Positions 1 through 63,107 of a stretch of 63,107 nt of DNA are shown here, piece after piece. Source of the DNA: [Mycobacterium] nativiensis (lineage in GTDB: Bacteria; Actinomycetota; Actinomycetes; Mycobacteriales; Mycobacteriaceae); the NCBI RefSeq assembly GCF_020172685.1, contig NZ_CP083986.1, forward strand, positions 3,380,693-3,443,799. Reading direction: 5' to 3'. The translations under genes and the position numbers were made by a program. The notes beneath the pieces were generated by a model. The model was not told where the DNA came from. It saw nothing but the letters and a program-made list of their open reading frames with translations, and made no database searches. Position 1 is the stretch's first letter. Every line of letters begins with the position of its first letter.

Positions 1-19
1 AGATGTGTATAAGAGACAG
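1..19. other. Tn5/Nextera mosaic-end adapter sequence (assembly contamination)
   Basis: The first 19 bases are exactly the Tn5 transposase mosaic end used in tagmentation libraries (AGATGTGTATAAGAGACAG). It sits at the very end of the window and the natural reading frame of the following gene starts immediately after it. It is therefore untrimmed adapter and not genomic DNA. A start codon predicted at base 5 (GTG) is an artefact created by it. Confidence 0.95.
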
Positions 20-961
20 CCCAAGCAATGCCCGGCTCCCGGGGTGATGCAGGGCTGCCTGGAGAGCACCAGCGGCCTGATCATGCACGGCGACAGTAAA
101 TCGGCACTGGTCGCCGAGCGGACCACCGGTGCGGTCAAAGAGGTCTCGCTGAGCGCCGAGCCGAAGGTCAAGACCGTCATCGGTGTCGATCCGGCGGGCG
201 ACGGCGGGTTGATGGACATCGTGCTGTCGCCGACCTACTCCCAGGACCGGCTGATGTACGCCTACATCAGCACCCCGACCGACAACCGGGTGGTTCGGGT
301 CGCCGACGGCGATGTTCCCAAGGACATCCTGACCGGAATTCCCAAGGGCGCGACCGGCAACACCGGCGCGCTGATCTTCACCAGTCCGACCACGCTGGTG
401 GTGCTGACCGGCGACGCGGGCAACCCGGGCGCTGCGAACGATCCCGGGTCGACGGCGGGCAAAGTGCTGCGCATCGAGCAGCCGACGACGATCGGGCAGG
501 CCCCCCCGACCACCGCGCTGAGCGGACTGGGCGCCGGCGGCGGGCTGTGCGTCGACCACGTCGACGGCTCGCTCTACGTCACCGATCGCAGTCCGGCTGG
601 CGACCGCCTGCAGCGCATCACCAAGGACTCCCGGGTTTCGACGGTGTGGACCTGGCCCGACAAACCGGGCGTGGCCGGCTGCGCGGCGATGGACGGCATC
701 GTGCTGGTCAACCTGGTCAACACCAAGCAGACGGTGGCGGTCCGCCTGGCCGCGGGTACCGGATCGGTCACCAGCGAGCCCGAGGTCATGCGCCAGGACA
801 CCCACGGCCATGTCTGGGCCGTGAAGATGTCGCCGGACGGCAACGTCTGGGGCGCCACGGTGAACAAGACCGCCGGGGATGCCGAGAAGCTCGACGACGT
901 GGTGTTCCCGCTGTTCCCGTCCGGCGGCGGCTTCCCGCGCGCCAACGACGACAAGGATTAG
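20..961 (+). CDS. lppZ: LppZ-like lipoprotein, glucose/sorbosone dehydrogenase-type beta-propeller (5' partial)
   Basis: C-terminal part of a protein resembling mycobacterial LppZ (Rv3006), a putative lipoprotein with a PQQ-type sugar dehydrogenase (GSDH) fold. The N-terminus and lipobox are missing because the contig begins inside the gene; the frame is open from base 20. About 313 residues remain. Repeated blade-like stretches are visible (LMDIVLSPTYSQDRLMYAYIS, LCVDHVDGSLYVTDRSP, WAVKMSPDGNVWGA), as is a CPAPGVMQGCLES cysteine pair at the beginning. The gene precedes the gatB region as in M. tuberculosis, which supports the assignment. Substrate and enzymatic activity are unknown for the family. 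The predicted start at base 5 comes from adapter sequence and should be ignored. Confidence 0.85.
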   Translation, partial: PKQCPAPGVMQGCLESTSGLIMHGDSKSALVAERTTGAVKEVSLSAEPKVKTVIGVDPAGDGGLMDIVLSPTYSQDRLMYAYISTPTDNRVVRVADGDVPKDILTGIPKGATGNTGALIFTSPTTLVVLTGDAGNPGAANDPGSTAGKVLRIEQPTTIGQAPPTTALSGLGAGGGLCVDHVDGSLYVTDRSPAGDRLQRITKDSRVSTVWTWPDKPGVAGCAAMDGIVLVNLVNTKQTVAVRLAAGTGSVTSEPEVMRQDTHGHVWAVKMSPDGNVWGATVNKTAGDAEKLDDVVFPLFPSGGGFPRANDDKD

Positions 962-1159
962 ACACCCGTCCGGCGCGCCCTTCGCCGCGTTCAGCAACTA
1001 TGGGCTCCCTCATGCCACTTCGGCCCACCGTCGATGGCCAATTTTCCGTGTCGATGCTATTAATTCTCTGAGACTTTTCTGTCGATCACTTGGCTAGTAC
1101 ACCGTTTTTCGCGGCAGATTATCCACGAAATGCGTCTGACCTCGTGTTTTCGCCAAGAG

Positions 1160-1179
1160 TTAGGCGCAATTGCTCCTAA
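1160..1179. promoter_or_regulatory. 20-bp dyad upstream of first GjpA-like gene
   Basis: TTAGGCGCAA followed directly by TTGCTCCTAA: 9 of 10 positions are complementary and the GCAATTGC core is perfectly palindromic. It lies 63 bases upstream of the start codon and is not duplicated before the second copy. A regulator site is inferred; the regulator is unknown. Confidence 0.5.
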
Positions 1180-1180
1180 T

Positions 1181-1194
1181 CTACTTTCAAGTAG
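1181..1194. promoter_or_regulatory. CTACTT-TC-AAGTAG dyad (conserved promoter block)
   Basis: Perfect 6-bp inverted repeat with a 2-base spacer. The surrounding block (CCTA..CTACTTTCA.GTA..ATT) is conserved at 2557-2579 before the second paralogue, so it was duplicated with the gene and is probably part of the promoter. Confidence 0.5.
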
Positions 1195-1205
1195 CATTAC
1201 GCCGC

Positions 1206-1221
1206 CGTGACAGTCGTCACG
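1206..1221. promoter_or_regulatory. CRP-like site CGTGA-N6-TCACG before first GjpA-like gene
   Basis: CGTGACAGTCGTCACG is a perfect dyad matching the GTGA-N6-TCAC core of CRP/FNR-family sites, including the mycobacterial cAMP receptor protein (Rv3676 type). It ends 20 bases before the ATG at 1242. The paralogue at 2589-2604 keeps it with one change (GTGG for GTGA). Binding is inferred. Confidence 0.55.
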
Positions 1222-1241
1222 CTCACGAAACAAGGAGACCA

Positions 1242-2291
1242 ATGCAACACTTCGCCCCCTCCCCTTGGGTCGCAGCCAGCATCGCGCTCGTCGGCGCCGG
1301 AGCCATCGCCGCCACCCCGGTCGCCGCACCGCTGCCCGGCCTGACCGCGGCCCACTCACCGGCCGTCGCGCTGACTGCCGACTTCGACCCATTCGGCGCC
1401 TGGCAGGACGTGTTCGACACCGCCAAGGCCAACGCGACCGCCCTCACGGACGCCATGTCCGCGGCCCCCATGGTGGCCGGCCAACAACTCATCTACGACC
1501 TGATGCATGGCGTGTCGATCGACCCGCAGGCCGTCATTGACGCCATCGTGCAGCCCAGTATGCAAACCGATCTGCCGATGTCTCCGCTGCTGCTGAGCAA
1601 CGACGCGCTGCAGGCACTTATCACCCTGGTGATGCCGCAGTACATGCCCAGCGACTTCCCCCTGACCACCGATGAGCTCACGCCGATTCTCTCTTTCCTG
1701 GCATCACCGCTCAGCGGGGTGCTGATCGGCGCGCTCGGCCCGTCGATCAGCCCGCTCATCGCCATGTACAACGGCATGAGCGAGATCAGCACCGCACTTT
1801 CCGGCGACAACCCGGACTGGACGGCGGCGCTGCAGGACATGGCCAACCTCCCCGCCAACATGGTCGGTGGGCTCCTCAACGGGGCCACCCTCAACCTGGA
1901 CGCGCTGCTGCCGACCCTGACCGAGGGCGGTCTGCTGCCCGCGGACCTGGACGTCACCGCGCTCAGCTACACCTTCGGCGGCCTGCTGTCCCCCGGCGTC
2001 ACCGGCACCGACGTCGAGGGCTTCGTCAAGTTGATCTCCGACGGCAGTTCCCCGGGCATCGGCGGCTCTATCATCAACGGACTGGGGCTGACCACCGGCC
2101 TCATGGGCTTCCCGCTGGTGGTTGAGGGCCAGGGCGTCGGGCTGATGGGCGCGTGGCAAAGCCTGCAGGAGATCATCGCCAACGCACTCGGCTGGGACGG
2201 CGTGGGCAACCCGCTCGACGACATGGCCAGCAGCGGCGGCTCCGCTGCGAGCGACCTGTTCGCCGAACTGGCGAATTCCCTCGGCCTATAG
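1242..2291 (+). CDS. Secreted GjpA-like protein, copy 1 of a tandem pair
   Basis: A 349-residue exported protein of the mycobacteria-specific group sometimes called GjpA-type outer membrane porin; that family name is recalled with low certainty and no function is established here. It starts with a PW-containing N-terminus, a hydrophobic segment (ASIALVGAGAIAATPVAA, residues ~11-28) and a linker ending AVALTADFDPFGAW. The body is rich in Leu, Gly and Ala helices (LSFLASPLSGVLIGALGPS near residue 150) and ends with GWDGVGNPLDDM and a Ser/Ala tail. The ATG at 1242 is chosen because AAGGAG lies 5 bases upstream and the signal-like sequence starts there. It is roughly 70% identical by eye to the next gene. 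A terminator hairpin follows at 2312. Confidence 0.85.
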   Translation: MQHFAPSPWVAASIALVGAGAIAATPVAAPLPGLTAAHSPAVALTADFDPFGAWQDVFDTAKANATALTDAMSAAPMVAGQQLIYDLMHGVSIDPQAVIDAIVQPSMQTDLPMSPLLLSNDALQALITLVMPQYMPSDFPLTTDELTPILSFLASPLSGVLIGALGPSISPLIAMYNGMSEISTALSGDNPDWTAALQDMANLPANMVGGLLNGATLNLDALLPTLTEGGLLPADLDVTALSYTFGGLLSPGVTGTDVEGFVKLISDGSSPGIGGSIINGLGLTTGLMGFPLVVEGQGVGLMGAWQSLQEIIANALGWDGVGNPLDDMASSGGSAASDLFAELANSLGL

Positions 2292-2311
2292 GTCCGCTCG
2301 ACCAACACGAG

Positions 2312-2338
2312 GTGGCCCCCTTCTGCGAAGGGGGCCAC
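2312..2338 (+). terminator. Terminator hairpin after GjpA-like copy 1
   Basis: Perfect 12-bp stem (GTGGCCCCCTTC, loop TGC, GAAGGGGGCCAC) followed by TTT, 20 bases after the stop codon. A clearly related stem with the same GTGGCCCCC arm follows copy 2. Confidence 0.85.
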
Positions 2339-2552
2339 TTTCGTCATCAGGTGCAGACAGCGGGACGACAAGGACACCGGGCGTGCGAGCCGCCATGCCG
2401 TCGACGCGCCCGCTGAACCACGATTCGCAATTTCCCCTTATAACATACTAAGTATCACCGCATGATACTGGCCCGCCAGACCATTTACATGGCGAGATAA
2501 ATGTCCAAAAAATTCAACTGGCGTGCGGCTTTGCTCCATTAGTCAACTTATG
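2339..2552. other. Non-coding spacer, partly AT-rich
   Basis: The 334-base gap between the two paralogues holds the terminator at 2312-2338, a moderately GC-rich stretch without a plausible gene, then an AT-rich section (about 2425-2560) containing the AGTATCA dyad, and finally the promoter block of copy 2. No small gene with a ribosome binding site was seen. Confidence 0.6.
2451..2469. promoter_or_regulatory. AGTATCA-N5-TGATACT operator-like dyad
   Basis: Perfect 7-bp inverted repeat with a 5-base spacer in the AT-rich upstream region of the second GjpA-like gene, about 155 bases before its start codon. Its size and symmetry resemble TetR-family operators. No equivalent exists before copy 1, so the copies may differ in regulation. 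Confidence 0.5.
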
Positions 2553-2562
2553 GATTCCTATC

Positions 2563-2604
2563 CTACTTTCAGGTAATATTGCGAGCGCCGTGGCAATCGT
2601 CACG
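2563..2604. promoter_or_regulatory. Duplicated promoter block with degenerate CRP-like dyad, copy 2
   Basis: Repeats the layout seen before copy 1: CTACTTTCAGGTAA (dyad now imperfect), then CGTGGC-AATC-GTCACG at 2589-2604, one base off the GTGA-N6-TCAC pattern, ending 21 bases before the ATG at 2626. It marks the duplicated unit as promoter plus gene plus terminator. Confidence 0.5.
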
Positions 2605-2625
2605 CCTCACGTAGCAAGGAGTCTC

Positions 2626-3666
2626 ATGCAACACGCAGCACCCCGTCCCTGGATCGTTGCCGGCGCCGCGCTCGTCGGCGCCGGCACCATCGCCGCCACC
2701 CCGGTCATCGCGCCCCTGCCCGCCCTGTCCGCTTTGCAGTCCCCGGCGACGCAACTGACCGCCGGCTTCGACCCGTTCGGCGCCTGGCAAGACGTGTTCG
2801 ACACCGCCAAGGCCAACGTGACCGCACTGACGGACTCCGCGGTCCCCATGGTGGCGATGCAGCAACTGATCGCGAACCTGATCAACGGTGAGTCGATCGA
2901 CCCGAAGGCGATCATCGATGCCATCGCGCAGCCCAGCACCTCTCTCACCGAGACGCCCACGCCGTTGTCGCTGAGCAATGACGGCTTCCACGCCATCGTG
3001 GCGCTGGTGCTGCCGCAGTATCTGCCCGAGGACTTCCCCCTCCCCACCGATGAGCTCACGCCAATCCTGTCCTTCCTGGCGTCACCGCTGAGCGGTGTGC
3101 TGATGGGCGCGCTGGGCCCGTCCATCGCACCCCTGGTCGCGTTGGGCAACAGCGTCACCGAGATCAGCGACGCCCTCTCCGGTGACACCGCGGACTGGTC
3201 GACCGCGTTGCAGGCGATGGCCGACATCCCGGCCAACATGCTCGGCGGACTCCTCAACGGGGCCACGCTCGACCTGGACGCGCTGATCCCGACGATCATG
3301 GACGCCGGCATGTTGCCGGAAGGAATGGGCATCTCCTCGCTCAGCTACGCCTTCGGCGGGCTGCTGTCGCCGGGCAACACCGGCAGCGACGTCGAAGGCT
3401 TCGTCAACGGAATCGCCGATGGCAGCCACCCCGGAATCGGCGGCTCGCTGCTCAACGGCCTGGGGATCCACCTCACCGGTCCCTTGCCGCTGCCCATCGA
3501 CGGCCTCGGCGTCGGCCCGATTGCCGCGTGGGAGAGCCTCCAGCAGATCATCGCCATGACCCTCGGCTGGGACGGCGTGGGCAACCCGCTCGACGACCTG
3601 GCCGGCAGCGGCAGCTCAGCGGCGACCGACGTGCTCGCCGAGCTGGCGAGTTCGTTCGGCCTGTAG
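2626..3666 (+). CDS. Secreted GjpA-like protein, copy 2 of a tandem pair
   Basis: A 346-residue paralogue of the preceding gene, with the same order of segments: a PW-containing N-terminus, a hydrophobic export segment (GAALVGAGTIAATPVIAP), the FDPFGAWQDVFDTAKAN motif near residue 45, LSFLASPLSGVLMGALGPS, LSYAFGGLLSPGNTGSDVEGF and the C-terminal GWDGVGNPLDDLAGSGSSAA tail. The ATG at 2626 follows AAGGAG at normal spacing. It is probably exported and associated with the cell envelope, but neither a lipobox nor a known enzymatic motif is present. Promoter and terminator are also duplicated, which indicates a recent tandem duplication of the whole transcription unit. Function is unknown; a porin-like role is only a family guess. 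Confidence 0.85.
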   Translation: MQHAAPRPWIVAGAALVGAGTIAATPVIAPLPALSALQSPATQLTAGFDPFGAWQDVFDTAKANVTALTDSAVPMVAMQQLIANLINGESIDPKAIIDAIAQPSTSLTETPTPLSLSNDGFHAIVALVLPQYLPEDFPLPTDELTPILSFLASPLSGVLMGALGPSIAPLVALGNSVTEISDALSGDTADWSTALQAMADIPANMLGGLLNGATLDLDALIPTIMDAGMLPEGMGISSLSYAFGGLLSPGNTGSDVEGFVNGIADGSHPGIGGSLLNGLGIHLTGPLPLPIDGLGVGPIAAWESLQQIIAMTLGWDGVGNPLDDLAGSGSSAATDVLAELASSFGL

Positions 3667-3686
3667 GTCTGTTCGACGATCACGAG

Positions 3687-3716
3687 GTGGCCCCCTTCGA
3701 TTGCGACGGGGGCCAC
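3687..3716 (+). terminator. Terminator hairpin after GjpA-like copy 2
   Basis: GTGGCCCCC (3687-3695) pairs with GGGGGCCAC (3708-3716), with an extra TCG/CGA pairing inside the loop, followed by TTT. It is the counterpart of the hairpin at 2312-2338. Confidence 0.75.
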
Positions 3717-3854
3717 TTTCGTCGTCAGCGCCGCCGCATCGGTTCTCACAGAAGTATTACTGACTCGCCCCGGCTGCCTTAAATATCCCGCTTACGTTAG
3801 AAGTCGGGTCCAGTGGTCACAGCACGGCCGCCTAACGAAAGGGATGACGACACA

Positions 3855-3947
3855 ATGTTGATCGACGTTCGGTGGCTGCAGTTCATCTTCGACCACCTGG
3901 GCCACCAGCCGGCCCGCCGGCCGCAGCTCCGCGCCGCCGCCGGCTGA
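3855..3947 (+). CDS. Possible 30-residue small protein
   Basis: Short reading frame starting ATG at 3855 with the purine-rich GAAAGGGA about ten bases upstream. It encodes MLIDVRWLQFIFDHLG followed by an Arg/Pro/Ala-rich tail. It ends 11 bases before the gatB stop codon, which is on the opposite strand. The N-terminal half could form an amphipathic helix. No family is recognised. It may be a real leader or small protein, or simply an open frame in the gap between the second GjpA-like gene and gatB. Confidence 0.3.
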   Translation: MLIDVRWLQFIFDHLGHQPARRPQLRAAAG

Positions 3948-3958
3948 CGCGGTCGGAA

Positions 3959-5461
3959 CTACTCGCAGGCCGCGAGCACCAGCTCGCGCACCCGGGCGGC
4001 GTCCGCCTGGCCTTTGGTGGCCTTCATCACCGCACCCACGATTGCACCGGCGGCCTGCACCTTGCCGCCCCGGATCTTCTCGGCCACATCGGGATTGGCA
4101 GCCAGGGCCTCGTCGATCGCCGCCTGGATCACGGAGTCGTCACGCACCACGACCAACCCGCGGTCGGTCATCACCTGGGTGGGCTCCCCCTCACCGGCGA
4201 GCACCCCTTCGACCACCTGCCGGGCCAGCTTATTGGACAGCTTGCCCGAATCCACCAGCGCCACCACCTCGGCGACCTGCTTAGGGGTGATGGCCAGGGA
4301 GTCGAGTTCGACACCGGCCTCATTGGCCTTCTGCGCCAAGAAGTTCCCCCACCAGGCCCGGGCACCCTCACTGGGCGCCCCGGCGGCCACGGTCGCCGCG
4401 ACCAATTCGACCGCGCCGGCGTTGACCAAGTCGCGCATCACCTCGTCGGAGATACCCCACTCGTCCTGAATCTTCTTGCGCGACAACCACGGCAGTTCGG
4501 GGATGGTGCCGCGCAACTCGTCAACCAGTTCCGCACTCGGCGCCACGGGTTCCAGGTCGGGCTCGGGAAAGTAGCGGTAGTCCTCGGCGGTCTCCTTGGC
4601 GCGCCCCGGGCTGGTGTAGCCCGCTTCGTGGAAGTGCCGGGTCTCCTGGACCACGGTGCCACCACCGGTCAACACCGCGCCCTGACGACGCATCTCGTAG
4701 CTGACGGCCACCTCGACGCTCTTGAGCGAGTTGACGTTCTTGGTCTCGGTACGGGTGCCGAATTCGGTTGCACCGGTTGGCTTCAGCGACACGTTGGCGT
4801 CGCAGCGCATGGACCCCTGGTCCATCCGCACATCGGAGACGTCCAGCCCGCGCAGCAGGTCCCGCAGTGCGGTCACATATGCCCGGGCGATCTGCGGGGC
4901 GCGCTCGGCGGTGCCGGTGATCGGCTTGGTGACGATCTCGATCAGCGGCACCCCGGCCCGGTTGTAGTCGACCAATGATTCGGTGGCGTCCCCGATCCGA
5001 CCACTTTCACCACCGATGTGGGTGAGCTTGCCGGTGTCCTCCTCCATGTGCGCGCGCTCGATGTCGACCCGCCACACCGTCCCGTCGTCGAGCGGCACGT
5101 CCAGGTAGCCGTTGAAGGCGATGGGCTCGTCGTACTGGGAGATCTGGTAGTTCTTCGGCTGGTCGGGATAGAAATAGTTCTTCCGGGCGAACCGGCACCA
5201 CGAGGCGATCTCACAGTTCAGGGCCAGCCCTATCCGGATCGCCGAGGTGACCGCGGCGCCGTTGAGGACCGGCAGCGAACCAGGCAGTCCGAGGCACACC
5301 GGGCACACCTGGGTGTTGGGTTCGGCACCGAACTCCGTCGAGCATCCGCAGAACATCTTGGTAGCCGTGGAAAGCTCGACATGCACTTCCAGGCCCAGCA
5401 CCGGGTCGAAGCGGGCGACGACATCGTCGTAATCGAGCAGTTCAGCGACAGCAGCGGTCAT
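3959..5461 (-). CDS. gatB: Aspartyl/glutamyl-tRNA amidotransferase subunit B
   Basis: GatB (500 residues, normal length) is the kinase/tRNA-binding subunit of the GatCAB complex. That complex converts misacylated Glu-tRNA(Gln) and Asp-tRNA(Asn) to the cognate amides. The N-terminal [20 protein letters not shown] is characteristic. Cysteines in MFCGCST and [15 protein letters not shown] form the zinc-binding site, [19 protein letters not shown] is the conserved active-site block, and the C-terminal tail (residues ~350-500) contains the YqeY-like tRNA-binding domain. Here gatB lies about 2.7 kb from gatA-gatC, separated by tenA, a DUF2237 gene, a DUF732-like gene and pfkA. In M. tuberculosis it directly adjoins pfkA. 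Confidence 0.97.
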
Positions 5462-5488
5462 GCCGGGAAGTCTAGGCGACCGGCGTGA

Positions 5489-6157
5489 TCACACCGGCCA
5501 GTCCTCCATCCGGTGGGCGGCGTCGAAGAACATCCACTCATAACGCGCGGTGGTGTGGAAATGCCGGCGCATCAGGTCCCACTCGGCCGACGACGCCTGC
5601 GCACCGATCCGGTCGGTGACTGCGAGCACTTCGTCGACCACCGACTGATACTCCGGTCCCGCGTAGGTGTCGATCCAGCGCTGGAACAGCGGCTCCGGCG
5701 AGCCCAGGCGATGCAGGTGTTCACCCACCCGTGCGTAGATCCAGTAGCAGGGCAGCACCGCGGCGACCGCCTCGGCGTAGGAACCGGCCGAGGTGACGGC
5801 CAGCAGGTAGCTGGCGTAGGCCTGGGTGGTCGGGGTGACCGGCAGCGCCGCGGCCCGCTCGGCGTCCAGACCCAGATCGCCGAGCAGCCCGGCGTGCAGT
5901 TCGTTCTCGGCGGTGATGGCCACGCCGGCGTGTTCGGCGAACATCGTCAGTTCCGCATCGAACGGCGCCTTGGCCGCGCAGCCGGCCAGCGCACGCGCAT
6001 ACGCCCGCAGATAGTGGGCGTCCTGGGTGATGTAGTAGCGGAATCGATCGTGGCCCAACGAGCCGTCGGTCAGTCCGGTGATGAACGGGTGCGCGCAGAT
6101 TCGTTGATAGATGTCGGCGGCTTGATCCCAGAGTGCGTCACGTGTCCGGTCGGCCAT
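5489..6157 (-). CDS. TenA family thiaminase II / aminopyrimidine hydrolase
   Basis: A 222-residue all-helical protein of the TenA family, cytoplasmic, usually salvaging thiamin by hydrolysing aminopyrimidine breakdown products. Family features are visible: HPFITGLTDGSLGHDRFRYYITQDAHYL near the N-terminus, VLPCYWIYARVGEHL carrying the catalytic cysteine in the middle, and YEWMFFDAAHRMEDWP with the C-terminal glutamate. The ATG at 6157 begins MADRTRDALW. No TPP riboswitch is possible in the 34 bases separating it from the divergent DUF2237 gene. The gene is an insertion between gatB and pfkA compared with M. tuberculosis. Confidence 0.9.
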   Translation of the reverse strand: MADRTRDALWDQAADIYQRICAHPFITGLTDGSLGHDRFRYYITQDAHYLRAYARALAGCAAKAPFDAELTMFAEHAGVAITAENELHAGLLGDLGLDAERAAALPVTPTTQAYASYLLAVTSAGSYAEAVAAVLPCYWIYARVGEHLHRLGSPEPLFQRWIDTYAGPEYQSVVDEVLAVTDRIGAQASSAEWDLMRRHFHTTARYEWMFFDAAHRMEDWPV

Positions 6158-6191
6158 GCCCCACCGTAGCCCGCCGCACTAAGCTGACCGG

Positions 6192-6578
6192 ATGCCCGAC
6201 CGCAACGTACTGGGCGAGCCGCTGCAACCGTGCGGCACTGACCCGGTCACCGGTTTCTATCGCGACGGCTGCTGTTCGTCAGGGCCGGAAGATATCGGAC
6301 TGCACACCATCTGCGCGGTCGTGACCGGGGAGTTCCTCGAGCACCAGCGCTCGATCGGCAACGACCTGTCCACGCCGATGCCGGCCTACCGGTTTCCGGG
6401 CCTGACACCCGGGGACCGCTGGTGCGTCACCGCGGTCAACTGGCTGCGGGCACATCGCGACGGCTGCGCCGCTCCGGTGGTGCTGGCCGCCACCCACGAG
6501 CGCACTCTCGACGTGGTGCCGTTGGATGTGTTGCGCACGTACGCGGTTGACGTGCCCGACAACCCGGGCGACCTGTGA
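6192..6578 (+). CDS. DUF2237 family protein
   Basis: A 128-residue cytoplasmic protein of the DUF2237 family. The typical features are present: NVLGEPLQPCGTDPVTGFYRDGCC at the start, the cysteine cluster GCCSSGPEDIGLHTICA, then FLEHQRSIGNDLSTP and GDRWCVTAVNW. The conserved cysteines suggest metal binding or redox sensitivity, but no activity is established. It is divergent from tenA (34-base gap) and convergent with the DUF732-like gene, 14 bases away. The start ATG at 6192 leads straight into the conserved block. Confidence 0.88.
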   Translation: MPDRNVLGEPLQPCGTDPVTGFYRDGCCSSGPEDIGLHTICAVVTGEFLEHQRSIGNDLSTPMPAYRFPGLTPGDRWCVTAVNWLRAHRDGCAAPVVLAATHERTLDVVPLDVLRTYAVDVPDNPGDL

Positions 6579-6592
6579 GCGCGGCTTAGGGG

Positions 6593-6949
6593 TCAGTAGC
6601 CCATCGTGATGCCGGTGCCGGCGCTGCCGTTGCTGCTCTGCTGCCGGCGATGGATGTACCAGACGAATTCCTCGACCAGCTGGCCGTCTTCGGGGCAGTC
6701 CGCGGACACCGACCCGGCGAGCAACCGCCCGGTCTGGTCCTCCGGCAGACCACTGGTCGCCAGGATGTGGTCCACCGCGTGCTTGACCCCCGCCAGATTC
6801 GGCTGGTCGCGCATGAACCCGCAGACCTCGGCGCCGTGATCGTCGACGTATCCGCTCACCGCGTCGCCGCTGCCGTGGGCCGGTGCGGCGAGGACAAGCC
6901 CGATCGGCAGACCGCACAGCACTGCGGCCGCCCGTGACAGCTTTTCCAT
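6593..6949 (-). CDS. Small exported DUF732-like protein
   Basis: A 118-residue protein with an N-terminal hydrophobic signal (AAAVLCGLPIGLVLAAPAHG) and a mature domain with two cysteines about 40 residues apart (AEVCGF and SADCPED), the pattern of mycobacterial DUF732 proteins; the second part forms helices and ends in a Ser/Gly tail. The start at 6949 (MEKLSRAAAV) is preferred over the longer reading from 7039 because it directly precedes the signal peptide and has GGGGGTGGAG upstream. Probably secreted and disulfide-bonded. Function unknown. Confidence 0.75.
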   Translation of the reverse strand: MEKLSRAAAVLCGLPIGLVLAAPAHGSGDAVSGYVDDHGAEVCGFMRDQPNLAGVKHAVDHILATSGLPEDQTGRLLAGSVSADCPEDGQLVEEFVWYIHRRQQSSNGSAGTGITMGY

Positions 6950-7057
6950 CTCCACCCCCACCACTACCCGCTGGAACGGCGAACGACACCCCGTCGAACG
7001 CGCGCTGACTATTGTGCGACTATTTCCGGCCGTTGTCATGCGTAAACATCTCTGTTG

Positions 7058-8089
7058 TCAGCCGAAGAACGCCGCTGCGTCGTCATAGCGGCTCTGCGGC
7101 ACCACCTTGAGTTGGCGCACCGCGTCGGCCAGCGCCACCCGACCGATCTCCTGACCGCGCAGCGACACCATCATTCCGTACTCGCCGGCGTGCGCCGCGT
7201 CGGCGGCGTTGACGCCGAACCGGGTGGCCAGCACGCGGTCGTAGGCGGTCGGGGTGCCACCGCGCTGCACATGCCCCAGCACGGTGGTGCGCACCTCTTT
7301 CTTGACCCGCCGCTCGATCTCGACCGCCAACTGGGCGGCGACCCCGGTGAACCGCTCGTGGCCGAACTCGTCAACGCCGCCTGCCCGTAGCTCCATCGAT
7401 CCAGCGGCGGGCTTGGCCCCTTCGGCGACGACGCAGATGAAGTGCGACGAGCCGTGCTGGAAACGTTGCTTGACCAGCCGGCACACCTCTTCGACGTCGA
7501 AGGGCTGCTCGGGGATCAGCGTCATATGCGCACCGGAGGCCAGGCCGGCATTCAGCGCGATCCACCCGGCGTGGCGGCCCATCACCTCGACCAGCATCAC
7601 CCGCTGGTGGGATTCGGCGGTGGAATGCAGCCGGTCGATGGCCTCGGTGGCCACTTGCAGGGCGGTGTCGTGGCCGAAAGTGACGTCGGTGCAATCGATG
7701 TCGTTGTCGATGGTTTTCGGAACACCGACCACCGGGACGTTCTCCTGAGACAGCCAGTGCGCGGCGGTCAGGGTGCCCTCCCCGCCGATCGGGATGAGCA
7801 CGTCGATGCCGTTGTCGTCGAGGGTCGCCTTGACCTGGTCCAGGCCGGCGCGCAGCTTGTCCGGGTTCACCCGGGCGGTGCCGAGCATGGTGCCGCCCTT
7901 GGCCAGCAACCGATCGTTGCGGTCGTCGTTGGCCAACTGGATCCGCCGGTTCTCCAGCAGGCCGCGCCAACCGTCCTGAAATCCGACCACCGTGGAGCCG
8001 TAGCGGGCGTCGCAGGTGCGCACCACCGCCCTGATAACCGCGTTCAATCCAGGACAGTCTCCGCCGCCGGTGAGCACTCCGATCCGCAT
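7058..8089 (-). CDS. pfkA: 6-phosphofructokinase
   Basis: PfkA phosphorylates fructose 6-phosphate to fructose 1,6-bisphosphate in glycolysis. The 343-residue length equals that of the M. tuberculosis enzyme (Rv3010c). The nucleotide-binding [13 protein letters not shown] (residues 4-16), IGGEGTL, the catalytic [27 protein letters not shown] and GHVQRGGTP motifs are all present. The start at 8089 (MRIGVLTGG) matches the family; an ATG three codons upstream (8098) is an alternative, and the longer open frame to 8311 only overlaps gatA. The gene follows gatA on the same strand after 41 bases, so co-transcription with gatCA is likely. Confidence 0.96.
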
Positions 8090-8130
8090 ACTGCCCATCT
8101 TGCCGGGCAGCTCGATTTCCCGCGGCGAAG

Positions 8131-9612
8131 TCAGATCGCGGCAGCCAGCTCCCCGCGGGCAGCCTCGTAGGCAGCACCCACCCGGTACAGCCGATCGTCG
8201 GCCAGCGCCGGCGCCATGATCTGCAGGCCGACCGGCAGCCCGTCGTCGGCCGACAGCCCGGACGGCACCGACATGCCGCAGTGCCCGGCCAGGTTCAGCG
8301 GCAGCGTGCACAGGTCGAACAGGTACATCGCCAGCGGGTCGTCGACCTTCTCCCCCAATCGGAACGCCGTCGTCGGCGTCGTCGGGGAGATCAGCACGTC
8401 GACACTCTGGTAAGCCTCGTCCAGGTCACGCGCGATCAGGGTGCGCACCTTCTGCGCCTGGTTGTAGTAGGCGTCGTAGTAGCCGGCCGACAGCGCGTAG
8501 GTGCCGAGCATGATGCGGCGCTTGACCTCCGGGCCGAATCCGGCCGCGCGGGTCAGCGCCATCACCTCCTCGGCGCTGTGGGTGCCGTCGTCGCCGACCC
8601 GCAGCCCGAAGCGCATCGCGTCGAAGCGAGCCAGGTTGGACGACACCTCCGAGGGCAGGATCAGGTAGTAGGCGCTCAGCGAGTAGTCGAAATGCGGGCA
8701 GTCCACCTCGGAGACCTGCGCGCCCAACGCCTTCAGCTGTTCGACCGCGGCGTTGAACGACGCCAGCACCCCCGGCTGGTAGCCCTCGCCGCTGTGCAGC
8801 TGGCGAACCACGCCGATCCGCACCCCGGACAGGTCACCGGTGGCACCGGCGCGCGCGGCGCCGACCACGTCGGGCACCGGCACGTCCAACGAAGTGGAGT
8901 CACGCGGGTCATACCCGGCGATCACCGAGTGCAGCAGCGCGGTGTCGAGCACCGTACGCGCGCAGGGGCCGCCCTGGTCCAGCGACGACGCACACGCCAC
9001 CAGCCCGTAGCGGCTCACGGTGCCGTAGGTGGGTTTGACGCCGACGGTGGCGGTCAACGCGGCCGGCTGGCGAATGGAGCCGCCGGTGTCGGTTCCGATG
9101 GCCAACGGCGCCTGGAACGCCGCCAGCGCCGCGGCACTGCCGCCGCCGGAGCCGCCGGGCACCCGCTCGACATCCCACGGATTGCGGGTCGGGCCATACG
9201 CGGAGTTCTCCGTGGAGGAGCCCATCGCGAACTCGTCCATGTTGGTCTTGCCCAGGATCGGGATACCGGCCGCGCGCAGCCGCGCGGTGACGGTCGCGTC
9301 GTAGGGGGCCTGCCAGCCTTCCAGGATCTTCGATCCGCAGGTGGTGGGCGCGTCGACGGTGGTGAAGACGTCCTTGAGAGCCAGCGGCACCCCGGCCAGC
9401 GCCGAGGGCGCCTCGCCGGCCGCGATGGCCTTGTCCGCGGCGGCCGCCGCGGCCAGCGCCTGCTCGGCGCCGACGTGCAGGAACGCGCCGTAGCTTTGGT
9501 CGGTGGCGGCGATCTGGTCCAGGTGGGCCTGGGTGACCTCGACCGAGGACACCTCGCCGGCGGCGATCCGGGTGGCCAGGGCGGCCGCGTCGGAACGGAT
9601 CAGCTCACTCAC
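8131..9612 (-). CDS. gatA: Glutamyl-tRNA(Gln) amidotransferase subunit A
   Basis: GatA (493 residues) is the glutaminase/amidase subunit of GatCAB, releasing ammonia that is channelled to GatB. The amidase-signature catalytic triad is visible: Lys80 (LALKDVF), cis-Ser155 (PGGSGGGSA) and Ser179 ([10 protein letters not shown]). The start ATG at 9612 overlaps the gatC stop codon by 4 bases (ATGA), indicating translational coupling and a fixed subunit ratio. pfkA follows 41 bases downstream. Confidence 0.97.
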
Positions 9613-9908
9613 TGGCTCTCCCCCAGGATCTGCGGGACCGCGAAGCGACCCTCTTCGGCTCGTGGGGCGGCCGAGAGCGCCTGCTGCTGGGTCAGACAGG
9701 GCACGATCTCGTCGGCCCGGGTCACATTGACCGCCTTGAGCGGGTTGTCGGTCGCCTCGACGCCGGTGACGTCGACGGACGCAATGGTGCTGACATGGGT
9801 CAGGATCGCGTCGAGCTGGCCGGCGAAGCCGTCCAACTCGGCGTCGGTCAGCGCCAGCCGGGCCAGGCGCGCCAGATGGGCTACGTCGTCACGGGAGATC
9901 TGGGACAC
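9609..9908 (-). CDS. gatC: Glutamyl-tRNA(Gln) amidotransferase subunit C
   Basis: GatC (99 residues, identical in length to Rv3012c) is the small structural subunit that wraps around GatA and GatB. The conserved [22 protein letters not shown] at the N-terminus and [19 protein letters not shown] and RFAVPQIL near the C-terminus are present. GTG at 9908 is chosen because it begins exactly at the family N-terminus (VSQISRDDV). It is the first gene of the gatC-gatA-pfkA unit and is divergent from the ACT-domain gene, with only 41 bases between the two start codons for both promoters. Confidence 0.95.
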
Positions 9909-9949
9909 GGGTGCAAAGCCTAGTCGCCCGGCTGTGGGACAGTTTTCCT

Positions 9950-12723
<2,774 letters not shown>

Positions 12724-12965
12724 CTATCGGGTCGCATCCGGCCCGGATTTCGGCGCAGAGTGATTTTTGTCGCGGCGGAGCGTTGGCCAGCTGCGAAATA
12801 CCCGAACCGAAGCGAACCGTTCACTGCGCGTACACCAACGCTGATTAATGTGCGCTATGCGTAAGCCATCGTGATGCATGAGAGCTTGCTCAACACCGCG
12901 GGTAACTCACATCTGACAGGGGAACGGGCGAGCATGGCGACACGGCGGCTATTCAAGGGCGTGAC

Positions 12966-13823
12966 CTGATCAGCCCGGCCTCAAGCCCCTCACTGGCATT
13001 GCTGTCGGCAGCCAGTTTCGGGGTCACCGACTTCGTCGGCGGAGTCGCCGCCCGCCAGGTCGCCGCGCTGCGCGTGATCATGATCTCCACCCCGGTCTCG
13101 ATGCTGCTGATCGGTGGCCTGGCCGCGATGTCCGGCGGATCGGTGACACCGAACGCGGCGATCTACGGCGTGCTGGGCGGAATCAGCCAGGCGATCGGTA
13201 TCTGGTGGTTCTTCTCGGCACTGGGCTCCGGGCCGATATCGGTGGTGTCACCGCTGGCCGCGCTGGTCGACGCCTCGGTCCCGGTCGGATTCGGACTGTT
13301 CTCCGGTGAGCGCCTGAGCACGATCGCCATGGCCGGCATCGTGGTGGCGCTGACGGCGGTGGTCCTGATCAGCCGGGAAGCCACCGACGCGGACTCCCAG
13401 CCGCTGCGCTTCACCCGCAAAGTGGCGTGGCTGACGATCGGCTCGGGGGTCGCCCTCGGGCTCAATTTCGTGTGCATCGACCACACCGAAGTCCAGTCGC
13501 GGCTGTGGCCACTGTTGTTCGCCCGGGCCGCCGCGACCGTGCTGGTCATCGGAGTGGCGGCGGCCACCCGCAACGCGACACCACCCTCGGGGTTCCCACT
13601 GCGGTTGGCGTTGATCGCCGGCGTACTGGACACCGCGGCGAACGTGACGATGGTGCTGACACTGCACACCTCGCTGCTGTCGTTGGGCAGCGTGCTGATC
13701 TCGCTGTATCCGGCGGCGACGGTGGTGTTGGCGGTGGTGGTGCTGCGGGAGCGAGTACATCGTTGGCAGGTCGTCGGCATGGTGCTGGCCGCGGTCGCGG
13801 TGACGATGATCACCAACGGCTGA
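12966..13823 (+). CDS. EamA/DMT superfamily membrane transporter
   Basis: A hydrophobic protein with about ten predicted membrane helices in two EamA repeats (FGVTDFVGGVAARQVAALRV in the first, WLTIGSGVALGLNFVCIDHT in the second), ending LAAVAVTMITNG. These are usually exporters or importers of small metabolites; the substrate is unknown. No ATG or GTG is in frame near the beginning. The CTG at 12966 overlaps the stop codon of an 11-residue frame starting ATG at 12934 (CTGA overlap) and preserves the first membrane helix. TTG at 12999 would give 274 residues with a shortened first helix. The gene is absent from this position in M. tuberculosis. Confidence 0.85.
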   Translation: MISPASSPSLALLSAASFGVTDFVGGVAARQVAALRVIMISTPVSMLLIGGLAAMSGGSVTPNAAIYGVLGGISQAIGIWWFFSALGSGPISVVSPLAALVDASVPVGFGLFSGERLSTIAMAGIVVALTAVVLISREATDADSQPLRFTRKVAWLTIGSGVALGLNFVCIDHTEVQSRLWPLLFARAAATVLVIGVAAATRNATPPSGFPLRLALIAGVLDTAANVTMVLTLHTSLLSLGSVLISLYPAATVVLAVVVLRERVHRWQVVGMVLAAVAVTMITNG

Positions 13824-13845
13824 GGCCCCCGGTTAGCCTGGGACG

Positions 13846-14241
13846 GTGCCGCACCCGATCATGTATCGCGACGGCGACCCGGGTCTGGCGGACCTGCGCC
13901 GCATCGCGCTGAGGTTTCCCGAGGCCTTCGAGAAGATCTCCCACGGCCGCCCGGTGTTCTGCGCCCCCAAGATGTTCGCGATCTACGGCGGCAACTCCAA
14001 GGCCGACGGCACGATGGTGCCCTACCCGAACTCGCTGCTGGTCAAGGTCGACGAGTCCGAGCGACGTGCACTCGGCCAGGACAGCCGGTTCTTCTATCCG
14101 ATGTACCTGGGACCGTCCGGGTGGCTGGGACTGGACTTCGGTGCCGCACCGGTGGATTGGGGCGAGGTGGGCGAGCTGGTCGACGCATCGTTTCGGCTGA
14201 CCGCATCGGCGCGGTTGATCCGCCGGCTCGACGGGCTATGA
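13846..14241 (+). CDS. MmcQ/YjbR family protein
   Basis: A 131-residue cytoplasmic protein of the MmcQ/YjbR double-wing fold. The family pattern is visible in LRRIALRFPEAFEKISHGRPVFCAPKMFAIYGG (residues ~16-48), followed by PYPNSLLVKVDESERRAL and the C-terminal WLGLDFGAAPVDWGEVGELVDASFRLTA. The family is often described as DNA-binding-like, but the role is not established. It starts GTG at 13846, or possibly ATG at 13861. It follows the DMT transporter by 22 bases and may be co-transcribed. It converges on the ArsR gene, overlapping it by 6 bases. Confidence 0.85.
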   Translation: MPHPIMYRDGDPGLADLRRIALRFPEAFEKISHGRPVFCAPKMFAIYGGNSKADGTMVPYPNSLLVKVDESERRALGQDSRFFYPMYLGPSGWLGLDFGAAPVDWGEVGELVDASFRLTASARLIRRLDGL

Positions 14242-14547
14242 CCCGTCTTCGACGTGGGCACGCAACCGGCCGATCGTGGCGTCCCAGCGTCGTGACAGCA
14301 CGGCGAGGTAGTCGCCGGCTTCGGCCAGCGGCCGGGTCTGCACCTCCCAGATGCGTTCCCGGCCGCGGCGGGTGCTGCTGACCAGGCCGACCGCCTCCAA
14401 CAGCTGCAGATGTTTGGCGGCGGCCTGACGTGTCACCGGGATCACCTGGGCGACTTGGGATGTCGAGCAGGGACCGCCCTCACACAGCCGGGTGACAATG
14501 CGGAGGCGATTGGGGTCGCCGAGGGCGTCGAAGACCGGCGCCGTCAC
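14236..14547 (-). CDS. ArsR family transcriptional regulator
   Basis: A 103-residue winged-helix repressor: VFDALGDPNRLRIVTRLCEGGPCSTSQVAQVIPVTRQAAAKHLQLLEAVGLVSSTRRGRERIW is the ArsR-type HTH with its beta-wing. No cysteine metal site of the classic ArsR kind is evident (a single CEGGPCS pair only), which fits the non-metal subgroup linked to SRPBCC proteins. GTG at 14547 overlaps the stop codon of the SRPBCC gene by 4 bases (GTGA), so the two are translated as an operon. Two identical dyads (15035-15050 and 15081-15096) upstream of the operon are the likely autoregulatory operators. Confidence 0.92.
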   Translation of the reverse strand: MTAPVFDALGDPNRLRIVTRLCEGGPCSTSQVAQVIPVTRQAAAKHLQLLEAVGLVSSTRRGRERIWEVQTRPLAEAGDYLAVLSRRWDATIGRLRAHVEDGS

Positions 14548-15032
14548 GCCGGCCGGCCCAGCGCCAGGTACTTGCGCACCAGCTCGACCTGGTGTGCCCA
14601 ACCGCCGGAGTTCGCCTCGAACGCACTCGACCGTCGCGATGCGGGCAGCGCGTCGAATCCACTCTCGACGATGGTGAGCAGCACCCCGTCGGGCGTTTCG
14701 GCGAGGGTGAACTCGACCAGCGTCATCGGTTCGTCCGGCACATCGGTGTCCACCGCGAAGGGGTGCCAGCGGTAGGCGAACCGCCGCTGTGGTTCTACGG
14801 CGACGATGTGCCAGGTCCCCCGGTTGCCGGCGTGCGGTTCCTGCAGCCGGGCGACGTCGGCGTCGACGGCGGTCGGGGTGATCGTCGCGGTGATGGGGGT
14901 GCCGGCGACGAACGGGCCGTCGAACCGGACGCCGAACCACTGCCCGAATTCCGCCGGGTCACTGATCGCCCGCCAGACCCGGTCCAGCGATGCCCGCAAC
15001 ACGACCTGCTTTTCGATACGATCGGTACCCAT
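14544..15032 (-). CDS. SRPBCC (AHSA1-like) domain protein
   Basis: A 162-residue START-like/AHSA1 fold protein beginning DRIEKQVVLRASLDRVWRAISDPAEFGQWFG, the standard N-terminus of this family, and ending WAHQVELVRKYLALGRPA. Such proteins bind hydrophobic ligands in a helix-grip cavity and are commonly paired with ArsR repressors, as here. The ATG at 15032 has AGGAGG 6 bases upstream; a TTG at 15038 is less likely. The ribosome binding site lies inside the promoter-proximal operator, so repressor binding there would cover the 5' untranslated region. Ligand unknown. Confidence 0.9.
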   Translation of the reverse strand: MGTDRIEKQVVLRASLDRVWRAISDPAEFGQWFGVRFDGPFVAGTPITATITPTAVDADVARLQEPHAGNRGTWHIVAVEPQRRFAYRWHPFAVDTDVPDEPMTLVEFTLAETPDGVLLTIVESGFDALPASRRSSAFEANSGGWAHQVELVRKYLALGRPA

Positions 15033-15034
15033 AC

Positions 15035-15050
15035 GCAACCTCCTGGTTGC
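15035..15050. promoter_or_regulatory. Operator 1 of the SRPBCC-ArsR operon (GCAACC-N4-GGTTGC)
   Basis: Perfect 6-bp dyad (GCAACC TCCT GGTTGC) overlapping the ribosome binding site of the SRPBCC gene. It is identical in its arms to the site at 15081-15096. The repeated dyad next to an ArsR gene strongly suggests autoregulation. Confidence 0.7.
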
Positions 15051-15080
15051 CTATCAGTAGAGCAGGCGTCGGGCCTATGC

Positions 15081-15096
15081 GCAACCATTTGGTTGC
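15081..15096. promoter_or_regulatory. Operator 2 of the SRPBCC-ArsR operon (GCAACC-N4-GGTTGC)
   Basis: GCAACC ATTT GGTTGC, extended by one more pair to CGCAACC...GGTTGCG, lies 46 bases upstream of operator 1 and 5 bases from the end of the Rv3015c-like gene. The centre-to-centre spacing (about 4.4 helical turns) would place both dimers on similar faces of the DNA. Confidence 0.7.
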
Positions 15097-15100
15097 GTTC

Positions 15101-16114
15101 CTAGACCGCTCCCGGGTCCTGCGCCAGCGCCTCGCCCGCCCGCCGCACCAGGCCCATCGCGGCGCGCGCCCACGCCGGGGTGGCACCGGCCATCCCGCAG
15201 GCCGGGCTGATACCGACCCGCTCGGCCAGCACCGAGCGCGCGAAGCCGATCCGGTCGGTGATGGCGGCCGCCGCGGCCGCGAGCTCCTCCACCGACGGGC
15301 GCCGCGCCGGAGCAAGCGCCGGCAGCAGCCCCAGCACCACGGTGCGGCCCGAGTCGATGAACGCGCCGATCTGGTCGTAGTCGCCCGAGTCCAACGCGGT
15401 GCAGTCCACCGCTACCGCCGGGATATTGCTGCGCTGCAACACGTCCCACGGCAGCTCCGAAGCACAGCTGTGCACCAGCACTTCCCCGCCCACCGCTTCG
15501 GCACACCCGTCGAGCAGCGCGGCGGCCACCGCCTCGTCGATCGCGGACACCGGGCTCAGCGCGGTTACTCCGGCCAGTCGGCCGGTCACCGCGGCGGTCA
15601 GCGACGGCTCGTCGAGCTGCACCACCACCGGGGTGTCCAGGCGCCGGGACAGATCGTCTCGGCGCACCCGCAGTCCCTCGCCCAGGGATGCGGCCAAGTC
15701 ACGCAGCGCACCGGCGTCGGTGATGGCTCGATGCCCGTTCGCCAACTCCAGTTCCGCGGCCAGGGTCAGCGGTCCGGGCCCCTGCAACTTGACCGGGTGT
15801 CCGCTGCCCCGCAGGCCGGCGACCTCCCAGGCCTCTTCGAGCGCATCGGTGTCCTCGCCGAGCAGGCTCACCGCGCGCCGGGTCACCGCGCTGGGGCGCG
15901 CGGACAGCCGGTAGCCGCGCGGGGCGGTGTCGATGGCGATGTCGACCAGCAGCGCGCCGGCCCGGCCGATCAGGTCCGCACCCACCCCGCGGGCCGGCAA
16001 CTCGACCAGATGGGCCAGGCCACCGCCCAGCTCACCGACGACCACCTCGGCGGCTTGACACGCGGATGTACCCGGCCACGACCCCAGTCCGGTCCCGGTG
16101 GCGAAAGCACTCAC
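15101..16114 (-). CDS. Methionine synthase-like (UROD/MetE C-terminal fold) protein, Rv3015c homologue
   Basis: 337 residues, the same length as M. tuberculosis Rv3015c. The sequence resembles the C-terminal barrel of cobalamin-independent methionine synthase: GTGLGSWPGTSACQAAEVVV at the start, LQGPGPLTLAAELEL, VVQLDEPSLTAAVTG in the middle, VLVHSCASELPWDVLQ and ERVGISPACGMAGATPAWA at the end, which retains the His and Cys positions expected for zinc (HSC and PACG). It lacks the N-terminal MetE half, so it is probably not a full methionine synthase. GTG at 16114 is chosen by homology; the open frame extends far upstream only by chance. Confidence 0.88.
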   Translation of the reverse strand: MSAFATGTGLGSWPGTSACQAAEVVVGELGGGLAHLVELPARGVGADLIGRAGALLVDIAIDTAPRGYRLSARPSAVTRRAVSLLGEDTDALEEAWEVAGLRGSGHPVKLQGPGPLTLAAELELANGHRAITDAGALRDLAASLGEGLRVRRDDLSRRLDTPVVVQLDEPSLTAAVTGRLAGVTALSPVSAIDEAVAAALLDGCAEAVGGEVLVHSCASELPWDVLQRSNIPAVAVDCTALDSGDYDQIGAFIDSGRTVVLGLLPALAPARRPSVEELAAAAAAITDRIGFARSVLAERVGISPACGMAGATPAWARAAMGLVRRAGEALAQDPGAV

Positions 16115-16171
16115 CGGCCAACCGTATTGAAGAGGGGTAGCGCCTCGATACGGCGGGTTAGCCTTCGAGGC

Positions 16172-16801
16172 GTGAAGACACTGCGGCTGGCGGCGGTCTG
16201 CGCCGCAGTGTCGGCGGTGTTGGGCTGCACCCGACTGGTCGGCGGGACGGCACTGCCACCCATCACGCCGCCGGCGGCCGACGGCACCGTCAGCGCCGCC
16301 CGGATCATGCTCGACACGCCACGGCTGCGCGCCATCGTCGGCGCCGGCGAGGAGCTGACCATCATCCCCACCATGGAGTCCAGCGCCCCGGTGGACATCG
16401 ACGAACTCGCCGCGACCGTCCCGCCGCCGTGCCGGTTCATCTACGCCGAGACCGCGGTGGTCGGCTCCGGGTTCAGCCAGTTCCGCAAGACCACCTACCA
16501 GTACCCGCCCAAACCCGGGCTGATCTCCGAGGGCGCGACCGTCTACCCGGACCCGGAATCGGCCCGCGGCGCCTTCGACAACCTGGTGGGCACCGTCGCC
16601 GAGTGCGCCGACAGTCCGGCCGGGCCGGGGCTGGTCGGCGACTGGACCGCCGACGAGCAGTCCCTGCACACCCGTGCCGGCGCTTGCGGGCGCTCCTACC
16701 GGGTCAAGTCGGTGGTCCTGCTGGAGGTCACCCACTGCGGCTTCTCGGAGTCGATCGCCGACCTGGTGTTGGTCAACATGGCGGCCGGGATTCCCGGCTA
16801 G
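16172..16801 (+). CDS. lpqA: LpqA-like lipoprotein with PknH-type sensor domain
   Basis: A 209-residue exported lipoprotein. It begins VKTLRLAAVCAAVSAVLGC, a signal peptide with a lipobox (VLGC) acylated at Cys19. The mature part is the extracellular sensor-like domain found in PknH and many mycobacterial lipoproteins, with conserved cysteines (PPPCRFIYAET, VAECADSP, AGACGRSYRV, VTHCGFSES) that probably pair. It corresponds to Rv3016. It starts GTG at 16172, the only start next to the signal. It ends 4 bases into the convergent VOC gene. In M. tuberculosis an ESX/PE/PPE block follows this gene; here it does not. Confidence 0.85.
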   Translation: MKTLRLAAVCAAVSAVLGCTRLVGGTALPPITPPAADGTVSAARIMLDTPRLRAIVGAGEELTIIPTMESSAPVDIDELAATVPPPCRFIYAETAVVGSGFSQFRKTTYQYPPKPGLISEGATVYPDPESARGAFDNLVGTVAECADSPAGPGLVGDWTADEQSLHTRAGACGRSYRVKSVVLLEVTHCGFSESIADLVLVNMAAGIPG

Positions 16802-17286
16802 GGATCGGTCCCGGCCGCTAGGTCTCGGTCGTCGCGCCTGACCCAATGCGAACCGGAGACGCCACCGACCTCCGGTTCGTTGACTCCGAACACGAAGGGC
16901 GCGAAAACAACCTCGCGACCGTCCGGGTCGCGATACGTTTCGGCCCCGGTCGCCGCCCAATATGGGTGGGACTCGACCGGCACGACGCCCGCGGCCCGAA
17001 GACGCCTCGTCGCCACGTCCCGTGCTGTCTCGTCGGGGAAATAGAGGCACAGCTGTTCATGTGCGTCCACCGCGACGCCGTGCGCGGCTTCGACGATTTC
17101 GAGGGTGAGAACCGAGCCCGGCAAGCCGAATATCGCACCGTTGCTGCCGTAGCTTTCGGTGAACGTCGAATACAGCGGCAGTCCGACCAAGTCTCGGTAA
17201 AACGCTACCGCCGCAGTGAAGTTGGATGATCGTCGAGCAAATCGGATCGCGCCGATCGAGCTCAACTCTTCGGGCCAGTCCGCCAT
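16798..17286 (-). CDS. VOC family (glyoxalase-like) protein
   Basis: A 162-residue vicinal-oxygen-chelate fold protein with two beta-alpha-beta-beta-beta modules: IGAIRFARRSSNFTAAVAFYRDLVGLPLYSTF at residues ~13-44, and VVPVESHPYWAATGAETYRDPDGREVVFAPFVFG in the second half, which has the typical DPDGR turn before the last strand. Substrate unknown; the family includes glyoxalases, dioxygenases and resistance proteins. The ATG at 17286 has GGGGGAG 5 bases upstream; GTG at 17292 is less likely. It sits alone between lpqA and mnmA, exactly where M. tuberculosis carries its Rv3017c-Rv3023c ESX/PPE/IS block. Confidence 0.85.
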   Translation of the reverse strand: MADWPEELSSIGAIRFARRSSNFTAAVAFYRDLVGLPLYSTFTESYGSNGAIFGLPGSVLTLEIVEAAHGVAVDAHEQLCLYFPDETARDVATRRLRAAGVVPVESHPYWAATGAETYRDPDGREVVFAPFVFGVNEPEVGGVSGSHWVRRDDRDLAAGTDP

Positions 17287-17310
17287 GCTCACTCCCCCGT
17301 GGGTGTTGAG

Positions 17311-18393
17311 TTAGGGCCGGGCCGAGGTGTCCGAGATCGTCGCGCTGGCGATCACTTCGTCGCCGTCGGGATCCGGGCGGTAGCAGGCCAGGGTCTGGCC
17401 GCGGGCCACACCGCGCAGCGGCTCACGCAGCCGCACCGTCAGCTCGTCGCCGACCAGTTCGGCCACCGCGCCGACCGTCTCGCCGTGGGCGCGCACCTGC
17501 ACCTCGCACTCGACGGGACCGCTCCAGGCGCTTCCCGAGGTGAACACCGGCGCGCGCCCGGTCAGCGCCAGCACGTTCAGGTCGCCTGCCGCACCGACGG
17601 TGACGGTGCCGGTGGTGGCGTCGATGCCGGTCACATACCGCGGTTGCCCGTCCGGGCCGGGACCGGCGATACCCAGGCCCTTGCGCTGGCCGATGGTGAA
17701 GCCGTGCACGCCGTCGTGCTCGGCCAGCACCGACCCGCCCGCGTCCACCACGGCCCCGGGTCGCACCCCGATGTGGCTGCCCAGGAATGTGCGGGTGTCA
17801 CCGGTGGGGATGAAGCAGATGTCGTGACTGTCGGGCTTGCTCGCCACCGCCAGTCCGCGCTCGGCGGCCTCGGCGCGGATCTCCGGTTTGGGTGTGTCAC
17901 CGATCGGGAACGCGGCGTGGCTCAACTGTTCGGCGGTCAGCACCGCCAGCACGTAGGACTGGTCCTTGTCGGCGTCCACCGCGCGGCGCAGCCGGCCGTC
18001 GGCCAGCCGGGCGTAGTGGCCGGTGGCCACCATGTCGAAGCCGAGCGCCAGGGCCCGGGCGGCCACCGCGGAGAACTTGATCTTCTCGTTGCACCGCACG
18101 CACGGGTTCGGAGTCTCGCCGCGCGCATAGGACTCGACGAAGTCGTCGATGACCTCCTCCTGGAACTGCTCGGAGAAGTCCCACACGTAGAACGGGATGC
18201 CCAGCACATCGGCGACCCGGCGGGCGTCGTCGGAATCCTCCCGCGAGCAGCATCCCCGCGAGCCGGTACGCAGCGTGCCCGGGTTGCGCGAGAGCGCCAG
18301 ATGCACGCCGACCACGTCGTGCCCGGCGTCGACCATGCGGGCCGCCGCGACCGACGAATCCACTCCGCCGCTCATCGCGGCCACGACCTTCAC
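17311..18393 (-). CDS. mnmA: tRNA-specific 2-thiouridylase MnmA (TrmU)
   Basis: MnmA (360 residues) thiolates U34 of tRNAs for Lys, Glu and Gln using sulfur from the cysteine desulfurase. The ATP pyrophosphatase P-loop [12 protein letters not shown] (residues 6-17), the [12 protein letters not shown] block with the nucleophile Cys101, and [13 protein letters not shown] with the second catalytic Cys193 are all present, as is [13 protein letters not shown]. The start ATG at 18393 overlaps the stop codon of the iscS-like gene by 4 bases (ATGA), so sulfur donor and acceptor are translationally coupled. Confidence 0.96.
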
Positions 18394-19583
18394 CGAGCTA
18401 CCTTCATCGCGCCCACCCCCGCCGCGGCCAGCATGGCCTGCCGGGCCCGGTCCACCGCGCCGGGCAGCACCGCCAGCACGGCGTCCACGTCATCATCGAC
18501 GCTGGTGTGCCCCAACGACAGTCGCAGCGATCCCCGCGCCGTCACCGGGTCGGCACCCATCGCCATCAGCACATGCGACGGCCGAGCCACCCCGGCGGTG
18601 CACGCCGAGCCGGTGGAGCATTCGACGCCATTGGCGTCCAGCAGCATCAGCAGCGAGTCGCCCTCGCAGCCGGCGAACGTGAAGTGTGCGTTGCCCGGCA
18701 GCCGATCGGTGCGCGACCCGTTGACGCAGGTGTCGGAGATACTCACCAGCACTCCGTCGATGAGCCTGTCACGCAGCGCCGCCACCCGGTCGGCGGTGAC
18801 CTCCAACGACCCCACCGCGATCGCCAACGCCGCGGCCATCCCGACGGCACCCGCGACATCCGGTGTGCCGGAACGGATATCGCGTTCCTGGCCGCCGCCG
18901 TGCGCCAGCGGAACACACGTCACATCCCGCCGCACCAGCAGCGCACCGACCCCGCAGGGCCCGCCGAACTTGTGCGCGGTCAAGGTCAGCGCCGACAGCC
19001 CGCTGGCGCCGAAGTCGACCGGCAACGACCCGACCGCCTGCACCGCATCGGAGTGCATCGGCACCCCGGATTCGGCAGCGACCGCGGCGAGTTCGGCGAT
19101 CGGCAACACGGTGCCGACCTCATTGTTGGCCCACATCACCGACACCAGCGCGACGTCATCGGAATCGCGCAGGGCTTCCCGCAGCGCGGCCGGTGACACC
19201 GAGCCATCGGTCTCGGTCGGCAGCCAGGTGATCTCGGCGCCTTCGTGCTCGGCGAGCCAGTTGACCGAGTCCAGCACCGCGTGGTGCTCGACCTCGGTGG
19301 TGATGATCCGGCGCCGGCGCGCATCGGCGTCGCGGCGAGCCCAGTAGATGCCCTTGATCGCCAGGTTGTCGCCGTCGGTGCCGCCGGCGGTGAACACCAC
19401 CTCCGACGGGCGCGCGCCCAGCTGGGCCGCGATGGACTCCCGGGACTCCTCCATCCGGCGGCGCGCACCGCGGCCGGCGGCGTGCAGCGACGAGGCGTTG
19501 CCGACCGTGCCCATCACGGCCGTCATCGCCTCGATGACCTCGGGGTACATCGGGGTGGTGGCAGCGTGATCCAGATAGACCAT
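18390..19583 (-). CDS. iscS: Cysteine desulfurase (IscS-like)
   Basis: A 397-residue class V aminotransferase-fold enzyme that takes sulfur from cysteine for tRNA thiolation and Fe-S assembly. It begins [20 protein letters not shown]. The PLP-binding Lys205 (LTAHKFGG), His101 (TEVEHHAVL) and the catalytic cysteine loop [11 protein letters not shown] (Cys328) are present. The normally invariant GGTESDN/NN motif reads GGTDGDN at 68-73, an unusual double change to check. The ATG at 19583 matches the Mtb start; the open frame to 19628 adds no homology. It overlaps mnmA by 4 bases, as in Mtb Rv3025c/Rv3024c. Confidence 0.95.
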
Positions 19584-19631
19584 GACCCGCCCAGAATACC
19601 GGGCACTTCCACCGGCCTCGGCGGCCATACG

Positions 19632-20450
19632 TCAGCAGAAGACGCAGGCCTGCCGGTTCGGCCGCACCCGGCAGCCCACCGCGGCCTGACAGCGGGCCGC
19701 CAGCTCACGCCGGTCATCCCCCGGCAACTGCAGGGACGCGACGTGGACCTGCGCAACAACGCGGCGTGCGGTGATCAGCCGCCGCATCGAGGCCAGCAGG
19801 GTGTCGTCGCCGACGAAGGCCGGCAGCGTGGACGACGATCCGTCGCGCTGGTGGTACGTGAGCTGCAGCGGCTGCACCGGCCGGGCGGCGTCGACGGCGG
19901 CCTGGAACAGCGCCGGATAGAACCTGCCGTGGGCCCGTCCGCACCAGGTGGTGCCCTCCGGGAAGGCCACCACGGTGCGGCCGGCCCGCAACCGGGACGC
20001 CACCGTGTCGACCACCGCCGGCAGTCGGCGCAGGTTGTCCCGGTCGATCGGGATGATCCGCATCAGGCGGGCCAACGCCCCGATGCCGGGCCAGCTGATC
20101 AGATCGGCGCGGGCCACGAACACTCCCGGGCACACCGCGCCGACCACGAACACGTCCAGCCAGGACACGTGCGCGCTGACCACCAGCATGCCGCGCAGGT
20201 TGCGCACCGGCGCGCCCGTCGTCAGGACCCGCACCCCGAAACAGCGCAGAACCAATCGGCAGCAGGCGCGCTGGAACCGGGCGCGGCCCGGTATCGGCAA
20301 GGCCAGCAACGGCAACATCGGCGCCAGCAGCACCACCAGGGCCAGCCGCAGGGCCACCCCTGCCCGGGACAACCGCTCGACATCGGTGTGCACGCACACC
20401 GGTGTGCAGGATGCCCGCGGCGCCCAGGCGTTGACGACCGCCTGGTTCAC
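19632..20450 (-). CDS. 1-acyl-glycerol-3-phosphate acyltransferase-like protein (PlsC domain), Rv3026c homologue
   Basis: A 272-residue membrane-associated acyltransferase. A hydrophobic segment (ALRLALVVLLAPMLPLLALPIPG, residues ~30-52) precedes the PlsC domain with its HX4D catalytic motif (VSAHVSWLDVFVVG) and the acceptor-binding FPEGTTWCGR. It probably acylates a lysophospholipid or a lipo-amino acid. GTG at 20450 overlaps the stop codon of the GNAT/OlsB-like gene by 4 bases (GTGA). The pair resembles the OlsB-OlsA arrangement used to make ornithine lipids, but that pathway is only suggested. The C-terminus is cysteine-rich (RVRPNRQACVFC). Confidence 0.88.
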   Translation of the reverse strand: MNQAVVNAWAPRASCTPVCVHTDVERLSRAGVALRLALVVLLAPMLPLLALPIPGRARFQRACCRLVLRCFGVRVLTTGAPVRNLRGMLVVSAHVSWLDVFVVGAVCPGVFVARADLISWPGIGALARLMRIIPIDRDNLRRLPAVVDTVASRLRAGRTVVAFPEGTTWCGRAHGRFYPALFQAAVDAARPVQPLQLTYHQRDGSSSTLPAFVGDDTLLASMRRLITARRVVAQVHVASLQLPGDDRRELAARCQAAVGCRVRPNRQACVFC

Positions 20451-21277
20451 GCGTCCGCGGTGATGTCGGCTGCCGCCGCCACCGAACGCAGGCGGTGCAG
20501 GTAGCGGGTGTCGGCCGCGCTTCGGCACAGCAGGGCCGGGAAGTCGGCCACCCCGAAGTCGGGGTCGTGGGCCGGTTCACCGCAGATCCGTGCGCCCAAC
20601 CGCAGGTAGCCGCGCAGCAGCGGCGGAACGGTCGGGCGGGCCGGCGGGGTGATCTCGTCGAGGGATTTGCCGTCGAGCACCACCGGCCGATACGGGGTCA
20701 CCCGGTACGGCGACGCGTGACGACGCTGCACGTAGTCGCGCACGCCGCGGATCTGGCTGCCGGGCGCGCCTTCGCCGCGAACGGGCACCGAAACGCAGCC
20801 GGTGACGTAGTCGTATTCGTAGCGGTCCAGGTAGGCCAGGATTCCGGCCCACATCAACAGCACCACGGCCCCGTTGCGGTGGCCTGGGCGGACCACGGCG
20901 CGGCCCATCTCGACCAGTGACGGCCGCAGCGAGTCGAGCGCATGGAGGTCGAATTCGCTTGCGCTGTAAAGGCCACCGGCGGCGATGGCACCGGTGGGCG
21001 GCAGCATCCGGTAGCAGCCGACCAGTGCGCCGGAGTTGTCGTCGCGTACCAGCAGGTGGTCGCAGTATTGGTCGAATCGGTCGGCGTCGCGGCCGTCGGC
21101 CGCCGGCGGCAGGGTGAATCCCGGCTCCGTGCTGAACACCTCGTAACGCAGCCGCTGCGCGGCTTCGATCAGATCGGCGTCGGTGGACAGCAACAGCGAA
21201 TAGCGCGGGGTGTCGGTCCCGGAGGTGGGAGAGGTGGGCTTCGGGTCGGGGGCGATGAGAACAGAACCAGTGCTCAC
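20447..21277 (-). CDS. GNAT/OlsB-type N-acyltransferase family protein, Rv3027c homologue
   Basis: A 276-residue protein of the acyl-ACP-dependent GNAT group that includes ornithine lipid synthase OlsB and autoinducer-synthase-like enzymes. RYSLLLSTDADLIEAAQRLRYEVFSTEPGF, FDQYCDHLLVRDDNSGALVGCYRML and EMGRAVVRPGHRNGAVVLLMWAGIL are the recognisable blocks. It is coupled to the PlsC-like gene by a 4-base GTGA overlap, so the two probably act in sequence to N- and O-acylate a polar head group. Start: GTG at 21277 (VSTGSVLIAPDP) is preferred; ATG at 21301 is possible. Biochemical function in mycobacteria is not established. Confidence 0.82.
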   Translation of the reverse strand: MSTGSVLIAPDPKPTSPTSGTDTPRYSLLLSTDADLIEAAQRLRYEVFSTEPGFTLPPAADGRDADRFDQYCDHLLVRDDNSGALVGCYRMLPPTGAIAAGGLYSASEFDLHALDSLRPSLVEMGRAVVRPGHRNGAVVLLMWAGILAYLDRYEYDYVTGCVSVPVRGEGAPGSQIRGVRDYVQRRHASPYRVTPYRPVVLDGKSLDEITPPARPTVPPLLRGYLRLGARICGEPAHDPDFGVADFPALLCRSAADTRYLHRLRSVAAAADITADA

Positions 21278-21393
21278 AATCGCCCACGGTCGCGCAGCCA
21301 TGCTGCCGCAAGGCAATCACCACGTGACGTGCTGATGCACGCTCGGTGACGAATTGTGCGCGCCTGCGCCGGGCCGACGCCGGTCCCCCCGGG

Positions 21394-21634
21394 CTAGCTG
21401 ACCCGCCGGTCGGCGCGCTGCTTCAGCTCGTCGTCATCGACCACGACCAACATCGGCTGTCCGGGAACACACAGCATGGTGACCAGGAAACGGGTGACGG
21501 TGCGGCGGGGCGCCGGGATCGCCCGGCGGATATTCGATCACCACCGTCATGGCCTCGGCGTCGGGCGGCAGCATCGGCGGCTTGACGCATTGGATCACCG
21601 TCAACGCGTCCTGCCAGGTTGCACTGTCGGTCAT
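21394..21634 (-). pseudogene. Cupin-domain protein, internally deleted and frameshifted
   Basis: The ATG at 21634 with AAGGAG upstream opens MTDSATWQDALTVIQCVKPP and continues through VVIEYPPGDPGAPPHRHP, the N-terminal strand and first half of a cupin metal motif (PPHRHP). The frame then runs to a premature stop. From about 21490 another frame encodes FLVTMLCVPGQPMLVVVDDDELKQRADRRVS and ends at TAG 21394-21396, which looks like the C-terminal strand and tail of the same protein type. The central ~60 residues, including the second cupin motif, are missing and the halves are out of frame. The gene is therefore most likely dead. It was probably associated with the adjacent nitroreductase. Confidence 0.7.
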
Positions 21635-21671
21635 TGCTCGCTCCTTACGGTGGACGACATTCGGGGGTGGG

Positions 21672-22328
21672 TCAGCTGTCCAGAAACACCACGTTCTCGG
21701 TGACGGGGTTACGCGGGATGCGCAGGTTATTGGCGGGAAATGCGGGATCGGCGTATCCGATGCACAGCCCACACAGCACCCTGAGTTCATCCGGGATGTC
21801 GAGATGTTCGCGCACGATGCCGGGATACATCGCGGTGGAGACCTGCACACAGCTGTCCAGGCCACGCTCGGTGAGCGCCAACAGCAGGGTCTGCAGAAAC
21901 GCTCCGACGCCGACGGCGTCGGCGAACCCCAGATCCCGGTGCATGCACACGATTCCGGCGACCGGGGCACGGAAGAACTCCCAGTTGCGCAGTTGGGCGT
22001 TCCACCGTCCGTCGCGATCCTCTCGGGCCACCCCCATCGCGCCGTACACCAGGGCGCCCAGTTCCCGGCGTAACCGGTTGTGCGACTCGGGAAGTCCGCC
22101 GATCGCCTTGGGCCGGTTGACCTGCACCTCGGCCGACAATGCCGCCACCAGGCGCTCGCGGCGTGCGCCGGTGGCGAGGAACAGATGCCAGGGCTGAATG
22201 TTGGAGTTCGACGGTGCCCGCATCGCCAGCGCCAGCGCCTCGTTCAGGAGCTCAATCGGAACAGGCTTGTCCGGCAGGAACATTCGCGAAGAATGCCGCT
22301 GGTTGACCACGTCGTCGAAGTCGGGCAT
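21672..22328 (-). CDS. Nitroreductase family protein
   Basis: A 218-residue FMN-dependent nitroreductase-fold protein: DFDDVVNQRHSSRMFLPDKPV at the start with the RHSSR phosphate-binding motif, APSNSNIQPWHLF (the FMN-contacting PSN.QPW block), and a C-terminal GLCIGYADPAFPANNLRIPRNPV typical of the family. Such enzymes reduce nitro groups or quinones with NAD(P)H. It is the last intact gene in a same-strand series with the two SDR-type genes upstream (14-base gap) and may be co-transcribed with them. Not BluB-like in its N-terminus. Natural substrate unknown. Confidence 0.88.
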   Translation of the reverse strand: MPDFDDVVNQRHSSRMFLPDKPVPIELLNEALALAMRAPSNSNIQPWHLFLATGARRERLVAALSAEVQVNRPKAIGGLPESHNRLRRELGALVYGAMGVAREDRDGRWNAQLRNWEFFRAPVAGIVCMHRDLGFADAVGVGAFLQTLLLALTERGLDSCVQVSTAMYPGIVREHLDIPDELRVLCGLCIGYADPAFPANNLRIPRNPVTENVVFLDS

Positions 22329-22342
22329 CGTTTCTCCGATCC

Positions 22343-23071
22343 TCAGGCGGCGACGCCGCCGCCGTCGGCGTGCAGCGTCGAACCGGTGACGAAGCTGGAC
22401 CTGGGTGAGGCCAGAAAGAGTACGGCTTCGGCGATCTCGGCTGCCTGCGCCGTGCGGCCGAGCGGCAGCGCCCGGCCGAGTTCGTCATTGACGTCGCCCC
22501 ATTCGGCCGTCACCCCCGCGGTGGCGGTGGGGCCGGGCGCGACGCTGTTCACCCGAACCCCGTGCGGACCGAATTCGGCGGCCCAGCTACGGGTCAGCGA
22601 TTCCAGCGCGGCCTTGGACGCGCTGTAGCTCGACGCGCCGGGAACCCCCTTGAAGGCGACCATGCTGGTGACATTGACGATGCTGCCGTGCCCGCGCCGG
22701 AGCATGGCCGGTGCCAGCGCCGCGACCAGGAAGTAGGCGCCGCGCACGTTGGTGTCGAACGTCGACTCGAACGAGGTCACGTCCTGTTCGACGGTCAACG
22801 CGCCGGGGAAGCTGGCGGCGTTGTTCACCACGATGTCGACCTGGTCACCGCAGTGCCGGACCAGGGCCTGCACCGACTCCAGATCGGCCAGGTCGGCGGC
22901 CACGAACCGCACCCCGGCGCCGAGTTCGGCGACGGCGGCCTCGCCGCGCTGCTGGGAGCGGCCGGTGATGATCACCGTGGCGCCGTGCCGCGCCAGCAGC
23001 CGAGCGGACTCCAACCCGATGCCGGCGGTGCCGCCGGTCACCAATGCGGTCTGGCCGGCCAGCTCCTTCAC
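22343..23071 (-). CDS. Short-chain dehydrogenase/reductase
   Basis: A 242-residue classical SDR. The NAD(P)-binding TALVTGGTAGIGLESARLLARHG (TGxxxGIG, residues ~8-30), NNAA at ~84, catalytic Ser (NVTSMVAFKG) and YSASK (Tyr and Lys) and the C-terminal ITGST-like SFVTGSTLHADGGGVAA are all present. GTG at 23071 overlaps the stop of the upstream NmrA-like gene by 4 bases (GTGA), so both are translated from one mRNA. Substrate unknown; the neighbours (nitroreductase, cupin remnant) suggest a small redox or detoxification operon controlled perhaps by the large LuxR gene upstream. Confidence 0.92.
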   Translation of the reverse strand: MKELAGQTALVTGGTAGIGLESARLLARHGATVIITGRSQQRGEAAVAELGAGVRFVAADLADLESVQALVRHCGDQVDIVVNNAASFPGALTVEQDVTSFESTFDTNVRGAYFLVAALAPAMLRRGHGSIVNVTSMVAFKGVPGASSYSASKAALESLTRSWAAEFGPHGVRVNSVAPGPTATAGVTAEWGDVNDELGRALPLGRTAQAAEIAEAVLFLASPRSSFVTGSTLHADGGGVAA

Positions 23072-23811
23072 TGCGTGGCCAACCAGTCCGCCAGGCGGGT
23101 CTGCGACAGGTTCGCGCCGGGGCCGGTGACCAGGCCGGTCTCGCCGACCTTCGTGCCGAAGTAGACCGCTTCCGGGTCGACAACGATCGGCAGCGTTTCG
23201 CCGCGGTGCGCCAGCGCCACGGTGGCCAGTTCGGCGAAGGTCATCTTCTCCGGGCCGCCGACATCGACGATCCCGTTGACCGGTGCCGCCTGGGCGGCCC
23301 GGGCCACCGCGGCAGCCACGTCGGCGCCGGCGATCGGCTGGATCAGACCCTCGGGAGCGTGCACCACGCCGTCGACGGTCAGCGATGTGGTGATCGCGTC
23401 GGCGAATTCGTGGAACTGGGTGGCGCGCACGATCGTGTAGGGCAGCCCCGATTCGGTGATGATCCGCTCCTGGGCGACTTTGGCGCGCATGTAACCGCTG
23501 TCGGGCAGGGCGTCGCAGCCCACGATTGACAGCGCCACGTAGTGGCTGACATCGGCCTTGCGCGCGGCTGCCACCTGGTTGGTGGTCGACCGGGTGAAGA
23601 AGTCCAGTACCGGACCGTCGGCGAAGTCCGGCGAGTTGACCACGTCGACCAGCACGTCGGCTCCCGACAGCGCCTCGAGAAGGCCCTCGCCGGTGAGCAC
23701 GTCGGCGCCGGTGTTGCGCGATGCGGCCACCGTCTCGTGCCCGGCAGCGGCCAGCAGGGCGACCACCTTCGTGCCGATCTGACCGCTGGCCCCCATCACA
23801 GTGATTTTCAT
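23068..23811 (-). CDS. NAD(P)-binding NmrA-like atypical SDR
   Basis: A 247-residue atypical short-chain dehydrogenase, NmrA/NAD(P)H-binding type: MKITVMGASGQIGTKVVALLAAAGHETVAASR carries the GxxGxxG dinucleotide site, YVALSIVGCDALPDSGYMRAKVAQERII the substrate-side region, and there is no classical YxxxK triad beyond YMRAK. These proteins act as redox sensors or isoflavone-reductase-like enzymes. The start ATG at 23811 begins exactly at the Rossmann strand; the frame continues upstream only as noise. It is first in the NmrA-SDR-nitroreductase series. Confidence 0.9.
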   Translation of the reverse strand: MKITVMGASGQIGTKVVALLAAAGHETVAASRNTGADVLTGEGLLEALSGADVLVDVVNSPDFADGPVLDFFTRSTTNQVAAARKADVSHYVALSIVGCDALPDSGYMRAKVAQERIITESGLPYTIVRATQFHEFADAITTSLTVDGVVHAPEGLIQPIAGADVAAAVARAAQAAPVNGIVDVGGPEKMTFAELATVALAHRGETLPIVVDPEAVYFGTKVGETGLVTGPGANLSQTRLADWLATQ

Positions 23812-23912
23812 GTCCCAGACCTTCCAGTAGTGGAGCGCTTGTGCTGTCTCCACCCTGGCACCGGGCGGGGTGTGGTTGTACCCCGGAAAATCCGTAGTCT
23901 CCCCCCCGGGGG

Positions 23913-26675
23913 TCAGCGCCACGGGGTGTTGCGCAGTTCGCGGCGGGACCGGATGGCCAGCTTGGCGAACACCTTGCGCAGGTGCCATTCGACGGTGTGC
24001 GCACTGATGAACAACTGCGCCCCGATCTCGGTGTTGGTCAGGCCCGCTCCGGCCAGTTCGGCGATCTGCTGTTCCTGCGGGGTCAGCGGGCCTCCGGACG
24101 ACGCGGGCCGCCGCTTGCTTGATTTGTCCCCGATCGCCAGCAGCTCGCGCCGGGCGCGCTCGGCGAACGCCATCGCCCCGAACCCGCCGAACATGTCATG
24201 CGCGGTCCGCAGCGCGGCGCGCGCATCGGCGCGGCGCTGTTCCCGGCGCAGCCATTCCCCGTACACCAGGTGCGCCCGCGCCGCGTGCACCGCGATACGG
24301 GTGCGTCCCAACCGCTCGATGGCCTCGAGGTAGTGGGCTTCGGCGCCCGGGCCCTCGCTCACCAGCGCACGGGACCGGGCGAGCGCTCCGAGCCCCCAAT
24401 CGGTGCCGCCGGGCACGGTGCGGTCCTCGAGTTCGGCCAACGCGGCGGCGGCTCTGGCGTGCTCGCCGGCGCGGACCGCGGCCTCCACCAGCTCGACGAG
24501 GTTCCATCCGTACAGGCCCAGGTCCTCGTATTCGCATGCCCGGCACAACGCTTCGTACGCCTGCTGGTAGTGGCCCAGGCCGTTGTGCAGTACCGCGGTG
24601 GCGTATCCGGCCAGCGCGGTCACCCGCCCTTCACCGCGCGCGGCCCCGTAGCGGGCGGCGGAGTCGATCAGCGCAACGGCTACGGCTTCCTCACCGACCC
24701 ACGCCGCCAGCGCCAGCGCGTGGTAGCGCACCGGTGCCTGACCGGCGGCCGCCGAGATGGCGCCGGCATCGGCGATCAGTGTCCGAGCGGCGGCGAACTC
24801 GCCGGCCATGACGTGGACGCCGGCCCGGGTGGTCAGGGCCATCGGAAGGGCCGCCAGCGCACCGGTGCCGGTGGCGACCTGCACCGCCTCGGCGGCGATA
24901 CGGTGCCAGGACTCGTCGTCCCACAGATCGTGCACGGCCGCCTCATATCCGACCGGAAACGCCTGCCACGACCAGGTTGCGGGGGTCAGCGCCGCCACCG
25001 CCGCCCGCATGTGCGCCACACAGCCGGTGCTGCCCGCGCTGATTCGGGTGGCCAGGGCGTGCAACAGCAGTTCGGCAGGCCGGGTCGGGTCGACAGCCGG
25101 CGCGGCGGCCAGTGCGGCGGTGAGGTGGCCGCGGACGCCGGTCCCGAACTGGCGGCCGGCATAGATCGCCGCGCACACCGCTTCCAGCAGGGTCTCCTGG
25201 GCCATGGCCGCGTCGAGGGATTCCAATCCACTTGCGGCACGGAAGAATTGGTGGACCGAGTCGACCAGCCCGGGCGCGTCGCCGCTGCTGCGGCTGCGGG
25301 TGAATGCCAGTTGCGCGCGCATGCGCGCCAGCCGGGCGTGCTGCAGATCATCCAGCGGCGCCAATTCAGCGATCGCCAGCAGTTCACCGGCTGCGTCGAG
25401 TTCGGCAGCAGCAAGTTTGGCGTCGGCGGCGTCCAGAGCGCGGGATCCGCGTCTGGCGGGATCCGGGGTGAGTTCGGTGGCGCGGACCAGAAACGCTGCC
25501 ACGGCGGCGGTTCCACCCCGGATCGCCGCCCGGCCGGCGGAGTGCTCCAGCTCGGCGGCGATCGCTTCGTCGGCTGCCGTCGCGGCGTGAGCGGCGTGCC
25601 AGGCGCGGCGGTCGGGGTCGTGCGCCGGGTCAGTCGCGTCGGCCAGCGCCCGGTGCGCCCGCCGGCGCCCGTCGTGCTGCGCGGCACGGTAGACGGCCGA
25701 ACGAACCAGCGGATGACGGAACCGCACCCGCGCACCCAGCTCGATCAGGCCCGCCGCCTCGGCCGGCGCCAGGGCCTCGGGCCGGACATCGAGGCGCTGG
25801 GCGGCCCGCAGCAGCAACGTCGGGTCCCCCACCGGCTCGGCCGCGGCCAGCAGCAGCATCCGCTGAGTGTCGTCGGGCAGCGACCTGATCTGCGCCAGGT
25901 AGTGGCGTTCGATCTGGCCGGCGACGGGCAAGATGTCCGGCCGGTAGTACCCCCCGGCCAGCTCGGCCGGCGACAGCCCACGGGGAAGCTCCAGCAGGGC
26001 CAGCGGATTGCCGTGCGTTTCGGCGACGATCCGGTCGCGCACCTGGGTGTCGATGGGCCCGGCGATCGCGGAGTCCAGCAGTTCGCGGGCGTCGGCGTCG
26101 CCGAGTCCCCGCAGCATCAGCCGTGGCAGGCCGGTCAGCGCTTCGACGGGCTGTCGCAGTGCGAACACCAGCGCAACCGGTTCGGCCACCAGCCGGCGGG
26201 CCACGAAACCCAGCGTCTGGGCCGTCACCTGATCCAGCCACTGGGCGTCGTCGACCAGGCACAGCACCGGGCGCTCACCGGCCGCTGCGGCCAGCAGGCC
26301 CAGTACGGCGAGTCCGACCAGAAAGCGGTCCGGCGCGGGGCCCGACGCCAGCCCGAACGCGATCTGCAGCGCATCGTGTTGCGGAGCGGGAAGCTCAGCG
26401 GCGCAGTCCATCAGCGGCGCACACAGCTGCTGCAGGCCGGCGAAGGCCAGCTCCATGTCGGACTCCACCCCGGCGGTGCCGATGACCCGGAATCCGGAGG
26501 CCCGCTCGGCCAGGTAGTCCAGCAGCGCGGTCTTGCCGATGCCGGGCTCGCCCCGCAGGACCAGCACCTGGCCCCGGCCGGAGCCGGCGGCAGCGACGAG
26601 ATCGCGCAGCTGGGTGCACTCGGTGTCGCGCCCGGTGAGCCCGTTCCCATGCCCACCAGACGCGAAAGCCCCCAT
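23913..26675 (-). CDS. Large AAA-ATPase LuxR family transcriptional regulator
   Basis: A 920-residue LAL-type regulator. The N-terminal ATPase has Walker A GEPGIGKT (residues 42-49) and Walker B PVLCLVDDAQWLD (~141-153). A long helical repeat region (residues ~330-820) follows, and the C-terminal LuxR HTH reads LTPQEQQIAELAGAGLTNTEIGAQLFISAHTVEWHLRKVFAKL (~860-905). It likely activates the downstream same-strand NmrA-SDR-nitroreductase genes, 101 bases away, on ATP and ligand binding. The only usable start, ATG at 26675, lies inside the 3' arm of a perfect 24-bp hairpin and has no ribosome binding site, so translation may be controlled or very weak. The gene is inserted beside fixB relative to M. 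tuberculosis. Confidence 0.9.
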   Translation of the reverse strand: MGAFASGGHGNGLTGRDTECTQLRDLVAAAGSGRGQVLVLRGEPGIGKTALLDYLAERASGFRVIGTAGVESDMELAFAGLQQLCAPLMDCAAELPAPQHDALQIAFGLASGPAPDRFLVGLAVLGLLAAAAGERPVLCLVDDAQWLDQVTAQTLGFVARRLVAEPVALVFALRQPVEALTGLPRLMLRGLGDADARELLDSAIAGPIDTQVRDRIVAETHGNPLALLELPRGLSPAELAGGYYRPDILPVAGQIERHYLAQIRSLPDDTQRMLLLAAAEPVGDPTLLLRAAQRLDVRPEALAPAEAAGLIELGARVRFRHPLVRSAVYRAAQHDGRRRAHRALADATDPAHDPDRRAWHAAHAATAADEAIAAELEHSAGRAAIRGGTAAVAAFLVRATELTPDPARRGSRALDAADAKLAAAELDAAGELLAIAELAPLDDLQHARLARMRAQLAFTRSRSSGDAPGLVDSVHQFFRAASGLESLDAAMAQETLLEAVCAAIYAGRQFGTGVRGHLTAALAAAPAVDPTRPAELLLHALATRISAGSTGCVAHMRAAVAALTPATWSWQAFPVGYEAAVHDLWDDESWHRIAAEAVQVATGTGALAALPMALTTRAGVHVMAGEFAAARTLIADAGAISAAAGQAPVRYHALALAAWVGEEAVAVALIDSAARYGAARGEGRVTALAGYATAVLHNGLGHYQQAYEALCRACEYEDLGLYGWNLVELVEAAVRAGEHARAAAALAELEDRTVPGGTDWGLGALARSRALVSEGPGAEAHYLEAIERLGRTRIAVHAARAHLVYGEWLRREQRRADARAALRTAHDMFGGFGAMAFAERARRELLAIGDKSSKRRPASSGGPLTPQEQQIAELAGAGLTNTEIGAQLFISAHTVEWHLRKVFAKLAIRSRRELRNTPWR

Positions 26676-26707
26676 TTCGTTGCCGAAATGGGGGCTTTCG
26701 CGTCTGG
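26656..26707 (-). terminator. Perfect 24-bp hairpin downstream of fixB, spanning the LuxR start codon
   Basis: CCAGACGCGAAAGCCCCCAT... at 26656-26679 is the exact complement of 26684-26707, with a 4-base loop (TTGC on the + strand). It lies 37 bases after the fixB stop codon and looks like a terminator without a U-tract, as is common in mycobacteria. A smaller GCCGGGC-AG-GCCCGGC repeat (26711-26726) precedes it in the fixB direction. The LuxR gene ATG is within the stem. Confidence 0.75.
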
Positions 26708-26743
26708 GCGGCCGGGCAGGCCCGGCGAACGCTGACAGAGGAA

Positions 26744-27700
26744 TTAACCCTTGCGGGCCTTGACCGCTTCGGTCAGCTGCGGGGCGACCTTGAACAGGTC
26801 CCCGACGATGCCGTAGTCGGCGATCTCGAAGATCGGCGCTTCCTCGTCCTTGTTGACCACGACGATGGTCTTGGACGTCTGCATGCCGGCCCGGTGCTGG
26901 ATCGCGCCGGAGATGCCCAGGGCGATGTACAGCTGCGGCGAAACCGTCTTTCCGGTCTGGCCGATCTGGAACTGACCGGGGTAGTAGCCCGAGTCCACCG
27001 CGGCACGCGAGGCGCCCACGGCCGCACCGAGCGAGTCGGCCAGCTCCTCGACCACCGAGAAGCTCTCCGCGCTGCCGACGCCACGACCGCCGGCCACCAC
27101 GATCGGGGCCTCGGTGAGCTCCGGACGGTCACCGGCCACGGCCGGCTGACGCGAGACGATCTTGGTGGCGTTCTCGGCGGCGGCGGGCACCTCAACGGTG
27201 ACCTGCTCGCCCGCACCGGCGGCCGGCGCGGGCTCGACGGCCCCCGCCCGCACGGTGATGACCGGGGTGTCGCCGGTCGGCTCGGCCTCGACGGTGAAGG
27301 CACCACCGAAGATCGAGTGGACCACCTTTCCGCCGGCCTTGACCTCGACCGCGTCGACCAGCAGACCCGATCCGATCCGGGCAGCCAGCCGGCCTGCCAC
27401 CTCCTTGCCGTCGGCGTTGGCGGCGATCAGCACCGCGGCCGGGGTGGCCGACTCGGTGAGCGCAGCCAGCACGTCGACGTAGGGGGTGAGCAGGTAGCCG
27501 TCGACGACGTCGGACTCGGCGACGTAGATCTTGGCGGCGCCGGCCTCCTTCAGCCCGTCGACCAGCGGGGCGGCGGTGCCGGGGGCACCGATGACGACCG
27601 CGGACGGTTCACCGAGCACACGCGCGGCGGTGATCAGTTCGGAGCTGACCTTCTTCAGCGCTCCGTCAGCGTGCTCAACGAGCACAAGTACTTCAGCCAT
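26744..27700 (-). CDS. fixB: Electron transfer flavoprotein subunit alpha
   Basis: EtfA/FixB (318 residues) binds FAD and, with FixA, passes electrons from acyl-CoA dehydrogenases to the membrane ETF dehydrogenase. The conserved C-terminal FAD-binding block is intact: [73 protein letters not shown] (cited as landmarks from GGRG to ISGAIQH). The N-terminal [19 protein letters not shown] is typical. It follows fixA with 29 bases between, as a two-gene operon (Rv3029c-Rv3028c order), and is followed by the strong hairpin at 26656. Confidence 0.96.
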
Positions 27701-27729
27701 TTTTATCTTCCTCAGATCCGGGGGGTCGC

Positions 27730-28521
27730 TTAGATGAGCTTCTGGGCAACCAGGTATTCGGCGATCTTGCTGCCGCCGTCGCCCTCGTCGGTCACCTTCT
27801 CGCCAGCGGCCTTCGGCGGCTTCGGCGTGGAAGCGGTCACCTTGGTGCCGGCGTTGGCGACACCGACCTCGTCGCCCTCAACCCCGATCTCGGCGAGGGT
27901 GAGCACGGTGACTTCCTTCTTCTTCGCGGCCATGATGCCCTTGAAGGACGGGAAGCGCGGCTCGTTGATCTTCTCGTTGACGCTCACCACCGCCGGCAGC
28001 GAGGCCTCCAGGGTGAACACACCCTCGTCGGTCTCCCGCTCACCGGTAACCTTGCCGCCTTCCACGGTCAGCTTGCGCAGGTGAGTCAGCTGCGGCAGGC
28101 CCAGGTACTCGGCGATGACGGCCGGAACCGCGCCGCCGACACCGTCGGTCGACTCGTTGCCGGCGATGACCAGCTCGGTGCCCTCGATGGCGCCCAGCGC
28201 CCGGGCCAGCGCCCAGCCGGTCTGAACCACGTCGGAGCCCTTCATGCCGTCGTCGAGGAGGTGCACGGCCTTGTCGGCCCCCATCGACAGCGCCTTGCGG
28301 ATCGCCTCGGTGGCCCGCTCGGGGCCGGCGGTCAGCACGGTGACGGTGCCCTCAGCGCCTTCCTTCTCGCGGATCAGCAGCGCCTCTTCGACGGCCCGCT
28401 CGTTGATCTCGTCGAGCACGGCGTCGGCGGCGTCACGGTCCAGCGTGAAGTCACCGTCGGTGAGCTTGCGCTCCGACCAGGTGTCTGGGACCTGTTTGAT
28501 CAGGACCACGATGTTCGTCAT
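27730..28521 (-). CDS. fixA: Electron transfer flavoprotein subunit beta
   Basis: EtfB/FixA (263 residues) forms the ETF heterodimer with FixB and carries AMP. It begins MTNIVVLIKQVPDTWSERKL; the family signature VNEKINEPRFPSFKGIMAAKKKEV is present near residue 190, and AGNESTDGVGGAVPAVIAEYLGLPQLTHL lies in the middle. The ATG at 28521 is chosen since the frame upstream is unrelated and AGGAGG lies about 15 bases before it. It is divergent from the Rv3030-like methyltransferase, with a GTTACT-N4-AGTAAC dyad in the shared 196-base promoter region. Confidence 0.96.
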   Translation of the reverse strand: MTNIVVLIKQVPDTWSERKLTDGDFTLDRDAADAVLDEINERAVEEALLIREKEGAEGTVTVLTAGPERATEAIRKALSMGADKAVHLLDDGMKGSDVVQTGWALARALGAIEGTELVIAGNESTDGVGGAVPAVIAEYLGLPQLTHLRKLTVEGGKVTGERETDEGVFTLEASLPAVVSVNEKINEPRFPSFKGIMAAKKKEVTVLTLAEIGVEGDEVGVANAGTKVTASTPKPPKAAGEKVTDEGDGGSKIAEYLVAQKLI

Positions 28522-28603
28522 GAGTGTGGTTCGTCCTCCTCGAAGGGGTCCTGCGGCGGCGGGCCACAAGACTGGGTCACGATTCACGCAGCCGCACGAT
28601 TAT

Positions 28604-28619
28604 GTTACTCATCAGTAAC
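28604..28619. promoter_or_regulatory. GTTACT-CATC-AGTAAC operator-like dyad between fixA and the MGLP operon
   Basis: Perfect 6-bp inverted repeat, spacer CATC, located 83 bases before the fixA start and 99 bases before the divergent methyltransferase start. The size suits a TetR-type dimer. Since ETF serves fatty acid oxidation, a lipid-responsive repressor is a reasonable guess but unproven. Confidence 0.5.
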
Positions 28620-28717
28620 TTAATGCGGTTCGCGAATACAGAGTAGCGGGTCGTGATAGGGCGACTGCGGGGTAGCCGGTTCGCGGACCGCGCCGTTCGC
28701 GTTAGCCTGCCTGTGCG

Positions 28718-29515
28718 ATGAATTCCACGAATCCCGCCGGGCAGCCTGCCGGCACGCCGCCCGGCGACACCGCGATGGTGCTGACCGGGGAACGCACCAT
28801 CCCCGGACTCGACGTCGAGAACTATTGGTTCCGCCGCCACGAGGTGGTCTACCAGCAGTTGGCGGCGCGCTGCAGCGGCCGCGACGTGCTCGAGGCCGGG
28901 TTCGGCGAGGGCTATGGCGCCGACCTCATCGCCGACGTCGCCCAGCGGGTGATCGGGGTGGATTACGACGACGCGGCGGTGGCGCACGTGCGCGCCCGCT
29001 ACCCGAGAGTGGAGACCCTCCAGGGGAATCTGGCCGAGTTGCCGCTGCCCGACGCCTCGGTGGATGTGGTGGTCAACTTCCAGGTCATCGAGCACCTGTG
29101 GGACCAGGGGCAGTTCATCGCCGAATGCGCCCGGGTGCTGCGGCCCGGCGGCGTGCTGATGGTGTCCACCCCGAACCGGATCACCTTCTCCCCCGGCCGT
29201 GACACCCCGATCAACCCGTTCCACACCCGCGAACTCAACGCCGCCGAGCTGACCGAACTGCTGGTCGACGGCGGATTCGTCATGGACGCGATGCTCGGCG
29301 TCTTTCACGGGCCGGTGCTGCGCGAGCTGGACGCCCGGCACGGCGGCTCGATCATCGACGCGCAGATCGCGCGTGCGCTGGCCGACGCGCCCTGGTCCGA
29401 CGAGCTGCTGGCCGACGTCGCCGGCGTCACCAGCGACGACTTCGACATCCTCGACGCCGCCGACCACGAAATCGATGACAGCCTGGATCTGGTCGCGATC
29501 GCGGTGCGGCCGTGA
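28718..29515 (+). CDS. SAM-dependent methyltransferase (Rv3030-like, MGLP cluster)
   Basis: A 265-residue class I methyltransferase: VLEAGFGEGYGADLIADVAQRVIGVDYDD is motif I with acidic motif II, LPLPDASVDVVVNFQVIEHLWD is the post-II region and LRPGGVLMVSTPNR motif III. It matches M. tuberculosis Rv3030, first gene of the cluster for the 6-O-methylglucose lipopolysaccharide, and is a candidate 6-O-methyltransferase of glucose units (inference from the cluster). It overlaps the following GH57 gene by 4 bases (GTGA), so the first two enzymes are coupled. Confidence 0.9.
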   Translation: MNSTNPAGQPAGTPPGDTAMVLTGERTIPGLDVENYWFRRHEVVYQQLAARCSGRDVLEAGFGEGYGADLIADVAQRVIGVDYDDAAVAHVRARYPRVETLQGNLAELPLPDASVDVVVNFQVIEHLWDQGQFIAECARVLRPGGVLMVSTPNRITFSPGRDTPINPFHTRELNAAELTELLVDGGFVMDAMLGVFHGPVLRELDARHGGSIIDAQIARALADAPWSDELLADVAGVTSDDFDILDAADHEIDDSLDLVAIAVRP

Positions 29516-31047
29516 CCCAACGATCCAGCGGCCCGGTCCCGGGCCTGTTCACCCTGGTGCTGCACACGCACCTGCCATGGCTGGCCCACCACGGCCGCTG
29601 GCCGGTCGGCGAGGAATGGCTGTACCAGTCCTGGTCGGCGGCCTATCTGCCGCTGATGCGGGTGCTGCGCACGCTGGCCGCCGAGGGCCGGCGCAACCTG
29701 ATCACCCTCGGAATCACCCCGGTGGTCGCCGCCCAACTCGACGACCCGTACTGCCTCGACGGCATGCAGCACTGGCTGGCGAACTGGCGGCTGCGCGCCG
29801 CCCAGGCCAGCACCCTGACCGATCTGCGCGACTTCGGAACCCGCGAAGCCGCTGCGGCCGAACAGGCCCTCGACGAGTTCGCGCTGCTGTGGCGGCACGG
29901 CGCCAGCCCGCTGCTGCGTGAACTGGTGCAGGCCGGCACCGTCGAGATGCTCGGCGGCCCGCTGGCTCACCCATTTCAGCCGCTGCTGGCGCCGCGGCTG
30001 CGGGATTTCGCACTGCGCGAGGGTCTGGCCGACGCCCGCGCGCGTCTAGCCCACACTCCCGCCGGAATCTGGGCGCCGGAGTGCGCGTATGCCCCCGGCA
30101 TGGAGCAGGGTTACGCCGCCGCCGGGGTCTCGCACTTCATGGTCGATGGCCCGTCGCTGCACGGCGACACCGCGCTGGGCCGCCCGGTCTCTGACACCAA
30201 CGTCATCGCGTTCGGCCGAGACCTGCAGGTCAGTTACCGGGTGTGGTCGCCGAAGTCGGGCTACCCGGGGCACTCGGCCTACCGCGACTTTCACACCTAC
30301 GACCACCGCACCGGGCTGAAGCCGTCCCGGGTCACCGGCCGCAACGTCGCCCCCGAGGACAAGGCGCCGTATGACCCGCAGCGCGCCGACGCCGCGATCG
30401 ACGCCCACGTCGCCGATTTCGTCGAGGTGGTCCGCGCCCGGCTGGCCGAGGAATCCGAGCGGATCGGCCGTCCCGCCCATGTGGTTGCCGCGTTCGACAC
30501 CGAACTGTTCGGGCACTGGTGGTATGAGGGGCCACTCTGGCTGGCCCGGGTGTTGCGGGCACTGCCAGAGGCCGGGGTTCGCGTCGGCACCCTGTCCGAT
30601 GCGATCGACGGCGGGTATGTCGGCGAGGCCGTCGAACTGCCGCCCAGTTCCTGGGGTTCCGGCAAGAACTGGCAGGTGTGGTCCGGGGAGAAGGTCGCCG
30701 ACCTGGTGCAACTCAACAACGAGGTGGTCGACACCGCGCTGGGCGCGGTCGACAAGGCGCTGGCGCAGGCGGCGTCACCGTCGGGCCCCGTGCCGCGCGA
30801 CCGGGTCGCCGACCAGATCCTGCGGGAGGCGCTGCTCACGGTGTCCAGCGACTGGCCGTTCATGGTCAGCAAGGACTCCGCCGCCGACTACGCCCGCCAC
30901 CGGGCGAACCTGCACGCGCACGCCACCCGGGAGATCACCGACGCCCTGGAGACGGGCCGTCGCGACACCGCCGAGCGCCTGGCCGAGGACTGGAATCGGG
31001 CCGACGGACTGTTCGGCGCCCTGGATGCCCGTAGGCTGCCACGGTGA
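29512..31047 (+). CDS. GH57 family alpha-glucan enzyme (Rv3031-like)
   Basis: A 511-residue glycoside hydrolase family 57 protein, with the DUF1957-type C-terminus. The family motifs are visible: LHTHLPWLAHHGRWPVGEEW (motif 1), EMLGGPLAHPFQPLL, catalytic nucleophile Glu190 in GIWAPECAY, and the acid/base Asp329 in AFDTELFGHWWYEG. It corresponds to Rv3031, thought to be a branching or glucanotransferase enzyme for methylglucose lipopolysaccharide. The GTG at 29512 is coupled to the methyltransferase upstream (4-base overlap), and the glycosyltransferase gene starts 49 bases later. Cytoplasmic. Confidence 0.94.
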   Translation: MTQRSSGPVPGLFTLVLHTHLPWLAHHGRWPVGEEWLYQSWSAAYLPLMRVLRTLAAEGRRNLITLGITPVVAAQLDDPYCLDGMQHWLANWRLRAAQASTLTDLRDFGTREAAAAEQALDEFALLWRHGASPLLRELVQAGTVEMLGGPLAHPFQPLLAPRLRDFALREGLADARARLAHTPAGIWAPECAYAPGMEQGYAAAGVSHFMVDGPSLHGDTALGRPVSDTNVIAFGRDLQVSYRVWSPKSGYPGHSAYRDFHTYDHRTGLKPSRVTGRNVAPEDKAPYDPQRADAAIDAHVADFVEVVRARLAEESERIGRPAHVVAAFDTELFGHWWYEGPLWLARVLRALPEAGVRVGTLSDAIDGGYVGEAVELPPSSWGSGKNWQVWSGEKVADLVQLNNEVVDTALGAVDKALAQAASPSGPVPRDRVADQILREALLTVSSDWPFMVSKDSAADYARHRANLHAHATREITDALETGRRDTAERLAEDWNRADGLFGALDARRLPR

Positions 31048-31096
31048 CCCCCCACCTGCGGACCTGCCTTCCGCGCGAGCTGAACGGACCGGTCGC

Positions 31097-32341
31097 ATGA
31101 AGATCCTGATGGTGTCGTGGGAATACCCGCCGGTGGTGATCGGTGGGTTGGGCCGGCACGTCTACCACCTGTCCACGGCGCTGGCCGCCGCCGGCCACGA
31201 CGTCGTCGTTCTGGCGCGGCGCCCATCGGGCACCGACCCCAGCACCCACCCGTTGTCCGACGAGATCAGCGAGGGTGTGCGGGTGGTCGCGGCGGCCCAC
31301 GACCCGCACGAGTTCTCCTTCGGCGACGACATGATGGCCTGGACACTGGCGATGGGCCACTCCATGGTCCGCGCCGGGCTGTCGCTCAAGATCGACGGCG
31401 GCCAGACACTGTGGCGCCCGGACCTGGTGCACGCCCATGACTGGCTGGTGGCGCACCCGGCGATCGCACTGGCCGAATTCTATGATGTTCCTTTGGTTTC
31501 CACGATCCACGCCACCGAAGCCGGTCGGCATTCCGGCTGGGTGTCCGGTCCGCTGAGCCGCCAGGTCCACGCGGTGGAGTCGTGGCTGGTCCGCGAATCC
31601 GACTCCCTGATCACCTGTTCGGCCTCCATGCGCGACGAGATCACCGAACTGTTCGGTCCCGGACTGTCCGAGACCACCGTGATCCGCAACGGAATCGACG
31701 CCGCTCGTTGGCCGTTCGCCCGCCGCCGGACCCACGACGGCCCGCCGGAGCTGCTGTTCGTGGGGCGGCTCGAATACGAGAAGGGCGTGCACGACGCGAT
31801 CGCTGCGTTGCTGCGGATCCGGCGCGCCCACCCCGGGACCACGCTGACCATCGCCGGCGACGGCACACAGCAGGACTGGCTGGTCGAGTGCGCCCGCAAG
31901 CATCGGGTGCTCAAGGCCACCCATTTCATCGGCCGGGTCGATCATGACGAGCTGCTGGCACTGCTGCACCGGGCCGACGCCGCCGTGCTGCCAAGCCATT
32001 ACGAGCCGTTCGGCCTGGCAGCGTTGGAGGCCGCTGCCGCCGGCACCCCGCTGGTGGCATCGAACGTCGGCGGGCTGGGCGAGGCCGTGATCGACGGCGA
32101 CACCGGTGTGTCGTTCCCGCCGCGCGACGTACCGGCTCTGGCGTCGGCGGTCTGCCGGGTGCTCGACGACCCGGCCGCCGCCCAGCAGCGCGCCGTTGCC
32201 GCCCGGGATCGGCTCAGCGCCGACTTCGACTGGCACACCGTGGCCGACGAGACTGCGCAGGTGTACCTGGCGGCCAAACGCCGGGAGCGCGATCCGCAGC
32301 CGCGCCGGCCGATCGTCGAGCACGCGCTGCCCGACCGGTAA
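31097..32341 (+). CDS. GT4 family alpha-(1,4)-glucosyltransferase (Rv3032-like)
   Basis: A 414-residue retaining GT-B glycosyltransferase, the same length as M. tuberculosis Rv3032, which elongates the alpha-1,4-glucan of methylglucose lipopolysaccharide and glycogen. The N-terminal MKILMVSWEYPPVVIGGLGRHVYHL is the glycogen-synthase-like acceptor motif, LVHAHDWLVAHPA is conserved, and the C-terminal donor domain has LLFVGRLEYEKGV and the EX7E motif in HYEPFGLAALEAAAAGTPLVAS. The ATG at 31097 is the natural start. In M. tuberculosis Rv3033-Rv3034c come next; here a catabolic island intervenes. Confidence 0.95.
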   Translation: MKILMVSWEYPPVVIGGLGRHVYHLSTALAAAGHDVVVLARRPSGTDPSTHPLSDEISEGVRVVAAAHDPHEFSFGDDMMAWTLAMGHSMVRAGLSLKIDGGQTLWRPDLVHAHDWLVAHPAIALAEFYDVPLVSTIHATEAGRHSGWVSGPLSRQVHAVESWLVRESDSLITCSASMRDEITELFGPGLSETTVIRNGIDAARWPFARRRTHDGPPELLFVGRLEYEKGVHDAIAALLRIRRAHPGTTLTIAGDGTQQDWLVECARKHRVLKATHFIGRVDHDELLALLHRADAAVLPSHYEPFGLAALEAAAAGTPLVASNVGGLGEAVIDGDTGVSFPPRDVPALASAVCRVLDDPAAAQQRAVAARDRLSADFDWHTVADETAQVYLAAKRRERDPQPRRPIVEHALPDR

Positions 32342-32351
32342 CACCGGAGCG

Positions 32352-33485
32352 ATGAAGAGCCGCGCCGCGATCCTGCGCCGCTACGGCGCCCCGTGGTCGA
32401 TCGAGGAGTTCCAGCTCGATCCACCGCGCGCCGGGGAGGTCCTGGTCCGGATGGCCGCGGCAGGCCTGTGCCATTCCGACGAGCACATCCGCCAGGGCCA
32501 CCTGGCCGCACCGTCGCAGGGCGCGCCGACGGCCCCGACGATCGGCGGCCATGAGGGCTCCGGGGTGGTCGTGCAGGTCGGCGACGGCGTCACCGACCTG
32601 CAACCCGGCGATCATGTGGTGACGTCGTTCGTCGCGGTATGCGGCCAATGCCGTTGGTGTGCTTCGGGTATGGAGTACATCTGCGACGCCGGGGCGGGAA
32701 CCCTGCTGCCCGGGATGCCCACCGACGGCACCTTCCGGCACCACGATCGCGACGGGCGGGATCTGGCGCACGTGTCGAAGATCGGCGCGTTCGCCGAGCA
32801 CACCGTCGTTGCGGCCGCCTCGCTGGTCAAGATCTCACCGGACCTGCCACTTCCCTCGGCTGCCCTGCTGGCCTGCGCGGTGCCGACCGGATACGGCTCG
32901 GCGGCCTATCGCGCCGGCGTCCGCGGCGGAGACACCGTGGTGGTCATCGGGGTGGGCGGTATCGGGATGGCCGCCGTGCAGGGCGCCCGGATCCGCGGGG
33001 CCGCGCGGATCGTCGCGGTGGATCCCGTTGCGTTCAAGCGAGAGTCGGCGTCGGCGTTCGGCGCCTCCCACGCCGCGGCCAGCACCGCCGAGGCTTTCGC
33101 GTTGGTCGGCGAGCTGACCCGCGGGGTGATGGCCGATGCGGTCGTGGTCTCCCCTGCGGTTATCACCGACGGCGATGTCGAGGATGCACTGCGCCTGACC
33201 CGCAAGGGCGGGACCTGTGTGCTGACCGGAATGTCGGCGCAGGGCACCCGGACCGGCCTGGACCCGCAGGACCTGGTGCTGATGAACAAGAACCTGTGCG
33301 GCACCGTGTTCGGGTCGTGCAACCCGCGCACCGATATCCCGCTGCTGGCCGCGCTCTACGATGCGGGCCGCCTGCAGCTCGACGAGATGATCACCAAGCG
33401 GTACCGCCTCGACGACATCAACGAGGCCTACAAGGACCTCGCCGGCGGCGAATTGGTCAGGGGCGTCATCGACTTCGGCCTCTAG
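32352..33485 (+). CDS. Zinc-dependent alcohol dehydrogenase family protein
   Basis: A 377-residue MDR-type alcohol dehydrogenase. Catalytic zinc ligands: Cys40 (AAAGLCHSDEH), His67-Glu68 (IGGHEGSG). Structural zinc: the four cysteines in VCGQCRWCASGMEYIC. NAD-binding: VVVIGVGGIGMAAVQGARIRGA. The extra loop TLLPGMPTDGTFRH suggests the NDMA-dependent/class III-like group common in actinobacteria. It starts at ATG 32352, 10 bases after the Rv3032-like gene, so it could be read through from the MGLP operon, but its function fits the following oxidative island. It shares its last 4 bases with the convergent BVMO gene. Confidence 0.92.
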   Translation: MKSRAAILRRYGAPWSIEEFQLDPPRAGEVLVRMAAAGLCHSDEHIRQGHLAAPSQGAPTAPTIGGHEGSGVVVQVGDGVTDLQPGDHVVTSFVAVCGQCRWCASGMEYICDAGAGTLLPGMPTDGTFRHHDRDGRDLAHVSKIGAFAEHTVVAAASLVKISPDLPLPSAALLACAVPTGYGSAAYRAGVRGGDTVVVIGVGGIGMAAVQGARIRGAARIVAVDPVAFKRESASAFGASHAAASTAEAFALVGELTRGVMADAVVVSPAVITDGDVEDALRLTRKGGTCVLTGMSAQGTRTGLDPQDLVLMNKNLCGTVFGSCNPRTDIPLLAALYDAGRLQLDEMITKRYRLDDINEAYKDLAGGELVRGVIDFGL

Positions 33486-35281
33486 CCGGTTTCGATGGCC
33501 GGTGCTGCGATGCGGTCCAGCCCGTCGAGCGTGCCCGCGGCACGCCAAGCGGCCAGGATGTCGGCGTATTCGGTCGGGCTGCCGAAGAAGAAACTGTCCT
33601 GGCGCAGCCTCGCATTGGCGTGGCCCTCGCGGTTGTAGTAGCCGGGGGTACACGTTTCGCGCCGGCCGGCGATGACATCGGAGCGCGCCACCACGGCATC
33701 AACCCAGCCCTGCTCTGCCTCCGCGCTGGCCTCCAGCGCCGTGACACCGTGCTGCAGCGCGTGGGCGATCACCCAGGCCACGTGGCGGGACTGGGTGTCG
33801 ATCAGGTACGGGAAGTTCACCGTGAACCCGGACTGGGCGATGCTCTCGATGAAGCAGTTCGGGAAGCCATGGGTGTGCAGGCCGTGGAAGGTTCGCACCC
33901 CGTCGGACCACTTGTCGGTCAGCGTCACGCCGTCCCGGCCGACGACTTCGAAGCCGGTGCGCCGGCCGTAGTCGGTGCCCACCTCGAAGCCGGTGGCGAA
34001 GATCAGGCAGTCCAGCGGGTAGTCGACGCCGGCCACCACGACGCCGTCCGCGGCGATCTGCTCGACGCCGAGGCCTTTCGTGTCGACCAGGGTGACGTCC
34101 TCGCGGTTGAAGGCCTGCAGATATTCGTCATGGAAGCACGGTCGCTTGCAGTAGTACCCGTACCACGGCTTGAGCGCCTCAGCCGTGGCAGCCTCGGTGA
34201 CGGTCGCGTCGACCCGTGCGCGGATCTCCTCCATCTTGGCGAAGTCGGCCATCTCGGCGGCGTTCGGGCCACCCTCGTTGACGATCGGCATCTTCTTGGT
34301 GAGGCTGGTCCAGGCGTCGTCGACCAGATCCTCGTCGGCGGTGCCGCCGGCGGTCAGGATCTGGAAATTCTCCATGCGGCGCTGCTGCCAGCCCGGTTCC
34401 AGCCCGGCCGCCCACTGCGGATCGGTCGGCCGATTGCCCCGCACGTCCACCGTCGACGGGGTGCGCTGAAAGACGTACAGGTGCTGCGCCGCCCCGGCCA
34501 GCCGCGGCACGCATTGGATTGCCGTGGCTCCGGTTCCGACGATGCCGACCCGCTTGTCGGCAAGCCGCTCCAGATCGTCACCCGTGTAGTCGTAGTCCCA
34601 TCGGCTGGTGTGGAATGTGCGGCCGGCGAAGTCATCGATGCCGGGGATGCCCGGGAGTTTCGGCTTCTGCAGGTATCCGTTGGCCATCGACACGAATCGG
34701 GCCCGGATCGCATCCCCGTGGTTGGTCGTGATCACCCAGCGCGACATGTCCGGGTCCCAACGGATTTCGCGAACCTCGGTCTGCAGGCAGGAATTCCGGT
34801 ACAGGTCGTAGTGGCGGGCGATGCGCTTGCAGTGCTCGAAGATCTCCGGGCCCTTGGCGTACTTCTCGGTGGGGACGTAGCCGAGTTCCTCCAGCAGTGG
34901 CATGTAGACGTAGGACTCTACGTCGCAGGCGATGCCGGGATACCGGTTCCAGTACCAAGTGCCGCCGACGTCGGCGGCCTTGTCGATCAGACGGATGTCT
35001 TGCACGCCGAGTTCGCGCAGCCGCGCTCCGGTCAGCAGCCCCCCGAAACCGGCGCCGACGATTGCGACGTCGACTTCGTCGGACAGCGGTGCGCGGGTGA
35101 ATCCGGGTTGGGCCCACGGGTCTTGCGCGAATCGGGCGAATCGGCCCGCCACCTCGACGTACTGGGCGATCCCGTCGTCGCGCAGCCTCCGCTGGCGTTC
35201 CCGGGTGTACTTGTCCCGCAGAGCAGTCGGGTCGAAACCCAGGCCTTGGAAATCGGCTTGGAATTCGTGGCCGTCGGTCAC
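33482..35281 (-). CDS. Baeyer-Villiger-type flavin-containing monooxygenase
   Basis: A 599-residue class B flavoprotein monooxygenase. FAD-binding GxGxxG at residues 76-81 (AIVGAGFGG), the Baeyer-Villiger fingerprint FAGRTFHTSRWD at 218-229, the NADPH-binding Rossmann GIVGTGATAIQ at ~244, and GGTWYWNRYPGIACD. Such enzymes insert oxygen next to a ketone to make an ester or lactone. The N-terminal ~65-residue extension resembles cyclopentadecanone/phenylacetone-type members. GTG at 35281 has GGAGGT nine bases upstream; TTG at 35308 is less likely. The neighbouring ADH, hydrolases and ALDH could supply and process its substrate and product. Confidence 0.92.
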   Translation of the reverse strand: MTDGHEFQADFQGLGFDPTALRDKYTRERQRRLRDDGIAQYVEVAGRFARFAQDPWAQPGFTRAPLSDEVDVAIVGAGFGGLLTGARLRELGVQDIRLIDKAADVGGTWYWNRYPGIACDVESYVYMPLLEELGYVPTEKYAKGPEIFEHCKRIARHYDLYRNSCLQTEVREIRWDPDMSRWVITTNHGDAIRARFVSMANGYLQKPKLPGIPGIDDFAGRTFHTSRWDYDYTGDDLERLADKRVGIVGTGATAIQCVPRLAGAAQHLYVFQRTPSTVDVRGNRPTDPQWAAGLEPGWQQRRMENFQILTAGGTADEDLVDDAWTSLTKKMPIVNEGGPNAAEMADFAKMEEIRARVDATVTEAATAEALKPWYGYYCKRPCFHDEYLQAFNREDVTLVDTKGLGVEQIAADGVVVAGVDYPLDCLIFATGFEVGTDYGRRTGFEVVGRDGVTLTDKWSDGVRTFHGLHTHGFPNCFIESIAQSGFTVNFPYLIDTQSRHVAWVIAHALQHGVTALEASAEAEQGWVDAVVARSDVIAGRRETCTPGYYNREGHANARLRQDSFFFGSPTEYADILAAWRAAGTLDGLDRIAAPAIETG

Positions 35282-35342
35282 GTTCAACCCACCTCCGGAT
35301 CGCCGCAATACCGGCCCAGCAACCCGGTCAGCATATAGTCAA

Positions 35343-35663
35343 TCAGCCGACGGCGGCCGCGATTCCGATGTCGATCCATTTGCCGAGCTCACGCCGGGAG
35401 CGCACGTGCTCACCATCGACATGGACCCAGCCCCGCATGGTTCGCCCGCCCATCTGCATCGGCTCTGCGACGGTGGTCGCCACGAGCTGTTCCGCACGTG
35501 CCGCACCGACCCGGACCAGCAGTCCCCCGCTGGAACTCGCGGCAACCGCGATCCGGCCGTCCACCAGGAATGCCAGCCCCCCGAACATCGCCTTTTCGAG
35601 CACGGGAGGTCCCGCCGCGAACATCACCCGGACCCGGGCCGCCAGCTGCGCGTCGTAGGCCAC
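35343..35663 (-). CDS. TfoX N-terminal domain protein
   Basis: A 106-residue small protein with the TfoX-N fold: LAARVRVMFAAGPPVLEKAMFGGLAFLVDGRIAVAASSSGGLLVRVG is the typical half, with EKAMFGG and the following GLAFLVDG strand. In other bacteria the domain occurs in competence regulator Sxy/TfoX, but in actinobacteria the stand-alone domain has no defined role. The GTG at 35663 shares one base with the stop codon of the hydrolase gene (TAGTG), suggesting co-translation with it. Confidence 0.82.
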   Translation of the reverse strand: MAYDAQLAARVRVMFAAGPPVLEKAMFGGLAFLVDGRIAVAASSSGGLLVRVGAARAEQLVATTVAEPMQMGGRTMRGWVHVDGEHVRSRRELGKWIDIGIAAAVG

Positions 35664-36535
35664 TACGACTCCGCGTGCCAGTTGCGGATCGCAGCCACGA
35701 ACTGCTCTGGGGCATCGGAGGGGACGAAATGGCCGGCACCGTTGACGATGACGGTCTGGCGATTGGTCAAGGTCCGTTCCCACTGCCGTAATTCTTTGTC
35801 GCCGAAGGCGAAGTCGCCGTCGCCCCAGATGATCAGTGACGGAAGCGCCGCGATGGCCGGCAACCCGGATTCGACGTCGGCGAGAAAGGCGCGGCTGGCG
35901 GTGATCTCGCGGGGAAAGACCGCCGCCCCCTCTCGCCGCGCCGGGCTGTCAAGGGCCCGTTGGTAGTGGGCCATCTCCTCGTCGGAAGGCTTGGTGAGCC
36001 GGTGCCCGACGGGGATCATAACGTTGACGAAGAGGTTAAACTGCCGGATCAGCAGGCGCCCGATCGGCCCGCCCAGCACGTGGGACATGATCTGCACGAT
36101 CGGAGCGCCGACCGGCCAGGCCCACGTATTGGACAGCACCAACCGGTCGAAGGCCGCGGGGTGTTGCTGCACCGTCGCCAATCCGATCGGACCGCCCCAG
36201 TCATGGGCCACCAGCGTGACGCCGCTCAGATCGAGGTCTTTGACGAATGTGCGGATGACCTGGGTGTGTTCGGAGGGCAGGTACCGATAGCCCGGTGCCG
36301 CCACCGACAGGCCGAATCCGGGGTAATCCACTGCAATACAACGGAATTCGGATCGCAGCGATGCGATGATCCGGCGATAGTCGAACGACCAGGTCGGGTT
36401 GCCGTGCAGGAACAGCAGCACCGGCCCCGACCCTTCGTCCACGTAGTGGACGGTATGGCCGTCGATCTCGATGAATCGGCTCTCGAACGGGAACAACTCA
36501 TCGTCGACCCATGCGGGCCTTGCGGCGACTGCCAT
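35663..36535 (-). CDS. Haloalkane dehalogenase-like alpha/beta hydrolase
   Basis: A 290-residue alpha/beta hydrolase. HGNPTWSFDY (44-53) supplies the oxyanion hole and the Asn/Trp halide-binding pair of haloalkane dehalogenases. The nucleophile is Asp112 in VAHDWGGPIG, the general acid is in WGDGDFAF (near 239-241) and His269 is in NGAGHFVPSDAPE. An Asp rather than Ser nucleophile indicates a dehalogenase or epoxide-hydrolase mechanism rather than an esterase. The ATG at 36535 follows GGAGGG by 6 bases. It is divergent from the HxlR regulator, with a symmetric operator in between, so it is the probable regulated target. Confidence 0.88.
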   Translation of the reverse strand: MAVAARPAWVDDELFPFESRFIEIDGHTVHYVDEGSGPVLLFLHGNPTWSFDYRRIIASLRSEFRCIAVDYPGFGLSVAAPGYRYLPSEHTQVIRTFVKDLDLSGVTLVAHDWGGPIGLATVQQHPAAFDRLVLSNTWAWPVGAPIVQIMSHVLGGPIGRLLIRQFNLFVNVMIPVGHRLTKPSDEEMAHYQRALDSPARREGAAVFPREITASRAFLADVESGLPAIAALPSLIIWGDGDFAFGDKELRQWERTLTNRQTVIVNGAGHFVPSDAPEQFVAAIRNWHAES

Positions 36536-36552
36536 GCCCAGCCCTCCAATCA

Positions 36553-36588
36553 ACTTGCTATGCTCAAGTTAACTTTAGATTAGCAAGT
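36553..36588. promoter_or_regulatory. Concentric dyad operator between hydrolase and HxlR gene
   Basis: ACTTGCTA (36553-36560) and TAGCAAGT (36581-36588) form an exact inverted repeat. AAGTTAACTT (36566-36575) is a perfect palindrome sharing the same centre. The element sits between the divergent start codons at 36535 and 36597 and probably covers both promoters. Assignment to the adjacent HxlR protein is inferred from position. Confidence 0.7.
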
Positions 36589-36596
36589 AGGTGGAG

Positions 36597-37253
36597 ATGA
36601 GTCGAGACTACGGCCAGTACTGCGGACTCGCGCGAGCCCTGGACGTGGTGGGCGACCGGTGGAATCTGCTGATCGTCCGCCAGCTCCTGATGGCGCCCGC
36701 CCGCTTCGGCGAGTTGCGCGACGGGCTGCCCGGCATCGCGACGAACATGCTCACCGACCGCCTGCGCGACCTCGAAACAGCCGGGGTGGTGCAGCGGCGA
36801 CTGTCCGATGACGGCGGCGCAATCGCCTACGCCCTCACCGAGTGGGGTGCACAACTCCGCGAACCCATCTACGCGCTGGTCCGCTGGTCGACGCCGCTGA
36901 TGATCCGCGGGCCGCAAGGCGACGACTTCCGCGCCGAGTGGCTGCTGCTGGCGCTTCCGGCCTTATTCGACGGCCGTGCTCCCCGGGACCGGTCGGTGGT
37001 GGTGGGAATCGCCGTGGAGGGCGGAACGGTCCAACTGCGCGCCACCCAATCCGGCATCGAGGTCGGCATGCCCGACGGGAGCGAATTCGACGCGGTGCTC
37101 AAGGCCGAGGCGCCGCTTGTCCTCGGACTCGCGGCGGGCGCGTTGTCTCTCGACGACATCGCGGCGCTGGTCGAGATCGACGGTGATGAATCCGCGCTAC
37201 GAACGGTCTTCGCGACTACAGCGATTGCAGATACCGTAGCCGGTGGCCGATAA
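36597..37253 (+). CDS. HxlR family transcriptional regulator with C-terminal ligand-like domain
   Basis: A 218-residue regulator. The N-terminal HxlR winged helix is clear: YGQYCGLARALDVVGDRWNLLIVRQLLMAPARFGELRDGLPGIATNMLTDRLRDLETAGVV. A second domain of ~110 residues (WLLLALPALFDGR onward, with VQLRATQSGIEV and ALVEIDGDESAL) resembles an SCP2-like ligand pocket, as in many actinobacterial HxlR proteins. The ATG at 36597 is preferred over GTG 36591. The conserved Cys in GQYCGLARAL is the redox-sensing cysteine position of several HxlR members. It probably controls itself and the divergent hydrolase through the dyad at 36553-36588. Confidence 0.9.
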   Translation: MSRDYGQYCGLARALDVVGDRWNLLIVRQLLMAPARFGELRDGLPGIATNMLTDRLRDLETAGVVQRRLSDDGGAIAYALTEWGAQLREPIYALVRWSTPLMIRGPQGDDFRAEWLLLALPALFDGRAPRDRSVVVGIAVEGGTVQLRATQSGIEVGMPDGSEFDAVLKAEAPLVLGLAAGALSLDDIAALVEIDGDESALRTVFATTAIADTVAGGR

Positions 37254-38163
37254 CCCGTTGGGACACATCGGCATCGGGCGCCAGCAGGTCGAAGGCATGC
37301 GGGCAGCCGGGATACACGTGCAGCTCGACGGGAACTCCCGCGGCTATCAGCCGCTGGGCGTAGGCGACGTCCTCGTCGGCGAAGATGTCCAATCCGCCGA
37401 CGTCGAGATATGTCGGCGGTGAACCGGCCAGCTCGGCGACCCGGGCCGGTACCGCGTAGCCGGTTGCGGGAGCCCCGTCCAGCAGCGCCGCCCATCCGGT
37501 GGCGTTGTCCTCGTAGGTCCAGGTGAGCAGCGCCGCCGAACCGGTGCTGGGATCGCACGTCTGGTCATCGAGCATCGGGTAGATCAGCAGCTGCGCGGCG
37601 ATCGCCGGGCCACCGCGGTCCCGAGCCAGCAGGCCCACCCCGGCGGCCAGTCCCCCGCCGGCGCTGTCGCCCATCACCGCGACCCGCGACGGGTCGACGC
37701 CGAGCTCCGCGGCATGGTCGACCAGCCAGCGCAGCGCCGCGTAGCAGTCCTCCAGCGGACTCGGATGCGGGAATTCCGGTGCGACACGGTAATCGACGGC
37801 CAGCATGGGCACCCCGCAGGCGGCGACGTAGCCGCGCACCGCCTCGTCGTAGAGCCCGCCGACACGCTCCCAGTCCAGGATCATGCCGCCGCCGTGCAGG
37901 TAGAGCACCGCGCTGCCGGGCTGATCGGCGCCGGCCCGCCGGTACCAGCGCAGCGTGATGGTGCTGCCGCCGTCGACGGTCAGCGAGAACTCCTGTGCCT
38001 GCACACCGGTGACCGGTGGTCGCGCCGCCAACACCTGGTTGAACACGCGTCCCGCGCTGCGGCGGCGGGTTGCGACATCACCGACCGGCGGCGGAGCGTC
38101 ATCGGCGCCGTCGCGCATCGCCAGCAGCGCCGCGAGCACCTGGGGATCGGGTGAACCCACCAT
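37216..38163 (-). CDS. Hormone-sensitive-lipase-type alpha/beta hydrolase (esterase)
   Basis: A 315-residue family IV esterase. HGGGMILD (90-97) gives the oxyanion hole, the nucleophile is Ser167 in VAVMGDSAGGGLAAG, and the acid and His are in the C-terminal DVGGLDIFADEDVAYAQRL and YPGCPHAFDLLAPDA. It probably hydrolyses short-chain esters, such as those a Baeyer-Villiger monooxygenase would produce. Its ATG shares one base with the stop codon of the aldehyde dehydrogenase gene (TGATG), so the two are co-translated. Its 3' end overlaps that of the HxlR gene by 38 bases on the other strand. Confidence 0.9.
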   Translation of the reverse strand: MVGSPDPQVLAALLAMRDGADDAPPPVGDVATRRRSAGRVFNQVLAARPPVTGVQAQEFSLTVDGGSTITLRWYRRAGADQPGSAVLYLHGGGMILDWERVGGLYDEAVRGYVAACGVPMLAVDYRVAPEFPHPSPLEDCYAALRWLVDHAAELGVDPSRVAVMGDSAGGGLAAGVGLLARDRGGPAIAAQLLIYPMLDDQTCDPSTGSAALLTWTYEDNATGWAALLDGAPATGYAVPARVAELAGSPPTYLDVGGLDIFADEDVAYAQRLIAAGVPVELHVYPGCPHAFDLLAPDADVSQRVIGHRLRYLQSL

Positions 38164-39638
38164 CAACGCTGCCTTCCGGTTCCGACCGCGGTCGCCACCA
38201 CCTTGGTCTCCAGATATTCCTCGAATCCGGCCAGCCCCATCTCGCGGCCGATCCCGGACTGCTTGTAGCCGCCGAACGGCACATCGGCGGAGTACCACAT
38301 GCCGCCGTTGACGTTGATCGTCCCGGCCCGCAGCCGCGCGGCGACCCGGGTGGCGCGCTGCTCGTCGGCACCGAACACCGTGCCGGACAGGCCATACGGC
38401 GAATCGTTGGCGATCCGCACGGCATCAGAGTCGCCGTCGTGGGCCAGCACCACCAGCACCGGGCCGAAGATCTCTTCGCGAGCGGCCCGGGCGTCGTTGG
38501 TCAGTCCGGCGATCACGGTCGGCTCGATGTAGAAACCGCGGTCCGCCCAGCCCGGCCGACCGCCGCCGCAACCGAATGCGCCGCCTTCGGTGATCGCCAG
38601 GTCCAGGTAGTACTGCACCCGGTCGCGCTGCCGCGCCGAGATCAGCGGCCCGCACAGGGTTTTCGGGTCGCTGGGGTCCCCGAACGGAATCGCCGACATG
38701 GCGGCCACCACCGCATCGACAGCGTCGCCGTAGCGCTCGCGGGGCACCACCAGCCGGGTGGTCAGCGCACAGCCCTGCCCGGCATGCGTCGTCACGGTGC
38801 GGGCGGCCGCGGTGCACGCGGCCCCCAGGTCGGCGTCGTCGAGGACCACGAACGCCGACTTGCCGCCGAGCTCGAGGAAGACCTTCTTGATGGTCGCCGC
38901 GGCGGCGGTCATCACCGAGCGGCCGGTCGCGGTCGAACCGGTGAAGGAGACCGCGTCCACCCGGGCATCCTCGGCCAGGCGTGCGCCGATGCGGTGGTCG
39001 GCTGCGGTGACGATGTTGATCACGCCCGGCGGAAAGTCCGTCTTCTCGGCGATGATGCGGCCGACTTCGGCTGCACACCAAGGGGTGTCGGGCGCCGGTT
39101 TGAGTACCACGGTGTTGCCGGCCGCCAGAGCCGGCCCGATCTTGGCCAGGCTCACCTGATGCGGGAAGTTCCACGGTGTGATCGCCCCGACCACCCCGAA
39201 CGGTTCCCGCACGATGGTCCGCCGGGTGGTGATGCCCAGCGGGGCCGCCACACCCAGATCGACTGCCCACGAATAGCGCTCGGCGGTGTCGGCGGGGAAT
39301 GCCAAGTCGTCCACCGGCGTCTGCAACTGCCCGCCGTAAGTCAGCATCCGCGGCGCACCGGCCTCGGCGATGGTGATCTCGCGCAGTGCCTCGATCTCGT
39401 CGCCCAGGGCGTCGCGCAGTTGACGCAGGCAGTGCACTCGCAGTGCGGTGTCGCGGCACCAGTCCGTGGAGTCGAACGCGTTGCGGGCGGCGGCGACGGC
39501 CCGGTCGAGGTCGGCGCCGTCGGCGTCCGCGGCCTGTCCCAGGGTTTCCTCGGTGGCCGGGTTGACGGTCGCAAACGTCCCGCGCCCACCGGGTACCAGC
39601 GCGCCGTCGATCAGCAACTGGGTCGACGGGCCGGTCAC
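38163..39638 (-). CDS. Aldehyde dehydrogenase
   Basis: A 491-residue NAD(P)-dependent aldehyde dehydrogenase. The catalytic residues are Asn157 (ITPWNFPH), Glu256 (VFLELGGKSA) and Cys290 (HAGQGCALTT), with the cofactor Lys180 (VVLKPAPDTP) and FTGSTATGR. The C-terminal VPFGGYKQSGIGREMGLAGFEEYLETK is typical. Start GTG at 39638 (VTGPSTQLLIDG). It is first in a two-gene operon with the esterase and divergent from the LLM oxidoreductase, 92 bases apart. It may oxidise an aldehyde made from the alcohol product of ester hydrolysis. Confidence 0.93.
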   Translation of the reverse strand: MTGPSTQLLIDGALVPGGRGTFATVNPATEETLGQAADADGADLDRAVAAARNAFDSTDWCRDTALRVHCLRQLRDALGDEIEALREITIAEAGAPRMLTYGGQLQTPVDDLAFPADTAERYSWAVDLGVAAPLGITTRRTIVREPFGVVGAITPWNFPHQVSLAKIGPALAAGNTVVLKPAPDTPWCAAEVGRIIAEKTDFPPGVINIVTAADHRIGARLAEDARVDAVSFTGSTATGRSVMTAAAATIKKVFLELGGKSAFVVLDDADLGAACTAAARTVTTHAGQGCALTTRLVVPRERYGDAVDAVVAAMSAIPFGDPSDPKTLCGPLISARQRDRVQYYLDLAITEGGAFGCGGGRPGWADRGFYIEPTVIAGLTNDARAAREEIFGPVLVVLAHDGDSDAVRIANDSPYGLSGTVFGADEQRATRVAARLRAGTINVNGGMWYSADVPFGGYKQSGIGREMGLAGFEEYLETKVVATAVGTGRQR

Positions 39639-39670
39639 GGACCCCAGGCTAACGGCACGGCCCCGGCGTG

Positions 39671-39688
39671 ATCGATCGATTGATCGAT
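39671..39688. promoter_or_regulatory. ATCGAT-N6-ATCGAT repeat in the ALDH/LLM divergent promoter
   Basis: Two ATCGAT hexamers, 6 bases apart, within ATCGATCGATTGATCGAT, between the divergent start codons at 39638 and 39731. Because ATCGAT is itself palindromic, it reads as both direct and inverted repeat. It could be an operator; no adjacent regulator gene is assigned. Confidence 0.35.
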
Positions 39689-39730
39689 TCGTGCGCTACG
39701 GTGACGCCCAGGAGGTGACCGGCCGATCTC

Positions 39731-40717
39731 ATGCCACTACTGAGCGCCCTGCGCCTGAACATGACAGGAGTCCCCGGCGCCACCGCCGGCAGTGCCGAGC
39801 GGTACCGGGCGGCGCTGGAGATGGCGTCCTACGCCGACGCGCACGGAATCACCGCAATCGGTTGCGAGGAGCATCATCTCGCCGCCACCGGCTGGCTGCC
39901 CGCCCCGTTGTTGATGGCGGCGGCCGTCGCGGGCGCCACCCAGAACATCCGCATCAGTATCAATGCGCTGCTGGTGCCGCTCTACGACCCGGTGCGCCTC
40001 GCCGAGGACATCGCCGTCCTGGATCAGCTCTCGGCCGGGCGGGTCAGCTTCGTCGCCGGGATCGGCTACCGCCCGCAGGAATACCACGCTGCCGGCAAGG
40101 ATTTCCGGCGGCGGGGCAGGCTGATGGACGAATCGCTGACCGTGTTGCTGAAGGCCTGGGGCGACGAGCCGTTCGAGTACCACGGCCGGCGTATCGATGT
40201 GACGCCCAAACCACACACCAAGCCGCATCCGGTGTTCTTCATCGGCGGCATGAGCGCCGCGGCGGCCCGCCGTGCGGCCCGATTCGGGCTGCCGTTCTCC
40301 CCGCCGATGCCGATGCCCGAGATCGAGGCGGTGTATCGGGCCGAACTGGACCGGCACGGCAAGCAGGGTCTCGTGTTCTGCCCCGAAAACGGCAACACCG
40401 TCACCCATCTGACCACCGACCCGGAGGCGGCCTGGTCCCGGTGCGGCCAATACTTTCTCAACGAGGCGGCCGAATACAGCGCGTGGGCGGTGCCGGATGT
40501 GCCTCGTCCCAACGAAAGTCCGGTCGACACCGTCGCGGAGCTGCGCCGCACCGACAAGGTGGAGGTGCTCACTCCCGACGAGCTGATCGCGCAGTGCCGG
40601 GCGGGGCGGACCGGGGTGACCGTTCATCCGTTGATGGGCGGTCTGCCGCTCGACGCGGGCTGGGAAAGCCTGCGGCTGCTGGGCGAAAAGGTGCTGCCCG
40701 CGCTGCAGCGGCCCTAG
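39731..40717 (+). CDS. LLM class flavin-dependent oxidoreductase
   Basis: A 328-residue luciferase-like monooxygenase-fold protein (FMN or F420 dependent). RYRAALEMASYADAHGITAIGCEEHHLAATGWLPAPLLMAAAVAGAT shows the EEHH/Gly pattern at residues ~24-70, with IRISINALLVPLYDPVRLAEDIAVLDQLSAGR and GIGYRPQEYHAAGKDF behind. Substrate is unknown. Its place next to a BVMO, esterases and ALDH suggests another oxidative step. It begins at ATG 39731, with AGGAGGTG about 14 bases upstream. Its 3' end overlaps the convergent acyltransferase gene by 4 bases. Confidence 0.92.
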   Translation: MPLLSALRLNMTGVPGATAGSAERYRAALEMASYADAHGITAIGCEEHHLAATGWLPAPLLMAAAVAGATQNIRISINALLVPLYDPVRLAEDIAVLDQLSAGRVSFVAGIGYRPQEYHAAGKDFRRRGRLMDESLTVLLKAWGDEPFEYHGRRIDVTPKPHTKPHPVFFIGGMSAAAARRAARFGLPFSPPMPMPEIEAVYRAELDRHGKQGLVFCPENGNTVTHLTTDPEAAWSRCGQYFLNEAAEYSAWAVPDVPRPNESPVDTVAELRRTDKVEVLTPDELIAQCRAGRTGVTVHPLMGGLPLDAGWESLRLLGEKVLPALQRP

Positions 40718-41454
40718 TTCTGCGAGGCCTTCTTGCGTTCGATGTCGGCGAGGGCGGCGGCCAACTCGGCGCGCTCGGCCGCCGTGGTCTCCCAGGCCAG
40801 CTTGCGGTTCTTGACCACCTTGGCTGGTGCTCCCACCGCGATCGAGTAGTCCGGGATGACGCCCTTGACCACCGCGTGGGCGCCCAGCACACAGCCGCGG
40901 CCGACGCTGGTGTCACGCAGGATGGTGACCTTCGCCGCGATCCAGGTGTCCGGCCCGATCCGCACCGGGCTCTTGATGATGCCCTGGTCCTTGATCGGCA
41001 TGTCGATGTTGTCCATCTTGTGGTCGAAGTCGCAGACGTAGCACCAGTCGGCCATCAGCACCGAATCCCCCAGCTCGATGTCGAGGTAGGTGTTGATGAC
41101 GTTGTCGCGGCCCAGCACCACTTTGTCGCCGAAGCGCAGCGATCCCTCATGCGCCCGGATGGTGTTTTTGTCGCCGATGTGCACCCAGCGGCCGATCTCC
41201 ATCTGGGACAGCTCCGGGGTGGCCTGGATCTCCACCCCTTTGCCCAGAAAGACCATGCCGCGGGTGATGATGTGCGGGTTGGCCAGCTTGAACTTCAGCA
41301 GCCGCCAGTACCGCACCAGGTACCACGGGGTGTAGGCCCGATTTGCCAGCACCCAGCGCAGCGACGCCACCGTGAGGAACTTGGCCTGGCGCGGATCCCG
41401 CAGCCGCGAACCCCGCCAGCGTTTGTGGATCGGCGCACCCCACATGGTCGTCAT
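40714..41454 (-). CDS. Left-handed beta-helix acyltransferase (Rv3034c-like, MGLP cluster)
   Basis: A 246-residue hexapeptide-repeat acyltransferase. A helical N-terminus (residues 1-65) is followed by LbH coils (GKGVEIQATPELSQMEIGRWVHIGDKNTIRAHEGSLRFGDKVVLGRDNVIN and later VRIGPDTWIAAKVTILRDTSVGRGCVLGAHAVV) with the catalytic His in FDHKMDN or GAHAVV. It resembles Rv3034c, proposed as acetyl- or acyltransferase for methylglucose lipopolysaccharide. It is divergent from the Rv3035-like gene (90 bases). Confidence 0.9.
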   Translation of the reverse strand: MTTMWGAPIHKRWRGSRLRDPRQAKFLTVASLRWVLANRAYTPWYLVRYWRLLKFKLANPHIITRGMVFLGKGVEIQATPELSQMEIGRWVHIGDKNTIRAHEGSLRFGDKVVLGRDNVINTYLDIELGDSVLMADWCYVCDFDHKMDNIDMPIKDQGIIKSPVRIGPDTWIAAKVTILRDTSVGRGCVLGAHAVVKGVIPDYSIAVGAPAKVVKNRKLAWETTAAERAELAAALADIERKKASQN

Positions 41455-41544
41455 GGCCGGAAAGCCTACGCGAGCGGCTTCGAGCCACGCGCTACCCTCA
41501 CCTGGACTCGTTCACTGCCCGGCGAAGGATTGGGGATTGCCACT

Positions 41545-42843
41545 GTGTTGCGGCGACGTGGTGTCCTGGCCGGAATCGCCGTGGCGGCGGTGGCAGGACT
41601 GCTGGGTGGCTGTTCCAACACCGATTCGTGGGTGGATGCCGCCCCCGCACCGGGCTGGCCCGCCCAGTACGCCGACGCCGCCAACAGCAGCCACACCGAC
41701 ACCGCCGGGGCCTCCGACCTGCAACTGGACTGGACCCGTTCGGTCAAGGGCGAGCTGGGCGCCGGCCCCGCCCTGGGCATTCACGGCTGGATGATGCTCA
41801 ACGCCCAGACCGAGACCGGCTGCTCGCTGATGCAGTGGGAGAACGCCGACCGCGGCCGCCAGCGCTGGTGCACCCGGCTGCATCAGGGCGGTGGGTTCTT
41901 CGGCGCGCTGATCGACGGCTTCGACAATGTCTACGTCGGCCAGCCCGGCGCCATGCTGTCGTTTCCGCCCACCCAGTGGATTCGCTGGCGCGCTCCGGTG
42001 ATCGGCATGCCCTCGACACCGCGGATCCTTGGCGACGGCCTGCTGCTGGTGGTGACGCACCTGGGTCAGGTGCTGGTGTTCGACACCCACCAGGGCACCG
42101 TGGCGGGCACCCCGCTGGATCTGGTGGACGGCGTCGACCCGACCGACTTCCGGCGGGGATTGGCCGACTGCGCCGGCGCCCACTCGGACTGTCCGGTCGC
42201 CGCCGCGCCCGCCTTCTCACCGGCGAGCAACACCGTGGTGGTCAGCCTGTGGCAGCCGGGCGCCAAGGAACCCGGACTGGTCGGACTCAAGTACCACCCG
42301 GGCGGTACCCCGCTGCTGAGCCAGGAATGGACCAGCGACGCCGTCGACGCCGGGGTGCTGGCCAGCCCGGTGCTGTCCGCCGACGGCTCCACCGTCTACG
42401 TCAACGGGCGCGACCAGCGGTTGTGGGCGATCAACGCCGCCGACGGCAAGGCGAAATGGTCGGTGCCGCTGAAGTTCCTGGCGCAGACGCCGCCGGCGGT
42501 GACACCGGACGGGCTGATCGTCTCCGGCGGCGGCCCGGACACCGACCTGGTCGCCTTCGCCGACCGCGGTGAGCACGCCGAGCAGGTGTGGCGCCGTGAT
42601 GACGTCGCTCCGCTGTCCTCATCAAGCCTGGCCGGAAAGGTCGGCTACACCGTTGTCGCCGGCACCAGTCTCGGGCCGGCCGGCTTGTCGCTGTTGGTGT
42701 TCGACCCGGCCGACGGGCACACCGTCAACAGCTATCCGCTGCCCGAAGCGCGCGGTTTCCCGCTCGGGGTGGCGGTCGGCCACGACCAGCGGGTGGTGGC
42801 CACCACCAGCGCCGGCCAGGTCTTCAGCTTCGCCCCCGCCTAG
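41545..42843 (+). CDS. PQQ-like beta-propeller lipoprotein (Rv3035-like)
   Basis: A 432-residue exported lipoprotein. VLRRRGVLAGIAVAAVAGLLGGC is a signal with a lipobox (LLGGC, Cys23), preceded by a twin-arginine-like RRR. The mature part contains beta-propeller blades with alternating WxxxxxG repeats, e.g. LVFDTHQGTVAG, VYVNGRDQRLWAINAADGKAKWSVPL and QVFSFAPA at the end, as in PQQ-type/BamB-like proteins. Start GTG at 41545 is the first in-frame start before the signal. It lies in the MGLP neighbourhood, but its role there is not known. It is convergent with the TB22.2-like gene (5-base gap). Confidence 0.88.
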   Translation: MLRRRGVLAGIAVAAVAGLLGGCSNTDSWVDAAPAPGWPAQYADAANSSHTDTAGASDLQLDWTRSVKGELGAGPALGIHGWMMLNAQTETGCSLMQWENADRGRQRWCTRLHQGGGFFGALIDGFDNVYVGQPGAMLSFPPTQWIRWRAPVIGMPSTPRILGDGLLLVVTHLGQVLVFDTHQGTVAGTPLDLVDGVDPTDFRRGLADCAGAHSDCPVAAAPAFSPASNTVVVSLWQPGAKEPGLVGLKYHPGGTPLLSQEWTSDAVDAGVLASPVLSADGSTVYVNGRDQRLWAINAADGKAKWSVPLKFLAQTPPAVTPDGLIVSGGGPDTDLVAFADRGEHAEQVWRRDDVAPLSSSSLAGKVGYTVVAGTSLGPAGLSLLVFDPADGHTVNSYPLPEARGFPLGVAVGHDQRVVATTSAGQVFSFAPA

Positions 42844-42848
42844 CGGGC

Positions 42849-43547
42849 TTAAACGGCCAACGGCGGCATCGCCGTGCGCGGCACCTTCACCGTGGTGGGA
42901 CCGGAGCTCAACGGCAGCAGCTCACCGGGCGCGAAGTAGAAGATCACTTCCTCGTTGGTGATGGCGAAATTCTGGTAGTGCGACGAGTCCATCCCCGAAC
43001 CCGACGAAATCAGGATCGCCGGCACGCCGGTCTGGCGCTCGAGGTCGCGCTGCACGACCGGGAAGATCGCCTCCAGCGGCTTGCTGCCCTGCGCGAACAG
43101 CGTCTCGAACGTGATCGGCTTGCGGTTCGCCAGGTCGTAGTTGAAAGCCTGGAACCAGGTGGACGGCTGCGGGCCGCCGAGGTCCTGGAAGATCTTGAGC
43201 ACGACGCTCTGGGTGCCCTTGGGCGCCTGACCGGAACGGTGCTGCTCGGAGGTCGCGTCCATCTCGTAGGGCATGTCACGCGAGCCGGGCGACTTGGCCA
43301 CGGTCAGGAACCCGTCGCGGTTCTGAACCAGGTAGTCGGTGAGCGTCTGCTGGTCGGGGTAGTCGACCGGGAACTTCATGTCCAGGGTGTAGCTGGCCGT
43401 CGAGGAGTGCACGTGGCACAGCCCGGACTCCAGCGACCCGCCCAGTTCTGCGCAGGGCGAGGCCGCCTGCGCCGTGGGAAGGCCCGCCATGCCCAGCCAG
43501 CCGCCCACTGCCCCGCCCGCCATCAGGGCGGCCACCAGAATGCGCAT
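42849..43547 (-). CDS. Secreted esterase-like protein TB22.2 homologue (RsiV/DUF3298-type)
   Basis: A 232-residue exported protein. It has a signal peptide (MRILVAALMAGGAVGGWLGMAGLPTAQA) and a mature domain with two N-terminal cysteines (ASPCAELGGSLESGLC) and a DUF3298/RsiV-like fold (TWFQAFNYDLANRKPITFETLFAQGSKPLEAIFPVV, EEVIFYFAPGELLPLSSG). It resembles Rv3036c (TB22.2), a secreted esterase antigen. The ATG at 43547 is chosen at the signal peptide; the frame upstream to 43586 is unrelated. Confidence 0.88.
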   Translation of the reverse strand: MRILVAALMAGGAVGGWLGMAGLPTAQAASPCAELGGSLESGLCHVHSSTASYTLDMKFPVDYPDQQTLTDYLVQNRDGFLTVAKSPGSRDMPYEMDATSEQHRSGQAPKGTQSVVLKIFQDLGGPQPSTWFQAFNYDLANRKPITFETLFAQGSKPLEAIFPVVQRDLERQTGVPAILISSGSGMDSSHYQNFAITNEEVIFYFAPGELLPLSSGPTTVKVPRTAMPPLAV

Positions 43548-43694
43548 CGTCGGTTTGTCTCGCTTTGTCTCACCCTGCCCCAGCAAGCAGGAAATGGCCC
43601 GAAGCCGCCAGCCTACCGGGCCGCTCAGCGTGATGGACCGCAGACGAAAGCAAAGGGCCGATGACGACGGACGTCGGTGTCCGGGCGGGTCCAG

Positions 43695-44588
43695 CTACGA
43701 ACTGAGCTGCGCTGCCGTCGCTCGGATCTCCCGGATATAGCGGTCACGCTCCGGTGCGCTCACCTGATTTTGCAGCGGCCCCAACTGCAGCTCGTAAACC
43801 GCTTCGCCCTTGTCCAACACCGGCGCGGCCAGGTAACTCACCGACAAGGGGTCCGAAGTGCCGAGTTCTTCTGCGGTATAAGGGTTTCCGCCCACCCCAG
43901 TCAACATCTGTAAGACCCGCTGCCGAAGCGCGGCCCGCCGGGGGTGTTCGGCGAGCATCCCGGCAACCTCGGCCAGTACATCAAGTGCCGCCGGGTCGGC
44001 CTGCCCCATGCCGAATACCACGACGCCACCGTTCTTCGCCTGGTCGAGCAGCTCACCCAAGAACTGCCGCTCGGGTACTGGCGCGGTGCCCAACCACCTC
44101 CGCCGGGCATGCGCATCGCGGTGCGCGATCACGGCGGCGCCGGCGGGTGCGACAAGCGGCAGGCGGACCCCGACGCCGACAGCGGCCGGTATCTGGCCCT
44201 GCCCTCCGACCACGGTCAAAAAACTTATCTCGGTGGCGCCCACGAGGGCGAGAGCCACTCCACAATCCACCCGCTCCGACAGCTGTTCAATGAGGTGGGT
44301 GCGCTCCGGGGACACCGGCCACAGTGCGCGAACCGCGTGTGCGACGCCCATCAGCCCTGGCCCCAGCAGGTACCGCCGATCGGGCTGACGAACAACCCAT
44401 CCCGCCCGCTCCAGGGTCAGCAGGATCGACGTCACCGTCGCACGGTTTAGTTCCAACCGCGACGCGATCGATGCGACCGAACTCGGTTGCTGCTGGTCGG
44501 CAAGCAATCCCACGATGGCGACGACTCGATCGGTCGGTGGCGAACTCACTCGCTCGACGTCGTCGGGCCCCTCATCGGGCTGGGTCAT
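43695..44588 (-). CDS. IclR family transcriptional regulator
   Basis: A 297-residue IclR protein. The N-terminal HTH is RVVAIVGLLADQQQPSSVASIASRLELNRATVTSILLTLERAGWVVRQPDRRYLLGPGL (residues ~21-80), and the C-terminal effector domain includes VALALVGATEISFLTVVG and VRLPLVAPAGAAVIAH. Effectors of IclR proteins are usually small organic acids or aromatics. The ATG at 44588 has AAGGAG upstream. It is divergent from the secreted-protein/P450/ferredoxin genes, with a perfect dyad at 44756-44773, the likely operator. The unit is absent from the corresponding M. tuberculosis region. Confidence 0.92.
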   Translation of the reverse strand: MTQPDEGPDDVERVSSPPTDRVVAIVGLLADQQQPSSVASIASRLELNRATVTSILLTLERAGWVVRQPDRRYLLGPGLMGVAHAVRALWPVSPERTHLIEQLSERVDCGVALALVGATEISFLTVVGGQGQIPAAVGVGVRLPLVAPAGAAVIAHRDAHARRRWLGTAPVPERQFLGELLDQAKNGGVVVFGMGQADPAALDVLAEVAGMLAEHPRRAALRQRVLQMLTGVGGNPYTAEELGTSDPLSVSYLAAPVLDKGEAVYELQLGPLQNQVSAPERDRYIREIRATAAQLSS

Positions 44589-44701
44589 CGCACTCCTTAT
44601 GCCGAGAACACCGGACCGAATCCTACGAGGCCAGGCCGCCCGACGTGACCGGCACACGGCGAACCGCAGCTCCGTTTCTGAGATTCAGCCCAACCAAATG
44701 C

Positions 44702-44730
44702 TTGCCTGGGCGATCACTCCAGCGTACAGT
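44702..44730 (+). promoter_or_regulatory. Candidate sigma-70-type promoter of the secreted protein-P450-ferredoxin operon
   Basis: TTGCCT (44702-44707) and TACAGT (44725-44730) are separated by exactly 17 bases, close to the mycobacterial SigA pattern, placing the transcription start near 44737. The IclR-type dyad lies just downstream. Confidence 0.45.
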
Positions 44731-44755
44731 CCCGAATCAATTATTCATCATCTGT

Positions 44756-44773
44756 ATGACAAATAGTTGTCAT
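44756..44773. promoter_or_regulatory. ATGACAA-N4-TTGTCAT operator
   Basis: Perfect 7-bp inverted repeat with spacer ATAG, in the intergenic region next to the IclR gene and 22 bases before the start of the large secreted protein. The length and symmetry fit an IclR dimer site. If the promoter at 44702-44730 is correct, binding here would block transcript elongation. Confidence 0.65.
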
Positions 44774-44795
44774 TATGGTTCGGGAGAGGAGCCCC

Positions 44796-46904
44796 ATGAG
44801 CACGACGATGAGCGCTGATCAGCCGATTGGATCCGCGGGCCCAAGCAGGAAGCCGCTGTCCCCCACGGCGCTGAACCCGGGCACCAGGCGGATAGCGTCG
44901 GACCGCGTCATCCGAGCGGCTCAGCTGGCGACGATGGCGTTGACTGGGGCTTTGGTACTGGGGGTCACCGCGCAGCCGGCCACCCCGACGGCCACGCTGC
45001 CGGTGTCGTTGACTTCGGCGGACAGTTCGCTGCAGCCGGTGATCGATCAGATCCTGGCGAGCATGCAGCACGCGCAGCAGGGGTTCGAAGCCCTGCCGTT
45101 CGCCACTGCGGACAGCAACGCCATGCTGCTGGCGAGCCTGCAGGCCACGAACTACGAACTGCTCATGTCGTCCGGCTTCTCACAGGTCACCCACGGCCAG
45201 GTCTTCTTCCAAGTGCCCGAGGTGACTGCAGGCAACGCATCCGACTATCGCCCCTACTTCCAGTTCTTCACCCCCGACATCTACTACCGGACGGCCCAGG
45301 GCTTCGATCCGTCGGCGACCTATGAACTCACCGGCAAGGTCGGCGACGGCACCGGCGGCATCGCCCTGATGCCGATCAATGTCGGGGGATCGTCCGCCGA
45401 AGGCGGCGGTGCACTGGAACTCGACAGCAATCTGCACGTCAACCCCGATGGCACGTTCACGGTCTACATCGGTCCCGAGGCGCCCCCCGGAGCCGTCAAC
45501 TTCATCGACAGCAGCCAGATCAACGCAGTGCTGATCCGGGACATGCTGAACTCTTGGGCATTGGGCGGCAGCAACTTCCACATCACGTGCACGGCCGACT
45601 GCGCGCCGATCGATCCAGGTATCACCGCCACCGGCCTGTCCGATGCCATGGTCAGCCGGCTGCTGCACTCGATCGCTCCGGCAGTGGGCCCGTTCAACCA
45701 ATTGAACATGCAGCTCGCCGGTGCTGCCGGCATACTGCAGCCGCCCAACACCATGAGCGACCTGGCCTCGCAAGGTGGTTACGGGGTGGCTTTGCCCAGC
45801 GCCGCCGCCGCGTCGGGTCATTTCGACCTGCAGCCCGGCGAAGCCCTGATCGTCAAAGTGCCCCAGATCGAATCCGCCGGAATGAACGGGATCGAGCTGA
45901 TGAACGTCTTCGGCACGAACCTGCCCGCCACCTTGGCGCAGACCAGCCTCAACGGCAGCCAGTCGTTCCTTTCCAACGACGGGTACACCTACTACGTGGT
46001 CAGCGCCACGAACCCGGGGGTCGCCAACTGGCTGGACAGCGGCGCAGTCACCAGCGGCGAGATCTACATGCGCTACCAGAACATTCCGGAGGCAGACCGG
46101 CCGACGACGCCGCTGCCGGTGGAGACCCAGGTAGTGCAGGTGGCCGACGTAGCCAAGTACCTGCCGACCGACACGCCCACCGTGAGCGCCGCGCAATACG
46201 CCGCCGACATGAATGAGCGAGTGCTGTCCTACGGCTATGCGTTGGACACGGCCCGCGTGGCGGGGCAACCCGGCTGGGTCACCCAGCAGTTGTGGCTGCA
46301 CGACCTCGAGAAGACCATGGGCACCGACAACTACACTGCGGTGTTCGGTCAGCAGCCCGAGACGCCGATGTGGCTGCGGTTCACTCCGGCGCTCAGCCCC
46401 GACATGCTCGCGCTGGCCAAGGCCTTCCTGACCGATCCTTCCGCCGGCATGACCGCGATCCAGGACAACTGGGATCTGGCGATGAAGGATGTGGCACTGC
46501 CGATCCAGCTGGCGCAGGCCTTGCTGGAGAAGAACTTCAGCCAAACGGCCGACGCCGTTCAGAGCGCGCTCTCGTCGGGCGACATGGGCCAGGCGGTGAC
46601 GGCGCTGTTCGCCGGCGGCCAGCAGTTCGGCACGATCCTCAGCGACTCGCTGTTCGACCCGAACACCAGCATCATCTCGGGCATCCTCAACGCCCGCGAC
46701 GACCTGGCCACCTCGGTCTTCACCGCGACCGGCGGCATGCCCGACGTGGCAAATCCGCTGGCGGCACTGGAATGGGAGTTCCTGCCGGCGCTGGCCGGTT
46801 CGGGCTGGGACTTCAGCTCACTGCTGGATCCGTCCGGCTGGGCAGACCTGGACCTGGGCGCCGTGCTGGATCCCAGCGCCTATCTGGCAATGCTGTTCAG
46901 CTGA
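44796..46904 (+). CDS. Large secreted protein of unknown function (beta-rich DUF1214-like region)
   Basis: A 702-residue exported protein not assigned to a known enzyme. After a ~50-residue polar, basic N-terminus there is one hydrophobic segment (AAQLATMALTGALVLGVTAQPA). Residues ~130-270 look beta-rich (YFQFFTPDIYYRTAQGFDP, LHVNPDGTFTVYIGPEAPPG, VLIRDMLNSWAL), resembling DUF1214-type domains. A second beta region has YTYYVVSATNPGVANWLDSG, and the C-terminal ~170 residues are helical, Ala/Leu-rich, ending LDPSAYLAMLFS. Two cysteines (ITCTADCAP) may pair. The ATG at 44796 follows GAGAGGAG. It is the first gene of an operon with the P450 (40-base gap). Perhaps a cell-surface carrier for the P450 substrate. 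Confidence 0.8.
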   Translation: MSTTMSADQPIGSAGPSRKPLSPTALNPGTRRIASDRVIRAAQLATMALTGALVLGVTAQPATPTATLPVSLTSADSSLQPVIDQILASMQHAQQGFEALPFATADSNAMLLASLQATNYELLMSSGFSQVTHGQVFFQVPEVTAGNASDYRPYFQFFTPDIYYRTAQGFDPSATYELTGKVGDGTGGIALMPINVGGSSAEGGGALELDSNLHVNPDGTFTVYIGPEAPPGAVNFIDSSQINAVLIRDMLNSWALGGSNFHITCTADCAPIDPGITATGLSDAMVSRLLHSIAPAVGPFNQLNMQLAGAAGILQPPNTMSDLASQGGYGVALPSAAAASGHFDLQPGEALIVKVPQIESAGMNGIELMNVFGTNLPATLAQTSLNGSQSFLSNDGYTYYVVSATNPGVANWLDSGAVTSGEIYMRYQNIPEADRPTTPLPVETQVVQVADVAKYLPTDTPTVSAAQYAADMNERVLSYGYALDTARVAGQPGWVTQQLWLHDLEKTMGTDNYTAVFGQQPETPMWLRFTPALSPDMLALAKAFLTDPSAGMTAIQDNWDLAMKDVALPIQLAQALLEKNFSQTADAVQSALSSGDMGQAVTALFAGGQQFGTILSDSLFDPNTSIISGILNARDDLATSVFTATGGMPDVANPLAALEWEFLPALAGSGWDFSSLLDPSGWADLDLGAVLDPSAYLAMLFS

Positions 46905-46944
46905 CCGCGGTCGGCACCGATGAGTATTTCAAGACAGGAGTGCA

Positions 46945-48162
46945 ATGACCACGACAACGCCTGACCAGGCGACCTTCACACCACGCGGCGGCCAGTCCTG
47001 GCGCGACCCCTGGCCGATGTACGCGGCGCTGCGCGAATATGACCCGGTCCACCGAGTGGTACCCGACCATGCGCCCCACAACGATTACTGGGTGTTGTCA
47101 CGGTATGCCGACATCAGCGAGGCCGCCCGGGACTGGGAGACCTTCTCGTCTGCGCAGGGCTTGACCATCGATTACGGAGAGATGGAGCGCTTGGGTCTTG
47201 CCGAGGAGAACGCTCCGCTGGTGATGCTCGATCCCCCGGCGCACAGCGAGTTCCGCCGGGTGGTCCACAAGGGCTTCACCCCGAAGCAGATCGTGACGAT
47301 CGAGCCGGCAGTGCGCGAATTCGCGGTGGAGCGCATCGAGCGGTTACGCGCACAAGGCGGCGGTGACATCGTTGCCGAGCTCTTCAAGCCGCTGGCCAAC
47401 ATGGTCGTCGCTCACTATCTGGGGGTGCCAGACGCCGACCGATTCCGGTTCAACGACTGGGCCGACAACATCGTCGAGGCCAACGCCACCGGGACCCAGG
47501 CGGGCGCCGTTGATGCGATCGTCGAACTCTTCGGCTACTTCACCGAACTGGTCGAACGGCGCAAGCGGGATCCGGGCGATGACACCGTCTCGCACCTGAT
47601 CGCCCGCGGATTCGGCAGCGACGCCGACAGCCTCGGGAGGGTCTTGGGATGGGCCTTCACCATGATCGCCGGCGGCAACGACACGATTATCGGAATGCTC
47701 GGCGGCAGCGCCCAGCTGCTCACCCAAGACCGCGATCAGCGGTCACTGTTGATCGAGGACCCGGGCGGCATCACCGCAGCCGTCGAGGAGTTCCTGCGCC
47801 TGACCTCGCCGGTGCAGGGGCTGGCCCGCCTGACGACTCGCGACGTAGAGATCGACGGTGTGACCATCCCGGCCGGGCGTAAGACATTGCTGTTGTACGC
47901 ATCGGGGAACCGGGACCCGCGTCAGTACGGACCGGACGCCGAACAGCTGGATGTGCGACGCAAGCCGCCGGCCATCCTGGCCTTCAGCCAGGGTGCCCAT
48001 CACTGCATCGGCAACACTGCGGCGCGGATGCAGTCGCGGGTGGTCCTGGAGGAGTTACTGGCCCGCTGCCCGAACTTCCATGTCGATTGCGATGCCGTCG
48101 AATACGCCGAGGGCATGTACGTTCGGCGACCCGACACCCTGATATTCGCTCCGGAAGCCTGA
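46945..48162 (+). CDS. Cytochrome P450
   Basis: A 405-residue bacterial class I P450. The I-helix oxygen-binding motif is AGGNDT (242-247), the ExxR pair is Glu282-Arg285 (EEFLR), and the heme loop is FSQGAHHCIG with the ligand Cys354. The N-terminus is soluble, without membrane anchor. MLDPPAHSEFRRVV is the conserved C-helix motif. It receives electrons from a ferredoxin, almost certainly the one encoded 15 bases downstream. The start ATG at 46945 has ACAGGAG upstream. The AGGNDT Asn replaces the more common Glu before Asp-Thr (AGxET/DT), seen in some terpene- or acid-hydroxylating P450s. Substrate unknown. Confidence 0.95.
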   Translation: MTTTTPDQATFTPRGGQSWRDPWPMYAALREYDPVHRVVPDHAPHNDYWVLSRYADISEAARDWETFSSAQGLTIDYGEMERLGLAEENAPLVMLDPPAHSEFRRVVHKGFTPKQIVTIEPAVREFAVERIERLRAQGGGDIVAELFKPLANMVVAHYLGVPDADRFRFNDWADNIVEANATGTQAGAVDAIVELFGYFTELVERRKRDPGDDTVSHLIARGFGSDADSLGRVLGWAFTMIAGGNDTIIGMLGGSAQLLTQDRDQRSLLIEDPGGITAAVEEFLRLTSPVQGLARLTTRDVEIDGVTIPAGRKTLLLYASGNRDPRQYGPDAEQLDVRRKPPAILAFSQGAHHCIGNTAARMQSRVVLEELLARCPNFHVDCDAVEYAEGMYVRRPDTLIFAPEA

Positions 48163-48177
48163 ACAGAGGAAGACACG

Positions 48178-48375
48178 ATGAGGGTCGTCGCCGACCGGGA
48201 CAAGTGCATGGGAAACGGACTTTGCGAGGCGGTCCATCCGGCCGTCTTCGCCGTCGGAGATGACGGTGTCGTCATCGTCCATGATGAGAACGTTCGCGCC
48301 GAGGACCGCAGGTTGCTGGAACAGGCGGTTGCGGCCTGCCCCGCTTTCGCATTGCGGCTCGTCGACGACGACTGA
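48178..48375 (+). CDS. [3Fe-4S]-type ferredoxin, P450 redox partner
   Basis: A 65-residue actinobacterial single-cluster ferredoxin. It has Cys10-M-G-N-G-L-Cys16 (pattern CxxXxxC, with Asn at the variable fourth position) and a distant CPA (Cys54), which is the ligand set of the mycobacterial P450-associated [3Fe-4S] ferredoxins. The Asn there is less common than His or Tyr and may tune the cluster potential (family knowledge; effect inferred). The gene follows the P450 by 15 bases with AGAGGAAG as ribosome binding site. No ferredoxin reductase is encoded nearby. Confidence 0.92.
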   Translation: MRVVADRDKCMGNGLCEAVHPAVFAVGDDGVVIVHDENVRAEDRRLLEQAVAACPAFALRLVDDD

Positions 48376-48382
48376 GGCGCCA

Positions 48383-49588
48383 TCACCGAGACGGACGGCA
48401 AATGTAGGCCACGGCACGTCCCGCTGACCCCGATCCGATTCGGGTGATCACGACCGACAACGCCGCCCGCCCGCGCAGCCGCAGCCGGCGTCGCAGTGCA
48501 TCGGGGTCGGCCTGCACATCACGCACGCCGCGGACCAGGATTTCCAGCGTGCCGCAGTCCAGGGCGGCCAGGGCCTGCCGCAGCCGTTTCTCGCTGTAGG
48601 CCAGAGTCTCGAGGACCTCGAATCCGCGAACCCCGTCGGGCAGCGAGTCCCCGGACAGGTAGGCGATCTCGGGATCGAGCTGCCAGAGCCCGTGCCGGGC
48701 GCCGTAGTGGCGGACCAGGCCGGCCCGGACCACCGCACCGTCCGGGTCGATGAGCCAGCGCCCCGCCGGACGCACGTCGCAGTCGTGGGGGTCGGCGTCG
48801 GTGACCTGCTCGCCGCGGTCAAGGATCACCGCGCGGCGGCGCACTCCCGACTCCGCCAGGCCGGGCGACCACAGGCAGGCTTCCCGCACCGAGGCGCGCC
48901 ACGAGGTGACTTCGATCTCGCCCTGAAAACCGAGCAGCCCAACCTTCTCGAAATCGATTCCAGGAGCGACTTTTACGGCGAGGTCGCGTCCCGCGTAGAC
49001 CTCCAACAGCCGGTCCAGGGCGGGCTGGTAGTCGGCCGGATCGAAGCGCCGCCGCCCACTGCCGCGCCGGCCCGGGTCGGCCAACACCACGGTGTCGCGG
49101 CTGACCGGGGCCAACGCGTCGGCCCGCACCACGGCAACCCCACCCACGTTGTGGCGCGCCATCGCCAGCCGCACCGGGTCCAGGTCGCTGCCCAGCACCC
49201 GGTCGGTGAACTCCGACAGGGCCGCCAACTCGGTGCCCACCGAACAGGTCACGTCATGCACAACGGCACCCGGTGCGGCGGCATTGATCCGGCGTGCCCG
49301 GTGCCGCGCCACCGGTGCGGCGCTGGCCTGCTGCAGCGCCTCGTCGGTGAACAGCCACTGCGACGCCGCCGGCAGGTCGGCCAGTTTCGCCGCCGCCCGC
49401 CGGCGCAACAGTACGGTCTCCACCAACGCGGGCGTCCGATCGCCGAAGCGCCCCCGCAGCGCGGCGATGTCGGCGACCCGGGTGGCATCGGTGAGCGCGA
49501 AGCCGGCTACCTCCGCCAGGGCGGCGACACCGACCGGCGAGCTCAGATAGCCGACACCGTCGACTTCAAATCTGAAGCCGGCATTCAG
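48383..49588 (-). CDS. SAM-dependent methyltransferase (Rv3037c-like, THUMP-like domain)
   Basis: A ~401-residue methyltransferase resembling Rv3037c of the MGLP region: an N-terminal ~140 residues (GVGYLSSPVGVAALAEVAGF...), a class I SAM domain with VVHDVTCSVGTELAALSEF and VLGSDLDPVRLAMARHNVG, VVLADPGRRGSGRRRFDPADY, and a C-terminal THUMP-like part (EILVRGVRDVQADPDALRRRL). No ATG, GTG or TTG is in frame at the beginning. The CTG at 49588 overlaps the stop codon of the preceding methyltransferase (CTGA). An ATG at 49584 is one base out of frame, so a frameshift or a real CTG start must be resolved. Confidence 0.82.
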   Translation of the reverse strand: MNAGFRFEVDGVGYLSSPVGVAALAEVAGFALTDATRVADIAALRGRFGDRTPALVETVLLRRRAAAKLADLPAASQWLFTDEALQQASAAPVARHRARRINAAAPGAVVHDVTCSVGTELAALSEFTDRVLGSDLDPVRLAMARHNVGGVAVVRADALAPVSRDTVVLADPGRRGSGRRRFDPADYQPALDRLLEVYAGRDLAVKVAPGIDFEKVGLLGFQGEIEVTSWRASVREACLWSPGLAESGVRRRAVILDRGEQVTDADPHDCDVRPAGRWLIDPDGAVVRAGLVRHYGARHGLWQLDPEIAYLSGDSLPDGVRGFEVLETLAYSEKRLRQALAALDCGTLEILVRGVRDVQADPDALRRRLRLRGRAALSVVITRIGSGSAGRAVAYICRPSR

Positions 49589-50559
49589 GACGGTTTGACC
49601 CCGGTGACCATCAGGTTGTAGAACCAGCCCTTCGGGACCACGCGACGCCACACGTTGGCGTCCACCCAGCTCAGGGCCGTCCAGCTGCCGAAGGCGAACC
49701 GCGCCCAGCCCCAGCCGAGTTTGCCCGGCGGCACCGTCGACTCGAAGGTCCGGACCGGCCAGCCCAGCATGGCGGCGGTGAACTCTTCGCTGGCGGTGTG
49801 CACGTCGACCGCGCCGGCGTTGGCCGCCATCCGCTCCAGATCGGCGGGCTCGAAGGTGTGCAGGTCCACGATCCACTCGAGCGCGGCGGCGCGGGAGTTC
49901 TCGTCGAGCTCCTCCTGCGGCCGGCGCCAGGAGCCCATGCCGGGCAGCTTCATCGCGGCGACCGTGGTCTTCCAGGTCAGGTCTGCCAGCCGGCGGGCGT
50001 AGAAGTTGCCGACGGTGGTGGGCTCACCGGCGAAGATGAAACGGCCGCCGGGCTTGAGCACCCGGACCACCTCACGCAGCGACAGCTCGACGTCGGGTAT
50101 GTGGTGCAGCACCGCGTGGCCGACCACCAGGTCGAAGGTGTTGTCCTCGTACGGGATGCCCTCGGCGTCGGCGACCCGACCGTCGACGTCCAGGCCGAGG
50201 GCCTGACCGTTGCGAGTGGCGACCTTGACCATGCCCGGCGACAGGTCGGTGACCGAGCCGCGCCGTGCCACGCCGGACTGCATCAGGTTGAGCAGGAAGA
50301 ACCCGGTGCCGCAGCCCAACTCCAGCGCCCGGTCATAAAGCGGCGCTTCCCCAGCCCGTTCCGAGGCCGGCACGATCGCATCGAAGCGGCCCCGGGCGTA
50401 GTCGATACAGCGCTCGTCGTAGGAGATCGACCACTTCTCGTCGTACTGCTCGGCCTCCCAGTCGTGGTAGAGCACCTGAGCGAGCTTGCTGTCGTGCCGG
50501 GCGGCTTCCACCTGCTCGGCGGTGGCGTGCGGGTTCGGCGTCGGGTCCGTGCTCGTCAT
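49585..50559 (-). CDS. Class I SAM-dependent methyltransferase (Rv3038c-like)
   Basis: A 324-residue methyltransferase. The N-terminus has QVLYHDWEAEQYDEKWSISYDERCIDYARGRF, SAM motif I is ALELGCGTGFFLLNLMQSG, the following acidic site is SVTDLSPGMV, and the catalytic-side region is VVGHAVLHHIPDVELSLREVVRVLKPGGRFIFAGEP. The C-terminal ~100 residues are specific to the Rv3038c group. Its acceptor is unknown; a lipid or polysaccharide of the neighbouring MGLP pathway is conceivable. It is upstream of and coupled to the Rv3037c-like gene. Start ATG at 50559. Confidence 0.9.
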   Translation of the reverse strand: MTSTDPTPNPHATAEQVEAARHDSKLAQVLYHDWEAEQYDEKWSISYDERCIDYARGRFDAIVPASERAGEAPLYDRALELGCGTGFFLLNLMQSGVARRGSVTDLSPGMVKVATRNGQALGLDVDGRVADAEGIPYEDNTFDLVVGHAVLHHIPDVELSLREVVRVLKPGGRFIFAGEPTTVGNFYARRLADLTWKTTVAAMKLPGMGSWRRPQEELDENSRAAALEWIVDLHTFEPADLERMAANAGAVDVHTASEEFTAAMLGWPVRTFESTVPPGKLGWGWARFAFGSWTALSWVDANVWRRVVPKGWFYNLMVTGVKPS

Positions 50560-50646
50560 AGTGAGTCAGCCTAAGCGGTGACTGCAAGCGCGGCGAAGCC
50601 GGGCGCAGCAGGTCGCCGCCATCGGCACGGCTGACGCGCCCTCGGT

Positions 50647-51705
50647 TTAGATCGCTCCCACCAAGCCATCGGCCAGTGAGTCGGCGGCCCCGCCGGCGCT
50701 GCCGCCCAGCGCTCCGGTGATGGTGTCGATCACCGACTGCGGGAAAGCCTCGTACGCGGCGAGCACGTCGTTGAAGCCGGTCTGCATCGCAGGGGTGATG
50801 TCTGCCTGGTCACCGCCCTGGATGGCCTCCCAGATGTGCCAGGCGGCCACCTGTGGCGCGACGATCACGTTGCGGAAGTCGACGAACAATCCGGTGAACA
50901 GGTCGGGGGTCGCCGACACCGGTGTCCCGTCCCAGCTGACCAGCGTCCAGCCGTCGGTGGGGTTGCCCTCCAGGATCGCCTGGCCGCCGTTGGGAGGCGG
51001 ACCGCCGTTTGCCAGCACCGATTGAATGATCGGCCAGACATCGGGGTTCTTGACATTCATCAGCGTCCAGATCGCGATGTCCCCGCCGCTGGCATAGGCC
51101 ACGTCGGTCATCGGGCCGTTGCCCGCAAGGGTGTTGTTGTAGATCGTGTTGATGGCACTGTCGACCTGGTCGTCGAAGACCACCCCGTTGTAGTTGGTGC
51201 CGGGCTCCGAGACCAGGACGCCGCCGAGGATCCACGAGGCCATCGGCAGGAAGAAGGAGGCTTCGGTGAACAGGTCGCGGGGGTGGCCTTCGACAAGGCC
51301 GGCGGGGATCTCGTTGAGATCCGACAGCACCTGCACGGACGGCATCCCGGGCAAACCTGCCAGTGCGTCTGCCGTCTGTTGGGTCCGGATGAGCTCCGAG
51401 GCGTAGATCCCGGCGATGCCGCCCGGGAACTCCTGCTGGATGGACTGGGCGACCTCTTGCGCCTGCTGTTGGCCCAGCTCGGTGAGCGGAGCACCGGGCG
51501 GCAGCGTGCCGAGGATGTTGTTGACGTCGTCGGTCGACTGCCCGTGCCGCACCAGATCCAGCGTGATGTCCTCGGCGGTGAGCTCAATGTCGAAGGCGAG
51601 CGCGGCGGCGGGCGGAGACGCTGCCACCGGTGCGGCGCTGACGATCCCGGCACTGACCAGCGCTACGCCGGTGGTTATCCACGTACTGCTGACGCCTCGC
51701 TGCAT
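50647..51705 (-). CDS. Secreted histidine phosphatase family protein, paralogue 1 (second catalytic His replaced)
   Basis: A 352-residue exported member of the histidine phosphatase superfamily. Residues 1-30 are a signal-like N-terminus (TWITTGVALVSAGIVSAAPVAA). The phosphohistidine motif LVRHGQST is at 52-58 (His54), RTQQTA at ~107 and LNEIPAGLVEG at ~130. The second catalytic histidine found in its two neighbours is Ser206 here (VAYASGGDIAIW), so catalysis is probably impaired or altered. The ~90-residue C-terminal extension (GLFVDFRNVIVAPQVAAWHIWEAIQGGDQ...) is shared by all three paralogues. ATG at 51705 follows GGGGGA by 5 bases. A perfect CRP-type site lies 23 bases upstream. Confidence 0.85.
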   Translation of the reverse strand: MQRGVSSTWITTGVALVSAGIVSAAPVAASPPAAALAFDIELTAEDITLDLVRHGQSTDDVNNILGTLPPGAPLTELGQQQAQEVAQSIQQEFPGGIAGIYASELIRTQQTADALAGLPGMPSVQVLSDLNEIPAGLVEGHPRDLFTEASFFLPMASWILGGVLVSEPGTNYNGVVFDDQVDSAINTIYNNTLAGNGPMTDVAYASGGDIAIWTLMNVKNPDVWPIIQSVLANGGPPPNGGQAILEGNPTDGWTLVSWDGTPVSATPDLFTGLFVDFRNVIVAPQVAAWHIWEAIQGGDQADITPAMQTGFNDVLAAYEAFPQSVIDTITGALGGSAGGAADSLADGLVGAI

Positions 51706-51728
51706 GTCTATCCCCCAGACAGGACGCG

Positions 51729-51746
51729 ATGTGACGAAATTCACAT
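51729..51746. promoter_or_regulatory. CRP-type site ATGTGA-N6-TCACAT
   Basis: Perfect match to the CRP consensus TGTGA-N6-TCACA, extended by one more pair on each side. It lies 23 bases upstream of the start codon of the first phosphatase paralogue. The cAMP receptor protein of mycobacteria recognises this pattern; binding is inferred. Confidence 0.7.
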
Positions 51747-51819
51747 CATAGGGTTGGAGCGGAAAGCTGAGCAATACCCGGCCTTCAGCGAAACCAAACA
51801 CGCCTGCCAGAAATGGTCT

Positions 51820-51855
51820 AGCCGGGCATAGCGGATAACCGCCACGCCCGGCTAG
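51820..51855 (-). terminator. Terminator hairpin after phosphatase paralogue 2
   Basis: 16-bp stem TAGCCGGGCATAGCGG with CCGCCACGCCCGGCTA, loop ATAA, two positions being G-U compatible. It lies 15 bases past the stop codon of paralogue 2. It resembles the hairpin after paralogue 3, including the ATAA loop. Confidence 0.7.
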
Positions 51856-51869
51856 GTACTTGCCGCCTC

Positions 51870-52961
51870 TCAGGCGGTCAGAGACCCGAGCAGATCGCCG
51901 AGCACGTCACCAGTTGCCGCGGCGCTGCCGCCGGCAGCATCGCCCGCAGCGGAGGTGAGGGTGTCGATAACGGCCTGCGGGAACGCCGCGAACGCGTTGA
52001 ACACGTCGGTGAAGCCGGTCTGCAGCGCCGCGGTGATGTCAGCCGGGTCCCCGCCCTGGAGGGCTTCGATGATGTGCCAGGTGGCCATCTGCGGTGCGAC
52101 CATCACGTCACGGAAGTCGACGAACAGTCCGGTGAGCAGGCCCGGGTTCTCGGCCACTTCGTGGCCGTTCCAGCTGACCAGGGTCCAGCCGTCGGTCGGG
52201 TTGCCCTCGATCACGACCTGGCCGGTGTTGGGCAGCAGCCCCTGCTGCAGACCGCTGAAGTAGAGACCGAAGTCGGGGTTCTTGACGTTCATCATCACCC
52301 AGGTGGTGATCGCCGCCCCGTGGGAGAACGCCACGTCGTGCAGGTTGCCGTCCTCGCCGACCGTGCCGCCGTTGTTGTAGATCTGATCGATGGCGTCACT
52401 GAACCGGTCCTGGAACGCCATCCCGTTCACGTCGACGGTCGAGCCCAACTGCGGCATCCAGTAGTTACCGAACATCCACGAGATCGGCCCGAGCAGGTAG
52501 AGCAGGCCGGTGATCTCGGTCTGCTCCTTGCCTTCGAAGATGCCGGCGCTGAGCTCGTTGAGTCCGGCCAGGTTCGTCACCGGGGTGTCCGGCGAACCGG
52601 CGGCGGCCAGCCAGTCCGCCGCGGTCTGCTGGGTCCGCAGGAAGTCCGACGCGTAGATCCCGTTGTAGAAGTCCGGGTCCTGCAGGTGCTGCGGGTTGGT
52701 CGGGTCGGCCAGGAATGCCGCCTGCGCGGCGCCCTCCGCCGTGATGGGCGCACCGGGCGGGGTGGTCCCGAGAATGTGGTCGACGTTGTCCTGCGACAGG
52801 CCGTGTCGGACCAGGTCGAGCACCATATCGGTGGCGGTCAACTGGATTCCGGGCACCGTGACGGCGGCCAGCGGCCCTGCCATCGGAGCCACCGGGGCAG
52901 CGACGAGCCCGGCGCCGACGAGGGCAACTCCGGCGGTGATCCACGGGCGAGTGTGGTGCAT
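51870..52961 (-). CDS. Secreted histidine phosphatase family protein, paralogue 2
   Basis: A 363-residue exported histidine phosphatase-fold protein. The N-terminal export module is PWITAGVALVGAGLVAAPVAP. RHG with His53 (LDLVRHGLSQDN), RTQQTA near residue 109, LNELSAGIFEG at ~134 and the second catalytic His214 (VAFSHGAAITTW) are all present, so it can be catalytic. The shared C-terminal domain (NPGLLTGLFVDFRDVMVAPQMATWHIIEALQGGDPADITAALQTGF) follows. The ATG at 52961 has GAAGGAG upstream; TTG at 52976 is unlikely. Substrate unknown; these enzymes usually remove phosphate from small molecules or proteins outside the cell. Confidence 0.87.
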   Translation of the reverse strand: MHHTRPWITAGVALVGAGLVAAPVAPMAGPLAAVTVPGIQLTATDMVLDLVRHGLSQDNVDHILGTTPPGAPITAEGAAQAAFLADPTNPQHLQDPDFYNGIYASDFLRTQQTAADWLAAAGSPDTPVTNLAGLNELSAGIFEGKEQTEITGLLYLLGPISWMFGNYWMPQLGSTVDVNGMAFQDRFSDAIDQIYNNGGTVGEDGNLHDVAFSHGAAITTWVMMNVKNPDFGLYFSGLQQGLLPNTGQVVIEGNPTDGWTLVSWNGHEVAENPGLLTGLFVDFRDVMVAPQMATWHIIEALQGGDPADITAALQTGFTDVFNAFAAFPQAVIDTLTSAAGDAAGGSAAATGDVLGDLLGSLTA

Positions 52962-52995
52962 GGCCTTCTCCTTCAACGAGTCCTCACTTTAGTTA

Positions 52996-53012
52996 CGCTA
53001 CGCCGCGTAGCG
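52996..53012. promoter_or_regulatory. CGCTACG-N3-CGTAGCG dyad upstream of paralogue 2
   Basis: Perfect 7-bp inverted repeat with a CCG spacer, 35 bases before the start codon of paralogue 2. It may be an operator or a 5' leader hairpin. Confidence 0.45.
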
Positions 53013-53045
53013 CAAATATGTCGCTAAGCTTAAAATGATGTATTT

Positions 53046-53060
53046 CCTATTGTCAATAGG
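53046..53060. promoter_or_regulatory. CCTATT-GTC-AATAGG dyad upstream of paralogue 2
   Basis: Perfect 6-bp inverted repeat with a 3-base spacer in the AT-rich part of the region upstream of paralogue 2, 85 bases before its start codon. A promoter-region operator is inferred. Confidence 0.4.
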
Positions 53061-53113
53061 TTCTGCGGGCAAAGCTCAGCGCGGTGACCGGCCGGCTCCT
53101 CAGCACGACAAAA

Positions 53114-53147
53114 GCCGGGCGCAGCGGGATAACCCGCTACGCCCGGC
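53114..53147 (-). terminator. Intrinsic terminator after phosphatase paralogue 3
   Basis: GCCGGGCGCAGCGGG (53114-53128) pairs with CCCGCTACGCCCGGC (53133-53147) with one mismatch and loop ATAA. On the minus strand the stem is followed by TTTTG, giving a short U-tract, 22 bases past the stop codon. Confidence 0.85.
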
Positions 53148-53168
53148 CAAGCGTCGGTCGCGGCTCAG

Positions 53169-54176
53169 CTAGCCGCTCAGCGCGGTGGTGATGGTGTCGA
53201 AGACCGCCTGCGGGAAGGTGGCGAAGGCAGTAACGACCTGGTCGAACCCGGTCTGCAGCGCGGCGGCGATTTCGGCCTGGTCGCCACCTTGGAACGCCTC
53301 CAGGATGTGCCAGGCGGCGATCTGCGGCGCCGTGTTCAGGTCTCGCCAATCCACGAACAGTCCGGTGAACAGGTCCGGGGTGGCCGACACCTCGTGGCCT
53401 TCCCAGCTGACCAGCGTCCAGCCGTCGGTGGGGTTGCCCTCGATCACGACCTGGCCGGTGTTGGCCAGCGGGACGTGGGACTCGAGCAACTCGTTGATGA
53501 CCAGCCCGAAATCGGGGTTCTTGACGTTCATCAACGTCCAGATCGCGATTGTCCCGGCGTGGGCGAACACCGCGCTGTTCAGCGGGTTGTCCGAGTCGGA
53601 GACGGTGTTGTTGTAGACAGCTTCGATCGCCTCAGTGACGCGGTCGTTGAACGCCGCGCCGTTGGGGTCGATCGTGGAGCCCAGCATGGGCACCCAGTAC
53701 TGGCCCATGACCCACATCAATGTCGGTAGGGCGTAGGCGATCTGGGTGAGCGTGTCGAGGTCGCGCCCTTCGAACCATCCGGCATTGATCTCGTTGAGCC
53801 CGGCCAGGTGCGTGACGTCCATCCCCAGCAGGTCGGCCAGCGGTTGCGCGGTGTGCTGCGCACGGATCATCTCCGAGGAGAAGATGCCGGCGATGCCCTC
53901 CGGGAACAACGCATTGATCTCCGGGGCGACGGCGGCCGCCTCCTGGCGCCCGAGGTCGGTGAGCTCGGCGCCTGGCGGGAGGGTTCCCAGGACGCCCTCG
54001 GCGTTGTCCGCCGATTCGCCGTGGCGCACCAGGTCGAGGGTGATGTCCTGAGCGGCGAGCAGGAACTCGGCAGTGATCGCACCCGGCGACGGCACGGTGA
54101 CCGGCCCGGCCGCAACGGCCCCGGCGCCCACCAGCGCGACGGCAGCGGTGGTCCAGGTACGAGTAATACGCCGCAT
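53169..54176 (-). CDS. Secreted histidine phosphatase family protein, paralogue 3
   Basis: A 335-residue exported histidine phosphatase-fold protein. The N-terminal module reads TWTTAAVALVGAGAVAAGPV, the phosphohistidine is His52 (LDLVRHGESADN), RAQHTA lies at ~105, LNEINAGWFEG at ~128, and the second catalytic His206 is in VFAHAGTIAIW. The C-terminal extension is the same as in the paralogues but shorter, ending FPQAVFDTITTALSG. The start ATG at 54176 has GAGGAAGAAGAAG upstream. It is the first of the three in reading direction and has its own terminator, so each copy is likely transcribed separately. Confidence 0.87.
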   Translation of the reverse strand: MRRITRTWTTAAVALVGAGAVAAGPVTVPSPGAITAEFLLAAQDITLDLVRHGESADNAEGVLGTLPPGAELTDLGRQEAAAVAPEINALFPEGIAGIFSSEMIRAQHTAQPLADLLGMDVTHLAGLNEINAGWFEGRDLDTLTQIAYALPTLMWVMGQYWVPMLGSTIDPNGAAFNDRVTEAIEAVYNNTVSDSDNPLNSAVFAHAGTIAIWTLMNVKNPDFGLVINELLESHVPLANTGQVVIEGNPTDGWTLVSWEGHEVSATPDLFTGLFVDWRDLNTAPQIAAWHILEAFQGGDQAEIAAALQTGFDQVVTAFATFPQAVFDTITTALSG

Positions 54177-54300
54177 GACTTCTTCTTCCTCACGTTCCCA
54201 ATGCCGGCTGGCGAGAGGCTTCAGCCGTGTCACACGACGTTAGCTGATAAGAGGGTGAAAAAGTACCGTTATCGACCCAAGAGCGTTCCGGCGTGGCGGA

Positions 54301-55044
54301 CTACCGTCCGGTGATGGAGTCACGTCCGGCAGCGAACACCTCGGCGAAGCGGCGATGGTCGGCGGCGGCCCGTTCGGCCGGCCCGAGGGCCCCGATGTCG
54401 TCGATGGAGACTTTGGCCGCCGCCATGGCCGCCGGCGATGCGTCCACGAAGCGGGCGGCCCAACCGATCGCAGCGTCGTAGACCCCGTCGGGGGCCACCA
54501 TCTCATCGACCAGTCCCAACGCCAGCGCCTCCTCGGCGTCGAAGAACCGTCCGCTGTAGGCCAGTTCCTTGGCGCGACTCACCCCGACCGTGCGGGCCAA
54601 CCGGGCCAGACCCCCACCGTCGGGAACCAGGCCGGCCAGAATCTCGGTTGCCCCGAACTTGACGTTGTCGCCGCTGATCCGCCAGTCCGCCGCCAGCGCC
54701 AGCGCCAGGCCACTGCCCAGCGCGTATCCGGTAACAGCAGCCACCGTCGGCTTGGCGATCGCCGACACGGCCTGCACGGCGTCGTGGCGGACCCGGGCGA
54801 ACACCTCGGCCTCCGACGCGATCAGGGTGCGCAGTTCGGGTACATCGTCACCGGCACAGAAGATCTCATGCCCGCCGAACAGCACCACCGCGGCGATGTC
54901 ATCACGTGCCGACACCTCGACGGCGGCCTCGCCGATCTCCCGGTAGACCTGGCGGGTCAGCGCGTTCGTCGGCGGACGCGACAACACCAGGGTCGCCACC
55001 CCGGGCACCTGCGCGGAGGTGTGGACCTCAACGAATTCGCTCAT
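54301..55044 (-). CDS. echA17: Enoyl-CoA hydratase/isomerase (EchA17)
   Basis: A 247-residue crotonase-fold enzyme of fatty acid beta-oxidation, homologous to Rv3039c. [18 protein letters not shown], the oxyanion-hole regions [19 protein letters not shown] and [21 protein letters not shown], and [14 protein letters not shown] with the catalytic region are visible. The glutamate of the classic hydratase pair in the second loop (E in 'PE...G') appears changed ([11 protein letters not shown]), so isomerase or other activity is possible. The ATG at 55044 overlaps the NUDIX stop codon by 4 bases (ATGA): the last gene of a three-gene operon with the NUDIX and ABC genes. Confidence 0.92.
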
Positions 55045-55844
55045 CCGGGCCACCGGTTGCCGCGCGCCTCGTTGTAGCGCGTCGAATCGAAGAATTCGAA
55101 CTCCCAGTTGTCGCCGTGCCGAGCCAACGTCGGTTGGGTCACCACGATCTGGCGTTCGACCGCCAGCACGTCCTGCACGGTGCGGCCGGCCAGCGAATCC
55201 AGTTGGGTCCAGGTCGGCGGCAACAGGAAGCTGCGCCCGGCCGAGAAGTCCTCGATCGCGGATTCGGGACTGGCCCAGCCGGCCCGGTCCGATTCGGTGT
55301 TCTCGCCGTCGGCGCGTTGCCCGACAGGCAGTCCCGCCACAAAGAAATAGGTGTCATAGCGGCGGGTGCGTTCGGCTTCCGGGGTCACCCAGTTCGCCCA
55401 CGGCCGCAACAGCTCGGCGTGCAGCACCAGGCGCTCGGTGCGCAGGAAGTCGGCGAACGACAGTTCCCCGGCGGCCAGCGCACGGCGGGCCTCGGCGTAC
55501 ACCGACGCATCGGCGACGACACGCTGGGAGTCGTCTGCCGGGCCGGCGAACAGCACCCCGGATTCCTCGAACGTCTCGCGCACCGCGGCGCACACCAGCG
55601 CCGCGGCCAGGTCGACGTCGACGCCGAAGCGCTGCGCCCACCAGTTGGGATCCGGCCCCACCCAGGCGATGTCGGTGCTGCGGTCACGGTCGTCGACGCC
55701 GCCGCCGGGAAACACCATCACCCCGGCGGCGAACTCCATCGCGGCGTGCCGGCGCATCAGGAACACGTCCAGGGCGCTAACGCCGTCTCGGACCAGCATC
55801 ACCGTTGCTGCGGGCCGCGTGGGCAGCGGCGGTGGGTTGTTCAT
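55041..55844 (-). CDS. NUDIX hydrolase (Rv3040c-like)
   Basis: A 267-residue NUDIX-fold protein of the RP2/NUDT19 type. [43 protein letters not shown] (residues 12-54) is the N-terminal part, and the split Nudix box continues in [21 protein letters not shown] (about 85-105) with RETFEESG supplying the metal-binding glutamates. Such enzymes often hydrolyse CoA derivatives, which would fit its coupling to enoyl-CoA hydratase (4-base ATGA overlap). Start ATG at 55844 overlaps the ABC gene stop codon. Confidence 0.92.
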
Positions 55845-56695
55845 GCGCGCCTCCGATGGGCTGCTCGGCCGCGGGCGCGGCGGGCGAAGTAACGACCGTC
55901 GATGACATCCAAGGAGATCGACTGGCCGAACGCCGCCGACAGATTCTCGGCGGTCAGCACATCACTGAGCAGGCCGGCGGCAACCGCACGGCCCTCCGCC
56001 AGCAACAGGCAGTGGCTGAACCCGATCGGGATCTCCTCGACGTGGTGGGTGACCAGCACGATTGCCGGTGCGTCCGGGTCGGCGGCCAGATCCGCCAGCC
56101 GGGCCACCAGCTCCTCGCGTCCACCCAGGTCCAGCCCGGCCGCCGGCTCGTCGAGCAGCAGCAGCTCCGGATCCGTCATCAGGGCACGGGCGATCAGCAC
56201 CCGTTTGCGCTCGCCCTCGGACAGCGTGCCGTAGGTGCGATCGGCCAAGTGCTCGGCACCCAGGCTTTCCAGCAGGTCGACCGCCCGGTCGTGATCGACG
56301 GCGTCGTACTCCTCGCGCCAACGGCCCAGCACCGCGTAGCCGGCCGAGACCACCAGATCGCGGACGGTTTCGCCGCCCGGTATCCGCTGCGCCAGCGCCG
56401 AGGAACTCAGGCCGACCCGAGCCCGCAGCTCGGTGGTGTCGACCCGGCCCAGCTGTTCGCCGAGCACGTAGGCCACCCCTGAGGACGGATGTTCGGTGGC
56501 GGCGGCGATCCGCAGCAGCGACGTCTTGCCCGCCCCGTTGGGCCCGATGATCACCCAGCGTTCGTCGAGTTCGACCGACCAGTCCAGCGGACCCACCAGG
56601 GATCGGCCGTCACGGCACAGCGAAATGCCCTCGAAGTGGATCAACAGATCCTGATCGGCCCCGGTTACGGGGGCGGGACGTCCGGTATCGGGCAC
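55841..56695 (-). CDS. ABC transporter ATP-binding protein (Rv3041c-like)
   Basis: A 284-residue single ATPase subunit. Walker A is IGPNGAGKTSLL (near residue 53), the signature is LSEGERKRVLIARAL, Walker B is LLLLDEPAAGLDLGG and the switch His is in LVTHHVEEIP. No permease is adjacent, so it may be a soluble regulator of translation or envelope stress, or it may partner an unlinked membrane protein. GTG at 56695 is chosen because earlier frame sequence is unrelated. It is first in the ABC-NUDIX-echA17 operon, with ATGA overlaps at both junctions. Confidence 0.9.
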   Translation of the reverse strand: MPDTGRPAPVTGADQDLLIHFEGISLCRDGRSLVGPLDWSVELDERWVIIGPNGAGKTSLLRIAAATEHPSSGVAYVLGEQLGRVDTTELRARVGLSSSALAQRIPGGETVRDLVVSAGYAVLGRWREEYDAVDHDRAVDLLESLGAEHLADRTYGTLSEGERKRVLIARALMTDPELLLLDEPAAGLDLGGREELVARLADLAADPDAPAIVLVTHHVEEIPIGFSHCLLLAEGRAVAAGLLSDVLTAENLSAAFGQSISLDVIDGRYFARRARGRAAHRRRA

Positions 56696-56841
56696 GGCCC
56701 TATGGTGCCGTATCCCGGCCCCACCGCGACCGACTGGGGTGCCGGTAGCCGGGACACCCGATGCAGCTCGCCTTCCCACCCGGAACCGGTGGGCCGATTC
56801 TCTGACTTGCGTCACAGTAAGACGAGACGGCGGGCGCAGTG

Positions 56842-59857
<3,016 letters not shown>

Positions 59858-60006
59858 GATTCCTCCAAACATGGGCATCCCGGAAACTTGGTCGAATCCT
59901 AACCCCGAGCCTCACCCCGCCGGTATAGGCCTCCTACAAACTGTCGTATTCGTCGCCCCTTCGTCTTCCGACAGGCCGCCCCCGGTGCGGGTGTTAACGT
60001 CACCGC

Positions 60007-61092
60007 GTGACCAGGGCGGACCGGCGGGTGGTGTCGGCAGCAGCGCTGGCCGTGACGTTGATCACGGCCGCCGGGTGCGCGGACGAGGGGTCGGGAATCT
60101 CGCCGACCTCGACGAGCACCACTACGACGATGGTCGCCGGGGCCGGCGTGCTCGGCAATGACCGGCGGCCCGATGAGTCCTGCGCCGCGGAGCCGGCACG
60201 ACCCGACCCGGGTCCGCCGACACGATCGGTGCGCAACGCGGCCGACGTGGAACCGTCGAGCGTCGAGGTGCCCGAGGAGCCGCAGCGCATCGTGGTGCTC
60301 TCCGGTGATCAGCTCGATGCGCTGTGCGCGTTGGGCCTGCAGTCCCGCATCGTCGGCGCCGCGCTGCCGGACGGGTCGCAGAGCCAGCCGTCGTATCTAG
60401 GTGCCGTGGTGCACGACCTGCCGGCCGTGGGCAACCGCAGCAACCCGGACCTCAACGCCATCGCAGAACTGCACCCGGACCTGATCCTGGGTTCGCAGGG
60501 TCTGACACCCGGGTATTCGGAGTTGGCGGCGATCGCCCCGACGGTGTTCACCGGACTGCCGGGCGGGGCCTGGGAGGACAACGTCCGCGGTGTCGGCGCG
60601 GCGACGGCCCGTACCGGTGCCGTGGACGAAGTGCTCGGCACGTTCGCCGAGAAGGCCGATGCCGCCGGCGAGACCGGCGACGCCACCCACTTCCAGGCAT
60701 CGGTGGTTCAGCTGACCGACAACGGCCTGCGGGTGTACGGGGTGGCCAACTTCGCCGCCACTGTCCTCAAGGCCGTCGGTGTCGACCGCCCGGCTTCGCA
60801 GCGGTTCACCGATCAGCCCTATATCGAGATCTCCGCGAGTGAGTCCGATCTGGCCGGCCGGGGCGATTTCTCGGCGGCCGACGGTGACATCGTCTACGTG
60901 TCGTTCGCCTCGCCGGCGGCCAAGGCCCGCGCGGCCACCGTGTTCGACAGTGTCGCCTGGCGCCGGCTGGCGGCCAACCGCGACAGCCGGGTGTTCGTGG
61001 TCAACAACGAGATATGGCAGACCGGTCAGGGGCCGGTGGCCGCCACCGGCGTGGTCGCCGACCTGCGCTGGGTGAACGCGCCGATCAACTGA
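60007..61092 (+). CDS. fecB: Iron-siderophore ABC transporter substrate-binding lipoprotein FecB
   Basis: A 361-residue periplasmic-binding-protein-fold lipoprotein, homologous to Rv3044. The signal (VSAAALAVTLITAAGC) ends in a lipobox, acylated at Cys24, followed by a long Thr/Ser-rich linker (STSTTTT). The two lobes show the type III fold: RIVVLSGDQLDALCALGLQSRIVGAAL and LNAIAELHPDLILGSQGLTP. No transporter permease is adjacent, as in M. tuberculosis, where the protein affects siderophore uptake and drug tolerance. The start GTG is at 60007. It is convergent with the DUF4139 gene (3-base gap). Confidence 0.93.
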   Translation: MTRADRRVVSAAALAVTLITAAGCADEGSGISPTSTSTTTTMVAGAGVLGNDRRPDESCAAEPARPDPGPPTRSVRNAADVEPSSVEVPEEPQRIVVLSGDQLDALCALGLQSRIVGAALPDGSQSQPSYLGAVVHDLPAVGNRSNPDLNAIAELHPDLILGSQGLTPGYSELAAIAPTVFTGLPGGAWEDNVRGVGAATARTGAVDEVLGTFAEKADAAGETGDATHFQASVVQLTDNGLRVYGVANFAATVLKAVGVDRPASQRFTDQPYIEISASESDLAGRGDFSAADGDIVYVSFASPAAKARAATVFDSVAWRRLAANRDSRVFVVNNEIWQTGQGPVAATGVVADLRWVNAPIN

Positions 61093-61095
61093 ACC

Positions 61096-62979
61096 TCAAT
61101 CGGGCGCGCCCTCGGCGATCACTCGTCGCAGTTCGGCCGAGGCCTGCTGTTGGGCTGTGTCGGCCTCCTCGCGCAACCGGCGCACCTCGCCGTCCAGGTC
61201 GTTGACCCGATCCTGCAGGGCATCCAGTTCCCCTACCTGCCGGGCCCGTAGCTGGCCTTCGGCGCCGTCGGTGCCCAGCACCCGCAACTGTTCGGCGATA
61301 CGGCTCTGCGCGGTGTAGACGTCGTCGCGCTGCTGTTCGGCCTGCTCGCGCTGGCCCTCCAGCCGGTGGGCCGTGTTGCGGTGCGCCAGCACCTGCCCGA
61401 GCGCTGCGACGGTCGCCGCGTCCAGTGAGCGGTCCGCCAGCCACTCCTCCAGTTGGCCGGGTTCCAAGTCGTCGTAGGCAATGTCGGAATAGACCGGCCA
61501 CGTTTCCAACACCGTCGCCTCGGCCGTCTGGTGCGCCGGCACCGCGATGCTGAACCGGCGCCACTCCCCCTCATGCCCGGCGTCGGCGGCCCCGCGCTGC
61601 CCGGTGACGGTGTGGTCGGGTGCCGCCGGCAGTTCGAAGATGACGTCGATCGGGTCGTCGTGATCGTTCTCGGCCCGTAGCGTGTGCCACCGTTCACAAC
61701 GCTGCTCTTCAACAACGGCGTCCGCGGTGAGCCGGATCCGGGTGGTGACAGTGCGGAAAGACGCGTAGCTGCTGCCTCGCACCGCGAGGTCTTTGGCGAA
61801 GGCCAACCGCACCTCGGCGCCCCGAGAAGTGAAGCCCAGCATGGCCTCCCCGGCGTAGCCGCCCTGCTCGTAGACGACGGCCGGGCCCTCTTCGAGCACC
61901 ACGCCGGTGGTGTTGGTGAACGCCAGCACGATATCCGGGGCGGGTCCGCGATCTTCGCGCCACACCACCTCCCGACGTACCGCGTCGACGGGTGCCACCG
62001 CCAGCGGCACCATGGCCGCACCGCCCCGTTTCAGCGACACCGGGTTGGCCAACCGGTATTCGAAATACTCACCGCGGTCGGAGGTTTCGATGTCCGCGGC
62101 GGCCGATTCGTACGCGTCGACGCTGGGACTTGCGTTGATGCTGAAAGCCGCGCTGCCCGGCGCCATGGCGCTGCGAACCGGCCGGGGCGCCCCGGCGCGC
62201 TCGCTCTCCTCGACGACCGCGCGCTGCACCTGCCGGCCGTGGTAGAGGTCGATGTCGAATGAGATCGGTTGGCCGGTGGTCAATGTCACCTCGACGTCGG
62301 TGAGGTCCTCGTCGATCGGATTGTGGATGATGCCGGTCGCGACGAGCGTCACCGTGTCACCGTCGCGGATCGCCCGGTACGAGACCCGCCACATCGGGGC
62401 GGCGATGATGTAGGAGACTCGCACGTCGTCGGCGGCACCGCGGATCTGCACTGTGACATCGCAGTTGCGGCCCGCCGTTGCGGCGCGAGACCGATCGATC
62501 AGGTAGTCCAGGTCGTCCTTCGACGGGGTCTCCAGCAGATCGAGGCGCCGGGCTTCGGCGAGGTCGACCAGCGTGACCGTGCCGGATTCCTCCCGCAGCA
62601 CCAGCAGTCTGCTGCGCTCACCCGCACCGGCGGCGTCATCAACACCGATCACCTCACCGCGATACGCCCGCTCGGCGCAGTGCACCTCGACGGCGCGGCC
62701 CTGCAACGCGTCGAACAGACCGACGAGTGCCTCACCGGAATCCAGCAGCAGGTTGCGGTCGGCCAACTCGGCACGCGGATCGGCCGGGGTGTCGAAGGAG
62801 ACCGCACCCACCGAGGCGCTGCCGCCGGGCGCGTCGACCGTCAGCGACTTCAGTACGTCCTTCATGTCGTCGCGGCGGAAGGTCAGGCCGAAGTCGCCGT
62901 CCACCGGTCCGCGGCGGCCCACGAAGGCCACGCCGTGCTTGTAGAGGACGAGGCGATCGACTTTGGGGCTGGTGGTCAT
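61096..62979 (-). CDS. DUF4139 domain protein with C-terminal coiled coil
   Basis: A 627-residue protein. The N-terminal part (residues 1-130) looks like DUF4140; the central DUF4139 domain (VTVQIRGAADDVRVSYIIAAPMWRVSYRAI, RGEYFEYRLANPVSLKRGGAAMVPL, TAEATVLETWPVYSDI) is a beta-sandwich. The C-terminal ~100 residues are helical and rich in Glu, Gln and Arg (VLAHRNTAHRLEGQREQAEQQRDD, LQDRVNDLDGEVRRLREEAD) and should form a coiled coil. No signal peptide, so probably cytoplasmic. Function is unknown. The ATG at 62979 has AGGAGAAA 7 bases upstream, 14 bases from the transposase stop codon. Confidence 0.9.
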   Translation of the reverse strand: MTTSPKVDRLVLYKHGVAFVGRRGPVDGDFGLTFRRDDMKDVLKSLTVDAPGGSASVGAVSFDTPADPRAELADRNLLLDSGEALVGLFDALQGRAVEVHCAERAYRGEVIGVDDAAGAGERSRLLVLREESGTVTLVDLAEARRLDLLETPSKDDLDYLIDRSRAATAGRNCDVTVQIRGAADDVRVSYIIAAPMWRVSYRAIRDGDTVTLVATGIIHNPIDEDLTDVEVTLTTGQPISFDIDLYHGRQVQRAVVEESERAGAPRPVRSAMAPGSAAFSINASPSVDAYESAAADIETSDRGEYFEYRLANPVSLKRGGAAMVPLAVAPVDAVRREVVWREDRGPAPDIVLAFTNTTGVVLEEGPAVVYEQGGYAGEAMLGFTSRGAEVRLAFAKDLAVRGSSYASFRTVTTRIRLTADAVVEEQRCERWHTLRAENDHDDPIDVIFELPAAPDHTVTGQRGAADAGHEGEWRRFSIAVPAHQTAEATVLETWPVYSDIAYDDLEPGQLEEWLADRSLDAATVAALGQVLAHRNTAHRLEGQREQAEQQRDDVYTAQSRIAEQLRVLGTDGAEGQLRARQVGELDALQDRVNDLDGEVRRLREEADTAQQQASAELRRVIAEGAPD

Positions 62980-62993
62980 TTGTTTCTCCTATG

Positions 62994-63107
62994 TCAAGCC
63001 GCTGCCGGTTGGCAAGGCTGAATCTGGTTCTGGTGGTCGGTGTGAAGTCGCCCGAATACGACGCGAGACAGGCGGCGTTTGAGGCAGCGCAGGGCCTCGC
63101 GATTGGA
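62994..63107 (-). mobile_element. 3' end of an IS110-family transposase (truncated by the contig end)
   Basis: The final 114 bases encode, on the minus strand, SNREALRCLKRRLSRVVFGRLHTDHQNQIQPCQPAAA then TGA. The N-R-E-A-L-R-x-L-K-R-R pattern with the short tail is characteristic of the C-terminus of IS110-family transposases. The element runs off the window, which fits an assembly break at a multicopy insertion sequence. Its stop codon is 14 bases before the DUF4139 start codon. Confidence 0.75.

Follow-up and report, generated by a model that had tools for sequence, protein, structure and literature searches.

Organization of the locus

The stretch of [Mycobacterium] nativiensis DNA analysed here, hereafter the window, is 63,107 nucleotides long and belongs to a genome assembled as a single contig of 5.28 Mb, the closest named relatives of which are Mycolicibacter. 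On re-reading the window, all four genes of the unit described below were found as open frames at the coordinates and in the arrangement given by the initial annotation, and the HTH_IclR, p450 and Fer4_13 domains scored above their Pfam cut-offs. The features are:

43695..44588, minus strand: IclR-type regulator, 297 aa (HTH_IclR); alternative upstream GTG start at 44657
44702..44730, plus strand: probable promoter of the operon, TTGCCT-17-TACAGT, identified by eye
44756..44773, no strand assigned: predicted operator, perfect inverted repeat ATGACAA-ATAG-TTGTCAT, conserved in relatives
44796..46904, plus strand: exported-looking protein, 702 codons from ATG, with a signal-like start and a DUF1254/DUF1214-fold core
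46945..48162, plus strand: CYP130-like cytochrome P450, 405 aa (Pfam p450, motifs, tree clade)
48178..48375, plus strand: single-cluster ferredoxin, 65 aa, CXXNXXC...CP (Pfam Fer4_13, motif)

The exported-protein and P450 genes are separated by 40 nt and the P450 and ferredoxin genes by 15 nt, a spacing that makes a single operon, divergent from the IclR gene as initially proposed, likely for the last three genes. Both flanking genes were recovered in nine of the ten genomes searched, always 43-117 bp apart (9/9) vs 4,796 bp in the window. By this comparison the four-gene unit is an insertion of about 4.8 kb, as had been claimed. Its GC content is 65.3%, vs 68.7% for the window. No repeat of at least nine bases common to the compared end stretches of the insertion was found, nor any tRNA gene in the window or Rfam match at 42500-49900, and the exported protein had no match among plasmids at E<=1e-40. 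The left neighbour (42849-43586) passes the NCBIfam EstaseRv3036c model (346 bits, cut-off 200) and the right neighbour (48383-49876) carries a THUMP-like domain. Going by the Rv3036c-like neighbour, the surrounding region is presumably the one labelled MGLP, and the names Rv1255c, Rv1257c, tap and Rv3037c presumably apply to neighbouring genes. Further left, the window holds a 1131-aa open reading frame (39448-42843) with a C-terminal PQQ_2 match, the two halves of which match separately in L009.

The P450 and its ferredoxin

The window P450 matches Pfam p450 with 73 bits (cut-off 22.8) and carries the motifs of the family: GGNDT in the I-helix, ExxR as EFLR and the heme motif FSQGAHHCIG. Its nearest solved relative in the PDB is CYP130 (2uuq, 525 bits vs 204 for the next family). 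CYP130A1 (Rv1256c) of Mycobacterium tuberculosis is an orphan enzyme that N-demethylates dextromethorphan (PMC6469627). A CYP130-like gene was found at E<=1e-110 in 57 of 60 genus genomes including the source, which also holds a canonical CYP130 copy, 60% identical to the window P450. The P450 tree has 32 rows, L011 and L012 having been left out because they duplicate L070 and L071. In it, L067, L068 and L105 join the window P450 first, followed by L075 and L078-L080 (the second clade below), to make a clade of eight rows (support 94/89). Canonical CYP130 forms a separate clade of 13 rows (94/97). The window P450 was rejected as an orthologue of canonical CYP130 (Rv1256c) because of this separate clade and its different genomic place.

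A ferredoxin gene adjoins the P450 gene in all eight members of the module clade. None was detected alongside L106, the next row out, from another genus, nor beside the 13 canonical P450 genes (tblastn for six, blastp of called genes for the rest); in L110, which belongs to another genus and is not part of the canonical clade, a ferredoxin lies 2.2 kb from the P450. The canonical CYP130 locus has instead a TetR-type gene and a FAD oxidase and, in L030, L031, L013 and L015, an MMPL-type gene pair lies between FAD oxidase and P450. The window ferredoxin (Fer4_13, 43.5 bits, cut-off 24.5) has three cysteines arranged as CMGNGLC...CP, following the pattern CXX?XXC(X)nCP. The variable position is N in the window clade and L105 (CXXNXXC) but M in the second clade (CXXMXXC). 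Ferredoxins with N there have been described in M. marinum, whose examined proteins contained [3Fe-4S]; M was not found among the residues listed for that species (PMC6237146). Among solved structures, the window ferredoxin is closest to the FdxE-CYP143 fusion 8amq and the ferredoxin 8amp, and FdxE binds CYP143 with high affinity (PMC9868604). The window pair resembles these systems, in which a P450 gene adjoins the gene of a small single-cluster ferredoxin, and differs from them in that the partner is a CYP130-like P450.

The exported-looking protein

The most hydrophobic segment of the 702-aa protein, found by hydropathy and inspection, spans residues 41-59; it follows RR31-32 and precedes VTA-Q. 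Residues 1-70 have low confidence in the structure model. From this signal-like start, export to the cell envelope is likely. The core, about 75-452, shows the DUF1254/DUF1214 fold and is followed by a C-terminal helical extension, although Pfam DUF1214 (PF06742) scores 18.3 bits, under the gathering cut-off of 25; a precomputed DUF1214 domain is carried by three listed relatives (P0075, P0103, P0106). The initial annotation of a protein of unknown family thus holds for function and fails for family. No Pfam PPE or PE domain was matched. The protein differs from the DUF1254/DUF1214 proteins 6ans, VPA0106 and VPA0735 by its signal-like start and helical extension, and searches of the open literature turned up no function for these three.

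The family occupies eight loci in the source genome, and a P450 similar to that of the window is nearby at only two, the window locus and that of paralogue L035 (about 1.1 kb away). Paralogues of the exported protein at L033, L034, L036 and L018 are divergent from a gene with DUF1254 and DUF1214 domains. Two short DUF1214-type proteins of the source genome (L040 and L041, 375 and 354 aa) adjoin sulfotransferase genes.

The IclR regulator and gene order around its relatives

The regulator has an IclR helix-turn-helix (HTH_IclR, 40.1 bits, cut-off 22), while the effector-domain model IclR_C scores 15.8 bits, below its cut-off of 24; a distant relative, L082, reaches 40.4 bits with IclR_C. At E<=1e-60, relatives were found at 21 places in 19 of 396 genus genomes, and the surroundings of all 21 were inspected. 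A search of the order at E<=1e-55 matched ten places in 9 of 397 genomes, five of them new, three of which have a divergent P450 adjoining the IclR gene. Taken together, a P450 lies less than 3 kb from the IclR gene at 15 of 26 places, 4.8-8.4 kb away at five and nowhere in the stretch examined at six, counts that cover P450s found by similarity to the window P450 and may miss distant ones. Genes in relatives were called with our own codon-usage script, which missed PPE genes.

The window type of unit occurs in three of 396 genus genomes: G000, G347 (L067) and G069 (L068), the last with the exported-protein frame broken after residue 121. In a second clade of four genomes (G203, L075; G205, L078; G222, L080; G380, L079), the order is IclR, Ig-DUF1214 protein, P450, ferredoxin and acyl-CoA ligase; the members of a group are closely related genomes, which means that such counts are not independent. 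The Ig-type protein begins with a signal-like segment, carries Ig-like domains and ends in a DUF1214 region. P450 and ferredoxin of this clade are 65-67% and 44-48% identical to those of the window, and its IclR gene is co-directional with the unit whereas that of the window is divergent. The downstream acyl-CoA ligase is confined to these four Ig-type relatives; NCBIfam pointed to no substrate for it, none of the 25 models listed reaching its cut-off. In a third group (G022, L031; G101, L071; G308, L069; G320, L070), the IclR gene is divergent from a DUF1214-type protein (48-51%), upstream of a FAD oxidase and the canonical P450; this P450 lies 4.8-8.4 kb away from the IclR gene and may be under other control. 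An open reading frame of 529 aa in L011 and L069 matched nothing in Pfam and is possibly not a real gene.

The prediction that the exported protein and P450 co-occur was borne out across species, where a DUF1214-type exported protein recurs with P450 and ferredoxin, and it fared poorly in the source genome itself; the opposite outcome, homologues never near P450 genes, did not appear.

Several relatives are incomplete. In G117 (L072), IclR gene and operator are followed by a P450 that matches only to residue 138 and then by a phage integrase gene, and L077 retains the exported protein as fragments. In G331, exported-protein fragments lie near the IclR gene and a P450-ferredoxin pair about 20 kb away. 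Such decay (the truncated P450 beside the integrase gene in L072, the fragments of L077, the broken frame of L068), together with the unit being an insertion, is what would be expected if unrelated genes had been joined by chance and were now being lost. The recurrence of the gene order in a second clade that is only distantly related, the conserved operator and the repeated recruitment of a DUF1214-type partner (see below) make a chance neighbourhood very improbable.

Other relatives lead to different genes. In G007, G023, G064 and G271, the IclR gene is accompanied by operator-type sites ahead of PE or PPE genes, and in G007 a 28% P450 match lies 4.9 kb away. The IclR relatives at L073, L074, L076 and L081, 56-58% identical to the window IclR, have operator-type sites before genes whose PPE/PE identity was borne out by Pfam, and it is possible that they regulate mycobacterial surface proteins. 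Four more distant IclRs (L082-L085) adjoin another P450. At L127:7415-9889, an IclR relative (41%) stands ahead of a protein that matches the PQQ_2 beta-propeller weakly.

These neighbours bear on a reading in which nothing is taken up: the P450 would oxidize a lipid or polyketide made by the cell itself, the product of which would be bound or acted on in the envelope by the exported DUF1214 protein. Consistent with such envelope remodelling, several lineages have a surface or envelope protein as partner (bearing Ig-like domains in L075 and L078-L080), PE and PPE genes stand under related IclRs, and the unit is devoid of a transporter. The unit is, however, equally devoid of a lipid-synthesis gene, and catabolism accounts for the acyl-CoA ligase of the second clade as well or better, so that we regard remodelling as rather unlikely.

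Promoter and predicted operator

The probable promoter TTGCCT-17-TACAGT is conserved in seven aligned intergenic regions; it falls below the threshold of the promoter scan, which returned nothing. The 16-bp operator core TGACAAATAGTTGTCA (44757-44772) ends 23 nt before the start codon of the exported protein. It is the only site in the source genome at up to two mismatches (control 0), and shuffles of the window gave the operator motif 0.05 times on average.

Of the 19 genomes that hold IclR relatives, 16 contain the exact motif GACRAATANTTGTC, at 22 distinct places in all; 19 of these sites, spread over 14 of the 16 genomes, are less than 5 kb from an IclR relative, a count that is partly circular as 10 of the 19 lie in regions where the motif was read. 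Outside the motif-defining regions, 9 of 12 exact sites are near an IclR gene, and these nine represent about three independent lineages owing to close kinship within groups. Exact sites stand 16-19 nt ahead of the Ig-DUF1214 gene start in four genomes, 9 nt ahead of the P450 in G117 and before PE or PPE genes at four sites in three genomes. Three exact sites away from IclR genes (two in G023, one in G064) have no convincing target, and no operator site was found near the IclR gene of G331. One mismatch to the motif is not diagnostic, because 42 of 50 such sites are away from IclR genes.

All seven regions (7/7) upstream of more distantly related IclRs contain the half-site, as ACRAATA or TATTYGT, at least once, vs a background of 0.15 per kb taken from the same loci, four of the seven having already been inspected when the half-site was chosen. 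In the three newly examined regions, two of them near-identical, GCACGAATAGTCGTGC or GACACGAATATTCGTGTC lies just before the P450 start. An operator-related palindrome precedes P450 genes in two other genera: at L124, L125 and L126, an IclR gene and a P450 gene are divergently oriented, and a palindrome built like the operator lies immediately 5' of the P450 start. By sequence comparison, related IclRs share an operator type placed before DUF1214-type, P450, PPE or PE genes. Effector-responsive control, as initially proposed for the unit, fits an operator that is both conserved and single.

Replacement of the exported partner

The IclR tree joins the window clade and the clade found at the canonical P450 locus as sisters (99/98). 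The exported proteins do not follow, as the canonical-locus ones fall within a set of DUF1214-type proteins lacking a neighbouring IclR gene. For the IclR-linked exported proteins of the two closest types, a single origin was rejected: forcing them together costs 147 log-likelihood units (AU p 3e-37); the first exported-protein tree had been flagged for long branches, the AU test used a smaller set of 21 rows, and the group tested was named after the first tree had been inspected. Tree rows from tblastn comprise the best piece only, with stops written as X (residues 122-702 for L068). The Ig-type partner represents a third DUF1214 lineage. Sister IclR clades, exported proteins that are not sisters and this third lineage indicate that the DUF1214-type partner under related IclRs has changed at least twice. 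Across these changes, the nearby P450 is of the module or the canonical type. Since the same kind of protein was repeatedly recruited to the same regulated position, this provides the strongest evidence that exported protein and P450 serve one function, and their coupling is well supported.

Possible functions of the unit

The best explanation, to which we assign a probability of about 45%, is an acquired, IclR-controlled uptake-and-oxidation unit, with uptake followed by hydroxylation as the likeliest mechanism. As comparison suggests, IclR would act through the single palindromic operator, which follows the probable promoter and precedes the first gene, repressing the operon until an effector, probably the substrate or product, releases it. 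The 702-aa DUF1214-fold protein, likely exported to the envelope, would there bind a hydrophobic compound or help it enter. The cytosolic P450, fed by the neighbouring ferredoxin, would be expected from its family to oxygenate a substrate, which would be the same compound, and the product would pass to catabolism.

This explanation is favoured because the operator occurs only once in the genome and is retained at related loci, because the order IclR, DUF1214-type protein, P450 and ferredoxin recurs in a second clade with an acyl-CoA ligase, and because the P450-ferredoxin pair was kept in 8/8 cases and the DUF1214-type partner changed at least twice. PPE51 is needed for trehalose uptake across the mycomembrane (PMC8826857) and, by analogy, the PE/PPE genes under related IclRs hint at an uptake role. 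PPE51-type PE/PPE uptake proteins are exported surface proteins, and PE/PPE genes stand behind the same operator type; the window DUF1214 protein differs in lacking a PPE/PE match, and uptake by it is putative. The uptake-and-hydroxylation system of the initial annotation is favoured by the co-occurrence of exported protein and P450 and weakened by the composition of the unit, in which neither an inner-membrane transporter nor a further catabolic enzyme was found, the window copy having no acyl-CoA ligase. Also counting against uptake and oxidation are the lack of a known activity for the DUF1214 fold and of a ligand, the 6/26 IclR places with no P450, the DUF1214-type paralogues mostly with no P450 nearby, the distance of the P450 in the third group (L031, L069-L071) and an export signal recognized by inspection.

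The unit could instead be protective, with IclR sensing a toxic hydrophobic compound that the exported protein excludes or binds and the P450 inactivates. An acquired and patchy distribution would suit such a role, and in M. tuberculosis cyp130 adjoins the efflux gene Rv1258c (PMC6469627). That review nevertheless reports no functional link between the two genes (PMC6469627), the module P450 lies outside the canonical CYP130 lineage, and the second-clade ligase suggests that the product is used. Protection is accordingly considered unlikely.

No description of an IclR-P450-DUF1214 unit was found among the titles listed by searches of the open literature. Judged from such titles, the components are of known kinds, and what is new is their regulated combination and repeated assembly: the operator, a separate CYP130-like lineage with its own ferredoxin, and partner change under related IclRs. 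A broader proposal, tentative and on balance doubtful, is that a Mycobacteriales IclR family with the conserved operator core ACRAATANTYGT constitutes a plug-in P450 control device, which in mycobacteria would have repeatedly joined a P450 to interchangeable surface proteins (several DUF1214 lineages and Ig-DUF1214) and, elsewhere, to PPE or PE genes, so that mycomembrane passage and oxidation would be switched on together.

The passage of hydrophobic compounds across the mycomembrane is largely an open question and CYP130-type enzymes are orphans. With a single-operator repressor whose effector may be the substrate or product of the P450, the compound that releases it would name a candidate substrate. 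The IclR operator would also make the role of DUF1214, a domain of unknown function, testable.
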